From Muribaculaceae bacterium (GTDB lineage Bacteria > Bacteroidota > Bacteroidia > Bacteroidales > Muribaculaceae), in the NCBI GenBank assembly GCA_017473615.1, contig JAFUKL010000005.1, positions 1 through 46,668 of the forward strand: a stretch of 46,668 nucleotides of DNA. Reading direction: 5' to 3'. Positions 1 through 46,668 of this stretch are shown one piece after another. Every line of letters begins with the position of its first letter. The stretch's first letter is position 1. The notes beneath the pieces were generated by a model. It was not told the origin of the DNA, did not search any database, and saw only the letters and a program-made list of their open reading frames with translations. The translations under genes were made by a program, and so were the position numbers.

Positions 1-1
1 A

Positions 2-142
2 AACGATGATGTTCAATCAGTGGTTGATGTTTATAATTTGCAAGGTGTGTGTGTACGCAAGGGTGTGCAACGCGGTGAAGCAACACAAGGACTTCCGCAA
101 GGCATTTATATCATCAACGGCGAAAAAGTCTTAGTGAAATAA
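2..142 (+). CDS. C-terminal end of a secreted protein with a T9SS-like sorting tail (5' truncated)
   Basis: The frame is open from the left edge of the window and ends at TAA 140-142, giving 46 residues. The motif order VYNLQGVCVRKG, then LPQGIYIINGEKVLVK, is the usual form of the short C-terminal beta domain found on secreted and surface proteins of Bacteroidales, related to type IX secretion sorting tails. The rest of the protein, and so its function, lies outside the window. A terminator follows at about 200. Confidence is good that this is a real C-terminus, low on what the protein does. Confidence 0.75.
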   Translation, partial: NDDVQSVVDVYNLQGVCVRKGVQRGEATQGLPQGIYIINGEKVLVK

Positions 143-199
143 GACAATCCACAAAGATGGAATCAAACTAATTAACATACTCTTCTATAATCAAAACGG

Positions 200-232
200 C
201 TTCCACCTATAAATTATGGGTGGAAGTTTGTT
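200..232 (+). terminator. Intrinsic terminator after the truncated secreted protein
   Basis: CTTCCACC (200-207) pairs with GGTGGAAG (219-226) around an 11-base loop, followed by the T-rich run TTTGTTT. It fits the end of the rightward gene that stops at 142 and separates it from the convergent leftward locus. Confidence 0.75.
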
Positions 233-259
233 TAATTCATATTATAGATTTAATATCGC

Positions 260-2107
260 TTATTTCCTTTTCACTAAATAATCTTTGTAGTTATCACAAG
301 TTGACAGCATCTGTTTTGCGATTTTAGTATGTGAATAACGCTCTGCTATAATATCATAATGTCCTACATATAACGAATGCATATATGCAGCTGCTTCATC
401 ATCTGTAAACATTGCGAAAGCCGTATTTTCCATTTTTTCTGCCCTTTTTAATGCACTTACTGTTTCCATACGTTCTTCTATAGGTAATGCATCATGTCGC
501 CATAAATAATTTTCGCCCTTATAATAATATGTCAAAGCCCATGCCTCACTAAAAGATTTTTTCAAACCTAATGCAAATTGCAACATTGATTCAGCTTTAC
601 GATTCGGTTCTTTAATCGTTTTCAATGCACGTTCAAGAGCATTCATCTTCACTGCAAACTCATATTTTGCATCATTTGTTACTTTCCGCTTACGCCACTG
701 ACAGCTGAATGGGTCTATATTCACATACACCTCGGTATTTAATCTTTTTTGATAACCATAACTCACCTTACCCAAATATTTTTCGGCTTCAGCATAACGC
801 ATATTTCGAAGCATTTGAGTACCTATAATATCATTAAAATAATCATCACTATAGTAACTGTTTTTCGATATAAAACGATCAAATTCAGTTTGCGGATTTC
901 TCAATAATCTCACATATTTCACTACGTTATCTACACCGGCGGAATCAATCAACCAGAAAAACGCATTTGAGAAATCATAATTATTCACTTTACACGTTGC
1001 CCGGTACACTTCCATCGTAGTTTCTCCTACAACTTCACCATCCCAACCACGAACTTTTTTCGTGTAATTTATCAATGAGTTGTCAGCATAATTAGCTAAT
1101 TGCATAGCTCTTATTTTCCTACCGGATTTCATCAATTTAGGGCAAACCTCGCCGAGTATTATCTTTCTCATCATATCATGACAATAAAAAAAGCTGATAT
1201 TTCCCGACAGGTCATACAATGAGCAGGTTATCATTCCATTTTCATCGGAAGCATCACGTTTAATCAATTTATCAAGCCACGTCAATTTATTATAAAGCCA
1301 CCCATCAAAGTTTTCATTACATCTACGAGTTTTTGCTTGAAAATATATACTCATAATTTTTATACGCTCTAAAAAATCAGTCTTCTTACAAGTTCTTTCT
1401 GCCATTGCAATATAATTTATAGCATCATTCGTTTTATCAAATCTATCTGCCATAAATGCAGCCGAATACCACCAGAAGGATTTATCTTTTACTTGGGGGT
1501 TACGTGCTGTTCTATGGCAAATTTTCATCAACTTTTTATAATTTGTTATCGCTTCTTCTGTTTTATAATCCCACATCCACGAACAATTGCCATACCTTTC
1601 CCATAAAAATATTTGTCCTGCAACATAGTTTTGTATAGACTTACTGTTAGGTGCATATTTCAAGCCTATATCAAGTTTGTCATACTTATTTTCCGGTATT
1701 GAATCCATACAGTCTACGACCGACAACCAATCACCAAGTTCTGCATACATTTCACGAGCCTTTTGTTTATTACCTCTCCTATACTCACACGCAGCAACAT
1801 ATCCTTTTGTCATAGACTTTATTACATCATCAGGCAATGAGCGTTCAATCTTAGTCCAAAAATCACAACATTCATCATTACTCCTTTTTGTATACATTGC
1901 TCTCACTGCCTGCAAAGCATAACGAGATTTAAACCGTTTTCCTTTATAGGCAATGGCTTCCGTAACCACACGTTGCAAACTATATGTAGTACTGTCATTC
2001 TTTTTAGGATAATACCATGGCGACCATGTATCAGCCCTTAAGTCTTCACATCGTTTTGCCAATAGTAAAAAATCCACAATTTCTTTATCTTTTTTGATAT
2101 AATCCAT
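260..2107 (-). CDS. TPR-like protein of unknown function, apparently the larger part of a frameshifted secreted protein
   Basis: This open frame of 615 codons lacks a signal peptide and any recognised catalytic motif. It is rich in aromatic and basic residues and has helical, TPR-like stretches (for example around residues 95-130, 205-240 and 425-450). Its apparent start (MDYIKKDKEI) lies inside the preceding 119-codon frame, which supplies a signal peptide. I recall Bacteroidales proteins that continue from an ACxPYYxPxEY-type N-terminus straight into a DFLLLAK-like segment, which here begins at residue 13. The natural reading is therefore one gene of about 712 codons, split at an A6G run (2089-2095). 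Either it is a recent frameshift or sequencing error, or the frames are joined by slippage. The neighbouring lipoprotein is probably its partner. Confidence 0.7.
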   Translation of the reverse strand: MDYIKKDKEIVDFLLLAKRCEDLRADTWSPWYYPKKNDSTTYSLQRVVTEAIAYKGKRFKSRYALQAVRAMYTKRSNDECCDFWTKIERSLPDDVIKSMTKGYVAACEYRRGNKQKAREMYAELGDWLSVVDCMDSIPENKYDKLDIGLKYAPNSKSIQNYVAGQIFLWERYGNCSWMWDYKTEEAITNYKKLMKICHRTARNPQVKDKSFWWYSAAFMADRFDKTNDAINYIAMAERTCKKTDFLERIKIMSIYFQAKTRRCNENFDGWLYNKLTWLDKLIKRDASDENGMITCSLYDLSGNISFFYCHDMMRKIILGEVCPKLMKSGRKIRAMQLANYADNSLINYTKKVRGWDGEVVGETTMEVYRATCKVNNYDFSNAFFWLIDSAGVDNVVKYVRLLRNPQTEFDRFISKNSYYSDDYFNDIIGTQMLRNMRYAEAEKYLGKVSYGYQKRLNTEVYVNIDPFSCQWRKRKVTNDAKYEFAVKMNALERALKTIKEPNRKAESMLQFALGLKKSFSEAWALTYYYKGENYLWRHDALPIEERMETVSALKRAEKMENTAFAMFTDDEAAAYMHSLYVGHYDIIAERYSHTKIAKQMLSTCDNYKDYLVKRK

Positions 2108-2397
2108 TGCACAAATTTATTCTCGCTATTCAACGAGTCGGAAAGAATAGTTTCCATTGCTTCCACACTGTATTTATATACAACCTGCCTAATATCTTCA
2201 GTGGGTATTGACATTGATGTTTGTTTCTGCCACAACACACAGTTTTGTTCATCCTTATCAGTCTCAACAGAATTTAAAATTGGGGCATACATCAAGTATT
2301 CAGATGGTGAATAATAAGGTTCCCAACAAGCATTAGCCGAGATGCTTGCTATCAGCATTATAATTACACTATTTATCGTAAATATTATTGATTTCAT
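2038..2397 (-). CDS. Signal-peptide-bearing N-terminal fragment of the frameshifted TPR-like protein
   Basis: The 119-codon frame starts at ATG 2397; an in-frame GTG two codons upstream is less likely. A hydrophobic signal peptide covers about residues 1-24 and ends in SANAC, followed by WEPYYSPSEYLMY. That segment resembles the exported N-terminus of a Bacteroidales family of unknown function. After codon 103 the frame crosses the run A AAA AAG and continues for only 16 codons that look like noise. One extra A, or a -1 slip, would lead directly into the 615-codon frame at DKEIVDFLLLAK. The start overlaps the end of the upstream lipoprotein gene by 29 bases, so the two are co-transcribed and probably translationally coupled. 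Confidence 0.6.
   Translation of the reverse strand: MKSIIFTINSVIIMLIASISANACWEPYYSPSEYLMYAPILNSVETDKDEQNCVLWQKQTSMSIPTEDIRQVVYKYSVEAMETILSDSLNSENKFVQWIISKKIKKLWIFYYWQNDVKT
2089..2095 (-). other. A AAA AAG slippery heptamer at the frame break
   Basis: On the minus strand the sequence reads TCA AAA AAG in the frame of the signal-peptide ORF, so the heptamer A AAA AAG is in the exact phase used for -1 ribosomal slippage. The -1 frame then reads GAT AAA GAA, entering the 615-codon ORF at its seventh residue. A seventh A in the DNA would give the same protein. I see no strong hairpin or upstream Shine-Dalgarno-like element to stimulate slippage, so a plain indel remains the simpler explanation. 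Confidence 0.5.
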
Positions 2398-3445
2398 CTT
2401 CACTTATTTTTTTAATATCCTTACTACTTAAATGATATATTGCAACAGAATAATTGCTGTTTTTTATTTGTCTTTCGACAGCATATTTCACCCTCATCAC
2501 TTCATCTACATCTGATGCTTCATAACGTAAAATATCTCCTTTTCTCAATTGTTGTCCTTTACAATCATGATCTTTCTTAACTTCATAAATATTATCTCTT
2601 ACATTCTCATAAAGCACCTTATTGCTTACATCCACTTCACTTATTAAAGCTTGAAAATCGTCTCCTCTAAACCATACGAACCATGAAAATGCCGGATATG
2701 CAAAATCAAGAGGTAATTTATATGTATTATTTTTCAAATACAACTCCACATCATCATAGGACAATATTGAATTTTGAGTTTTTGATGATTTCAACGCACC
2801 GGTATTATATAACATCAACATTCCTGAATGTGCAGGAGGACAAGATTGTGACAATTGATGCAACCTTATAGTCACACTAAGCGCAATACCTTTTTTCTCA
2901 AGCATGTTTTTCGCTGCTTCACACAATGCGAAAAAATTGTCCCGTGTGCTTGCAGTCCAATCACAATCAAATTGAATCTCTTTCACTTCACCGAGTTCAT
3001 TGTAATCAACCATATTTAACACCCTGTTTATAATCAAATCGGCAACTTTCTCACTAAGCATTTCTGCATAGATTCTTCTCATAGCGTCTACTGTAATATA
3101 CACACAAGGAACTATCTCCACTCCATCTTGTGGCTTTTGCTTGAATGTGGTCGTTGCTATCGGCACTATTTCACAATCAAAATCAGAATCATACACAACA
3201 TCAAACATTTTCACATACAACCTACTCACGCTATGTCGCCTCATCATTCCCCATTCCTCATCAGTCGGATTAAATTCCGTCTTCCAATGATACATCGCAT
3301 AACAACTCTTACGAGACCTTAGCAAGTCACTTCTAACAGTTGTAGTTTCTGTTGGCTCGACAACATTCCGAGAATTATTATCCCCTGCACAAGAGCTTAT
3401 TGAAACTAATATAATTCCAATAAAAATATACAATATTATTTTCAT
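2369..3445 (-). CDS. Putative lipoprotein with a glycosidase-like TIM-barrel fold, function unknown
   Basis: The 358-residue protein begins with a lipoprotein signal: a hydrophobic stretch at residues 4-18 and the lipobox VSISSC, placing the lipid-bearing Cys near residue 19. The body (CYAMYHWKTEF, RLYVKMFDVVYD, VPCVYIT, EIQFDCDWTASTRDNFF, LSVTIRLHQL, GMLMLYNTGAL) alternates strands and helices as in a TIM barrel. The DCDWT segment is where a glycoside hydrolase would place an acidic residue. I recognise it as a Bacteroidales family of unknown function, but cannot name a substrate. Its 3' end overlaps the next gene, so the two form an operon. Attachment to the outer membrane or periplasmic face is inferred from the lipobox. 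Confidence 0.75.
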   Translation of the reverse strand: MKIILYIFIGIILVSISSCAGDNNSRNVVEPTETTTVRSDLLRSRKSCYAMYHWKTEFNPTDEEWGMMRRHSVSRLYVKMFDVVYDSDFDCEIVPIATTTFKQKPQDGVEIVPCVYITVDAMRRIYAEMLSEKVADLIINRVLNMVDYNELGEVKEIQFDCDWTASTRDNFFALCEAAKNMLEKKGIALSVTIRLHQLSQSCPPAHSGMLMLYNTGALKSSKTQNSILSYDDVELYLKNNTYKLPLDFAYPAFSWFVWFRGDDFQALISEVDVSNKVLYENVRDNIYEVKKDHDCKGQQLRKGDILRYEASDVDEVMRVKYAVERQIKNSNYSVAIYHLSSKDIKKISEDEINNIYDK

Positions 3446-3486
3446 TTAATTTATTATTTTTTCTAAAATAGATATGAAAATTAGAC

Positions 3487-3494
3487 CAAATCTA
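3487..3494 (-). promoter_or_regulatory. Candidate promoter -7 element for the lipoprotein operon
   Basis: The minus strand reads TAGATTTG, a full match to the Bacteroidota TAnnTTTG element, 41 bases before the lipoprotein start. No convincing TTG is placed about 20 bases upstream, so this is a one-element call. Confidence 0.4.
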
Positions 3495-3622
3495 TCATTA
3501 TAAGTTTAATTCATTGTTTAAAATTATTCAAGTAACATCCTTTTTGAACTTCTTTATATTTATTTACGTTATAATTAAATACAAGCAACATCAGATAATT
3601 AAACCTTTTTATAAAAAATTCT

Positions 3623-3630
3623 TATCTTTG
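3623..3630 (+). promoter_or_regulatory. Promoter -7 element abutting the cytidylate-kinase-like start codon
   Basis: TATCTTTG matches the Bacteroidota TAnnTTTG element exactly and ends only 4 bases before ATG 3635. Transcription from it would give a leaderless or near-leaderless mRNA. The -33 region (TTAA, 20 bases upstream) is poor. The start codon is well supported because the P-loop segment GRQFGSGG begins at residue 10. Confidence 0.55.
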
Positions 3631-3634
3631 TATC

Positions 3635-4267
3635 ATGAAAGAGAAATACGTTATAACGATAGGTCGCCAGTTTGGAAGCGGTGGAAGTGAAATAGGTCGC
3701 TTAATCGCCGAGAAACTTGGTATTAAGTATTACGACAAAGAACTACTTGCCGCAGCGGCAAAGTCTTCGGGTGTTAATGCCGAATTTTTTGAAGCATCCG
3801 ATGAACGCAGTCCGCACTTTTATTCTCAAACAAATCTTTGGGCTTTTAACATAGGATATAACATAGGCAATTTCTTTTCAGCCGACATATCTTTCTCCGA
3901 TGATAACCTCTATCGTGCGCAAAGTGATGTAATCAAAGCTTTTGCCAACGAATCGCCGTGTGTAATCGTAGGACGCAGTGCCGATTATGTATTGCGCAAT
4001 CACCCATGCACAATAAATGTCTTTATTTCAGCATCGGAAAACGCATGTGTAGAAAGAATAATCAAGCGAGGCGACAGCAACAATAAAGAGCAAGCTAAAG
4101 TACTGGCGGAAAAGAAAAACAAACTACGTTCCAACTACTATAATTTCTATACCGACAAAGAATGGGGAGACGCTGCAAGCTATGACATTTGTATCGATAC
4201 TACAAAAATCACATGCGAACAAGCAGCCGATATAATAATCGAATACGTAAAGAAACGTATTTCATGA
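3635..4267 (+). CDS. Cytidylate kinase-like family protein (P-loop nucleoside monophosphate kinase)
   Basis: This 210-residue protein opens with VITIGRQFGSGGSEIG, the signature of the cytidylate-kinase-like family (PF13189), with the P-loop at residues 10-18. KYYDKELL (about residues 31-38), a SPCVIVGRSADYVL segment (about 107-120) and the lid region with RIIKRGD follow the family's order. Members are assumed to phosphorylate a nucleoside monophosphate such as CMP using ATP, but the substrate is poorly established and a dedicated cmk gene usually exists elsewhere. It lies 30 bases upstream of a lipid kinase on the same strand, so the two are probably co-transcribed. Confidence 0.85.
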   Translation: MKEKYVITIGRQFGSGGSEIGRLIAEKLGIKYYDKELLAAAAKSSGVNAEFFEASDERSPHFYSQTNLWAFNIGYNIGNFFSADISFSDDNLYRAQSDVIKAFANESPCVIVGRSADYVLRNHPCTINVFISASENACVERIIKRGDSNNKEQAKVLAEKKNKLRSNYYNFYTDKEWGDAASYDICIDTTKITCEQAADIIIEYVKKRIS

Positions 4268-4297
4268 AAATAAAGCCCTTTATAATCAACATATTTT

Positions 4298-5275
4298 ATG
4301 CCTGCTACAGATAAAAAAAAATTACTTGCCATCATCAACCCTATTTCAGGTACTGATACGAAAGAATATATACCTGAAATACTTGACCGTATAATCGACA
4401 AAGATAAATTCAACCTCACATTACGATTCACACAGCGTCAAGGACATGCCACCGAACTCACTCAAGCCGCTATCCTGAATGGATTCCATGGCGTAATAGC
4501 CGTTGGCGGAGACGGAACGATAAACGAAGTTGCGTCCGCCCTATGCGACTCCGATACAGCTTTGGGCATTATACCTTGCGGCTCAGGAAACGGGTTGGCT
4601 CGTCACCTCGGCGTTCCTGTCAATATAGAAAAGGCTATACAGGTTCTTAACGCCGATAATGTAGAAAGCCTTGATTATTGTACTGTGAACGACATACCTT
4701 TTTTCTGCACATGCGGTGTAGGATTTGATGCACATGTAAGCGAAAAATTTGCACAAAGCCACAAGCGAGGGGCTTTGTCCTACGTGCAGAATACACTTAT
4801 CGAATACTTGAAATACCGTCCACAGAAATACACTATCGAAATGGGAGACGAGATTGTTACAGAAGAGGCTTTTCTAATCGCATGCGGCAATGCATCACAA
4901 TACGGTAACAACGCATTCATAACTCCCGGCGCAAGCATGCACGACGGACTTATAGATGTCACAGTCATTCACCCTTTCACACCTCTCGATACGGCTATTA
5001 TGAGTGTTCTGCTATTCACCAGACATATCGACCAAGACATTAACATCAACACTTACCGAACCGATGAACTTGTCATCAAGCGTGATAAACCCGGTGTAAT
5101 GCATATCGACGGAGACCCTGTGATGATGGATGCCGATCTTCATATCAAATGCCATAAAGGGGGAATAAAAATGCTACTCCCGACAAACCGTTCTCTTGAT
5201 AAATCTTTTTTCTCTTCATTAGAGGATTATTTTTGGGAATTTGTGAACACCGTGCGCGGGGAACTTAAAATATAG
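4298..5275 (+). CDS. Diacylglycerol/sphingosine kinase-family lipid kinase (YegS/BmrU type)
   Basis: The 325-residue protein has the DAGK catalytic signature: AIINPISGT at residues 11-19, the nucleotide-binding GGDGTINEV at 70-78, and PCGSGNGLARHLG at 93-105. The C-terminal half carries the usual beta-sandwich, including HIDGDPV. The family transfers phosphate from ATP to lipid alcohols such as diacylglycerol or a sphingoid base at the inner membrane. Bacteroidales make sphingolipids, so a sphingoid substrate is possible but not shown. The length is normal for the family. It is the second gene of a two-gene unit that closes with a terminator at 5277. Confidence 0.88.
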   Translation: MPATDKKKLLAIINPISGTDTKEYIPEILDRIIDKDKFNLTLRFTQRQGHATELTQAAILNGFHGVIAVGGDGTINEVASALCDSDTALGIIPCGSGNGLARHLGVPVNIEKAIQVLNADNVESLDYCTVNDIPFFCTCGVGFDAHVSEKFAQSHKRGALSYVQNTLIEYLKYRPQKYTIEMGDEIVTEEAFLIACGNASQYGNNAFITPGASMHDGLIDVTVIHPFTPLDTAIMSVLLFTRHIDQDININTYRTDELVIKRDKPGVMHIDGDPVMMDADLHIKCHKGGIKMLLPTNRSLDKSFFSSLEDYFWEFVNTVRGELKI

Positions 5276-5276
5276 A

Positions 5277-5312
5277 GCATAAAACACAGCCTTAAATCTG
5301 TTTTATGCTTTA
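5277..5312 (+). terminator. Intrinsic terminator of the lipid kinase gene
   Basis: GCATAAAACA (5277-5286) pairs perfectly with TGTTTTATGC (5299-5308), followed by TTTAT. The arm starts two bases after the stop codon. Confidence 0.75.
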
Positions 5313-5400
5313 TAACAATGTTTGTCGGCTACTTTTATAATTCTAACGTAATACCCTAATTTACATTAGGGCGACATGTTTAATTTTCACCATTTTTTTC

Positions 5401-5431
5401 TTGCATTAACCATGTTTTTTATCTAAATTCG
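5401..5431 (+). promoter_or_regulatory. Promoter of the alpha-glucan cluster
   Basis: TTG at 5401-5403 (in a T-rich context) is followed after 20 bases by TAAATTCG at 5424-5431, a seven-of-eight fit to TAnnTTTG allowing the two free positions. Transcription should start near 5436-5440, leaving a leader of about 95 nt before the debranching enzyme. Confidence 0.55.
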
Positions 5432-5443
5432 TAACGAAGATAG

Positions 5444-5474
5444 AGCATATCACCATCCCGATGGAGGTTATGCT
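5444..5474 (+). other. Imperfect hairpin in the 5' leader of the debranching enzyme gene
   Basis: AGCATA (5444-5449) pairs with TATGCT (5469-5474); inside it ACC pairs with GGT and ATC with GAT around small bulges. It lies at the start of the predicted mRNA and is not followed by a T run, so it is not a terminator. It may be a regulatory or stabilising leader structure, or chance. Confidence 0.3.
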
Positions 5475-5535
5475 GCCTTTTCACGTATTATTACCGTAAA
5501 TTACTAATAACATAAATAAACATTAGCATCAAAAA

Positions 5536-7476
5536 ATGAGCTACCTAAAATTTGAAAAGACTCTGTTGACGAATCTTGAGGAATCCCTCCCGAAAGAGGT
5601 TCTTCGCACCAATCGTTCCGGAGCCTACCATTGTACAACAATCGTTGATTGCAATACACGCAAATATCATGGATTGCTCGTCATTCCCATCCCTGAGTTG
5701 GACGATGAGAACCACGTATTGCTGTCATCATTGGATGAGACAGTAATTCAGCACGGTGCTGAATTCAACTTGGGATTGCACAAGTACCAAGGCAACAACT
5801 ACAGTCCTAAGGGACACAAGTATGTGCGCGAATTTGAATGTGAAAAAGTGCCTACCACATGGTATCGTGTAGGAGGCGTTATCTTGAAAAAGGAAAAGCT
5901 GTTCGTTCATCATGAGAACCGTATCTTGATACGATACACGCTTGTCGATGCACATTCAGCCACAACGTTGCGTTTGCGCCCGTTCCTTGCATTCCGCAGT
6001 GTTCGCCAATACACTCATGAAAACACCCAAGCAAGCCGTGACTACGGGATTGTAGATAACGGAATTAAGACTTGTATGTATCCGGGATATCCCGAACTAT
6101 TCATGCAACTGAACAAGAAAAACGAATTTCATTTCCAGCCCGATTGGTATCGCGGTATAGAATATCCCAAAGAGCAAGAACGCGGATATGACTTCAATGA
6201 AGACCTATATGTGCCCGGGTATTTTGAATTAAATATCAAGAAAGGTGAAAGCGTCGTATTCTCTGCCGGAATTTCAGAAGTGAATACACGCACCCTGAAG
6301 AAGACTTTTGAAGAAGAACGAGAAGAGCGCACTCCGCGCGATAACTTCCAGCACTGCTTGATAAATGCCGCTCACCAATTCTTGAACAAACAAGGTACAG
6401 AATCATATATACTTGCAGGATACCCATGGTTCAAGTGCCGCGCACGTGATTTATTCATCTCATTACCCGGTCTCACATTAGCCATCGATGAAACAGCTAA
6501 GTTTGAGAAAGTGATGGAAACCGCATGCAAAGCGATAACCCATTTCATAAACAACGAACCTGACAACTTGAAAATTTATGAAATGGAGCATCCTGATGTT
6601 CTGTTATGGGCAGTATGGTGCATACAGCAATACGCTAAAATGGTTTCCCGCGAAAAATGTCGCGAAAATTACGGTAAACTGCTTGAAGACATCATGGACT
6701 TTATCCGCAAAGGCGGACATCACAACCTATTCCTTCATTCCAACGGGCTTGTCTATTCCAACGGTTCCGACAAAGCTGTTACATGGATGAATTCAACCGC
6801 AAACGGGCATCCGGTAATTACACGTACAGGATATATCGTGGAATTTAATGCCTTATGGTATAACGCCCTTCGTTTCACTGCCGATTTGCTCGGTGAAAAA
6901 GAAAGTACACTGATGACAGAAGCGTTAAATGAATTGGCTGAAAAAGCAGGCAAATCGTTTGTTGACACATTCTTGAACGAATACGGTTATCTTCTTGACT
7001 ATGTAGACGGAAACATGATGGACTGGAGTGTACGCCCCAACATGATATTTGCAGCCGCATTTGACTACTCGCCTTTAAATGCCCGACAAAAGAAAGGCGT
7101 CGTGGACATTTGTACAAAGGAATTGCTCACCCCGAAGGGACTACGCTCATTGAGCCCCAAAAGCGGAGGATACAACCCCAACTACGTGGGTCCTCAGAGC
7201 CAACGAGACTATGCTTACCATCAAGGTACGGCTTGGCCTTGGCTCGCAGGTTTCTACTTTGAAGCATACTTGCGCATTTACAAAATGAGCGGATTAGGAT
7301 TTGTAGAACGTCAGTTAATCGGCTATGAAGATGAATTGTCATCACATTGCATAGGCTCTATACCTGAATTATTCGATGGAAATCCTCCATTCAAAGGACG
7401 AGGTGCAATTTCATTTGCTATGAATGTAGCCGAGATTCAAAGAACATTGTATTTATTAAGCAAATATAATTATTAA
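5536..7476 (+). CDS. Glycogen debranching enzyme, amylo-alpha-1,6-glucosidase type (GH133)
   Basis: The 646-residue protein has the bacterial GDE layout. The N-terminal domain (about residues 15-230) shows NRSGAYHCTTIVDCNTRKYHG, the usual start of the GDE_N domain, and the C-terminal (alpha/alpha)6 catalytic domain (about 280-640) shows GYPWF, then ARDLFISLPGL with Asp305 as the likely catalytic acid position, and YHQGTAWPWLAGFYFEA. It should cleave alpha-1,6 branch points of glycogen. There is no secretion signal, so it acts in the cytoplasm on stored glycogen and not on dietary starch. It heads a tight operon with a GT4 and a GH57 gene (gaps of 14 and 13 bases), an arrangement I recall from other Bacteroidales. 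Confidence 0.93.
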   Translation: MSYLKFEKTLLTNLEESLPKEVLRTNRSGAYHCTTIVDCNTRKYHGLLVIPIPELDDENHVLLSSLDETVIQHGAEFNLGLHKYQGNNYSPKGHKYVREFECEKVPTTWYRVGGVILKKEKLFVHHENRILIRYTLVDAHSATTLRLRPFLAFRSVRQYTHENTQASRDYGIVDNGIKTCMYPGYPELFMQLNKKNEFHFQPDWYRGIEYPKEQERGYDFNEDLYVPGYFELNIKKGESVVFSAGISEVNTRTLKKTFEEEREERTPRDNFQHCLINAAHQFLNKQGTESYILAGYPWFKCRARDLFISLPGLTLAIDETAKFEKVMETACKAITHFINNEPDNLKIYEMEHPDVLLWAVWCIQQYAKMVSREKCRENYGKLLEDIMDFIRKGGHHNLFLHSNGLVYSNGSDKAVTWMNSTANGHPVITRTGYIVEFNALWYNALRFTADLLGEKESTLMTEALNELAEKAGKSFVDTFLNEYGYLLDYVDGNMMDWSVRPNMIFAAAFDYSPLNARQKKGVVDICTKELLTPKGLRSLSPKSGGYNPNYVGPQSQRDYAYHQGTAWPWLAGFYFEAYLRIYKMSGLGFVERQLIGYEDELSSHCIGSIPELFDGNPPFKGRGAISFAMNVAEIQRTLYLLSKYNY

Positions 7477-7477
7477 T

Positions 7478-7483
7478 AGGAGG
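7478..7483 (+). promoter_or_regulatory. Perfect Shine-Dalgarno AGGAGG before the GT4 gene
   Basis: AGGAGG followed by the 7-base spacer AACCTGT and ATG 7491. In Bacteroidota the anti-SD end of 16S rRNA is sequestered and such sequences are rare, so a perfect one inside an operon is unusual. It fixes the start of the GT4 gene. Confidence 0.7.
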
Positions 7484-7490
7484 AACCTGT

Positions 7491-8762
7491 ATGAAAGTAT
7501 TAATGTTTGGATGGGAATTTCCTCCCAAAATATTAGGTGGTTTGGCAGTAGCATCCTATGGTATAACTAAAGGATTAAGCCTGCAAGGCGACGTAGAAAC
7601 CACATTCTGTCTGCCTAAGCCTACCGGAGACGAAGAAAAGTTCTTGAATATAATCGGAATGAATCAAGTTCCAATCGTATGGAAAGACGCAAGTTATGAT
7701 TACTTGAAGTCCCGTCTTCCCAATTACACTACACCGGAACAATACTACGCATTCCGCAACAACATCTACGCCGACTTTTCATATATGCGCACCAATGACA
7801 TAGGTTGCATGGAATTTGCCGGCGGATATCCGCAAAACCTGCATGAAGAAATAAATAATTATTCCATCATAGCAGGCGTAGTGGCACGTCAACAAGAATT
7901 TGACATAATTCATGCTCACGACTGGTTGACTTATCCGGCAGGTGTACATGCTAAAATGGTAAGCGGCAAACCTTTGTGTATCCATGTGCATGCAACCGAC
8001 TTCGACCGTTCCCGCGGACAAGTGAACCCTACGGTGTATGCAATCGAGAAAAACGGTATGGATTATGCCGACTGCATAATGTGCGTATCCGAGCTTACCC
8101 GTCAAACCGTTATACATCAATATCATCAAGACCCGCGTAAATGCGTGGCAATGCACAATGCCGTATACCCATTGTCTCAAGAATTGCTTGACATACCGCG
8201 TGTGGAACACCCGAAAGAAAAAATCGTAACATTCTTAGGTCGTATCACCATGCAAAAGGGCCCTGAATATTTCGTTGAGGCTGCCGCACTTGTTCTGAAA
8301 CGCACTCACAACATTCGTTTTGTCATGGCAGGTTCCGGCGACAAATTAGAAGAAATGATTCATTTAGCGGCAGAAAGAGGTATTGCCGACCGTTTCCATT
8401 TCCCCGGATTCCAACGTGGCAAACAAGTATATGAGGCATATAAGAACAGCGATGTATTTGTTATGCCTTCGGTATCAGAGCCTTTTGGAATAGCTCCGTT
8501 GGAAGCAATGCAATGCGGTACACCGTCTATTATATCCAAGCAGTCTGGATGCGGTGAAATACTCACCAACGTAATCAAGGTTGACTACTGGGACATAAAC
8601 TCTATGGCTGACGCCATTTATTCTATCTGTACCAACCAGTCTCTTTTCAAATACTTGCAAGAAGAAGGTATCAAAGAAGTGGCAGGTATCACTTGGGAAA
8701 AGGTAGGATTGAAACACCGCGCCATTTATGACGAATTAATAAGAAATAACCGGAAACAATAA
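7491..8762 (+). CDS. GT4-family glycosyltransferase, probable alpha-glucan (glycogen) synthase
   Basis: The 423-residue GT-B protein begins MKVLMFGWEFPPKILGGLAVASYG; the GG pair in such a loop binds the sugar nucleotide phosphates in GT4/GT5 synthases. HAHDWLTYPAG (about residues 140-150) and HVHATDFDRSRG follow. The C-terminal lobe has FLGRITMQKGPEYF and the E-x7-E motif SEPFGIAPLE (Glu330 and Glu338), typical of retaining transferases. Position between a debranching enzyme and a GH57 enzyme argues for synthesis of an alpha-1,4-glucan from ADP- or UDP-glucose in the cytoplasm. The donor cannot be read from the sequence. The preceding perfect AGGAGG suggests a special translational input. Confidence 0.85.
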   Translation: MKVLMFGWEFPPKILGGLAVASYGITKGLSLQGDVETTFCLPKPTGDEEKFLNIIGMNQVPIVWKDASYDYLKSRLPNYTTPEQYYAFRNNIYADFSYMRTNDIGCMEFAGGYPQNLHEEINNYSIIAGVVARQQEFDIIHAHDWLTYPAGVHAKMVSGKPLCIHVHATDFDRSRGQVNPTVYAIEKNGMDYADCIMCVSELTRQTVIHQYHQDPRKCVAMHNAVYPLSQELLDIPRVEHPKEKIVTFLGRITMQKGPEYFVEAAALVLKRTHNIRFVMAGSGDKLEEMIHLAAERGIADRFHFPGFQRGKQVYEAYKNSDVFVMPSVSEPFGIAPLEAMQCGTPSIISKQSGCGEILTNVIKVDYWDINSMADAIYSICTNQSLFKYLQEEGIKEVAGITWEKVGLKHRAIYDELIRNNRKQ

Positions 8763-8775
8763 AAATTTAACAGAT

Positions 8776-10233
8776 ATGAAAACTATTTGTCTATATTTCG
8801 AGATACACCAAATTATACATCTAAAACGCTATCGTTGCTTTGACATAGGGCGTGACCACTATTATTACGATGACTATGAAAATGAGCGCAGCATCAATGA
8901 AATAGCGGAAAACTCTTATATTCCGGCATTGAACACGCTTATTGAAATGGCTAAGAACAATAACGGAAATTTCAAAGTGGCATTGTCTCTTTCCGGCGTA
9001 GGTTTAGAACAATTGGAAATACATGCTCCTGCAGTAATTGAACTGCTACACCAATTGAACGACACCGGTTGTTGCGAATTTTTATGTGAGCCATATTCTC
9101 ACGGTTTGTCATCGCTTGCCAACGAAGAATGTTTCCGTGAAGACGTTGAACGCATGAAAGTAAAAATTAAGCAGATGTTTGGTAAAACGCCCAAAGTATT
9201 CCGTAACTCAAGCTTGATTTATTCCAATGAAATAGGCGGAATGGTGGCTGACATGGGATTCAAGGGTATGCTTACAGAAGGAGCTAAGCATGTTCTTGGT
9301 TGGAAAAGCCCACACTACCTATATCACTGCGCTAACAACCCCAACTTGAAACTGCTTTTACGAGATTTCAAATTATCAGATGATATTAGTCTTCGTTTCT
9401 CCGACTCTGATTGGTCTGAATATCCGCTATTTGCCGATAAATACATCGGTTGGATAGCCGACCTGCCGGAAGAAGAACAAGTAATAAACATCTTTATGGA
9501 ACTTTCGTCATTAGGAATGGCACAACCGCTGTCATCCAATATTCTTGAGTTCTTGAAGGCTCTACCGCAATGTGCAAGGGACAAAGGTATTATTTTCTCA
9601 ACACCAAGCGAGATTATCAGCAAATTGAAATCAGTAGATCAAGTGGATGTCCCTTATCCAATGTCATGGGTAGACGAAGAAAGAGACATCAGTTGCTGGT
9701 TGGGTAACGTCATGCAACGCGAAGCATTCGACAAACTTTACAGTGTGGCAGAACGCGTTCACCTATGTACCGATCGTCGCATCAAGCAAGACTGGAGCTA
9801 TATGCAGGCAAGCAACAACTTCCGTTTCATGACTACCAAGAATACCGGTATCGCTGTTGAACGAGGTATATATGACTCACCATTTGATGCTTTCACCAAT
9901 TATATGAATATTTTGGGCGATTTCATAAGCCGCGTAAATTCTCTATATCCTGTAGATATGGACAATGAAGAGCTTAACTCATTACTAACAACGATAAAGA
10001 ATCAAGGTGAGGAAATTGTCGTACTAAACAAAGAAGTTGAAAAGCTACAAGCCAAATTGGCTAAGGCTGAGGCAAAAGATGAAAAAAAATCGGTAAAACA
10101 GACGGTTGCAGCAAAAGAATCGTCAAAAACAACGGCAAAGAAAGCTGTAGAAACCGCAACAAAGAAAGCGAAGTCTACAACTAAAACTGCAAGCAAAACC
10201 GAAAAAACTACGAAAAAGAAATCAGCAAAATAA
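8776..10233 (+). CDS. GH57 alpha-amylase-like protein with a lysine-rich C-terminal tail
   Basis: Residues 1-400 match the GH57 family: an opening strand with EIHQIIHL (residues 9-16), CEPYSHGLSSL (104-114), TEGAKHVLGWKSP (167-179) and LLLRDFKLSDDISLRFS (193-209). Glu168 and the Asp pair 202-203 are the likely nucleophile and acid/base. The enzyme should hydrolyse or transfer alpha-1,4-glucan in the cytoplasm, as no signal peptide is present. Residues about 408-436 form a coiled coil. Residues 437-485 are low complexity, with 17 lysines in 49 residues, no aspartate and two glutamates; this resembles the tail of histone H1 and is not part of the catalytic fold. It is the last gene of the alpha-glucan operon. 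Confidence 0.9.
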   Translation: MKTICLYFEIHQIIHLKRYRCFDIGRDHYYYDDYENERSINEIAENSYIPALNTLIEMAKNNNGNFKVALSLSGVGLEQLEIHAPAVIELLHQLNDTGCCEFLCEPYSHGLSSLANEECFREDVERMKVKIKQMFGKTPKVFRNSSLIYSNEIGGMVADMGFKGMLTEGAKHVLGWKSPHYLYHCANNPNLKLLLRDFKLSDDISLRFSDSDWSEYPLFADKYIGWIADLPEEEQVINIFMELSSLGMAQPLSSNILEFLKALPQCARDKGIIFSTPSEIISKLKSVDQVDVPYPMSWVDEERDISCWLGNVMQREAFDKLYSVAERVHLCTDRRIKQDWSYMQASNNFRFMTTKNTGIAVERGIYDSPFDAFTNYMNILGDFISRVNSLYPVDMDNEELNSLLTTIKNQGEEIVVLNKEVEKLQAKLAKAEAKDEKKSVKQTVAAKESSKTTAKKAVETATKKAKSTTKTASKTEKTTKKKSAK

Positions 10234-10266
10234 AGCGATAGTCTCATTTCACTAATTTATAACAAT

Positions 10267-10308
10267 AAGGAGATGTACCGTAACATGGCACATCTCCTTA
10301 TTATTTTT
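10267..10308 (+). terminator. Intrinsic terminator of the alpha-glucan operon
   Basis: AAGGAGATGT (10267-10276) pairs perfectly with ACATCTCCTT (10290-10299), followed by ATTATTTTT. Confidence 0.85.
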
Positions 10309-10372
10309 CTCATTGCATTATAAGAAGTTGCAAATATTTATATCCAGAATTAGCACCTATATACAGCTACAA

Positions 10373-11407
10373 TCATTTTCTACTGAAATTAAAGCATTTG
10401 TATGGCACTGCACCCAAATCCATCTTATACTTTTCTAATCCCCTTGACAAGTCAAGTGATTCAACATCGGTATTTTCAGTTAAAAATTTTATAACTTCAC
10501 ATAGCATAAGATAACCCGGAGAATAGAATTTAAATCTTTCATCTATAGCTAATCTTGGAACTACCACTGACTTACCATCATAAGATGAAAAGGCTCCCAT
10601 ATAAGCTGCTAAAGTACCATTTATTTGTAATGCAACCAAAATAGCATTACTATCACTATACAATGAAGTCGAGTCAAATTTTATATACTTGTAACGTAAA
10701 CCGCGCATAATCCTTTTGATTCTTACACCTTTATTATGATACTTTGTCAATTGGCGATTTACATACATATCTAAACATTTACGGTATATTTTACGAGAAA
10801 TTGGCGTAAGTTTCGAGTCAAAAGCTTTCTCATTACCCATTATAATCACATTGAAATCACATTGGTCACGTTTCATGCGATTATATGCAGTTCTTATATT
10901 CTGCCTTACAGACGAAGACAAATTACTAAACCACATATTATAATCATCTGCAATCTTTATATCACAACTATCTTTTTGCTCTACCGATAAATTACGTTCT
11001 TTAAGACAGGCTGCCAAGACACTCTCCTCCGGAACACGATGTAAATAAAATTTTTCACCGAGGCCATTTAGTATCAAATTGCAACAAGTAACACATTCCT
11101 GCCAGCTCAAATCGCATTTATATAGAAAATCGGCTTTACCGCAGCCTCGTATATCTCCAAGCATTCTATACTTCTTAGAAAATATATTGTAGACTAATGG
11201 GGCAATAGCCAAAATAGCACCATTTGTATCTTCAACACACTTAATTACAGGTACAATACCGCGAAATATGCTTAACAAGCGCCTATGATTAAAGACATTT
11301 TTCAAATAGCCATAATACATAAATGGTGATACACCATCCTGCTGTTCAAATGTCAGCCAAGCCTCTTTCAATCGAGATGTAATATTATAATAACTTGTTA
11401 TAACCAT
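10373..11407 (-). CDS. GNAT-superfamily acetyltransferase, BioF2/FemAB-like
   Basis: The 344-residue protein has two GNAT-like halves, as in the BioF2-like group (PF13480). The C-terminal half shows NAILVALQINGTLAAYMGAF, PGYLMLCEVIKFL and the closing motif SLDLSRGLEKYKMDLG, where the family usually has DLxRGxExYKxxLG. Members transfer an acyl group to an amine, often on cell-surface polysaccharide or peptidoglycan precursors; the substrate here is unknown. It stands alone on the minus strand, behind the terminator of the OmpA gene, and has its own candidate promoter. There is no signal peptide, so it acts in the cytoplasm. Confidence 0.8.
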   Translation of the reverse strand: MVITSYYNITSRLKEAWLTFEQQDGVSPFMYYGYLKNVFNHRRLLSIFRGIVPVIKCVEDTNGAILAIAPLVYNIFSKKYRMLGDIRGCGKADFLYKCDLSWQECVTCCNLILNGLGEKFYLHRVPEESVLAACLKERNLSVEQKDSCDIKIADDYNMWFSNLSSSVRQNIRTAYNRMKRDQCDFNVIIMGNEKAFDSKLTPISRKIYRKCLDMYVNRQLTKYHNKGVRIKRIMRGLRYKYIKFDSTSLYSDSNAILVALQINGTLAAYMGAFSSYDGKSVVVPRLAIDERFKFYSPGYLMLCEVIKFLTENTDVESLDLSRGLEKYKMDLGAVPYKCFNFSRK

Positions 11408-11412
11408 TCACT

Positions 11413-11442
11413 CAATCATATCTTATAAATCAACCCATACAA
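11413..11442 (-). promoter_or_regulatory. Candidate promoter of the acetyltransferase gene, near-leaderless
   Basis: On the minus strand TTG (11440-11442) is followed after 19 bases by TATGATTG (11413-11420), one mismatch from TAnnTTTG. The element ends 5 bases before the start codon, so the mRNA would be leaderless or nearly so. Confidence 0.4.
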
Positions 11443-11447
11443 TACCT

Positions 11448-11480
11448 AAAAAAGAAGTCATCCTTGACAGGATGACTTCT
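11448..11480 (-). terminator. Intrinsic terminator of the OmpA-family gene
   Basis: AGAAGTCATCCT (11453-11464) and AGGATGACTTCT (11469-11480) form a perfect 12-bp stem with a TGAC/GTCA loop. On the minus strand it is followed by a run of six T (11448-11453). Confidence 0.92.
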
Positions 11481-11500
11481 ATATCATATATTCCTAGTGA

Positions 11501-12682
11501 TTATTCAGCAACTGTGATAGTAACTGCACGGTCAAGAGAAGCACTCTTTTCACCATATTCAGTCAAGTTATTATCATTTGTAGTTGTTTCAAGACGATCA
11601 GCAGCAACACCTGTTCTTACAATCATCTTCTTTACTGAAGCAGCACGCTTAGCACGAAGTTTCTTATTGAAAGCAGCAGTACCTGTATAGTTATCAGCCC
11701 ATCCTGTTAAAACATACTTTTCTTCAGTGTTCTTCATTGCATTAGCTACAGCCTTAACAACCTTAGCTTGAACGCTGTTTACACTTGCAGAACCTATAGG
11801 GAAGTAAACAGTTGCAATAGGAGCAGCAGGAGCTTCTTCAACAACTGCAGTTTGCTTGCTGTTCAAGCAGTCGCGTAGTTGTTGTTCCAAAGATGCAATT
11901 TTAGCATCAGCTTGTTGCAAACGAGCAACCAATGCATCACCTTCAGCATCTGTGTACTTGTATGTCGGACATACAGGAACGATAGGTGCAGACCAACCTG
12001 ATTTACCAAACTTATAAGCAGCACCAATCAAAAGATCTGTCTTATATGAGAAGTTTTGCTTTTCTATGTTCATTTGGTTTGCGCTGAAACGTAGGTCAAC
12101 AAGAAGATCAACTTTCTTTGACACAGCAAATGAGTTTAACAAACCAAGACGGAAACCAAGATATGAACCATCTTGAATGTCAAAATCCACGCTACCATCC
12201 TTAGATGCAGGAATGTTTACATGAAGTCCTGCATAAAGAGAACCGTTGTAAAGACGATCTGCTTTGTAACCACACCACCAGTTAGTAAGGTTCAACAATG
12301 CATCACCTGATACACCTACGTTGAAAGCTAATTGATGAGGATAGTTTGCATCACAGCCTGTACCATCAGTTAAAAGAGGATTTGCAGTAGCACCCTTTGT
12401 ACGAGTTCCGAAAATACCTCCTCTCAAACCAACAACCGGAGAGAACCACTTACCAATATGAATTTCAAAAGAAGGCTGGATTCTCTTCAAAAGATCTTCC
12501 TTTGTATCTTTCGGAGTAAGCAATAGGTTTCCACCTGCTTCTACTGAAATGAACCAATTGTCCTTAAATTCATTTAGAAGATAGCCTTGAGACGGATCTT
12601 CCTTTGTAGTAACTTCTTGAGCATTTACTGAAGGAGCTACGAACAATGCGCATAAAAATGCTAAAATTGTAATCTTTTTCAT
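11501..12682 (-). CDS. OmpA-family outer membrane porin
   Basis: The 393-residue protein starts with a clear signal peptide (residues 1-21, ending VNAQ). Residues about 35-240 carry alternating aromatic strands of an outer-membrane beta-barrel (SFEIHIGKWFSPVVGLRGG, DLLIGAAYKFG). A coiled-coil linker (ALVARLQQADAKIASLEQQLRDC) follows. The C-terminal OmpA domain (about 288-393), with VYFPIGSASVNSVQ, TGWADNYTG and NKKLRAKRAASVKKMI, binds peptidoglycan. It is likely an abundant porin-like anchor between outer membrane and cell wall. It has its own promoter and a strong terminator, as expected for a highly expressed single gene. Confidence 0.92.
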   Translation of the reverse strand: MKKITILAFLCALFVAPSVNAQEVTTKEDPSQGYLLNEFKDNWFISVEAGGNLLLTPKDTKEDLLKRIQPSFEIHIGKWFSPVVGLRGGIFGTRTKGATANPLLTDGTGCDANYPHQLAFNVGVSGDALLNLTNWWCGYKADRLYNGSLYAGLHVNIPASKDGSVDFDIQDGSYLGFRLGLLNSFAVSKKVDLLVDLRFSANQMNIEKQNFSYKTDLLIGAAYKFGKSGWSAPIVPVCPTYKYTDAEGDALVARLQQADAKIASLEQQLRDCLNSKQTAVVEEAPAAPIATVYFPIGSASVNSVQAKVVKAVANAMKNTEEKYVLTGWADNYTGTAAFNKKLRAKRAASVKKMIVRTGVAADRLETTTNDNNLTEYGEKSASLDRAVTITVAE

Positions 12683-12741
12683 AGACTTTCGTTTTTAATT
12701 ACAGTTATTTAAAATTACTTTATATTCTATCAATAATACTG

Positions 12742-12775
12742 CAAATTTAAATTATTTTTTAAAATTATCACAATA
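12742..12775 (-). promoter_or_regulatory. Promoter of the OmpA-family gene
   Basis: On the minus strand TATTG (TTG at 12771-12773) is followed after 21 bases by TAAATTTG (12742-12749), a perfect TAnnTTTG. The predicted leader is about 55 nt. Confidence 0.65.
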
Positions 12776-12827
12776 AAATGGTTAAAAAATAATCTATGCA
12801 ATATATTTTTTCGTCAAAAACAGCAAT

Positions 12828-14855
12828 TTATCCCAAGAACGCCTTAATATCCTCGGCAATTTGAACCGGTGTAAAGCCGAATTTTTCGTCAAGTACCTTA
12901 TATGGAGCCGATGCACCAAAGCGTTCCAAGCCTTTCACATAGCCATTATTGCCGACAATCGGATACAACGTACAAGGCAATCCTGCCGTAAGTCCAAATA
13001 CGGGTATCTCTACAGGAACGACTTCCTGACGGTACTCGATGGACTGTTCCATGAACAGACCGGTCGACGGAATGGATGCCACATTACATTCTATACCTTG
13101 TTCTTTCAATATAGCTGCCGCATCGGTCAAAGCCGATACTTCAGAGCCGTTTCCAACCAATGTTATTACAGGGTTTTCTGCCTTAATCACAAGATAACCA
13201 CCCTTTTCCATTGCCAAAGCCTCTTGATAACGGTTGCCGCTTGTACTTGGTAAATCCTTAACATCCTGACGGGTAAGAATCAACGCCGTTGGTGATATTT
13301 TGTTTTCCATAGCCATCTTCCACGCAACAATAGTTTCAGCCGAATCAGCCGGACGCAATACAAGCATACTGTTTACACCTTTTGAATTCTTTATATTCTC
13401 AAGCAAACGTATCTGTGCCTCTTGCTCTATAGGCTCATGCGTAGGTCCATCCTCTCCTACTCTGAATGCATCATGCGTCCATATATATTTAACAGGAAGT
13501 TCCTGCAACGCAGCCATTCTTATAGCCGGTTTCATGTAATCAGAGAATACAAAGAATGTAGCACATGCAGCCCACATACCGCCATGCAAAGAAATACCGT
13601 TCATTATAGCAGTCATAGTCAACTCAGCCACACCGGCATGCAAGAAACCTCCGGAAAAGTCATGATGCTTCAAAGCACCCACTTTCTTCAAGAAGGCTTC
13701 CGACTTGTCACTGTTGGCAAGGTCTGCCGATGACACGACCATATTCTTCACTTTTTCTCCAAGAACCGACAACACTGCTGCCGACGCAGTTCGAGTTGCC
13801 GCATTGGGTTTCACTTCAATCGTTTCATAATCGATTTCCGGCAATTTCCCTGCAATAAAGTCTTCCAATTGCTTTGCAGCATCAGGATTAGCCTCAGCCC
13901 ATACTTTTTCCGCAGCATGACGCTCTGCTACGATTGCCGACAATTCTTTCTTACGGTCTTCATAAAGTGCTGCTACTTCATCTGCAATCTTCCACGGATT
14001 ATTCAAGTCACCACCCAAATTAACCACGGTTTTTTCGTAAGATGCACCAGACTTACTCAACGGTTGTCCATGTGTACTGCACTGCCCTTCAAAATTAGCA
14101 TCATCGGCAGTAACACAGCCCAATCCCATAACAGTATTACCTATTATCAATGTCGGACGATCTTTTTCAGCTATAGCTGTATCCAACGCTTCAGCAATTT
14201 CTGTCGCATCATTACCATTTATCTCGATTACGTTCCAGTTCCACGCACGATATTTAGTGGCAACATCCTCGTCACTAACAGCATTTACATCGGTAGACAA
14301 TTGAACGTTATTACTATCATAGAACATTATAAGATTGCTCAAGCCTAAATATCCTGCTATACGCCCTGCACCTGCTGAAATTTCCTCTTGAATACCGCCG
14401 TCAGAGATAAAAGCGTATGTTTTATGTGCAACCACATCTCCAAAACGAGCTACAAGGAAACGTTCTGCAATTGCTGCACCCACAGCCATCACATGACCTT
14501 GTCCCAACGGGCCGGAGGTATTCTCCACTCCTCTTTCAGGACACACTTCCGGATGCCCCGGTGTCACACTGCCCCACTGACGGAATTGCTGAAGTTCTTC
14601 TATGGTGTACTTACCGGTCAAAGCCAATACACTATAAAGCATTGGCGACATGTGTCCCGGATCCAAAAAGAATCGGTCTCTTGCAATCCATAGCGGATTT
14701 TCCGGGTCATAGACCATGTATTTTGAATACAATACATTCACAAAGTCAGCTCCACCCATTGCACCGCCCGGGTGACCGGAGTTAGCCTTTTCAACCATAG
14801 TAGCCGCCAATACTCGGATGTTATCAGCCGCCTTTTTCATCAATTTTACGTCCAT
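12828..14855 (-). CDS. tkt: Transketolase
   Basis: The 675-residue protein has the transketolase order: ANSGHPGGAMGGADF (near residue 25) and PGHMSP, HPEVCPERGVENTSGPLGQG with the conserved HPE (about 100), thiamine-diphosphate site segments IQEEISAG and YDSNNVQLS, HGQPLSKSG, the pyrimidine domain with DSxGEDGPTHEPIEQ-like FRVGEDGPTHEP, and VLRPADSAET. It moves two-carbon units between sugar phosphates in the non-oxidative pentose phosphate pathway, in the cytoplasm, using thiamine diphosphate and Mg. Length is normal. It is monocistronic by its own promoter and lies downstream of the terminator of the MFS gene. Confidence 0.97.
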   Translation of the reverse strand: MDVKLMKKAADNIRVLAATMVEKANSGHPGGAMGGADFVNVLYSKYMVYDPENPLWIARDRFFLDPGHMSPMLYSVLALTGKYTIEELQQFRQWGSVTPGHPEVCPERGVENTSGPLGQGHVMAVGAAIAERFLVARFGDVVAHKTYAFISDGGIQEEISAGAGRIAGYLGLSNLIMFYDSNNVQLSTDVNAVSDEDVATKYRAWNWNVIEINGNDATEIAEALDTAIAEKDRPTLIIGNTVMGLGCVTADDANFEGQCSTHGQPLSKSGASYEKTVVNLGGDLNNPWKIADEVAALYEDRKKELSAIVAERHAAEKVWAEANPDAAKQLEDFIAGKLPEIDYETIEVKPNAATRTASAAVLSVLGEKVKNMVVSSADLANSDKSEAFLKKVGALKHHDFSGGFLHAGVAELTMTAIMNGISLHGGMWAACATFFVFSDYMKPAIRMAALQELPVKYIWTHDAFRVGEDGPTHEPIEQEAQIRLLENIKNSKGVNSMLVLRPADSAETIVAWKMAMENKISPTALILTRQDVKDLPSTSGNRYQEALAMEKGGYLVIKAENPVITLVGNGSEVSALTDAAAILKEQGIECNVASIPSTGLFMEQSIEYRQEVVPVEIPVFGLTAGLPCTLYPIVGNNGYVKGLERFGASAPYKVLDEKFGFTPVQIAEDIKAFLG

Positions 14856-14894
14856 AATATATATGTAAGAATATACGTTTTTACATTTATTGAG

Positions 14895-14925
14895 CGAAGA
14901 TACAAAAAATGTTTCTTATTATCAA
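14895..14925 (-). promoter_or_regulatory. Promoter of transketolase
   Basis: On the minus strand TTG (14923-14925), 20 bases, then TATCTTCG (14895-14902), one mismatch from TAnnTTTG. The start codon follows about 40 bases later. Confidence 0.65.
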
Positions 14926-14934
14926 TATTTATAT

Positions 14935-14984
14935 AAAAAACACCTGCCATAAATCTTTGATTTATTCAAAAACTTACGGCAGGT
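14935..14984 (-). terminator. Intrinsic terminator of the sugar MFS gene
   Basis: ACCTGCC and GGCAGGT (14942-14948 and 14978-14984) form the base of a long hairpin whose arms continue with A/T pairs. On the minus strand a run of six T follows at 14935-14940. Confidence 0.85.
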
Positions 14985-15022
14985 CCAAGTTATTATGCAA
15001 CTTTTATCGCATCTTTTCTCTT

Positions 15023-16333
15023 TTATTTAACAGGAATATCCTTATTTACATTCTTGCTGCCTATTAAAGCATAATATAACAGATAAAGCAAACCGGCTAC
15101 AACTACCCAGTAGCTGACTTGATAACCAATACCATCCTGCATATCAACAACAGCGTTCTGTACCAATGGAAGAACACCGCCGCCACAAACCAATGCCATA
15201 AAGATACCGGAAGCCTTTTCGGTATATTTGCCAAGTCCTTCAACCGCTAAATTAAAGATACCGCCCCACATGACAGATGTACACAATCCTACAAGGACAA
15301 GCAGCATAGCATTCACCGGAACATTGACAAGACCGAATAGCCCGTCGGGACTGTTCTTAAACACCGGCATATTAACCATTGCCGACGTATCGGCAAGAAT
15401 AGCACCTATCACCAACGCTAATCCAATCACAGATGCAATAGTAAGCATAGCTTTAGCCGAAACTTTGCTACCCACAGCCGCACCAAGTAAACGTCCCACC
15501 AACATCAACAACCAATATGTAGCTGTTACCGAAGCTGCCACAGCCTCTGCCCCGGAAGACAATCCAAGTACATTCAAGTTCGGATTCTGCAACCATTTAT
15601 TCAGCACATTAGGAACACCGACTTCAACACCTACATATATAAATATGGCAATAGCTCCTAAAATAAAATGTCGGAATGACATAGGTCCATACTTGGAATA
15701 CGTATCTTTCGAAATAGTCTTGTTGTTATCTTTTTCAGGTATTGTTGACCAAGATATAACCACAAATGCAAACGCAAAAATAGCCAATGCTGCATACATT
15801 AACGGAAACACATCACTAATCTGAGCTTTTGCTATCGACGGAATCAATACACCGGTGAGGATTATAACAAGAGTTCCTGCCAATGAATTGAACGAACCTC
15901 CGAGCTGAATCAACTGATTGCCCTTGTTTCCACCACCGCCAAGACTGTTCAACATAGGATTGACAACAGTATTAAGCAAGCACATGGAGAAACCTGCGAC
16001 AAATGCTCCGAGCAAATATACACCGAAACTCTCTGCCACACCCGATAATGTCTGAATACCGACACCCACAAAGCCCACAGTTATAGCAATAAGAGCTGTT
16101 TTCTTATATCCCATTTTCTGCAAGAGATTTCCGGCAGGATACCCCATTAACGCATACGCAATAAAATTGGCAAAAACGCCTAACGTACCCTGCCAATTAG
16201 GTATACTGAATTGATTTTTCAATATGTCACCCATAGGCGAAGCCAAATTAGTGACAAAAGAAATCATCGCAAACAAGAAGAACATCGCCACTATCGCAAC
16301 GATATTTCCATTTGATTTAGTTTTTGTTGTCAT
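15023..16333 (-). CDS. Sugar MFS transporter, FucP-like
   Basis: The 436-residue protein has about 12 membrane segments. It belongs to the fucose/glucose-galactose branch of the major facilitator superfamily: FLFAMISFVTNLASPMGDILK in segment 1, YPAGNLLQKMGYKK in the first cytoplasmic loop, and the family-typical NPMLNSLGGGGNKGNQLIQLGGSFNS stretch around residues 125-150. It should import a monosaccharide with protons across the inner membrane; the sugar cannot be told from sequence. It follows yggS by 62 bases on the same strand and may be read from the same transcript. Its position next to transketolase is on a separate transcription unit, so it gives no firm pathway link. Confidence 0.85.
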   Translation of the reverse strand: MTTKTKSNGNIVAIVAMFFLFAMISFVTNLASPMGDILKNQFSIPNWQGTLGVFANFIAYALMGYPAGNLLQKMGYKKTALIAITVGFVGVGIQTLSGVAESFGVYLLGAFVAGFSMCLLNTVVNPMLNSLGGGGNKGNQLIQLGGSFNSLAGTLVIILTGVLIPSIAKAQISDVFPLMYAALAIFAFAFVVISWSTIPEKDNNKTISKDTYSKYGPMSFRHFILGAIAIFIYVGVEVGVPNVLNKWLQNPNLNVLGLSSGAEAVAASVTATYWLLMLVGRLLGAAVGSKVSAKAMLTIASVIGLALVIGAILADTSAMVNMPVFKNSPDGLFGLVNVPVNAMLLVLVGLCTSVMWGGIFNLAVEGLGKYTEKASGIFMALVCGGGVLPLVQNAVVDMQDGIGYQVSYWVVVAGLLYLLYYALIGSKNVNKDIPVK

Positions 16334-16395
16334 TTTAGTTATTGTTTATAGTTTATGTATTATTTCATTATCAAAACAATCGTTTTTCCGGTCTC

Positions 16396-17076
16396 CTATT
16401 CCGTAGGATATTCTCTTGAGCCGAAAATCGTGGTTCCGATTCTTATCATAGTGCTTCCTTCTTCTATGGCAATCGAGTAATCATCGCTCATTCCCATACT
16501 CACTTCTTTAAAATACGGTTTATCTTTAAAATATCCGGTTTTCAGTTCTTCATATATGTTTTTTATCTTTTTAAACTCCACACGCACAGTCGCCATGTCA
16601 TCGGTGTTGGTTGCCATACCCATCACTCCGCATACACGCACATTTTTCATGCGTTCCAATAGTCCGCTGTCAACAAGTGCAATACAATCTTCTTCTGAAA
16701 ATCCGAATTTCGATTCCTCTTGCGCCACATGCAATTGAAGCAATACATTCACAATGCGTCCCACTCGTACTGCCTCCGTGTCGATACATTCAAGCAAATA
16801 TGACGAATCCACACTATGTATCAACGACACATAGGGTACAAGTTTACGCACCTTATTCGTCTGTAAATGTCCTATAAAATGCCATTCCACATCATCGGGC
16901 ATAAGCACATACTTTTGTGCAAGTTCTTGCACCCGGCTTTCTCCAAAGATGCGCTGCCCTGCATCGTAAGCCTCACGCAATGCTTCTACATGATGGAATT
17001 TCGACACTGCCACGAGTCTCACGTCATCCGGAAGACTTTCTGTTATCGATTTTATTTTCCCCGCAATCCCTGACAT
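16396..17076 (-). CDS. YggS/PLPHP family pyridoxal-phosphate-binding protein
   Basis: The 226-residue protein has the alanine-racemase-like N-terminal barrel of PLPHP proteins. Lys26 in VAVSKFHH binds pyridoxal phosphate; FGESRVQELAQKY, WHFIGHLQTNKVR, SIHSVDS and MGMSDDYSIAIEEGSTMIRIGTTIFG follow in the family order. Members have no known enzyme activity and control the balance of vitamin B6 and amino or keto acids. It starts 5 bases after DUF4494 ends, so the two are one operon, a pairing I recall from other Bacteroidales. Confidence 0.93.
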   Translation of the reverse strand: MSGIAGKIKSITESLPDDVRLVAVSKFHHVEALREAYDAGQRIFGESRVQELAQKYVLMPDDVEWHFIGHLQTNKVRKLVPYVSLIHSVDSSYLLECIDTEAVRVGRIVNVLLQLHVAQEESKFGFSEEDCIALVDSGLLERMKNVRVCGVMGMATNTDDMATVRVEFKKIKNIYEELKTGYFKDKPYFKEVSMGMSDDYSIAIEEGSTMIRIGTTIFGSREYPTE

Positions 17077-17081
17077 TTCCT

Positions 17082-17546
17082 TTATCCTACCTGAGTAGCC
17101 GGATTCGATGATTTTTCACCCAATTTCACCGGATACACATCCATGATTGCTGTCTCTGTCACCGATGCAATTTCAAAATCAGCCATTGTACCTTTCATAT
17201 TTTCCATGAAATTGTCTACAGCCTTTTGAAATTCCGATGCCTGTACCAATGTCAATACCGCAGTCTTTTTTTCCACAGCAGTTTTTTCATCGATAGTGAT
17301 AATATTGTATTTCACATTATACCAACGGTCACCGGTTTCATCGAAAAAAATCTCGGCTATACGTGTTCTTTTCACTGCCGATACAGAAAATTCACCCGAT
17401 ATAAACGGTGTTATTTCTTCTATGATACGTGCCTCGGCCTCAGTAAACGACAACGCATCCACAAGATAAGGTTCGTTCACTTTCTTTTGCTGACCGGTTT
17501 CAAGCATCTTATCATATCTTACTTTACATTCAAACCAATTTGCCAT
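17082..17546 (-). CDS. DUF4494 domain protein
   Basis: The 154-residue protein begins MANWFECKVRYDKMLETG and contains VDALSFTEAEARIIEE and the late DVYPVKLGEK motif, the pattern of DUF4494, a Bacteroidota family of unknown function. No signal peptide or membrane segment is present, so it is probably cytoplasmic. It heads an operon with yggS 5 bases downstream and perhaps the MFS gene. The close coupling with a vitamin B6 homeostasis protein is its only functional clue. Confidence 0.85.
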   Translation of the reverse strand: MANWFECKVRYDKMLETGQQKKVNEPYLVDALSFTEAEARIIEEITPFISGEFSVSAVKRTRIAEIFFDETGDRWYNVKYNIITIDEKTAVEKKTAVLTLVQASEFQKAVDNFMENMKGTMADFEIASVTETAIMDVYPVKLGEKSSNPATQVG

Positions 17547-17594
17547 AATTCTTATACCTTTTTTATTTTTTATGTTTATTTCAAGTCTATGCTA

Positions 17595-17602
17595 CAAAAT
17601 TA
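17595..17602 (-). promoter_or_regulatory. Candidate -7 element for the DUF4494-yggS operon
   Basis: The minus strand reads TAATTTTG, a full TAnnTTTG match, 49 bases before the DUF4494 start codon. The -33 side is weak (GTTA about 20 bases upstream). Confidence 0.5.
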
Positions 17603-17728
17603 CACCATTTTTTTCAAGTGTATAACACATTCCGATGATAAAATGAGTAAAAACATCTAATATTTTTTTCATTGAAATATTGTTTTTTCTGTATAATTAT
17701 ATTTATTTTGCTAAAAAAGAACACGCCT

Positions 17729-17971
17729 ATGCCAAAGAGCCTCAACACTAAAGGCAAAAACAGCATATTCCGACGAATAGCTGATTTATATATCGACGGA
17801 TTCCGCAATATGACCGTCGGGCGTTCATTATGGATTCTTATCATCATCAAGTTATTCATCATGTTCGCCATTCTCAAGTTATTCTTTTTCCCCGACTTAC
17901 TGAATTCTACATACAACAATGACGAAGATCGTGCGCAGCACGTAAGAAATGAATTGCTTAAAAACAAATAA
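17729..17971 (+). CDS. DUF4492 small membrane protein, first gene of the cyd operon
   Basis: From ATG 17729 the protein has 80 residues (MPKSLNTKGKNSIFRRIADL). An ATG 57 bases upstream would add a hydrophobic, atypical stretch, so I prefer the inner start; it leaves the family's usual N-terminus with YIDGFRNMTVGRSLW. One membrane helix (about residues 34-55, LWILIIIKLFIMFAILKLFF) is followed by a short charged tail. The family is restricted to Bacteroidota and sits directly before cydA, 21 bases away here. This suggests an accessory or assembly role for cytochrome bd oxidase, perhaps comparable to CydX, but that is inference. Confidence 0.85.
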   Translation: MPKSLNTKGKNSIFRRIADLYIDGFRNMTVGRSLWILIIIKLFIMFAILKLFFFPDLLNSTYNNDEDRAQHVRNELLKNK

Positions 17972-17992
17972 ACCATAAAAACTTATATTATC

Positions 17993-19570
17993 ATGAATGA
18001 ATTGACATCACTTGTAGATTGGTCGAGAGCGCAATTTGCACTTACCGCAGCCTATCACTGGCTGTTTGTGCCACTCACCTTAGGATTATCGGTAATTGTC
18101 GCAGTTATGGAAACCATCTATTACCGCACACGCGACAAGAAGTGGTTAGGAACCACAAAGTTCTGGATGACACTATTCGCCATCAATTTCGCTATAGGTG
18201 TCGCTACAGGTATCATTCTTGAGTTTGAGTTCGGAACCAATTGGTCTAATTACAGTTGGTTTGTGGGTGATATTTTCGGTGCACCGTTGGCGATTGAAGG
18301 TCTGCTTGCTTTCTTCATGGAATCGACATTCTTCGCTGTAATGTTCTTCGGCTGGGAAAAGGTCAGCCCTCGTTTCCATCTTACCTCAACATGGCTTACC
18401 GCAGCCGGAGCAAGTATTTCGGCATTGTGGATTCTGATAGCAAACTCATGGATGCAATATCCTGTAGGTATGGAATTCGACCCCGCTCAGATGCGAAATG
18501 TAATGAATGACTTTTGGGCTTTGGTTTTATCTCCGGTTGCTATAAACAAAATCATACATTCAGTGTTCAGCGGTTGGGCGTTGGCAGGAGTTTTCGTAGT
18601 GGGCGTAAGTTCATGGCTGCTGCTTAAACGCCGAAACGTAGAGATGGCACTACGCAGTATTCGAGTAGGTGCATGGGTAGGATTTGCCGGTATACTTATC
18701 ACGGTATTTTCAGGTGATGGTTCGGCCAAGGTCGTCTCCAAAGTGCAACCAATGAAACTTGCAGCAATGGAGGGTCTTTATCACGGAGAACAAGGACAGT
18801 CCATAGCAGCATTCGGCATCTTAAACCCGGCAAAGACTCATGATAACGATGAGCCGCCGTTTCTGTTTGACATATCCATTCCCAAAGGGTTGTCATTCCT
18901 TGCCGAAGGCGACTTAAATGCATTCGTTCCCGGTATCTCCGATATAATAAACGGAGTAAAAGTCAGTAGCGAGGGTGATACACTCAATACCGTACCATAC
19001 GCCGAACGCATAGCAATAGGCAAAGAAGCTCACAAGGCATTAAAGCAATATGACGATGCAAAAAAAGCCGGAGATACCGCAGCTATGAATAAAGCCAACA
19101 TGGCATTGCAGAAGAACTTCAAGTACTTCGGCTACGGTTATTTCGATACACCTGAAGAGGCTATACCTAATGTTCCCATCACCTTTTACGCATTCCACAT
19201 AATGGTGATATTCGGTTCATATATATTACTTTTCTTTGTTATCGTATTGCTGTGTCTGTATAAAAAGAGCCTGACAAAACTGCTCACCGACAGCAAACCG
19301 GTACAATATTTGGCAATTTTATCCATTCCCGTGGTATGGATTTGCTCCGAAGCAGGATGGGTAGTCGCCGAAGTGGGCAGACAGCCGTGGGTCATAGAGG
19401 GACTTATGCCCACACGTGCAGCCATAAGCGATATCCCGACGACATCGGTCATCATAACGTTCTCTATCTTTGCCGCAGTATTCACAGGATTACTTGCTGC
19501 GGAATTGAACATACTTTTCAAGTTCATATCGAAAAAGTCAAAAGAAAACATCGACAACCCAACCATTTAA
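17993..19570 (+). CDS. cydA: Cytochrome bd ubiquinol oxidase subunit I
   Basis: The 525-residue integral membrane protein carries the haem ligands and proton-path residues of CydA at the expected offsets: His22 in AYHWLFVPLTLG, Glu102 and Glu110 in the LAIEGLLAFFMESTFF helix, and His189 in NKIIHSVFSG. The Met ligand lies in FHIMVIFGSY, and GRQPW is present near residue 462. The periplasmic Q-loop has a helical, Lys/Ala-rich insert (about residues 340-370). It oxidises menaquinol and reduces O2 to water at low oxygen, giving nanaerobic respiration. It is followed 12 bases later by cydB. Confidence 0.97.
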   Translation: MNELTSLVDWSRAQFALTAAYHWLFVPLTLGLSVIVAVMETIYYRTRDKKWLGTTKFWMTLFAINFAIGVATGIILEFEFGTNWSNYSWFVGDIFGAPLAIEGLLAFFMESTFFAVMFFGWEKVSPRFHLTSTWLTAAGASISALWILIANSWMQYPVGMEFDPAQMRNVMNDFWALVLSPVAINKIIHSVFSGWALAGVFVVGVSSWLLLKRRNVEMALRSIRVGAWVGFAGILITVFSGDGSAKVVSKVQPMKLAAMEGLYHGEQGQSIAAFGILNPAKTHDNDEPPFLFDISIPKGLSFLAEGDLNAFVPGISDIINGVKVSSEGDTLNTVPYAERIAIGKEAHKALKQYDDAKKAGDTAAMNKANMALQKNFKYFGYGYFDTPEEAIPNVPITFYAFHIMVIFGSYILLFFVIVLLCLYKKSLTKLLTDSKPVQYLAILSIPVVWICSEAGWVVAEVGRQPWVIEGLMPTRAAISDIPTTSVIITFSIFAAVFTGLLAAELNILFKFISKKSKENIDNPTI

Positions 19571-19582
19571 AACCGCATTGTT

Positions 19583-20731
19583 ATGATTACTTATAATTTT
19601 CTTCAAACGTATTGGTGGTTCCTGATTTCGGTATTGGGAGCAATCTTGGTATTCCTGCTTTTCGTTCAAGGCGGACAGACTTTATTATCTATGGAGAAGA
19701 ACGATATACGACGCAGCATGCTGATAAATGCTATCGGACGCAAATGGGAACTCACATTTACCACTCTTGTGGTTTTCGGCGGTGCGTTCTTCGCATCTTT
19801 CCCTCTGTTCTACTCCACAAGTTTCGGCGGTGCCTATTGGTTGTGGATGCTCATTCTTATAGGCTTTGTTTTGCAGGCAGTAAGTTATGAATACAGGAAG
19901 AAGAAAGGCAACATTTATGGGAAAAACACCTATGATACTTTCCTTGCCATAAATGGCATTCTTGCAACCGTATTATTAGGTGTAGCCGTAGCCATGTTCT
20001 TTTTCGGCGCCGAATTTACAATAAACAAGACCAATATCATAGACACAAAATCTCCCGTAATTTCTTCATGGGTTTCCACACATGGGCTTGAAGCTATCTG
20101 TAATAGGAAAAATCTCCTGCTTGGATTCACAGTTCTGTTTTTGGCAAGAACACAAGCACTTCTATATTTCAAAAATGCAATTGATGATGACGCCATAAGA
20201 GAACGTTCCTCAAAGTCACTTATTTTTAACGGAGGTTTTTTTGTCTTGTCGTTTTTAGGTTTTGTAGGTTTATTGCTCACAAGTGAAGGCTACGAAAGTA
20301 CTATTATTGACGGTGTGGAAACATTCACAGCCACACCATATAAGTATCTGCATAATTTTATCGACATGTGGTGGGCTGCAGCAGCATTCATAGTTGGTGT
20401 AATCTTGGTGCTGTATGCTATAATACGTTCCGCTTTCTCCAAATACTATACAAAAGGGATTTGGTTCAGCGGCATAGGCACTATGCTTGTGGTAATGTCG
20501 CTCTTTTGGATTGCCGGATACAACAACACCGCTTATTATCCGTCGCTACTTGACCCCGACAGTTCGTTATCCATCCGCAACAGTTCATCGAGCGAATTCA
20601 CGTTAACCGTCATGTCATGCGTATCACTCATCATTCCGTTTGTTGCAGCTTACATCATTTATTCGTGGCGGGCTTTAAGCAAAAAACCGATTACCGTAAA
20701 AGAAATGGAGGAATCATCCCATAAATACTGA
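19583..20731 (+). CDS. cydB: Cytochrome bd ubiquinol oxidase subunit II
   Basis: The 382-residue membrane protein has the CydB start (LQTYWWFLISVLGAILVFLLFVQGGQTLL cut short here; about residues 8-36) and eight to nine hydrophobic segments. It pairs with CydA, which holds the haems. Together with cydA and DUF4492 it forms a three-gene operon. No terminator is visible after it; instead the promoter of yigZ overlaps its stop codon region. Confidence 0.95.
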   Translation: MITYNFLQTYWWFLISVLGAILVFLLFVQGGQTLLSMEKNDIRRSMLINAIGRKWELTFTTLVVFGGAFFASFPLFYSTSFGGAYWLWMLILIGFVLQAVSYEYRKKKGNIYGKNTYDTFLAINGILATVLLGVAVAMFFFGAEFTINKTNIIDTKSPVISSWVSTHGLEAICNRKNLLLGFTVLFLARTQALLYFKNAIDDDAIRERSSKSLIFNGGFFVLSFLGFVGLLLTSEGYESTIIDGVETFTATPYKYLHNFIDMWWAAAAFIVGVILVLYAIIRSAFSKYYTKGIWFSGIGTMLVVMSLFWIAGYNNTAYYPSLLDPDSSLSIRNSSSSEFTLTVMSCVSLIIPFVAAYIIYSWRALSKKPITVKEMEESSHKY

Positions 20732-20749
20732 GATGTCGTTTTTTATAGC

Positions 20750-20757
20750 TATCTTTG
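20750..20757 (+). promoter_or_regulatory. Promoter -7 element of yigZ
   Basis: TATCTTTG is a full TAnnTTTG match; 19 bases upstream lies ACTG, a partial TTTG, which overlaps the end of cydB. The start codon follows 17 bases after the element. Confidence 0.6.
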
Positions 20758-20774
20758 CACATATTTGAATAAAG

Positions 20775-21374
20775 ATGGCAGATTTCTTTAAAACCATAAA
20801 AGATACTTCGGAGGGATTGTATAAAGAGAAAATGAGTAAATTCATCTCTTTTGCAATCCCTGTATCAAGCGCAGAAGAAGCTAAAGAGATTGTCAAGGTA
20901 TATCAAAAGAAATACTATGACGCACGCCATGTGTGCTGGGCATACATGATAGGAACTGCTCGCTCGGAATTTTACAGTAACGACAACGGAGAGCCATCGG
21001 GCACTGCCGGTAAACCCATACTCGGGCAAATTAATTCATATGAACTCACTAACATACTGATTGTCGTAATACGCTATTTCGGAGGAATCAAATTAGGAAC
21101 ATCAGGGCTTATCGTGGCATATAAGACAGCTGCCGCCGATGCTATCGAAAACGGCGAAATCATTGAATGCCATGAACAGGCACAATTGTCATTCAATTTT
21201 CCTTATTTATCGATGAACAGCGTAATGAAACTTGTGAAAGATACCGGGGTAAACATCATAAACCAGATTTTCGACAACGATTGCAGTATGACAATCGAGA
21301 CTAATGCTGATGATATACCGTCATTCCGTAATCGTCTTATTGATATAGACGGCGTATCTGTCATAGAAGAGTGA
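20775..21374 (+). CDS. YigZ/IMPACT family protein
   Basis: The 199-residue protein carries the UPF0029 signature: RHVCWAYMIG, then SNDNGEPSGTAGKPILG, then VVIRYFGGIKLGTSGLI. The C-terminal ferredoxin-like domain is present (about residues 130-199). The eukaryotic relative IMPACT modulates translational control through GCN2; the bacterial role is not established. It has its own promoter. Its stop codon shares a base with a palindrome that overlaps the convergent neighbour. Confidence 0.9.
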   Translation: MADFFKTIKDTSEGLYKEKMSKFISFAIPVSSAEEAKEIVKVYQKKYYDARHVCWAYMIGTARSEFYSNDNGEPSGTAGKPILGQINSYELTNILIVVIRYFGGIKLGTSGLIVAYKTAAADAIENGEIIECHEQAQLSFNFPYLSMNSVMKLVKDTGVNIINQIFDNDCSMTIETNADDIPSFRNRLIDIDGVSVIEE

Positions 21375-21407
21375 GAAGCTGTTTTGAATTTTATTCAAAC
21401 AACTTCT
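21374..21407. repeat. 34-bp palindrome, bidirectional terminator and minimal copy of the intergenic repeat family
   Basis: The 34 bases read as an almost perfect palindrome: AGAAGCTGTTTTGAAT, then TT, then TATTCAAACAACTTCT with two mismatches. Its two halves resemble the two ends of the 197-bp elements at 34309 and 44052 joined without the middle. It lies between convergent genes, overlapping the yigZ stop by one base and encoding the last residues of the acetyltransferase, and probably terminates both. Confidence 0.6.
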
Positions 21408-21963
21408 GACACTGCAATTTCTTCTTCACCTTGGCAGGATTGCCTGCCACAAGACTATCATCGGGGACATCATGCGTTACCACACTGCCAGCAGCCACAA
21501 TACACCGGTCGCCTATTGTAACGCCGGGACATATTATCGCACCACCGCCTATCCAGCAGTCTCTACCAATCTTGACAGGATATGCATATTCCTGCGGTGC
21601 TCTGCGCTCCAAATAATTCCTCGGATGTTGCGGTGTATATATTTGAACATTTGGACCGATAAGCGTATAATCACCTATAGTTATATCCGCTCCGTCAAGA
21701 AAAGTACAACAATTATTCACAAACACATTTTCCCCTAAATGCAATCCATGACCGTGATCACAGTAGAACGGCGGAACTATCGTGGCAGTATCGGGAATAC
21801 CCGGTATAAGAGTTCTTAACAAACTGCGATATTCAGGCTCTACACCACTGCATCGATTCATCCGAGAGGTTATCTCATGCGCACGATTAATACTTTCAGC
21901 GATTGAAGAATCACTTGTGTTGGCAAGCTCGCAGCTACGCATCTTTTCAAATTCTGTTTTCAT
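21391..21963 (-). CDS. Sugar O-acetyltransferase (maltose/galactoside acetyltransferase type)
   Basis: The 190-residue protein has an N-terminal helical cap (Mac domain, residues 5-55, with EKMRSCELANTSD) and a left-handed beta-helix from about residue 65, with hexapeptide repeats such as ITIGDYTLIGPNVQI and VTIGDRCIVAAGSVV. The active-site His lies in YTPQHP. It transfers acetyl from acetyl-CoA to a sugar hydroxyl. It overlaps the upstream HAD gene by 4 bases (ATGA), so the two are translationally coupled. The last codons lie within a palindrome shared with the end of yigZ. Confidence 0.92.
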   Translation of the reverse strand: MKTEFEKMRSCELANTSDSSIAESINRAHEITSRMNRCSGVEPEYRSLLRTLIPGIPDTATIVPPFYCDHGHGLHLGENVFVNNCCTFLDGADITIGDYTLIGPNVQIYTPQHPRNYLERRAPQEYAYPVKIGRDCWIGGGAIICPGVTIGDRCIVAAGSVVTHDVPDDSLVAGNPAKVKKKLQCQKLFE

Positions 21964-22682
21964 AAAATCGACTTAATTTCTTCAAGAGAATCAACAACCA
22001 CATCGGCATCGGAAACGATGTTTCTATCAAATCCCTTTATATTAAACAAGACTGTATGCCAACCGGCATTTTTCGCCCCTTGAACATCAGCGTCATAATT
22101 ATCTCCTATCATCACTGTGGTTTCGGCTGTAGCTCCTGTAACGTCAAGAGCATAATCAAAGATTCCGCGCAGCGGTTTTGTAATACCGCAATCATCACTC
22201 AATACCAAATGATGTATAAAATGTTCTATTCCGCTGCTGCGAAGTTTCCTCAGTTGTACTTCTTGAAATCCATTACTCAGAATATTAACATCATATTTAG
22301 CCACAAGATACTCAAGCAATTCTTTTGCACCCGGTACAAGTTTACTCAACGATGAAAGATAAAACAAGTATTCATCATCTACATCTGCGGCAAGTTTTTT
22401 CAAGTCCACACCCTGCACACCTATTTTTTCAAGCGTATATCTGAATCGTTCAGTGACAAGAAAATCCTTTTCTATCTTACCATAGTGATACAAATCCCAA
22501 AGCTCCAAATTTTTAGCGGCATAAATGTCTCGAAAGTGGGTATATTCAGGACTATACTCAGCTAATCCGAACTTATCATACACATGACGCAAAGCCACCT
22601 TGCTGTTTTCTGTAAACCACCATACTGTATCATCAAGGTCAACAAATACGGTCTTTATATTGCTCCAATCCGTTTTCATCAT
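21960..22682 (-). CDS. YjjG-type HAD phosphatase (noncanonical pyrimidine nucleotidase)
   Basis: The 240-residue HAD protein has motif I VDLDDTVWWF (Asp15 and Asp17), motif II ILSNGF, and motif IV MIGDNYDADVQGAKNAGW. The helical C1 cap between them (about residues 25-100) fits the YjjG group. Such enzymes dephosphorylate nucleoside monophosphates and can remove modified pyrimidines. The second Met may be the true start. It is co-transcribed with the sugar acetyltransferase. Confidence 0.88.
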   Translation of the reverse strand: MMKTDWSNIKTVFVDLDDTVWWFTENSKVALRHVYDKFGLAEYSPEYTHFRDIYAAKNLELWDLYHYGKIEKDFLVTERFRYTLEKIGVQGVDLKKLAADVDDEYLFYLSSLSKLVPGAKELLEYLVAKYDVNILSNGFQEVQLRKLRSSGIEHFIHHLVLSDDCGITKPLRGIFDYALDVTGATAETTVMIGDNYDADVQGAKNAGWHTVLFNIKGFDRNIVSDADVVVDSLEEIKSIL

Positions 22683-22813
22683 CTTATATTTTCAGCAAAA
22701 ATAGCAAAATTCATCCACTTCACCACAAATCCACTTCAATTTACATCATAAATAATGAAACAAGCGCACTGTCAAAAAGCTGCTACATAAATATAAATTA
22801 AGAAGACGTTTGA

Positions 22814-22855
22814 ACGTGTTATTACACGTTTTAAGAAAATTCAAAACAGTTTCTC
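22814..22855 (+). repeat. Hairpin and solo end of the intergenic repeat family
   Basis: The 237-base region between the divergent HAD and doxX genes holds AACGTGT paired with ACACGTT (22814-22831), and then AAGAAAATTCAAAACAGTTTCT-like sequence (22834-22855), which matches the right end of the repeat at 34309-34506 at 20 of 22 bases. No left end is found nearby. The segment may be a decayed copy. Confidence 0.4.
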
Positions 22856-22919
22856 AGATTCTAAACAAAATTCAATATTTTTTGTTAGTTATTAAAATAA
22901 CTTTTAAAATCAATGTATT

Positions 22920-23369
22920 ATGACTCTTATTTATCGTTTCTTATTTCCTGAAAGTAACGCTAACAAGCGTACCTCATTGCTGATTCTGGCATTAAGAATT
23001 CTTTTCGGTCTTTTACTGATGTCACACGGTGTACAGAAATGGTCGCAATTTGACGCACTCAGTACCACATTCCCCGACCCGATAGGTCTCGGCAGTCAAT
23101 TTTCTCTCGTTCTCGCTATTTTTGCCGAACTGTTCTGTTCCATGCTCTTTATCGTAGGTTTTCTTTACAGAGCGGCTCTATTACCTATGATAACAACTAT
23201 GGGTGTAGCGTTTTTCAAAATACATGGCGGAAGTATCGTAACGGGAGGGGAACTCGCATTCATCTACCTTACCGTATTCATTATTCTGTTTATCACCGGC
23301 TCCGGCAGGTTCTCAATAGACAATTTCATTTCACAATTAACTAAGAAAAAAAGTTCAACGGAGATGTGA
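22920..23369 (+). CDS. DoxX family membrane protein
   Basis: The 149-residue protein has four membrane segments, beginning with LLILALRILFGLLLMSHGVQKW, where RxxxGxxxxxHGxxK is the DoxX signature, and GLGSQFSLVLAIFAELFCSMLFIVGF. The family's biochemical role is poorly defined, with links to thiol and redox systems. It stands alone between the HAD gene and HU, with about 240 bases on each side. No clear promoter or terminator was found for it. Confidence 0.88.
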   Translation: MTLIYRFLFPESNANKRTSLLILALRILFGLLLMSHGVQKWSQFDALSTTFPDPIGLGSQFSLVLAIFAELFCSMLFIVGFLYRAALLPMITTMGVAFFKIHGGSIVTGGELAFIYLTVFIILFITGSGRFSIDNFISQLTKKKSSTEM

Positions 23370-23542
23370 CTCCAATATAACACGGCATCTACGAAGCACA
23401 CTTTTTAAACTATTTCTTAACAAAATCGCGAAAAAACCGATTTTACAGCTAAAAATTTTGCGCTAAGCCGTTTATATTTCAAAAAATATTCCGATATTTG
23501 CAAAACATTTCCGAAAGGCAGGTACAAGCATGCCCGAAAGAA

Positions 23543-23588
23543 GTGCAAAAAGTGATTTTCTACAGAAAGCACTTTATTGTTTTTGCAC
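23543..23588 (+). other. Hairpin in the leader of the HU gene
   Basis: GTGCAAAAA (23543-23551) pairs with TTTTTGCAC (23580-23588), and inner AGTG can pair with CACT. It lies 37 bases before the HU start in a 256-base intergenic region. The T-rich arm could act as a terminator or a leader structure. A weak promoter-like GATATTTG is seen near 23495, which would place the hairpin in the mRNA. Confidence 0.4.
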
Positions 23589-23624
23589 ATATAATTTATA
23601 ACATAATTAAAGTTTTCAACTAAA

Positions 23625-23912
23625 ATGACTAAAGCAGATATCGTAAACGAGATTTCTAAATCAACCGGAATCGACAAGTCTTCTGTTCTTGAAACAGTAG
23701 AAAAGTTCATGGAAATTGTTAAGGATTCTCTTGCAAACGAAGAAGACGTTTTCTTGAGAGGTTTTGGTAGCTTCATTGTGAAGACTCGTTCACAAAAGAC
23801 AGCACGCAACATTTCCAAGGGAACAACTATCATCATCCCGGAACACAAAATTCCTGCATTCAAGCCGGCTAAAGTGTTCATGGAACAAGTAAAGCAGAAC
23901 GATAACAAATAA
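23625..23912 (+). CDS. HU/IHF family DNA-binding protein
   Basis: The 95-residue protein has the HU pattern: MTKADIVNEISKSTGIDKSS, the LRGFGSF signature at about residues 45-51, and the DNA-arm TARNISKGTTIIIPEHKIPAFKPAKVF. It binds and bends DNA as a dimer, compacting the nucleoid. The next gene is a tiny basic protein 105 bases downstream, before the RNase G gene. Confidence 0.95.
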   Translation: MTKADIVNEISKSTGIDKSSVLETVEKFMEIVKDSLANEEDVFLRGFGSFIVKTRSQKTARNISKGTTIIIPEHKIPAFKPAKVFMEQVKQNDNK

Positions 23913-24017
23913 GAGAGAGATTGAATAGACTTTTTCTTCCGGAATCTACTCATTACAAATGAAGAGCCGGCGGTAAAAGCACAAAAATATTTATTAATCT
24001 TTAAACTAAGTACAATT

Positions 24018-24107
24018 ATGCCAAACGGAAAGAAGCATAAGAGACACAAGATGTCTACGCACAAGCGCAAAAAGAGACTTAGAAAGAATAGACATAAGAA
24101 GAAATAA
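24018..24107 (+). CDS. 29-residue basic protein, AURKAIP1/COX24 (bS22-like) domain
   Basis: This small frame from ATG 24018 to TAA 24105-24107 encodes 29 residues: MPNGKKHKRHKMSTHKRKKR, then LRKNRHKKK. About 20 of 29 are Lys, Arg or His. The KRHKMSTHKRKKRLRKNRHK pattern matches the COX24/AURKAIP1 C-terminal domain, which is related to mitoribosomal mS38 and mycobacterial bS22. That points to a small-subunit ribosomal protein, which is inference. I recall nearly the same peptide in other Bacteroidales. It has an A/T-rich leader without a Shine-Dalgarno sequence, lies after HU, and is followed by a hairpin. It is short enough to be missed by many gene finders. Confidence 0.8.
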   Translation: MPNGKKHKRHKMSTHKRKKRLRKNRHKKK

Positions 24108-24138
24108 TATTTCTAACCTTTCTAATTAAAGTCATATC

Positions 24139-24202
24139 AAGAACAAACATAATGAGTGCAACATTCCGTAAGTATCTTCATTAGGTTTGTTCTTTGTGCT
24201 TT
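24139..24202 (+). terminator. Long hairpin after the COX24-like gene, probable terminator
   Basis: AAGAACAAAC (24139-24148) pairs with GTTTGTTCTT (24185-24194), and the next bases TAATGA pair with TCATTA (24150-24155 with 24178-24183) across a single mismatch. TGTGCTTTT follows, a modest T run. It probably ends the HU/COX24-like unit, perhaps partially. Confidence 0.6.
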
Positions 24203-24207
24203 TGACA

Positions 24208-24281
24208 GTTGCATTTTTGCAACCGTATTTTATTGAACCTACCCGATTACGGGTATAAGACTTGTTGAGAAGAAACAAGTC
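24208..24281 (+). promoter_or_regulatory. Three consecutive hairpins in the RNase G/E leader
   Basis: GTTGCA pairs with TGCAAC (24208-24223); ACCCG pairs with CGGGT (24241-24254); GACTTGTT pairs with AACAAGTC (24259-24281, perfect 8 bp). They fill the space upstream of the RNase G/E start codon at 24310. A chain of stems before an RNase E-family gene resembles the autoregulatory 5' leader of E. coli rne, but without homology visible by eye. Confidence 0.5.
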
Positions 24282-24309
24282 CTGACATTATTTTAAAAAA
24301 ACTTCTAAA

Positions 24310-25929
24310 ATGAGAAGCGAACTCGTAGTTAACGTACAGCCTAACGACATACTTACTGCCCTCCTTGAGGACACGCGTCTTGTGTCTCTGCAAAAAGAGC
24401 CCCGCGACGCTACCTATGCCGTTGGCAACCTTTACTTGGCAAAAGTGAAGAAGTTAATGCCGGGTCTGAACGCTGCATTCGTCAACGTAGGATACGAAAA
24501 AGAAGCCTTCCTGCACTATTTGGATTTAGGAACTCAATTTAAGACCTATGCACAATGCATCAAAAGCTCTCTCGAGGACAAGCGGAATACGCCTAACATA
24601 AGCAAGCTGAAATTACAGCCCGACATTGACAAGCACGGCTCTATTTCCGACGTGCTTACATGCGGACAACAACTCATCGTACAGATTGCAAAGGAGCCGA
24701 TATCCTCAAAAGGTCCAAGACTTACTACCGAAATTTCCTTTACGGGAAGATTACTTGTACTTATTCCTTTCAGCGACAAAATTTCGGTTTCGCAGAAAAT
24801 TCGTTCTTCAGAGGAACGCATGAGACTGCGCAAATTAATAGAGAGCATACGACCTGCCAACTTCGGTGTGATAATACGCACTTCAGCCGAGGGAAAGCGT
24901 GTCGCCGAGCTTAACAATGAGCTCAAGACACTCGTTAAGTACTGGGAAGACAGTATCGCAAAGGCTCAAAAAGCCGAGGCTCCTTCGCTGCTATACGAAG
25001 AGGAAAGCCGTGCTGTGAGCGTTATCCGCGACATCTTCAGCCCATCATTTGAGAACATCTACGTGAACGATGAAGAGGTGTTTCTCCAAATCCGAGACTA
25101 CGTAAATATGATTGCTCCCGACAAGAAAGACGTAGTAAAGCTATATAGCAAGGAAACACCAATATTCGATTACTTCTGTATCACAAAGCAGATCAAGACA
25201 TCTTTCGGTAAAACGGTTTCATTCAAATCGGGTGCTTACATTATCATAGAAAGCACCGAAGCATTACACGTCATAGACGTAAACTCGGGAAACCGTTCCA
25301 AAAGTTCGTCAAACCAAGAAAGCAACGCACTTGACGTCAACCTGCGTGCTGCCGATGAGATTGCACGCCAATTACGTCTACGCGACATGGGTGGTATAAT
25401 CGTTATCGACTTTATCGACATGACTCAAGCCGACCATAGGCAAGCTCTATATGAGCACATGAAAGAAATCATGCAAAGCGACAGGGCAAGGCATAACATT
25501 CTGCCTTTAAGCAAATTCGGGTTGATGCAAATCACACGTCAAAGAGTGCGTCCCGCACTCGACATCGTAACCTCTGAGGCATGTCCGTCATGCGGAGGCA
25601 AAGGCGAAGTTCAGCCGGCATTGCTTTTCACCGACGTTTTGAAAGATAAAATCGATTATCTCGTCAATTCACTTAAAATCACCCGATTTGTGATGTATGT
25701 ACATCCGTTCGTAGATGCTTATCTCAAACAAGGATTAATATCGGAATACAGGCGATGGAGATTCGAATACGGATTCAAATTCCGCATTCTGCCCGACCAG
25801 TCTTTGGCTTATCTCGAATACCGTGCAATAGACCGCAACGGAAACGAGATTGATCTCAAAGAAGAAAAAGACACCAATAGCTCAAACTCAAAAAAAGAAT
25901 CACGCTCTAAATCTCAAAACGAAGATTAG
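24310..25929 (+). CDS. rng: Ribonuclease G/E family endoribonuclease
   Basis: The 539-residue protein has the RNase E/G core: a S1 domain inserted in the N-terminal RNase H-like fold (GNLYLAKVKKLMPGLNAAFVNVGYEKEAFLHYLD, about residues 38-75, split for length), then the catalytic DNase I-like domain with Asp323 in HVIDVNSGNRS and Asp367 in IVIDFIDM, AADEIARQLRLRDMGG, and the Zn-link CPSCGGKG near residue 430. It cleaves single-stranded RNA in mRNA decay and rRNA processing. The length and the lack of a long disordered scaffold fit RNase G better than RNase E, but the C-terminus is slightly extended and charged (about 30 residues). Confidence 0.95.
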   Translation: MRSELVVNVQPNDILTALLEDTRLVSLQKEPRDATYAVGNLYLAKVKKLMPGLNAAFVNVGYEKEAFLHYLDLGTQFKTYAQCIKSSLEDKRNTPNISKLKLQPDIDKHGSISDVLTCGQQLIVQIAKEPISSKGPRLTTEISFTGRLLVLIPFSDKISVSQKIRSSEERMRLRKLIESIRPANFGVIIRTSAEGKRVAELNNELKTLVKYWEDSIAKAQKAEAPSLLYEEESRAVSVIRDIFSPSFENIYVNDEEVFLQIRDYVNMIAPDKKDVVKLYSKETPIFDYFCITKQIKTSFGKTVSFKSGAYIIIESTEALHVIDVNSGNRSKSSSNQESNALDVNLRAADEIARQLRLRDMGGIIVIDFIDMTQADHRQALYEHMKEIMQSDRARHNILPLSKFGLMQITRQRVRPALDIVTSEACPSCGGKGEVQPALLFTDVLKDKIDYLVNSLKITRFVMYVHPFVDAYLKQGLISEYRRWRFEYGFKFRILPDQSLAYLEYRAIDRNGNEIDLKEEKDTNSSNSKKESRSKSQNED

Positions 25930-25970
25930 GCGAAAACAAAAAAGATTTTTCTTCTTTAGCACCATTACCC

Positions 25971-26016
25971 AAAGGGGCTGTGAACAATAAAATTCACAAC
26001 CCCTTTTCGTTTTCAT
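25971..26016 (+). terminator. Intrinsic terminator of RNase G
   Basis: AAAGGGG pairs with CCCCTTT (25971-25977 with 26000-26006) and, inside a single mismatch, TGTGAA pairs with TTCACA. The stem is followed by TCGTTTT. Confidence 0.8.
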
Positions 26017-26124
26017 ATTGTCGTTGTTTTTTACTTTGAACCGCCGAAAATAATACGTATGGTGAACTATATGACGTTTCGGATGTTACATTATAAATAA
26101 TTTATCAATAAAAATTTAGAAACG

Positions 26125-26421
26125 ATGAAACAGTTTGAAGAATTAATCTCAGGCAATAAACCCGTATTGGTGGATTTTTTTGCCACATGGTGCGGTCCAT
26201 GCAGAGTAATATCCCCTATATTAGAAGATTTGAAGAAAAAAGTGGAAGATAAAGCGATTGTAGTGAAAGTTGATGTCGACGAAGAAGAGGATTTGTCACT
26301 GAAATATAATGTACAATCAGTCCCCACATTGATGATTTTCAAGAACGGCGAATTGCTATGGAGGGAATCAGGTATTCGCCAAGCCCATCTTCTTGAACAA
26401 ATTCTTGAAAAATATTATTGA
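26125..26421 (+). CDS. Thioredoxin
   Basis: The 98-residue protein is a complete single-domain thioredoxin with the active site TWCGPCRVISP (Cys23, Cys26), the cis-proline segment VQSVPTLMIFKNG and no signal peptide, so it is cytoplasmic. It reduces protein disulfides. It stands between the terminator at 25971 and the nadE promoter, so is probably monocistronic. A weak promoter-like TTACTTTG lies near 26031. Confidence 0.94.
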   Translation: MKQFEELISGNKPVLVDFFATWCGPCRVISPILEDLKKKVEDKAIVVKVDVDEEEDLSLKYNVQSVPTLMIFKNGELLWRESGIRQAHLLEQILEKYY

Positions 26422-26450
26422 ACATAAGTATTTATGCTTGCCATATAAGG

Positions 26451-26469
26451 GTAGAAAATGGTTTTCTAC
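26451..26469 (+). terminator. Hairpin after thioredoxin
   Basis: GTAGAAAA pairs perfectly with TTTTCTAC around TGG. There is no good T run after it (TCTCCC), so terminator function is uncertain. Confidence 0.4.
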
Positions 26470-26534
26470 TCTCCCAAAAGAGGAAAGAATTTGCAGGAAT
26501 TAAGGAACAAATCGGGGTAATTTTGCGTGAAAAG

Positions 26535-26565
26535 TTGCGGGATTGAGTATCTCTTGCTAATTTTG
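26535..26565 (+). promoter_or_regulatory. Promoter of the nadE-tamB-DUF4421 unit
   Basis: TTG (26535-26537), exactly 20 bases, then TAATTTTG (26558-26565): a full match to the Bacteroidota consensus. The nadE start follows 22 bases later. A second TAATTTTG lies upstream near 26519. Confidence 0.75.
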
Positions 26566-26587
26566 AACCAACAAAAGAGTTGTAACT

Positions 26588-28531
26588 ATGAATTTGGGCT
26601 TTTTACGCGTTGCGGCAGTTGTTCCTCGGGTAGATGTGGCAAACTGCGAACAGAATGCGAAAAATATTATAACAGACAGTATAAAGGCATGTGAAAAAGG
26701 TGCAAAAGTCGTCGTATTCCCTGAATTGAGTGTGACGGCATACACTTGTGGAGACCTTTTCGGACAAACTGTATTACTTGATTGTGCCGAAAAATGCTTG
26801 TGCGAAATAAAAAACGCCACAAGTGCGCTTGATTGTGCAGTTGTGGTAGGTGCTCCTCTTAGAGCAGGCTCAAAATTATTCAACTGTGCCGTGCTTATGT
26901 CGAGAGGAAAATTCATAGGTGTCGTACCTAAAACATATATCCCGAATTATAAAGAATTTTATGAAAAAAGATGGTTCACTGTATCTGACAACAAAACCAC
27001 CGAAAGCATAAAAATAGGTAAGGATATAGTTCCTTTCGGTCCTAACCTGCTGTTTGTGCAGAATAACGTAAAAATAGCTATTGAAATATGTGAAGATTTA
27101 TGGACAGCGATACCGCCGAGTTCCTTTGCAACTCTAAACGGAGCCAATGTGATATTGAACTTGTCGGCTTCTAACGAATCATTAGGAAAGCACCATTATC
27201 TGATGAACCTGATAAAAGGTCAATCGGCACGTTGCATGTGCGGATATGTGTATTCCTCAGCCGGCTTTGGCGAGTCTACTACCGATCTTGTGTTTGCAGG
27301 GAATGCGGTCGTGGCTGAGAACGGTACAATTCTTAAAGAATCGAAACGTTTCGCTATTGAAGGTTCTATGGTAATAGCCGACATAGACATAGAACGTCTT
27401 GAACACGAACGCCGCACCACAAGCAGTTTTTCCGATTGTGCAAGCAACAACACAGCAGCATATACAGAAGTTCCTATAGAAAACCTAAACCTTATGGCTG
27501 ACTATGATGGAACCATTCTGCGCACGATAGAAAAGCATCCGTTCGTCCCATCGGATAATACGATTCTTGATGAACGTTGCGAAGAAATTGTGAATATTCA
27601 AGTAGAAGGTCTGATAAGAAGATTATCCTTCACCGGAATAAAAACAGCAGTTATCGGTATATCCGGAGGACTTGACTCGACATTGGCATTACTGGTATGT
27701 CATAAGGCATTCGAAAAACTCGGTTATGATTACAAGGATATAATCGGAATAACGATGCCCGGATTCGGCACAACCGACCGCACATATAGCAACGCCATGA
27801 GCTTGATGAAAGAATTGGGAATAACAATCAAGGAAATTCCTATCAGAAAATCGGTTCTTCAGCATTTTGAAGATATAGGTCATGACGCCAATATTCATGA
27901 TGTTACCTATGAGAACGGACAAGCAAGAGAACGTACACAGATTCTTATGGATTATGCCAACCGGTGCGGTGGTCTTGTTGTAGGCACAGGCGATTTGTCG
28001 GAACTGGCATTAGGATGGGCTACGTATAACGGCGATCACATGTCGATGTATGGGGTGAATGCCGGTGTACCCAAGACATTGGTTCGATACATTGTCCGTT
28101 GGTTTGCCGTTAATTCCTGCGGCGAAAAGAAAGCAGTCCTGTTTGATATTGTAGATACACCTATCAGTCCCGAATTAGTCCCGGCTGATGAAGAGGGAAA
28201 TATCAAACAAAAGACCGAAGATTTGGTGGGTCCTTATGAACTTCATGATTTCTTTTTATATTACGTATTGCGTTTCGGATATTCACCAAGTAAAATTTTC
28301 AGGCTTGCCGAGATAGCATTTACAGGCGAATATTCGTCAACAGTAATAAAAAAATGGCTGTTGGTGTTCTATCGCAGATTCTTCCAACAACAATTTAAGC
28401 GTTCATGTCTGCCTGACGGTCCTAAAGTGGGAAGCATAAGCCTGTCACCCCGCGGTGACTGGAAAATGCCAAGTGATGCTTGTGCAAAATCATGGCTTGA
28501 AGAATGTGAATATGAAAATCGTTCTTTATAA
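26588..28531 (+). CDS. nadE: Glutamine-dependent NAD+ synthetase
   Basis: The 647-residue protein is a fusion of two domains. The N-terminal nitrilase-like glutaminase (residues 1-290) has the triad Glu46 (FPELSVTAY), Lys115 (VPKTYIPNY) and Cys168 (EICEDLW). The C-terminal ATP-pyrophosphatase domain has the SGGLDSTLAL P-loop near residue 360 and the late GTGDLSELALGW segment. It makes NAD+ from nicotinic acid adenine dinucleotide, with ammonia from glutamine, in the cytoplasm. The last 20 bases overlap the start of tamB, so the two are translationally coupled despite unrelated functions. Confidence 0.96.
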   Translation: MNLGFLRVAAVVPRVDVANCEQNAKNIITDSIKACEKGAKVVVFPELSVTAYTCGDLFGQTVLLDCAEKCLCEIKNATSALDCAVVVGAPLRAGSKLFNCAVLMSRGKFIGVVPKTYIPNYKEFYEKRWFTVSDNKTTESIKIGKDIVPFGPNLLFVQNNVKIAIEICEDLWTAIPPSSFATLNGANVILNLSASNESLGKHHYLMNLIKGQSARCMCGYVYSSAGFGESTTDLVFAGNAVVAENGTILKESKRFAIEGSMVIADIDIERLEHERRTTSSFSDCASNNTAAYTEVPIENLNLMADYDGTILRTIEKHPFVPSDNTILDERCEEIVNIQVEGLIRRLSFTGIKTAVIGISGGLDSTLALLVCHKAFEKLGYDYKDIIGITMPGFGTTDRTYSNAMSLMKELGITIKEIPIRKSVLQHFEDIGHDANIHDVTYENGQARERTQILMDYANRCGGLVVGTGDLSELALGWATYNGDHMSMYGVNAGVPKTLVRYIVRWFAVNSCGEKKAVLFDIVDTPISPELVPADEEGNIKQKTEDLVGPYELHDFFLYYVLRFGYSPSKIFRLAEIAFTGEYSSTVIKKWLLVFYRRFFQQQFKRSCLPDGPKVGSISLSPRGDWKMPSDACAKSWLEECEYENRSL

Positions 28532-31500
28532 TATATACAGAGTAGTACGCACGTTGATAGTCTTGGGTATTGCAACCATGACTACCGTTTTTGTCTCCTT
28601 GTATCTGATTCTGCTGATTCCATCTGTACAATCCTCAGTGAAAGATTATGCCGAAGAGGAATTGACAGTGTTGCTGAATACAAAGGTAGACATAGAACGG
28701 TTGTCCATATCCCCTTTCAATCAAGTAGTGCTGTATGGCGTTGAAATTCCCGACAACAAAGGTAATGCAATTTTGAAAGTGGATAAACTTGGTGCCGGAC
28801 TAAGCCTATACAATCTGATATTGAGAAAGCGTATAGTGTTTACTTATGCCGAGATTGTAGGACTTAAAGGCTCTATATACAGGGATACCCAAGATTCGCC
28901 ATTGAATGTACAATTTATAATAGACGCATTGTCACCAAAGGACAAAAACAAACCACCCACAAAATTTGACTTGGCGATATACAATATCGTTATGCGACGC
29001 TGCTCTGTGAGCTATGATGTGTTATGCGAAGACTTTGTACATGACAAGTTTGACAAGAACCACATAAGAATTGAAGACTTACGAGCCGATATAGCATTAC
29101 CTTTATTAAGAAACAATGACTTTTCTGCAAAAGTCAAGCGTCTCTCATTTAAGGAAAAAAGCGGGTTATGCTTTGATAATTTAACGATGAATGCACGTAT
29201 AACCGAGCAGGAAATAGGAGTTTCTGACTTTAGGCTTGAATTACCCGGAACACACTTGAGAACTAATGACTTTACATTATCATTCAACAGTTTAAAAACA
29301 TTGGGGTCTGACTTGCGGGACATAAAGTTTGATATAGGTATTATAGAAGGCTCATACCTTACGTTAAATGACTTATCATGTTTTATCCCTGCTTTTTCCA
29401 AATATGGAGAACGATTAAATATGGCAGTAAAATGCCGAGGCACTCTTGAAAATATAAAGATACCTGAATGTGAGATATTGGCAGAAAACGGAGGCTTGGC
29501 TGTCGACATCAAAGGAGAAATGAGCAATGTAACCAATAAGGATTCTTTAACAATCGAATTTCCTCGGTTGTTTGTAAATGCAAAATCAAGCGAAATATCC
29601 AAGTTGGTATCATGCGTTGGCTCTATAAAGCCGCAAACAACTGAAATACTTTTATCTTGCGGAGGTGTGAGAATAGAAGGTTTTGCTGAAGGAAATAACA
29701 GTAAAATGCTGTTTCAAGGAAAAGTGAATACGGGTATAGGAGATTTACTTATCGACGGAAATTTCTTGAGAGGAAAAACGTCTATCGGATTTAATGGAAA
29801 CATGTCTTCCTCTTCTTTTAATTTAGGAACTCTGCTTAATAAACCTGAACTGCTTGGAGAAACAGCGTTCAGTTTGAAATTGGATGGAACAAAATCCAAT
29901 TCCGGCATAAAAGCAAGTGTCAATGGCAATGTACCCTTCTTTGATTTTAAGAGCTATCGTTATGAAAATATATCTGCCAATGTTGAGATAAACCCATCGG
30001 AATATAGTGGTAACATACACATAAACGACAAGAATTTGGCATTAGCCATCAACGGTACGGCATTGTTAAATGGAGACAACTCCCATGTCAACGCTGTATT
30101 GGCGGTGAATGATTTCAATCTTGCTAAGACTAATCTAAGCGCAAAGCATCCCAATCACAGAATGTCTTTCTACATGAAAGCGGAAACAACCGGAAACCAA
30201 GCTGACAACTGGAACGGTAATATTCTTGTGGAAAATTTCAAATATGTTGATGCTAAAAATGAAGGCATAAAGTTAGATAGTTTGGTTATGGTTGCAGATA
30301 ACACCCATACACCATACTCAATAACATTGGCATCAGATGTGCTTAACGGTAAAGTAGACGGAATATATGATCTCAAAGGTATCATACCTACATTGACTGA
30401 TATGCTGTCACATATATTCCCCGCATTGGTTGAATCAACCGACAACAGTCTCACCACATGGGCGAAAAATGATTTCACTTATTCGCTGAATGTGGAAAAT
30501 AATGAAAAGACCAATGATATACTGAACTTTTTCAAGTCTCCCGTTACATTGCTTTACCCTGTATCTTTGCACGGAGCTGTAAACCAAAGTGCAGGCACTT
30601 TCAATTTTGATTTGAACGCACCATATTTGGCACAAAAGAAAAAACTGATAGAAAACAGCCGTCTGTCAGTTGCGTTAGATAGCATAAACCACCGTCTGAC
30701 CATGAATTTGCAGACCACCATGCCGACCAAGAAAGGTAAAATGTCATTAGCTGTGTCAGGCGACGGATGCAACAATCGGTTAGATACCGATATATCATGG
30801 AAAGTAGACCGTCAAGAGGATTTTCATGGCAATGTAAACCTTTCTTTAGGATTAGGGCGCGTAAAAGAAACCGGTATGCTAATGGCTACAGTAGACATTA
30901 ATCCTACAACAATGGTTTTCAACGATACCACGTGGTATGTTCACGGCTCTAAAGCAGGCTATTACAATAAGGCTCTAAGGGTAGATGATTTCAGGGTGAC
31001 ATGTGACAACCAATTTGTAAGGATAAACGGGCGAACTTCTCCCGGCAGTAATGAAAAATTAGAGGTGGAATTGAAAGACATCAACCTCGGGTATGTATTT
31101 GAGACGCTACAGATTAATAATGTAACATTTGGCGGAATCGCAACAGGAAAAGTCATTGCATCCGATTTGATTTCCGCATCGCCACTATTGGAGACCGAAC
31201 GTTTTTTTGTGGATGACATGACTTACAATGAGACTTTATTAGGCGATGCCGATATTAAAAGTTTCTGGAACAATGAGAAGAAATTCGTTGCGATAAAAGC
31301 ACAAATAAAGCAGAATAACGGATGCGAAAGTACTGTAGATGGCGAAATTTATCCTATGAATGACTCCATGCGCTTTGATTTCAATACGGAAAAATTAAAA
31401 GTGGGATTCATGAAACCGTTCATGTCGGCTATAACATCCGATTTGGACGGATACGTTTCCGGCGATGCACGACTTTATGGCAAATTCAGCACATTGAACA

Positions 31501-33065
31501 TGTACGGCAATGTTTTCGTTGAAGACCTGAAAGTAAAAGTCGATTATACAAATGTATATTATTGGGCTACCGATTCCATAAAAATAGCCCCCGGATTGAT
31601 AACATTCAACGATGTGAGACTAAAAGACCGAAAAGGAAAAAGAGCGATGTTGTCAGGATATGTATCCCATCAGGATTTTCATAATGCGGCTTTTGAATTT
31701 AACGTCACAGATGCCCGTGAACTGCTTTGTTACGATATTCCAGAAAAACGAGAGGATGCTTGGTACGGAACAATATACGGTTCCGGTTCGGCTTTTATCA
31801 ATGGAGAACCGGGATTTGTCGGAATCGATGTACGCATGACAACTGCCGCCGGGAGTAAGTTCTTTTTTGAGTTGTCCGATGCAGAAGAGGCTATAGAATA
31901 TGACTTCATTACGTTCACCGATAAACGCAGGGACAGCATAGAAGCAGAAATATTGGCAAAACAGACACAAAAAGAACTTCTCATAAAGAATTTTGAGCAA
32001 CAAAAGAAAAAAAGCAACGACTCAAGCGGTACAAGAATGAAAATAAACATAGATGCCGATATTAACCCATTAGGACAGATGATACTTGTAATGGATCCGG
32101 TTGGAGGAGACATGATAAAAGCTACCGGCAACGGTTCTCTTATCATGAAGTATGACACCGCCGAAGATTTGTTTATGTCAGGCAAATATACATTGGATAA
32201 AGGAACGTATAATTTCACTCTGCAAGATATAATAGTGAAAGACTTCACTATTAAGGAAGGCAGCAATATCGCATTTGACGGAAACCCTTATGCCGCTAAA
32301 ATAGATATTTCGGCTGTATATTCACTGAATGCCAGTCTGCTCGATTTGGACGAGTCTTTCGCCACCGACAAGGAATTTAACCGAACAAACGTCCCTGTTC
32401 ACGCATTACTGAATGTATCAGGCTCTATAGCTCAACCCGAAATCAAGTTTGATTTGGAATTTCCCACTCTCACAAGCGATGCCCATAGAAAAGTAAAAAG
32501 TATCGTCAGCACAGACGATATGATGAACAGGCAAATAATTTATCTGTTGGCATTAAACCGATTCTACACTCCTGAATATATGGGTGGAACAAGCCGAAAC
32601 AACGAACTGGCATCTGTTGCATCATCTACAATATCATCACAATTGACAAGTATGTTGGGACAGATAAGCGATAAATGGAGAATATCTCCTAACTTTAAGA
32701 GTGACAAGGGTGATTTCTCTGATGTTGAAGTAAACTTGGCATTATCGAGCCAACTGCTTAACAATCGACTTTTGCTAAACGGAAATTTCGGCTATCGCGA
32801 CAAGATGGTAGCAGCCAATAATTCTAATTTTATAGGTGATTTTGATATAGAATACCTATTGAATAAAGCCGGAAATGTGAGGCTGAAAGCGTATAACCAC
32901 TTCAACGACCAGAATTACTACGTGAAGAACGCATTAACGACACAAGGCGTAGGCGTTGTATTCAAATTTGATTTCGATAATCCGTTCGGGCATATTAAGA
33001 ACAGAAAATCCGCTAAGCAGAAACCGGTCATCAGCAATGAGTTACCTGCCGATACGATAAAATAA
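28512..33065 (+). CDS. TamB-family (DUF490) translocation and assembly module protein
   Basis: From ATG 28512 the protein has 1517 residues; an in-frame ATG 57 bases upstream lies deep inside nadE and would precede the membrane anchor with a poor N-terminus. One membrane helix covers about residues 10-33 (VVRTLIVLGIATMTTVFVSLYL). A long beta-strand-rich body follows with repeating short strands typical of the beta-taco groove. The C-terminal TamB domain (about residues 1140-1460) shows DINPLGQMILVMDPVGGDMI, GSLIMKYDTAEDLFMSGKYT and the ending region with the AQPEIKFDLEFP motif. It bridges the periplasm and helps deliver outer-membrane proteins or lipids. It is followed without a gap by DUF4421. 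Confidence 0.9.
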   Translation: MKIVLYNIYRVVRTLIVLGIATMTTVFVSLYLILLIPSVQSSVKDYAEEELTVLLNTKVDIERLSISPFNQVVLYGVEIPDNKGNAILKVDKLGAGLSLYNLILRKRIVFTYAEIVGLKGSIYRDTQDSPLNVQFIIDALSPKDKNKPPTKFDLAIYNIVMRRCSVSYDVLCEDFVHDKFDKNHIRIEDLRADIALPLLRNNDFSAKVKRLSFKEKSGLCFDNLTMNARITEQEIGVSDFRLELPGTHLRTNDFTLSFNSLKTLGSDLRDIKFDIGIIEGSYLTLNDLSCFIPAFSKYGERLNMAVKCRGTLENIKIPECEILAENGGLAVDIKGEMSNVTNKDSLTIEFPRLFVNAKSSEISKLVSCVGSIKPQTTEILLSCGGVRIEGFAEGNNSKMLFQGKVNTGIGDLLIDGNFLRGKTSIGFNGNMSSSSFNLGTLLNKPELLGETAFSLKLDGTKSNSGIKASVNGNVPFFDFKSYRYENISANVEINPSEYSGNIHINDKNLALAINGTALLNGDNSHVNAVLAVNDFNLAKTNLSAKHPNHRMSFYMKAETTGNQADNWNGNILVENFKYVDAKNEGIKLDSLVMVADNTHTPYSITLASDVLNGKVDGIYDLKGIIPTLTDMLSHIFPALVESTDNSLTTWAKNDFTYSLNVENNEKTNDILNFFKSPVTLLYPVSLHGAVNQSAGTFNFDLNAPYLAQKKKLIENSRLSVALDSINHRLTMNLQTTMPTKKGKMSLAVSGDGCNNRLDTDISWKVDRQEDFHGNVNLSLGLGRVKETGMLMATVDINPTTMVFNDTTWYVHGSKAGYYNKALRVDDFRVTCDNQFVRINGRTSPGSNEKLEVELKDINLGYVFETLQINNVTFGGIATGKVIASDLISASPLLETERFFVDDMTYNETLLGDADIKSFWNNEKKFVAIKAQIKQNNGCESTVDGEIYPMNDSMRFDFNTEKLKVGFMKPFMSAITSDLDGYVSGDARLYGKFSTLNMYGNVFVEDLKVKVDYTNVYYWATDSIKIAPGLITFNDVRLKDRKGKRAMLSGYVSHQDFHNAAFEFNVTDARELLCYDIPEKREDAWYGTIYGSGSAFINGEPGFVGIDVRMTTAAGSKFFFELSDAEEAIEYDFITFTDKRRDSIEAEILAKQTQKELLIKNFEQQKKKSNDSSGTRMKINIDADINPLGQMILVMDPVGGDMIKATGNGSLIMKYDTAEDLFMSGKYTLDKGTYNFTLQDIIVKDFTIKEGSNIAFDGNPYAAKIDISAVYSLNASLLDLDESFATDKEFNRTNVPVHALLNVSGSIAQPEIKFDLEFPTLTSDAHRKVKSIVSTDDMMNRQIIYLLALNRFYTPEYMGGTSRNNELASVASSTISSQLTSMLGQISDKWRISPNFKSDKGDFSDVEVNLALSSQLLNNRLLLNGNFGYRDKMVAANNSNFIGDFDIEYLLNKAGNVRLKAYNHFNDQNYYVKNALTTQGVGVVFKFDFDNPFGHIKNRKSAKQKPVISNELPADTIK

Positions 33066-34285
33066 TGAAAATGAATAACAGCAGGTTAAAGCATATAATA
33101 TTGATGATTCTGCTTGTATTGTCCCACTTCACGGCAATTGCAAGCATGGATGATATTGTAGGTGACACATTGGGTATGCGTAAAACCGAGAAATGGTATA
33201 ACAAGATATGGGAATATCGAAAATTGGCAAATGACCCGTTGGCAATAGATTCTTTTAGGAATGAATACGGCGATGATTATTGGAAACTTGCCGTAATGAG
33301 CGGAAAACTGAACTTAAAGGATAAAAGTGTTAAATACCCTCGTTTCGTGAAAATGTGCGTAGACCTTTATAATTGGGGCGACCGCACTTTCAACAGTTAT
33401 GACACGGCTTATGTGGTAGGAACAGGCAAACGCTGGAAATTGATGGTAAAAAATGACAACTGGATAGATTTTTACAACTTAAAACTACCCGAAAGTATAC
33501 ATATAGGCATGGCTTCGGATATTGCACCTAATTTAAGTGCGAGCATTTCATATATGGCTTTAAGTTTCAGCTATATGTTGAACTTGGATTATTTGTTTGG
33601 AGGCGAACCGGTTAAACATAGGCGCTTTGACCTGAATTTCAGTTGCTCGTTAATCGCTTTTGACGTTTATTATTCCAAAAATCTCGGGAACACCAATATC
33701 ACCCAATTAGGAGACACCTATAGAAATTATAATTTCTTTCATTCAGACTATCATTTCACCGGGTTGACCTTGGAGTCATTTGGCGTGGACATGTATTATT
33801 TTTTCAATAACAAAAAATATTCGCAAGGAGCAGCCTACTCCTACTCAAAAGACCAAAAGCGCAGCGCAGGGTCATTTATAAGCGGCTTGACGTTTTCCCA
33901 CCAAAACGTCAAAATGAACTTCAATACATTGCCCGATGAAATAATTGAAGAATTACCTGCCGATAAAAGAAAATACCACGTCCATTATCGGGACTTCTGC
34001 TTTATGCTGGGATATGGTTATAATTGGGTATTTCGAAAAAACTGGTTATTAAACTTCACCATGATTCCATGCATAGGTTTTAACCGAAGTTTGAATGACA
34101 CCGAGGAAAGGAAAAAAGAGATGTTCTCCTACAACATAAAAGCTAAATTTGCCTTGGTGTATAATCATAACAGGTTCTTCTATAGTATGAACTGTAAATT
34201 TGACGGTCACTTTTACCGAACAAATAAATACCGCTTCTTCAATTCTTATACAAATTTGGCATTCGTAGCCGGTTTCAGATTTTGA
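33065..34285 (+). CDS. DUF4421 putative outer-membrane protein
   Basis: The 406-residue protein has a signal peptide (about residues 1-26, IILMILLVLSHFTAIAS) and repeated aromatic, alternating strands (FDLNFSCSLIAFDVYY, FSYNIKAKFALVYNHNRFFYS). It ends in GFRF, a terminal aromatic as in beta-barrel outer-membrane proteins. I recognise DUF4421, a Bacteroidota family of unknown function. Its ATG shares one base with the tamB stop codon (TAATG), so translation is coupled. Location directly behind tamB suggests it may be a client or partner of TamB in the outer membrane. A second ATG lies two codons downstream. Confidence 0.8.
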   Translation: MKMNNSRLKHIILMILLVLSHFTAIASMDDIVGDTLGMRKTEKWYNKIWEYRKLANDPLAIDSFRNEYGDDYWKLAVMSGKLNLKDKSVKYPRFVKMCVDLYNWGDRTFNSYDTAYVVGTGKRWKLMVKNDNWIDFYNLKLPESIHIGMASDIAPNLSASISYMALSFSYMLNLDYLFGGEPVKHRRFDLNFSCSLIAFDVYYSKNLGNTNITQLGDTYRNYNFFHSDYHFTGLTLESFGVDMYYFFNNKKYSQGAAYSYSKDQKRSAGSFISGLTFSHQNVKMNFNTLPDEIIEELPADKRKYHVHYRDFCFMLGYGYNWVFRKNWLLNFTMIPCIGFNRSLNDTEERKKEMFSYNIKAKFALVYNHNRFFYSMNCKFDGHFYRTNKYRFFNSYTNLAFVAGFRF

Positions 34286-34308
34286 CGAAATAAATTAGAA
34301 ATTGTTTT

Positions 34309-34506
34309 AGAATCTGTTTAAATTTTATTTCGAGATTATTTTAAGCAGTATTTTGGAATGTTTTTTTTCATCAAATTGTACAGATAATAGCGAGCTATTT
34401 CCAAGCGATTTGATAAAAAAGACAACCAAAAGAGTCTTAAAGAAGACTGAAACTTGTCCCAAGTAGAACTGTAATAAAAAATTCAAGAAAATTCAAAACA
34501 ACTTCT
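34309..34506. repeat. Copy 1 of a ~197-bp palindromic intergenic repeat
   Basis: This 198-base element starts AGAATCTGTTTAAATTTT and ends with AAAATTCAAAACAACTTCT. About nine of ten bases match the element at 44052-44248 in the same orientation. The centre holds an imperfect hairpin: ATCAAATTG and GATAATAGC on one side, GCTATTTCC and CGATTTGAT on the other. There is no open frame or ribosome-binding site inside. It fills the gap between DUF4421 and tsaD, and the tsaD promoter begins just after it. No clear target-site duplication is seen. Confidence 0.8.
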
Positions 34507-34539
34507 TAAAACAGGGTTCAAATATGTGCGACTTGGCGA

Positions 34540-34555
34540 TAAATTTGTAATTTTG
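34540..34555 (+). promoter_or_regulatory. Promoter -7 elements of tsaD
   Basis: TAAATTTG (34540-34547) and TAATTTTG (34548-34555) are adjacent full matches to TAnnTTTG. The second fits a short leader of about 20 nt. A -33 TTG is not clear. Confidence 0.5.
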
Positions 34556-34580
34556 CCGATAATTGAAAATACAAAATGAT

Positions 34581-35597
34581 ATGAGCAATATAATATTGGG
34601 TATTGAGTCTTCTTGCGATGATACATCGGCTGCCATAATAAAAGACGGAATACTGTTGTCAAATGTCATAGCAGGACAGAAAGTGCATGAGGCTTACGGC
34701 GGTGTCGTCCCCGAATTAGCATCAAGAGCGCACCAGCAAAATATTGTTCCGGTGGTGTCGGAAGCAATACGTCAGGCAGGCATAAAAAAGCAGGATATAG
34801 ACGGTATCGCATTTACAAGAGGTCCCGGATTGCTCGGCTCTTTGCTTGTAGGGACATCTTTTGCTAAAGGATTGTCTTTAGCCTTGAATGTACCATTATT
34901 GGATGTCAATCATTTACATGGACATGTGCTGTCACATTTTATAAAAGAGGACGAAAATACCGAAGTCCCGGAATTTCCTTATTTATGCCTTCTTGTATCA
35001 GGAGGAAATTCGCAGATAATAAAAGTGAACTCACCAAGCGATATGGAGGTGTTGGGGCAGACGATCGATGATGCTGCAGGTGAAGCGTTCGACAAGTGTG
35101 CCAAGGTTATGGGATTACCCTACCCGGGTGGCCCGCATATTGATAAACTTGCGGCGGAGGGGGATGCCAATCGTTTTAAGTTCAGCAAGCCTCACATACA
35201 AGGGTTGAATTATAGTTTTAGCGGTCTGAAGACATCTTTTTTATATACGCTGCGCGATGAGAAAAAAATAAATCCTGATTTTGTCGAACAGAATAAAGCC
35301 GACCTTGCCGCATCACTGCAGAAGACTATTATTGATATCCTAATGGACAAATTCTCAAAAGCGATAAAAGAGACCGGCATAAAAACCGTAGCGATAGGTG
35401 GCGGTGTCTCTGCCAACTCCGGTGTACGCAACGCAGTAGCCGAATATTGTGAACGCAGAAATATCAAGGCTTTTATCCCTAAAAGATCTTTTACGACCGA
35501 TAATGCGGCTATGATAGCCATCGCCGGATATTTCAAGTATTTGGCTAAAGATTTTTGCGATATAAATCTGCCTCCTTTCGCACGCATTACGGTATAA
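34581..35597 (+). CDS. tsaD: tRNA N6-adenosine threonylcarbamoyltransferase
   Basis: From ATG 34581 the protein has 338 residues, the usual length; an in-frame TTG 18 bases upstream is less likely. It begins MSNIILGIESSCDDTSAAI. The metal-binding His111 and His115 lie in NHLHGHVLSH, and LCLLVSGGNSQI and the late GGGVSANSGVRN and FTTDNAAMIA follow. It transfers the threonylcarbamoyl group to adenosine 37 of ANN-decoding tRNAs, with TsaB, TsaE and TsaC encoded elsewhere. Confidence 0.97.
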   Translation: MSNIILGIESSCDDTSAAIIKDGILLSNVIAGQKVHEAYGGVVPELASRAHQQNIVPVVSEAIRQAGIKKQDIDGIAFTRGPGLLGSLLVGTSFAKGLSLALNVPLLDVNHLHGHVLSHFIKEDENTEVPEFPYLCLLVSGGNSQIIKVNSPSDMEVLGQTIDDAAGEAFDKCAKVMGLPYPGGPHIDKLAAEGDANRFKFSKPHIQGLNYSFSGLKTSFLYTLRDEKKINPDFVEQNKADLAASLQKTIIDILMDKFSKAIKETGIKTVAIGGGVSANSGVRNAVAEYCERRNIKAFIPKRSFTTDNAAMIAIAGYFKYLAKDFCDINLPPFARITV

Positions 35598-35616
35598 AGA
35601 ATTAAACAAGGCATTT

Positions 35617-36858
35617 ATGGATGTTTCAATAATTGTTATTGGAGATGAATTGCTTATAGGTCAAGTGACCGACACCAATTCAGGATGGATTGCCCGACAC
35701 CTTAATCCGTTGGGGTGGAATGTAAAGAGCATTAAAGTGGTTGCCGACGACAGCGAAGAAATATTTTCAGCTATCAATCAAGCTTTTGTCCAAACAGATA
35801 TTATACTTACCACAGGCGGATTGGGTCCGACTAAAGATGACATCACCAAACCCACTTTATGCCGATATTTCGGAGGGGAATTGGTTATGGATAAGGCTAC
35901 GCTGCGCAATGTGGAAGAAGTTGTAGCCAAACGACATTTGACTATGAACCCGCTAAATGAGGCTCAAGCATTAGTGCCTACATCTTGCCGTGTGATTCAG
36001 AACCGTGTGGGAACAGCACCTATTATGTGGTTTGAAAAACAGAACAAGGTTCTTGTTGCCATGCCGGGCGTTCCGTTTGAAACCGAAACCATGATGGAAT
36101 GTGAAGTGATTCCCCAATTACTGAAACGTTTCTGCGTGAATGATCATATCGAGCATCGCACATTTATAGTAATAGGTTATGCAGAATCGGCACTCGCTAT
36201 CAAACTGGATGAATTTGAACGGGAATTACCCGGATATATACACCTTGCTTACCTGCCCAAACCGGGGATAATACGTCTAAGACTGACAGGTTCTTCTACT
36301 GATGCAGAGAAAATAAAATCGGATATGGAGATGTTGTCGTCAAAGCTTGACGCAATTTTAGGCAACGCTATCGTATGCCATGAAGACAAGCCTATCTCGG
36401 CTATATTGGGAGATAAGTTACATGAAAGAAGATTATCACTTGCCACAGCTGAGAGTTGTACCGGAGGAAATGTTGCTCACCAAATTACATCCATACCGGG
36501 CAGTTCCCAATATTTTACAGGTTCGGTGGTATCCTATTCAAATGATGTTAAACAGAATCTGTTGGGTGTACCTGCCGATGCCATAAAAGAACACGGCGCA
36601 GTAAGCGAACCCGTAGTCAGGCAAATGGCTTGCGGTGTAAGTTCATTATTAAAGACCGATTGCGCTATTGCGACATCCGGAATAGCAGGTCCCGGGGGAG
36701 GCACACCTGAAAAGCCGGTAGGAACAGTGTGGATGGCAGCCAAGATAGGCGACAGAATACATTGCGAGTGCAAGCATTTCCCGGGTGTACGCGATCGAGT
36801 GATAGACCGAACGACAACCGAAGTTCAGATAATGTTGCTGAAAATGCTTATGGAGTAA
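35617..36858 (+). CDS. CinA family protein, nicotinamide-nucleotide amidohydrolase with a molybdopterin-binding-like N-terminal domain
   Basis: The 413-residue protein has a MoCF-binding N-terminal domain (residues 1-170, with IIVIGDELLIGQVTDTNSGW and TTGGLGPTKDDITK) and a C-terminal CinA/PncC domain (about 255-413, with ATAESCTGGNVAHQITSIPG and IATSGIAGPGGGTPEKPVGTVW, split for length). The C-terminal domain deamidates nicotinamide mononucleotide in NAD salvage; the N-terminal domain hydrolyses ADP-ribose-type compounds in some members. It starts 19 bases after tsaD and is probably co-transcribed with it and the following acyltransferase. Confidence 0.92.
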   Translation: MDVSIIVIGDELLIGQVTDTNSGWIARHLNPLGWNVKSIKVVADDSEEIFSAINQAFVQTDIILTTGGLGPTKDDITKPTLCRYFGGELVMDKATLRNVEEVVAKRHLTMNPLNEAQALVPTSCRVIQNRVGTAPIMWFEKQNKVLVAMPGVPFETETMMECEVIPQLLKRFCVNDHIEHRTFIVIGYAESALAIKLDEFERELPGYIHLAYLPKPGIIRLRLTGSSTDAEKIKSDMEMLSSKLDAILGNAIVCHEDKPISAILGDKLHERRLSLATAESCTGGNVAHQITSIPGSSQYFTGSVVSYSNDVKQNLLGVPADAIKEHGAVSEPVVRQMACGVSSLLKTDCAIATSGIAGPGGGTPEKPVGTVWMAAKIGDRIHCECKHFPGVRDRVIDRTTTEVQIMLLKMLME

Positions 36859-36861
36859 TCT

Positions 36862-37941
36862 ATGTATATGTGCTGTAGTATGAAAAAAAACGAGACACGT
36901 AAGCGAATAGAATATTTTGACTTGATGAAAGGTGTCTGCATAGCATTAGTTGTTATTTCACACTGCTATGAAGAGTTGGAAATCAGGTTGTCAAATGAAC
37001 ATTTATGGAGTATGCTTGAGCATCTGCGTATGCCTCTGTATTTTTTCCTGTCGGGCATGTTTTTTAAAGAATACAGCTGTTTCATTGATTTTGTCGTGCG
37101 GAAGTTCAATAAATTGATAATCCCTTTATTGTTCTTTTGTGTGATAACCGTAATCCCCAAATTGCTCATTGGACAAGTAGACTTTGATTTCATTGCTGTG
37201 AAGAAACATATTTCATGGATGCTGAAGTATGGAGGCTATTTATGGTTTCTTCGAACATTGTTTTTCGCCAACATTCTATATTACACATATAACCATTTTG
37301 TAAAAGACCGAGGAATATATACAAGAATCGGAGTTATGCTGGCTTTAACTCTATCTGGCTGGATAATCAACAGCTTTATTCCTATCGAGGGCGATTTTCG
37401 CTCAGATTACGCATATATTATAAGCATTATAACCTCGTTTCTCGTTCTCCCGTTCTTTTTTGTAGCATCATGGATGAGAAAAATATTGGGATCAGGAGAA
37501 ATAAGAATTGGAAAAACGGCATTGGCATTAATCTTTATCCTGTCATTATCCGTAAGCTATTTAACTTCATCAGGAGGAGTATATTTGGTTAACGCTAAAG
37601 TCGAGAACAATATCATACTGTTTTATATAGCGGCATTCTCTTCTATACTGAGTGTTTGGTGCGTATGCTATACTGTGAAAAAGCTGTTTTATTTCTCCTA
37701 TATAGGCAGATATTCCATAATCGTATATCTCACACATATACCATTGCTTAACGTATTGGTCTACAAAGGATGGTGTACCGATGTGTATGTTTTGGCTGCT
37801 GTAACACTCGCATTTATGCCGGTAATGATATGGATATTTAAAGCCGTTTTCCCTGCATTTGTCGCACAGCGTGATATATTACTATATCAGGACGGTCGCC
37901 TGAAAGTCGATTGGAAAGCTTTTTCATTGAAAAATAGATAG
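36862..37941 (+). CDS. Acyltransferase-3 family membrane protein
   Basis: The 359-residue integral membrane protein starts in earnest at RIEYFDLMKGVCIALVVISHCYEELE (about residues 14-40, shown here in parts), the opening of acyltransferase family 3, with a conserved His in VISHC. About ten hydrophobic helices follow. Such proteins O-acylate surface sugars or lipids, but the substrate is unknown. The start at 36862 is 3 bases after cinA; an ATG at 36880 (MKKNETRKR), preceded by better sequence, is an equally likely start. No terminator separates it from the promoter of the L28 operon. Confidence 0.85.
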   Translation: MYMCCSMKKNETRKRIEYFDLMKGVCIALVVISHCYEELEIRLSNEHLWSMLEHLRMPLYFFLSGMFFKEYSCFIDFVVRKFNKLIIPLLFFCVITVIPKLLIGQVDFDFIAVKKHISWMLKYGGYLWFLRTLFFANILYYTYNHFVKDRGIYTRIGVMLALTLSGWIINSFIPIEGDFRSDYAYIISIITSFLVLPFFFVASWMRKILGSGEIRIGKTALALIFILSLSVSYLTSSGGVYLVNAKVENNIILFYIAAFSSILSVWCVCYTVKKLFYFSYIGRYSIIVYLTHIPLLNVLVYKGWCTDVYVLAAVTLAFMPVMIWIFKAVFPAFVAQRDILLYQDGRLKVDWKAFSLKNR

Positions 37942-37948
37942 AAAGGTA

Positions 37949-37979
37949 TTGTGTATTAACAAAAAAAGTTCTATCTTTG
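37949..37979 (+). promoter_or_regulatory. Promoter of the rpmB-rpmG-DUF4295 operon
   Basis: TTG (37949-37951), exactly 20 bases, then TATCTTTG (37972-37979): a full match to the consensus. The first gene begins about 300 bases later, so the transcript has a long leader. Confidence 0.8.
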
Positions 37980-37988
37980 CACACGAAA

Positions 37989-38251
37989 ATTTCAGAACAG
38001 CAGTACAACGACTATTCCTTTAGTCATGTTCTGTGACTTTAATCGTTGAAACTTCGATGCAAGATGATGATGCTAAAGTTCTTGCATAAAGCGTAGGACG
38101 ATATTGTACATAAATCGCCGCAGTTAACAACCACCCTATTTTGTTGCCGACTGCATTTTATTTAGAATATTGCGCTACTGCGAAGAAAGAGATGGCAGTA
38201 AATTGGCTGAAAAGCTGACATACTCTGCATATATGCACTCTGTTTTGAAAT
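37989..38251 (+). ncRNA. Candidate structured leader RNA of the L28 operon
   Basis: This 343-base gene-free stretch between the acyltransferase and rpmB begins at a good promoter. Its 5' end ATTTCAGAACAG (37989-38000) can pair over its whole length with CTGTTTTGAAAT (38240-38251), counting one G-U pair. Inside lie CAGAACA/TGTTCTG (37993-38033, competing with the closing stem), ATGCAAG/CTTGCAT (38057-38087), GCAGT/ACTGC (38120-38154) and the palindrome TGCATATATGCA (38226-38237). No long open frame is present. It may be an autoregulatory ribosomal protein leader or an independent RNA. I do not recognise a known family. Confidence 0.5.
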
Positions 38252-38284
38252 GAAATAATTTAAATTATAAATTGAGAAAAAGCC

Positions 38285-38542
38285 ATGTCAAAAATTTGTC
38301 AAATTACAGGCAAGAAGGCGATCACAGGTAACAATGTATCGCACTCTAAGAGAAGAACAAAGCGTAAATTCAACGTGAATTTGTTCAAAAGAAAATTCTA
38401 TTGGGTAGAAGAAGGTCAATGGATCAGCCTTGTTGTATCAGCAAACGGTTTGCGTATAATCAATAAGCTTGGTCTTGACGCAGCTATCAGAAAAGCTGCA
38501 AAAGATGGTAATTTAACTGAAATTAAAATCGTAGAAAAGTAA
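38285..38542 (+). CDS. rpmB: 50S ribosomal protein L28 (bL28)
   Basis: The 85-residue protein begins [20 protein letters not shown] and contains [20 protein letters not shown], the L28 signature. It binds 23S rRNA in the large subunit. It is followed 7 bases later by rpmG and then DUF4295, a conserved trio in Bacteroidota. The long structured leader upstream suggests control of the operon at the RNA level. Confidence 0.97.
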
Positions 38543-38549
38543 AATCAAG

Positions 38550-38738
38550 ATGGCAAAGAAAGCAAAAGGTAATAGAGTTCAAGTCATCCTCGAATGTACT
38601 GAGCAAAGAGCTAGTGGTGTGCCAGGAATCTCTCGTTATATTACCACAAAAAATAGAAAGAACACCACAGAAAGAATGGAATTGAAGAAATACAATCCAT
38701 ATCTTAAAAAAGTAACAGTTCATAAAGAAATCAAATAA
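38550..38738 (+). CDS. rpmG: 50S ribosomal protein L33 (bL33)
   Basis: The 62-residue protein begins [18 protein letters not shown] and contains [13 protein letters not shown] and the C-terminal [18 protein letters not shown]. The usual zinc-binding cysteines of the C+ form are absent (only one Cys, at residue 16), so this is a zinc-free C- paralogue. Second gene of the operon. Confidence 0.96.
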
Positions 38739-38749
38739 TACGTTAAGTC

Positions 38750-38905
38750 ATGGCAAAGAAAGTAGTTGCAACGTTGCAAAAAGGTGAAGGCCGTACGTAC
38801 AGTAAGGTCATCAAGATGGTAAAATCGCCAAAGACTGGCGCTTATGTGTTCAAAGAACAAATGGTTCTTAACGATCAAGTAAAAGATGTTTTGGCTGCGA
38901 AATAA
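38750..38905 (+). CDS. DUF4295 family small basic protein, ribosome-associated
   Basis: ATG 38750 to TAA 38903-38905 encodes 51 residues beginning MAKKVVATLQKGEGRTYSKV and ending QVKDVLAAK. It is the DUF4295 family, found in Bacteroidota behind L28 and L33. A novel large-subunit protein, bL38, has been reported in the Flavobacterium johnsoniae ribosome; I think this family is the likely match, but am not certain. The gene lies 11 bases after rpmG and is followed by a terminator. Confidence 0.85.
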   Translation: MAKKVVATLQKGEGRTYSKVIKMVKSPKTGAYVFKEQMVLNDQVKDVLAAK

Positions 38906-38932
38906 GTTTCCGGCTTAAATATTATATAAAAC

Positions 38933-38975
38933 AAGGAGCTGTGTCAAAATTATTATTGGCACAGCTCCTTTAGGT
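38933..38975 (+). terminator. Intrinsic terminator of the L28 operon
   Basis: AAGGAGCTGTG (38933-38943) pairs perfectly with CACAGCTCCTT (38960-38970), with more pairing inside a single mismatch. TTAGG follows directly, so the T run is short. Confidence 0.75.
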
Positions 38976-39137
38976 TTGAAAGAATTAACAAGATTCAAGC
39001 ATTGAGATTTTGAAGTTGTGGCACAGCGGATAAATTCATCTCGATAGTAGTGCACCAAAGTATAAGAACAGGCATATTCACTTTCTTAAAAAACGGTAAA
39101 ATGTACATCAAAAACCAAATAATGACAATTAATTGCC

Positions 39138-39145
39138 TACTTTTG
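39138..39145 (+). promoter_or_regulatory. Candidate -7 element of purT
   Basis: TACTTTTG is a full match to TAnnTTTG, 38 bases before the purT start. No clear TTG lies about 20 bases upstream. The stretch 38976-39137 holds nothing else that I can identify. Confidence 0.45.
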
Positions 39146-39183
39146 TATATCAATACTAAAAACTTAACAAACTAATACTACTT

Positions 39184-40380
39184 ATGGCTAAAATAGGCTC
39201 TGTAATGACTAATGTGGGTCGCAAAGCGTTGCTTCTCGGTAGCGGAGAACTTGGCAAAGAAGTTGCTATCGAACTTATGCGCATGGGCGTGGAAGTTGTT
39301 GCATGCGACAAGTACCCCAATGCTCCGGCTATGCAGGTCGCACATCATTTTCATGTTTTCAACATGCTTGACGGTGACAAATTACGTGAAGTAATAGAAC
39401 TTGAACGTCCTGATCATATAATTCCAGAAGTAGAAGCTATTGCTACACCGGTGCTTGTGGAATTGGAGAAAGAGGGGTATCACGTGACGCCTACGGCAAA
39501 AGCCGCTTGGCTGACAATGAACCGTGAAGGTATTCGCCGTTTGGCTGCCGAAGAGTTAGGCATTACTACATCCCGCTATAAATTTGCATCCACCGAGAGC
39601 GAATTCATTCAAGCTGTGGAAGAGATAGGCATACCGTGTGTAGTTAAGCCTATCATGAGTTCATCAGGACACGGACAAAGCACAATCAAGAAACCGGAAG
39701 ATATAAGTCAAGCATGGCAAACCGCTCAAGAAGGCGGAAGAGCCGGTGCCGGCAGAGTTATCGTGGAAGGATTTGTGGACTTCGACTACGAAATCACACT
39801 GCTCACCGTGCGTAATTCAGCTGGTACTCAATATTGCGAACCGATAGGACATATCCAAATTGATGGAGACTACCGCTATTCATGGCAACCGCAGCCAATG
39901 ACACCGCCCGCTCTTCTTAAAGCTCAGGAAATAGCCAAGAAAGTAACCGATGCATTAGGCGGATACGGAATATTCGGTGTGGAAATGTTCATCAAAGGCG
40001 ATGAAGTGATATTCAGCGAAGTTTCACCACGTCCTCACGACACAGGTATGGTAACAATGATTTCACAAGACCAAAGCGAATTTGCACTGCACGCGCGCGC
40101 ACTTTTAGGTCTACCTATCCCATCTATCAAGTTTTACGGTCCATCGGCTTCACGGGCAATTGTGGTAGAAGGCAATACCAACCGTGTGGAATTTGACAAT
40201 CTTGAAAAGGTTCTTGCCGAACCCGGCGTACAGATGCGCATTTTCGGAAAACCTGAAATCAACGGACACAGACGAATGGGTGTAATTCTCGCAACTGATG
40301 AATCGGTGGAGGCTGCACGCGAAAAGGCAGAAAGAGCCTACCAAGCACTAACCGTAAACGTACTCACACGCGACGAATAA
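39184..40380 (+). CDS. purT: Formate-dependent phosphoribosylglycinamide formyltransferase
   Basis: The 398-residue ATP-grasp protein begins with [20 protein letters not shown], which is the PurT dinucleotide-like N-terminus, followed by [17 protein letters not shown]. The ATP-grasp core (about residues 120-310) has [54 protein letters not shown] (in parts) and the C-terminal RMGVILA. It makes formyl-GAR in purine synthesis from formate and ATP, without a folate cofactor. It is monocistronic and convergent with glyA, which supplies the folate one-carbon pool by another route. Confidence 0.96.
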
Positions 40381-40460
40381 AGTTTTCACATAACGATAGT
40401 TATCGTAATTTAACTCCGTTAACACCCCCTATTGTGTCACCGGAGAACAAGAATGAAACA

Positions 40461-40505
40461 AAAAAGCCGGCTTATCTCTGTTAGCAGTGGATAAGCCGGC
40501 TTTTT
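40461..40505. terminator. Bidirectional terminator between purT and glyA
   Basis: AAAAAGCCGGCTTATC (40461-40476) pairs perfectly with GATAAGCCGGCTTTTT (40490-40505). With A runs on the left and T runs on the right it works in both directions, for the convergent purT and pyr-glyA units. Confidence 0.95.
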
Positions 40506-40529
40506 TACGCTATATATGAAACCTGTTTT

Positions 40530-41810
40530 CTAATAAGCAAACATCGGATATTCGTTCATCATCGCATTAACTTTTGAACGAACTGCCGCAATCACCTTTT
40601 CGTCTTCCGGTGCATGTAGTACAGTGTCGATAAGTTCAACAATTTCGCCCATCATGTCCTCTTTCACACCACGTGTGGTAATAGCAGGTGTTCCAAGTCG
40701 GATACCTGATGTTTGGAACGGTGAACGGCTGTCAAACGGTACCATATTCTTATTGGCTGTAATGTCGGCTGCCACAAGAGCCTTTTCTGCCACTTTACCA
40801 GTCAATTCAGGGAACTTGGTGCGAAGGTCAAGCAGGATGCAATGGTTATCGGTTCCGCCCGATGCAATTTTATACCCTTTATCGGTAAGAGCTTGTGCCA
40901 TTGCCTGTGCATTCCTTTTCACCTGTTTCTGGTATTCGACAAATGAAGGTTGAAGAGCTTCGCCGAACGCTACCGCCTTAGCCGCAATTACGTGTTCCAG
41001 CGGTCCTCCCTGAACACCCGGGAATACCGCAGAATCAAGAAGTTGCGACATCATCTTCACCTGTCCCTTTGGAGTGGTCTTTCCCCAAGGATTCTCAAAG
41101 TCCTTGCCGAGCATGATGATACCGCCACGCGGACCGCGCAATGTCTTGTGAGTGGTGGATGTAACTATGTGCGCATATTTCAACGGATTCTCAAGCAAGC
41201 CGGCTGCGATAAGACCGGCAGGGTGAGCCATGTCGATAAGCAGAATAGCTCCTACTTCATCGGCTATTTTGCGCATGCGTGCATAATCCCAATCGCGGGA
41301 ATATGCGCTTGCTCCACCTACTATAAGTTTCGGTTTCACTTCGTGTGCCAATTTTTCCATTTGGTCATAGTCCACAAGGTTGGTTTCTTGAGTAACATTG
41401 TATTCCACTTGGTTGAATACAATACCCGAGAAGTTTACCGGTGACCCATGAGAAAGGTGACCGCCATGAGAAAGGTTAAGTCCCATAAAAGTGTCGCCGG
41501 GATTCATGCACGCCATAAACACTGCCATATTGGCTTGCGCACCTGAGTGAGGCTGTACATTAGCCCATTCAGCTCCGAATATTTTTTTCAAGCGTTCGAT
41601 AGCTATGGTTTCGCTTTCGTCCACCACTTCACACCCGCCGTAGTAACGGTGACCCGGGTATCCTTCAGCATACTTGTTGGTCAAGCATGAACCCATAGCC
41701 TGCATCACTTGATCGCTTACGAAGTTTTCTGATGCAATTAGCTCTATCCCCTTCTTTTGGCGTTGATGTTCACGTTCAATAATGTCGAAAATCAGTGTAT
41801 CTTTCTCCAT
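40530..41810 (-). CDS. glyA: Serine hydroxymethyltransferase
   Basis: The 426-residue PLP enzyme has [29 protein letters not shown], and the PLP-binding Lys222 in [14 protein letters not shown]. It interconverts serine and glycine and charges tetrahydrofolate with a one-carbon unit used for purines and thymidylate. It is the last gene of the pyrB-pyrI-flavin reductase-glyA unit, 36 bases after the flavin reductase, and shares the terminator at 40461. Confidence 0.97.
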
Positions 41811-41846
41811 AAATAATGTGTTGATATATGTTTATTATAGTTTTTA

Positions 41847-42413
41847 TTATTTCTTTTTCTTTACAGTCCATCCGAAAGTTCCTATTAATTCACCCACGGT
41901 ATAATAACCACCATGCGCATACACAAGCAGATTGGCAGCTTTCATATCGAACGCTCCGGTTTCGGGGTCGATGAAACGCTCGTCGGCTATCACGTTCAGG
42001 ACATCGGCAATGAACATATCATGCGTACCCAAACTTATAATTTCTTTCACCCGGCATTCAATCGAGATAGGTGATTCGTATATATATGGCGCACTCACCT
42101 TAACACCTTTTCCGGGTGTGAGATTCATTTCCTCAAACTTGTTGTAGTCACGCCCCGAACGCACTCCGCACCAGTCGGTAGCACGAGCCAGTTCTTCGGT
42201 CGTGAGGTTGAGGGTGAACTCCATATTGCGCTTGATTATATCGTAGCTATGGCGTTCCGGTCTTATCGACACATAGCACATGGCAGGATCGGAACAGATA
42301 GTCCCCACCCAACTTGCCGTAAAAATATTAGCCTCTTCAGTATTGCTACCGCAACTCACCATTATGGCAGGAAGCGGATAAATCATTGTCCCCGGTCGCC
42401 AATTTTGTTTCAT
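41847..42413 (-). CDS. Flavin reductase-like domain protein (flavoredoxin family)
   Basis: The 188-residue protein has the FMN-binding split-barrel pattern of the flavin reductase-like family: WRPGTMIYPLPAIMVSCG, NIFTASWVGTICSDPAMCYVS (in parts), FTLNLTTEELARATDWCGV and the C-terminal GGYYTVGELIGTFGW. It binds FMN and may pass electrons from NAD(P)H; its partner is unknown. It starts 7 bases after pyrI ends, so it is co-transcribed with the aspartate carbamoyltransferase genes, a neighbour order I recall from other Bacteroidales. Confidence 0.88.
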   Translation of the reverse strand: MKQNWRPGTMIYPLPAIMVSCGSNTEEANIFTASWVGTICSDPAMCYVSIRPERHSYDIIKRNMEFTLNLTTEELARATDWCGVRSGRDYNKFEEMNLTPGKGVKVSAPYIYESPISIECRVKEIISLGTHDMFIADVLNVIADERFIDPETGAFDMKAANLLVYAHGGYYTVGELIGTFGWTVKKKK

Positions 42414-42420
42414 ATCCCGA

Positions 42421-42885
42421 TTATTTAAGTGTAATCTTGTCCTTTACTTCGGTACGCTCGCAATAATGGCATTTCAGCACCATGTTATCCCTGTCTATCA
42501 CATGAAAATGAGTACGCATAGGCTCATTGTTGGTGATGCACTTAGGATTACTGCACTTCACGATTCCGTAGATGTCGTCAGGCAAAGAAACCTTGCGTTT
42601 ATTCACCACCTCATAGTCTTTTATTTCATTGATTACAGCATTAGGAGCTATTATAGCTATACGGTTAAGTGTCGATTCGGGGAATGTCACATCGGCAACT
42701 TTTATGATACCTTTCCTGCCGTATTTCTTACTGTCAAGATTATTACCTATGGTAACACTGTTTTCAAGAGACTGGATTCCTAACAAATCTACTACCTTGA
42801 ACAACGAATCGCTTGGAATATGATCGATAACCGTGCCGTTCTCCAATGCTGCAACAGCAAGCTCCTTTTTCTTATTTTCATTCAT
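42421..42885 (-). CDS. pyrI: Aspartate carbamoyltransferase regulatory subunit
   Basis: From ATG 42885 the protein has 154 residues, the normal length. The start is fixed by AGGAGG 8 bases upstream; a longer frame from 42930 would run into pyrB and add 15 atypical residues. Residues 1-100 form the nucleotide effector domain ([18 protein letters not shown]). The zinc site is Cys111, Cys116, Cys139 and Cys142 (CSNPKC and CHYC). It binds CTP, UTP and ATP to adjust PyrB activity. The pyrB stop codon lies 14 bases upstream, overlapping the ribosome-binding site. Confidence 0.97.
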
Positions 42886-42893
42886 GATAAGTT

Positions 42894-42899
42894 CCTCCT
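42894..42899 (-). promoter_or_regulatory. Perfect Shine-Dalgarno AGGAGG before pyrI
   Basis: The minus strand reads AAAGGAGG, 8 bases (AACTTATC), ATG. Its A residues belong to the pyrB stop codon. It is the second strong Shine-Dalgarno sequence in a window where nearly all genes lack one. Confidence 0.75.
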
Positions 42900-43817
42900 T
42901 TATTTTACGTCGATACCTAACACCTTGCATATAATTGCTTCACGAGCATAAAGCCCGTTCTGTGCCTGTTGGAAATAATAAGCCTTAGGATTAGCATCCA
43001 CATCGTAAGCGATTTCGTTCACGCGCGGCAGCGGGTGCAGAATACGCAGGTTCTCCTTGCTGTTGTCGAGCATTGAGTTGTGAAGATTATATAGATCTTT
43101 CACCCGCTCATATTCCAACAAGTCGGTAAAGCGTTCGCGTTGCACACGGGTCATATACAGAATATCGCTTTGGTTAATGATTTCCTCCGAGAAATCGGTC
43201 GATTCGTGATACTCTATGCCATGTTCCTCACAGAACAATTTGTATTCCACCGGCATCTGTAGTTCTTGGCACGCCACGAAGTTAAAAACCGGCTTAAAGT
43301 GATACATCGCCATGAGAAGCGAGTGTACGGTACGCCCGTATTTCAAGTCTCCCACCATAGTTATGGTAAGATTCTCAAGTGTGCCTTGCGTCTTGTATAT
43401 GGAATATAGATCAAGCATCGTCTGTGAAGGATGTTGGTTAGCTCCATCTCCGGCGTTGATGATAGGAACAGGCGAGAACTCGCTTGCATACCTTGCTGCG
43501 CCTTCAAGGTGATGGCGCATTATGATAAGGTCGGCATAATTAGCTACCATTCTTATGGTGTCGTGCATCGTTTCTCCCTTGGACGAACTCGTCGTGCTGG
43601 CATCGGAAAAACCTATAACACGTCCTCCCAATCTGTTTACGGCAGTCTCAAAACTCAATCGTGTGCGTGTGGACGGTTCAAAGAAAAGCGTAGCTACGAC
43701 TTTCCCTTCAAGCAGGCGCTGGTTAGGATTTTCTTCAAACTTACGAGCCTTTTCCAGCAGTTCAAGAATCTCCTCTTTTGTAAGGTCGGAGATTGAGACC
43801 AAACTCTCGTTGTTCAT
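42900..43817 (-). CDS. pyrB: Aspartate carbamoyltransferase catalytic subunit
   Basis: The 305-residue protein has the carbamoyl-phosphate site [11 protein letters not shown] (residues 49-59), the SSSKGET loop, the MRHHLEGAA segment and [10 protein letters not shown]. It joins carbamoyl phosphate and aspartate in the first committed step of pyrimidine synthesis. With pyrI it forms the allosteric class of ATCase. The start codon lies about 30 bases after a terminator-like hairpin that ends a short leader ORF, so expression is probably set by attenuation. Confidence 0.97.
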
Positions 43818-43846
43818 ATATGTATTGCTTTTATGTTTTAGTCAGT

Positions 43847-43894
43847 AAAAAACAAAGCCAATCAAAACACGCTTTAGGGGTTTAGATTGGCTTT
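43847..43894 (-). terminator. Attenuator: intrinsic terminator in the pyrB leader
   Basis: On the minus strand AAAGCCAATC (43894-43885) pairs perfectly with GATTGGCTTT (43863-43854) around a 21-base loop, followed by GTTTTTTACT. It lies upstream of pyrB and downstream of the only promoter-like signal, so it must be bypassed for pyrB to be made. The left arm is made up of the last codons of the leader ORF, whose stop TAA follows directly. Confidence 0.8.
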
Positions 43895-43989
43895 TTATGC
43901 TGCGCAATAGAGACACATATTTCATTTGCCTGCTCAGAAGAAACCGGCGTATGAGGGGAATATGCTCTATTGGAAAACTTCTTTGTCAT
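43882..43989 (-). CDS. Putative pyr leader peptide (35 codons, pyrL-like)
   Basis: ATG 43989 opens a 35-codon frame that ends at TAA 43884-43882. It begins MTKKFSNRAYSPHTPV and ends IAQHKKPI. Its last three codons are the left arm of the terminator before pyrB, and the stop is the first base triplet of the loop. A ribosome finishing this ORF close behind RNA polymerase would block the terminator. It has no run of a single amino acid codon, so it does not look like an amino acid attenuator; the layout matches E. coli pyrBI, where a 44-codon leader ORF runs into the attenuator and UTP sets polymerase speed. It could also be a chance frame. Confidence 0.6.
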   Translation of the reverse strand: MTKKFSNRAYSPHTPVSSEQANEICVSIAQHKKPI

Positions 43990-43996
43990 AACACTA

Positions 43997-44026
43997 CAAA
44001 GTTAGGCATTTTCCCGCAATATCGAA
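43997..44026 (-). promoter_or_regulatory. Promoter of the pyr operon
   Basis: The minus strand has TAACTTTG (44004-43997), a full TAnnTTTG match, with TTTC about 19 bases upstream as a partial -33 element. The leader ORF ATG begins 8 bases after the element, so its mRNA would have a leader of a few bases at most. Confidence 0.55.
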
Positions 44027-44051
44027 ATATTTACTTACGAAAAATAAAATT

Positions 44052-44248
44052 AGAATCTGTTTAAATTTTATTTCGAGATTATTTTAAGGAATATTTTGGA
44101 ATGGATTTTTTCATCAAATTGCGCAGATAATAGCGAGCTATTTTCAAGCGATTTGATAAAAAAGACAACCATAAGAGCCTTAAAGAATCCGAAACTTGTC
44201 TCAAGTAGAAGTGTAATAAAAATTTCAAGAAAATTTTAAACAGATTCT
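44052..44248. repeat. Copy 2 of the ~197-bp palindromic intergenic repeat
   Basis: The element has terminal inverted repeats: AGAATCTGTTTAAA at 44052 and its complement TTTAAACAGATTCT ending at 44248. The body is a long imperfect palindrome centred near 44140, with ATCAAATTGC and ATAATAGC facing GCTATTTTC and CGATTTGAT. About nine bases in ten match copy 1 (34309-34506) in the same direction. It lies just upstream of the pyr promoter and contains no gene. Confidence 0.85.
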
Positions 44249-44251
44249 TAT

Positions 44252-44287
44252 AAAAAAAACTGCGTTCCTCTAATTGGAAGAACGCAG
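44252..44287 (-). terminator. Intrinsic terminator of the beta-helix surface protein gene
   Basis: CTGCGTTC (44260-44267) pairs with GAACGCAG (44280-44287), with more pairing inside. On the minus strand a run of eight T (44252-44259) follows. Confidence 0.92.
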
Positions 44288-44313
44288 CCTTTGAGTGAGT
44301 TTAAATTAGTTTA

Positions 44314-46668
44314 TTAGTTTTCATCGCGAGGATATACCTTAAAGTCATTAGCACCTTCGATAGACCATTTTCCAACCGGAGCTACAGGATCTACGTCATC
44401 TGAACCTTTTGTAAATACAACGTGGTAGTTTTCAGCACCTCCCAAGTTTGTTGTTTCAAGTTTAACTGCGTATGTATAGTCTGCGTTTGTCATTTTTCGA
44501 GCAACAATAGGCAACTTACTGTTGATTGTGGTATTTGTTACTGTTAGGTTACAATTTCTTCCGTCACCATCACCACGCACACCATAAGCCTCAGAATTAA
44601 TTGTAGAGTTTTTTAGAACTGCCTCAGCTGTGTTACCGAAAGATACTCCGTTCTTACAGCCGTTCAATTCAGCACCATCAATTATTGCGGCCTTTTCATG
44701 GCTTTGGAATTGAGCAAGCGAGTGCATATTGGTTGCAGTACAACTGATTATATTAAAATCACCTTGTCCGGACGCCAATTTTACACCTACTGCAGTGTGA
44801 ACAGCTTCGCCTTTTGCTGTAAATGTACAATCTTCAACTGTCACGGCATCAGGATAACGAGAATAATCGCTAGTACCTGTATTAAAGCCATAAACAAACA
44901 CTTCACCATTAGTTGATGTTTCAAAATTTACGTTCTTAACAACTAATTCAGCATTTTGGTCACCTGAATTGCCATAAATGTTGATTGTTCCGTCATATTT
45001 CTTTTTGTCACCGTCGATTACAACTTTAACGTCTTTCTTTTCAGTAACGGTTACATCACCTGTGATGTTGTTAGCAAAAGTAAGTATATAGTTTCCTACC
45101 TCAGCCATGTTATCAAGTGCTGATTGCAAAGATTCTTTAGATACAACGATTTGTTTCACTTCAACGTTCTCAGCCACATTGCCTCTTGCTTTTCCGTCTA
45201 ATTGACGACCTACGATTTCACCTGCATTAGCTGCTTTAGGGAATTCGTTGTAAGAAGTTATAGTTTGGTCGATTGTAACAGTACCATTTGTTGCTTTATT
45301 AATCACCAGAGAACCTACACTGCTGAATTCTCCTACGATACCACCAAGCTCGCGATAACCTTTAATAGCAAAATTGTTTACAGTACAATTAGAAATACTA
45401 TAGAGAGAACCTTGGAAACCGACAATACCACCCACTTTATCACCGTTATCATATACGCCATTCTTGTCTAAATCGTCAGGAGTTGCAGTCAATTGTATAC
45501 CTTCAACTTTACAGCCACTGATATCACCTCCTCTATGGTATCCTACAATACCACCAACATAATGATTACCTTCTACTACCGCATTTTTCACTGTTACATC
45601 TTCCACTTCCACGTTACCATGCACGGAGAATCGAGACGAACCTACAACTACAGCTGTACCGCATGCTGAACCGGTATTAAGATTCTTAACAACTGCATTT
45701 TCAATAGTGAAGTTCTTAATTGTTGCGTAACCACTAATGCTAGCAAACAAACCTGCTGTTTGATATGCCGGAGCACCTGTCAAATCCACATATAAGTTAT
45801 AGATAGCATGTCCATTTCCATCGAAAGTTCCACAGAAATCGTGGTATACATCTCCAATCGGATTCCATGGCTTATTATCAAGGTGAAGATCTGATACAAG
45901 TTTTACAGTTTTTCTATCAAATGTATTACCGCCGTCAACTTGTTCTGCGACCCATGCAAGTTGAGCCGGTGTCTTGATTTCATATACGCCTTCTGCATTT
46001 GGTTGTACATCGTCTGCCACTGTACCATCCCATTGAGTAACGTTATAATCAGGTTCGTTGTAGATAGGATTGATTACTACGTTGAACACTGCACCAGAAG
46101 TAAGCAGATTACCTACGATGTTGGTGCGGTAGTTGCGTTGCATTGGCACGTTTGCCACAGGGATGTTGTTGTAAACGGTTTCACTCTTCACATCCATTGC
46201 CACGCCGTTGCTCATCATCTTTTCGGCAGGTACAAGCACGTAGTTCATCGACAACCAACGGTATTCTTCGTTTGTTCCGTCATTGTCGGCATCGCACTTC
46301 AATGTTTCGTTATCTCCTGATGGGATGTTAGCGAAAGCGAATGTTGCTGTTGTTTCGCCTTCTACTGAACCGTAGTATGTGTTCAACTGAGTGTAAACAC
46401 CCTGTACTGCAACCTGTGTCTGTACGGTACCTATTCCTGCACTTACGGCTTCAGCCCAATCGGCTGTTCCGAAGTTAATCTGTGCGAACGGACGGTACAA
46501 GGTTACATCCATATCAACAGAACCGGTCACCTTGTAGCTGTTTACTGCTGCATAGAAAGCATCGCGCAATTCATCGTTGCTTGTTGCTTTCTCGTATGAC
46601 ACCTTAATATGACGCATGTCGCTCACTGTGAAAGCGGCTGCATTAGCAGGCTGTGCCCAGAACACGAA
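44314..46668 (-). CDS. Surface protein with DUF6562-like N-terminal region and GLUG beta-helix (5' truncated by the window)
   Basis: The frame is open from the right edge of the window; 784 residues are visible and the true N-terminus, with any signal or lipobox, is missing. The first 205 residues (VTLYRPFAQINFGTADW, LVPAEKMMSN, VPMQRNYRTNIVGNLLTSG) match the DUF6562 family of Bacteroidales cell-surface and fimbrial-like proteins. A linker follows. Residues about 240-480 hold a beta-helix with three GLUG-like turns: GGIVGYHRGG, GGIVGFQGS and GGIVGEFSS. A second parallel beta-helix (about 500-740) is rich in Asn and Thr. It probably sits on the outer surface as an adhesin or polysaccharide-binding protein; the ligand is unknown. 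It ends with a strong terminator. Confidence 0.85.
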   Translation of the reverse strand, partial: FVFWAQPANAAAFTVSDMRHIKVSYEKATSNDELRDAFYAAVNSYKVTGSVDMDVTLYRPFAQINFGTADWAEAVSAGIGTVQTQVAVQGVYTQLNTYYGSVEGETTATFAFANIPSGDNETLKCDADNDGTNEEYRWLSMNYVLVPAEKMMSNGVAMDVKSETVYNNIPVANVPMQRNYRTNIVGNLLTSGAVFNVVINPIYNEPDYNVTQWDGTVADDVQPNAEGVYEIKTPAQLAWVAEQVDGGNTFDRKTVKLVSDLHLDNKPWNPIGDVYHDFCGTFDGNGHAIYNLYVDLTGAPAYQTAGLFASISGYATIKNFTIENAVVKNLNTGSACGTAVVVGSSRFSVHGNVEVEDVTVKNAVVEGNHYVGGIVGYHRGGDISGCKVEGIQLTATPDDLDKNGVYDNGDKVGGIVGFQGSLYSISNCTVNNFAIKGYRELGGIVGEFSSVGSLVINKATNGTVTIDQTITSYNEFPKAANAGEIVGRQLDGKARGNVAENVEVKQIVVSKESLQSALDNMAEVGNYILTFANNITGDVTVTEKKDVKVVIDGDKKKYDGTINIYGNSGDQNAELVVKNVNFETSTNGEVFVYGFNTGTSDYSRYPDAVTVEDCTFTAKGEAVHTAVGVKLASGQGDFNIISCTATNMHSLAQFQSHEKAAIIDGAELNGCKNGVSFGNTAEAVLKNSTINSEAYGVRGDGDGRNCNLTVTNTTINSKLPIVARKMTNADYTYAVKLETTNLGGAENYHVVFTKGSDDVDPVAPVGKWSIEGANDFKVYPRDEN

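Follow-up and report, generated by a model that had tools for sequence, protein, structure and literature searches.

The question raised by this locus is whether a Bacteroidota genome controls its pyrBI operon through a leader peptide and attenuator of the pyrL kind, as had been proposed from a reading of the sequence alone, and if so whether such a device was retained or evolved anew. The window, that is the whole stretch of 46,668 nucleotides that was analysed, belongs to a Muribaculaceae-type MAG, and the nearest named relative of its PyrB is that of Muribaculaceae bacterium RGIG893 (97%).

Organization of the region upstream of pyrBI

All features described here lie on the minus strand. 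The gene for the catalytic subunit of aspartate carbamoyltransferase, pyrB (42900..43817; Pfam PF02729 and PF00185), is followed by pyrI, which encodes the regulatory subunit (42421..42885; PF01948 and PF02748). The elements that the sequence-only reading had listed upstream of pyrB, namely the TAACTTTG box, a 35-codon ORF and a perfect 10-bp terminator with a T6 tract, are all present and exact to the base. The box (44004-43997) fits the -7 consensus TAnnTTTG of the Bacteroidota primary sigma factor (PMC7366714, PMC9723704) and is separated by seven bases from the ATG at 43989, which opens the leader ORF MTKKFSNRAYSPHTPVSSEQANEICVSIAQHKKPI (35 codons and TAA, 43882..43989; stop codon at 43884-43882). 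As the box occupies positions -12 to -5 relative to the transcription start in the data given for Flavobacterium psychrophilum (PMC9723704), transcription is predicted to begin at 43992 with a 5' UTR of 3 nt.

The attenuator hairpin (43854..43894) is formed by a left arm AAAGCCAATC (43894-43885) that pairs perfectly over 10 bp with the right arm GATTGGCTTT (43863-43854), followed by a G and the T6 tract (43847..43852). Its 50-nt fold has an energy of -15.6 kcal/mol (z -5.39); in relatives the stems are paired differently. It had been pointed out that the last codons of the ORF run into this structure, and indeed AAG-CCA-ATC supply nine of the ten left-arm bases with the TAA directly after them, the stop codon ending 13 nt into the hairpin. 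A gap of 29 bases then leads from the T6 tract to pyrB.

The combination of box, ATG, ORF and terminator occurs once in the window, which contains 54 boxes on both strands. The same arrangement also arose once in five single-strand shuffles of the window, a count that would suit an ordinary constitutive terminator overlapping a chance ORF. The lone locus is therefore by itself mildly surprising at most, and the case rests on relatives, which lift the arrangement above chance.

Recurrence of the leader among Bacteroidales

Used as a protein query against 198 genomes of the family, the 35-aa ORF retrieved its own locus and the leader of one genome of the same genus (G042; E 0.006); matches in 34 more genomes all had E values of 0.099 or worse. 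Since the leader peptide diverges too fast for protein search, related loci were found by anchoring on pyrB. This yielded 237 pyrB loci and, once repeats had been dropped by their last 110 nt, 199 distinct upstream regions. Of these, 52 were called leader-type by an automatic rule that looks for a TAnnTTTG box 75-230 nt 5' of a hairpin with a T tract. The rule called a further 108 'direct', a label meaning nothing more than a box at most 130 nt from pyrB and no qualifying leader, and placed 39 in neither class; it misses leaders that are visible by eye, such as L060 and L212.

By reading of the loci, leaders were identified in 11 of the 27 Muribaculaceae genus groups inspected (g1, g5, g6, g11, g18, g19, g23, g24, g25, g27 and g28), in some of these in part of the fetched genomes only. 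In the order sample outside Muribaculaceae they are present in 8 of 43 Bacteroidales family groups (17 of 67 loci), including those of the Barnesiella and Coprobacter records. Both tallies omit f3 loci that have a terminator but an ORF of only 6-8 codons (L219, L228). Among the loci fetched, no recognisable leader was seen in Bacteroides and Parabacteroides records or in 16 of the 27 Muribaculaceae genus groups. The three genomes of the window's own genus all have the layout, with TAACTTTGTAGTGTTATG identical in the three and the peptides diverged. The 147 genomes sampled outside Bacteroidales carry only distant PyrB proteins (at most 43% identity). The leader label, which was set by hand and scored L219 as 'no leader' though it carries the leader of L109, changes 10 times on a quickly built tree of 116 PyrB proteins compared with 33.5 times in shuffles, indicating that the leader is inherited with repeated loss or gain.

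In genus group g28, three relatives of the leader-bearing L035 (L036, L037 and L039) retain a similar box and the bases that follow it, and L037 and L039 retain the ATG as well. All three lack the terminator together with the greater part of the leader, a state that looks like loss of the attenuator.

The geometry of the leader recurs along with its parts. In 44 of the 52 leader-type loci an ORF starting at the first ATG 3' of the box extends as far as the terminator. Shuffles that keep this ATG but scramble the body give an expectation of 17.9 and a full shuffle one of 7.36; the remaining eight calls have no such ORF. In the 44 leaders the ORF ends between -9 and +99 nt relative to the first base of the left arm and passes through the entire hairpin in nine, and the ATG lies 2-10 nt 3' of the box in 37 and 5-10 nt in 36. 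After removal of ten loci (the eight without a reaching ORF, L109 with its 8 codons and the doubtful L257) and of four near-copies, 38 leaders were kept. A further set of loci contained a leader in 16 of 29 analysed (a count that leaves out L286, L289, L296 and L302), or 14 once two near-copies were dropped, and a box 25-64 nt 5' of pyrB in the other 13, of which L294 additionally has a far box. In all 14 further leaders the ATG is 7-9 nt 3' of the box and the ORF ends between -1 and +82 nt, passing through the whole hairpin in ten. Twelve of the 14 come from families already represented; two g18 loci supply the only new leader genus, and L287 and L288 share their genus with L243 and hence are not family-independent.

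The sequence-only reading had looked to the pyrB upstream regions of relatives for conservation of both ORF and terminator, and the two recur jointly, at a fixed spacing. Such recurrence upstream of pyrB across many genera and families contradicts a constitutive terminator with a chance ORF, the probability of which we regard as negligible. As the ATG mostly follows the box by 5-10 nt, the box position known from F. psychrophilum predicts 5' UTRs of 1-6 nt, so that the leader ORF is probably near-leaderless. In B. thetaiotaomicron 5' UTRs shorter than 10 nt are reported to be rare, about 3.7% (PMC7366714).

Codon signals in the leader ORF

Comparative codon signals of two kinds, a synonymous bias in one family and an enrichment of His codons in one frame only, indicate that the leader ORF is translated. 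In ungapped comparisons from the ATG, whose pairs are not independent, pN/pS in nine f109 leaders (the Barnesiella group) is 0.36 in frame but 1.30 and 0.86 in the two shifted ones, with 94, 105 and 195 differences at codon positions 1, 2 and 3; the window's leader compared with that of L033 from the same genus gives 0.42 against 1.17 and 0.77, over only 19 codons; and there is little or no constraint elsewhere (0.96 in g23, 1.47 for a g18 pair, and differences that are non-synonymous only in one f68 group). Pairs with the third member of the genus, L032, are weaker at 0.79 and 0.81, values obtained by amino-acid alignment, which is biased toward low ones. The synonymous bias that had been anticipated for the ORF was thus found in the f109 leaders and between the window and L033, with less of it towards L032 and a near-neutral g23.

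Purifying selection of this kind on the f109 leaders, together with peptide motifs that recur inside families, could also be read as the mark of a working small protein, or of a peptide that arrests as a nascent chain on sensing a pyrimidine compound and whose stall regulates the terminator. We consider this unlikely: no peptide sequence was seen to be common to different families, the g23 leaders are near-neutral, and a Pfam search of eight leaders gave nothing over the cut-off, the matches to YqgH and DUF3695 both lying below it and being disregarded.

In the 38 leaders CAY occurs 79 times in frame 0 compared with 47.6 expected, and 42 and 28 times in the other frames, where about 47 are expected. 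CATA occurs 26 times in frame 0 compared with 7.2, and at expectation in the other frames. A His codon lies within codons 4-20 in 36 of the 38 leaders, where shuffles give 20.7 (sd 2.5). The His bin, like the T bin used below, was picked after the first set, and the further set serves as the test of both. In the 14 further leaders in-frame CAY is again enriched (25 against 15.8, z 2.8), as is CATA (z 3.5); His within codons 4-20 is weakly repeated, in 11 of 14 leaders, where shuffles give 7.6 (sd 2.0) and at most 13. Five leaders (L086, L222, L275, L278 and L284) are without His in this stretch, and the window's own leader ORF has only two His and no codon run.

These in-frame signals are what would be expected if termination were decided by how the ribosome moves over the early His codons, or by the charging state in general, in which case pyrBI would answer to histidine or growth instead of or besides UTP. 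Against such amino-acid attenuation stand the composition of the window's ORF, the five leaders and the weak repetition just described, the stop codon in or near the terminator, which is not the arrangement that a published account gives for amino-acid attenuators (PMC4824070), and the lack of an antiterminator structure in both sets of leaders. Pairing of the left arm with upstream sequence does not exceed that of shuffles (mean z +0.16, sem 0.15, n 38), and none was detectable in the further set either (mean z +0.31, n 14). As the left arm has no upstream partner better than those in shuffles, nothing points to a trp-type switch, and amino-acid attenuation appears improbable. The claim of the sequence-only reading that the lack of a codon run argues against amino acid sensing has to be qualified by the enrichment of early in-frame His codons in the leaders, which could reflect a second, codon- or peptide-level input.

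Structure and base composition of the leader

Upstream of the terminator the leaders are rich in T. The T fraction 10-30 nt 5' of it is 0.332 against 0.259 (z 4.6) in the 38 leaders and 0.346 against 0.251 (z 3.9) in the 14 further leaders. In the window the corresponding stretch, a candidate UTP-sensitive slow zone, is 43905..43924, with T at 9 of 20 positions. Long T runs were not found in the 38 leaders (mean longest 3.55 against 3.39, sd 0.12, in shuffles); a long U tract before the terminator is not supported, and a diffuse U-rich zone remains.

The leaders also fold better than shuffles, with a mean z of -1.50 in the 38 leaders compared with -0.30 for pyrB and -0.29 for the flank, -1.69 in the further set and -2.06 for the window's own leader. 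In the window a stem-loop within the leader ORF (43899..43978), whose main stem pairs 43972-43960 with 43918-43905 and stops 10 nt short of the terminator, is a candidate pause or timing hairpin.

Folding of the leader would equally be expected if a PyrR-like protein, or a metabolite-binding RNA, controlled the terminator and the ORF were incidental. The PyrR model NF003549 is over its cut-off in none of 41 genomes and in 6 of 14 control genomes, and the source genome G000 (78% complete) has no match to it at E 0.001. No Rfam family reaches its gathering score anywhere in the window, and the eight matches of a loose search of 43780-44310 likewise stay below it (best E 0.067). Moreover, no antiterminator pairing was detected, and the ORF matters, as the in-frame codon signals show. 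Control by a protein or a riboswitch is therefore very unlikely.

An unbiased motif search returned the hexamer TTGTCG in L046, L047, L083, L100, L148, L165 and L166 (8 occurrences against 0.7 expected in the 38 leaders), in mixed frames and 18-75 nt 5' of the terminator. We set it aside as a leader motif because the flanks are enriched too (19 against 4.3) and the three leaders of the window's genus lack it; it is possibly a pause or binding site.

A proposed mechanism and its relation to known attenuators

Taken together, the comparisons suggest that pyrBI is probably governed by an attenuator of the pyrL kind, in which the ribosome controls transcription termination. Three features lead us to infer UTP as the signal: the identity of the operon itself, the U-rich stretch of the leader and the geometry. 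RNA polymerase would begin a few bases 5' of the leader AUG, and a ribosome would load at the 5' end of the transcript, or close to it, and trail the polymerase. The U-rich stretch and the leader stem-loop may hold up polymerase just 5' of the terminator, where the ribosome must catch up. At low UTP polymerase would lag and the ribosome close up, finishing the ORF inside the terminator (or beyond it in some relatives), so that the hairpin would be prevented and pyrBI transcribed; at high UTP polymerase would run ahead, the hairpin form and transcription end before pyrB. The geometry of the locus is that of such an attenuator, as the ORF overlaps the intrinsic terminator in such a way that a ribosome close to polymerase would keep it from forming.

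Work on E. coli offers a background for these steps. In the accounts given by one source (PMC4824070), moving the stop codon from 28 to 5 bp 5' of the terminator lowered termination from about 90% to less than 10%, terminators of amino-acid operons lie more than 20 bp past the leader gene and that of pyrBI inside it, and the ribosome rarely reaches RNA polymerase within the first 100 bp unless polymerase is detained at pause sites. The leader described here is short, about 105 nt, which counts against catch-up without pause sites. In E. coli pyrL the upstream hairpin is reportedly not what stabilises the pause (PMC9291695).

E. coli pyrL (b4246) resembles the window's leader on the same measures: it precedes the same operon, has a leader ORF of similar length and an intrinsic terminator overlapping it, shows no antiterminator (z +0.59) and has a U-rich segment before the terminator. 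It differs in several details. The E. coli segment contains a T5 tract, whereas the window's leader has none and its U-rich zone is diffuse; the E. coli ORF spans the whole hairpin, whereas that of the window stops inside it; the leader fold has a z of -1.18 compared with -2.06; and most Bacteroidales leaders, unlike pyrL, begin 1-6 nt from the predicted transcription start. None of eight leaders matches PF08052 (PyrBI_leader), which E. coli PyrL matches at 3e-34, and BLASTP gave no alignment between the window's ORF and PyrL. These searches place the leader outside the PyrL sequence family, and the differing details together with the lack of detectable homology make convergence likelier than retention. 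The view that the logic of E. coli pyrBI operates here, evolved or retained, is thus supported by the recurring geometry, the synonymous bias and the likeness to pyrL on the same measures, and its second option is unlikely.

Other precedents share single features. The amino-acid attenuators suggested in F. psychrophilum also combine a translated leader with a terminator in Bacteroidota; as described there they serve amino-acid operons, and the window's leader differs in having no codon run, no competing antiterminator and a terminator that overlaps the ORF (PMC9723704). In Sinorhizobium meliloti the trpL transcript is reported to start at the leader AUG, with the ORF at the very 5' end, in a trp operon of another phylum (PMC7298713). 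Open-licence PMC text yielded no paper on pyrL-type, pyrB, pyrimidine or leader-peptide attenuation, or on coupling, in Bacteroidota, Bacteroidales or Muribaculaceae.

More tentatively, the attenuator might take two inputs, RNA polymerase relaying UTP and the ribosome relaying a signal from the codons or the peptide. It would then be near-leaderless, independent of the enterobacterial one and dependent on its peptide sequence, the early His codons and the conserved N-terminal half setting or sensing the speed of the ribosome.

By sequence comparison the locus appears to carry a pyrL-like switch with an unrelated leader that recurs across Bacteroidales. If true, ribosome-RNA polymerase coupling works in a major gut phylum and, given no detectable homology, would have arisen at pyrBI at least twice. 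Shine-Dalgarno sequences are reported absent in Bacteroidota in one account (PMC9723704). A leader at the very 5' end would let the ribosome load at once, which would be a reason for a near-leaderless start. The locus would be a simple reporter for coupling in relatives of Barnesiella or Coprobacter.

Other features upstream of the promoter

Directly 5' of the pyrB promoter, at 44049-44251, lies an element of about 200 bp with imperfect terminal inverted repeats (AGAATCTGTTTAAA...), which is MITE-like. At least 42 matches to it were found in its own genome (40 of the 115 first-look candidates were scored), three in G021 of the same genus and none in G042. The window has a second copy at 34312-34508. 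The upstream gene has its own terminator at 44255..44292 on the minus strand (-21.2 kcal/mol, z -6.60). A large ORF upstream (44314-46665, minus strand) reaches the end of the contig and contains repeated GGIVG-type motifs; we presume that it encodes a surface protein.
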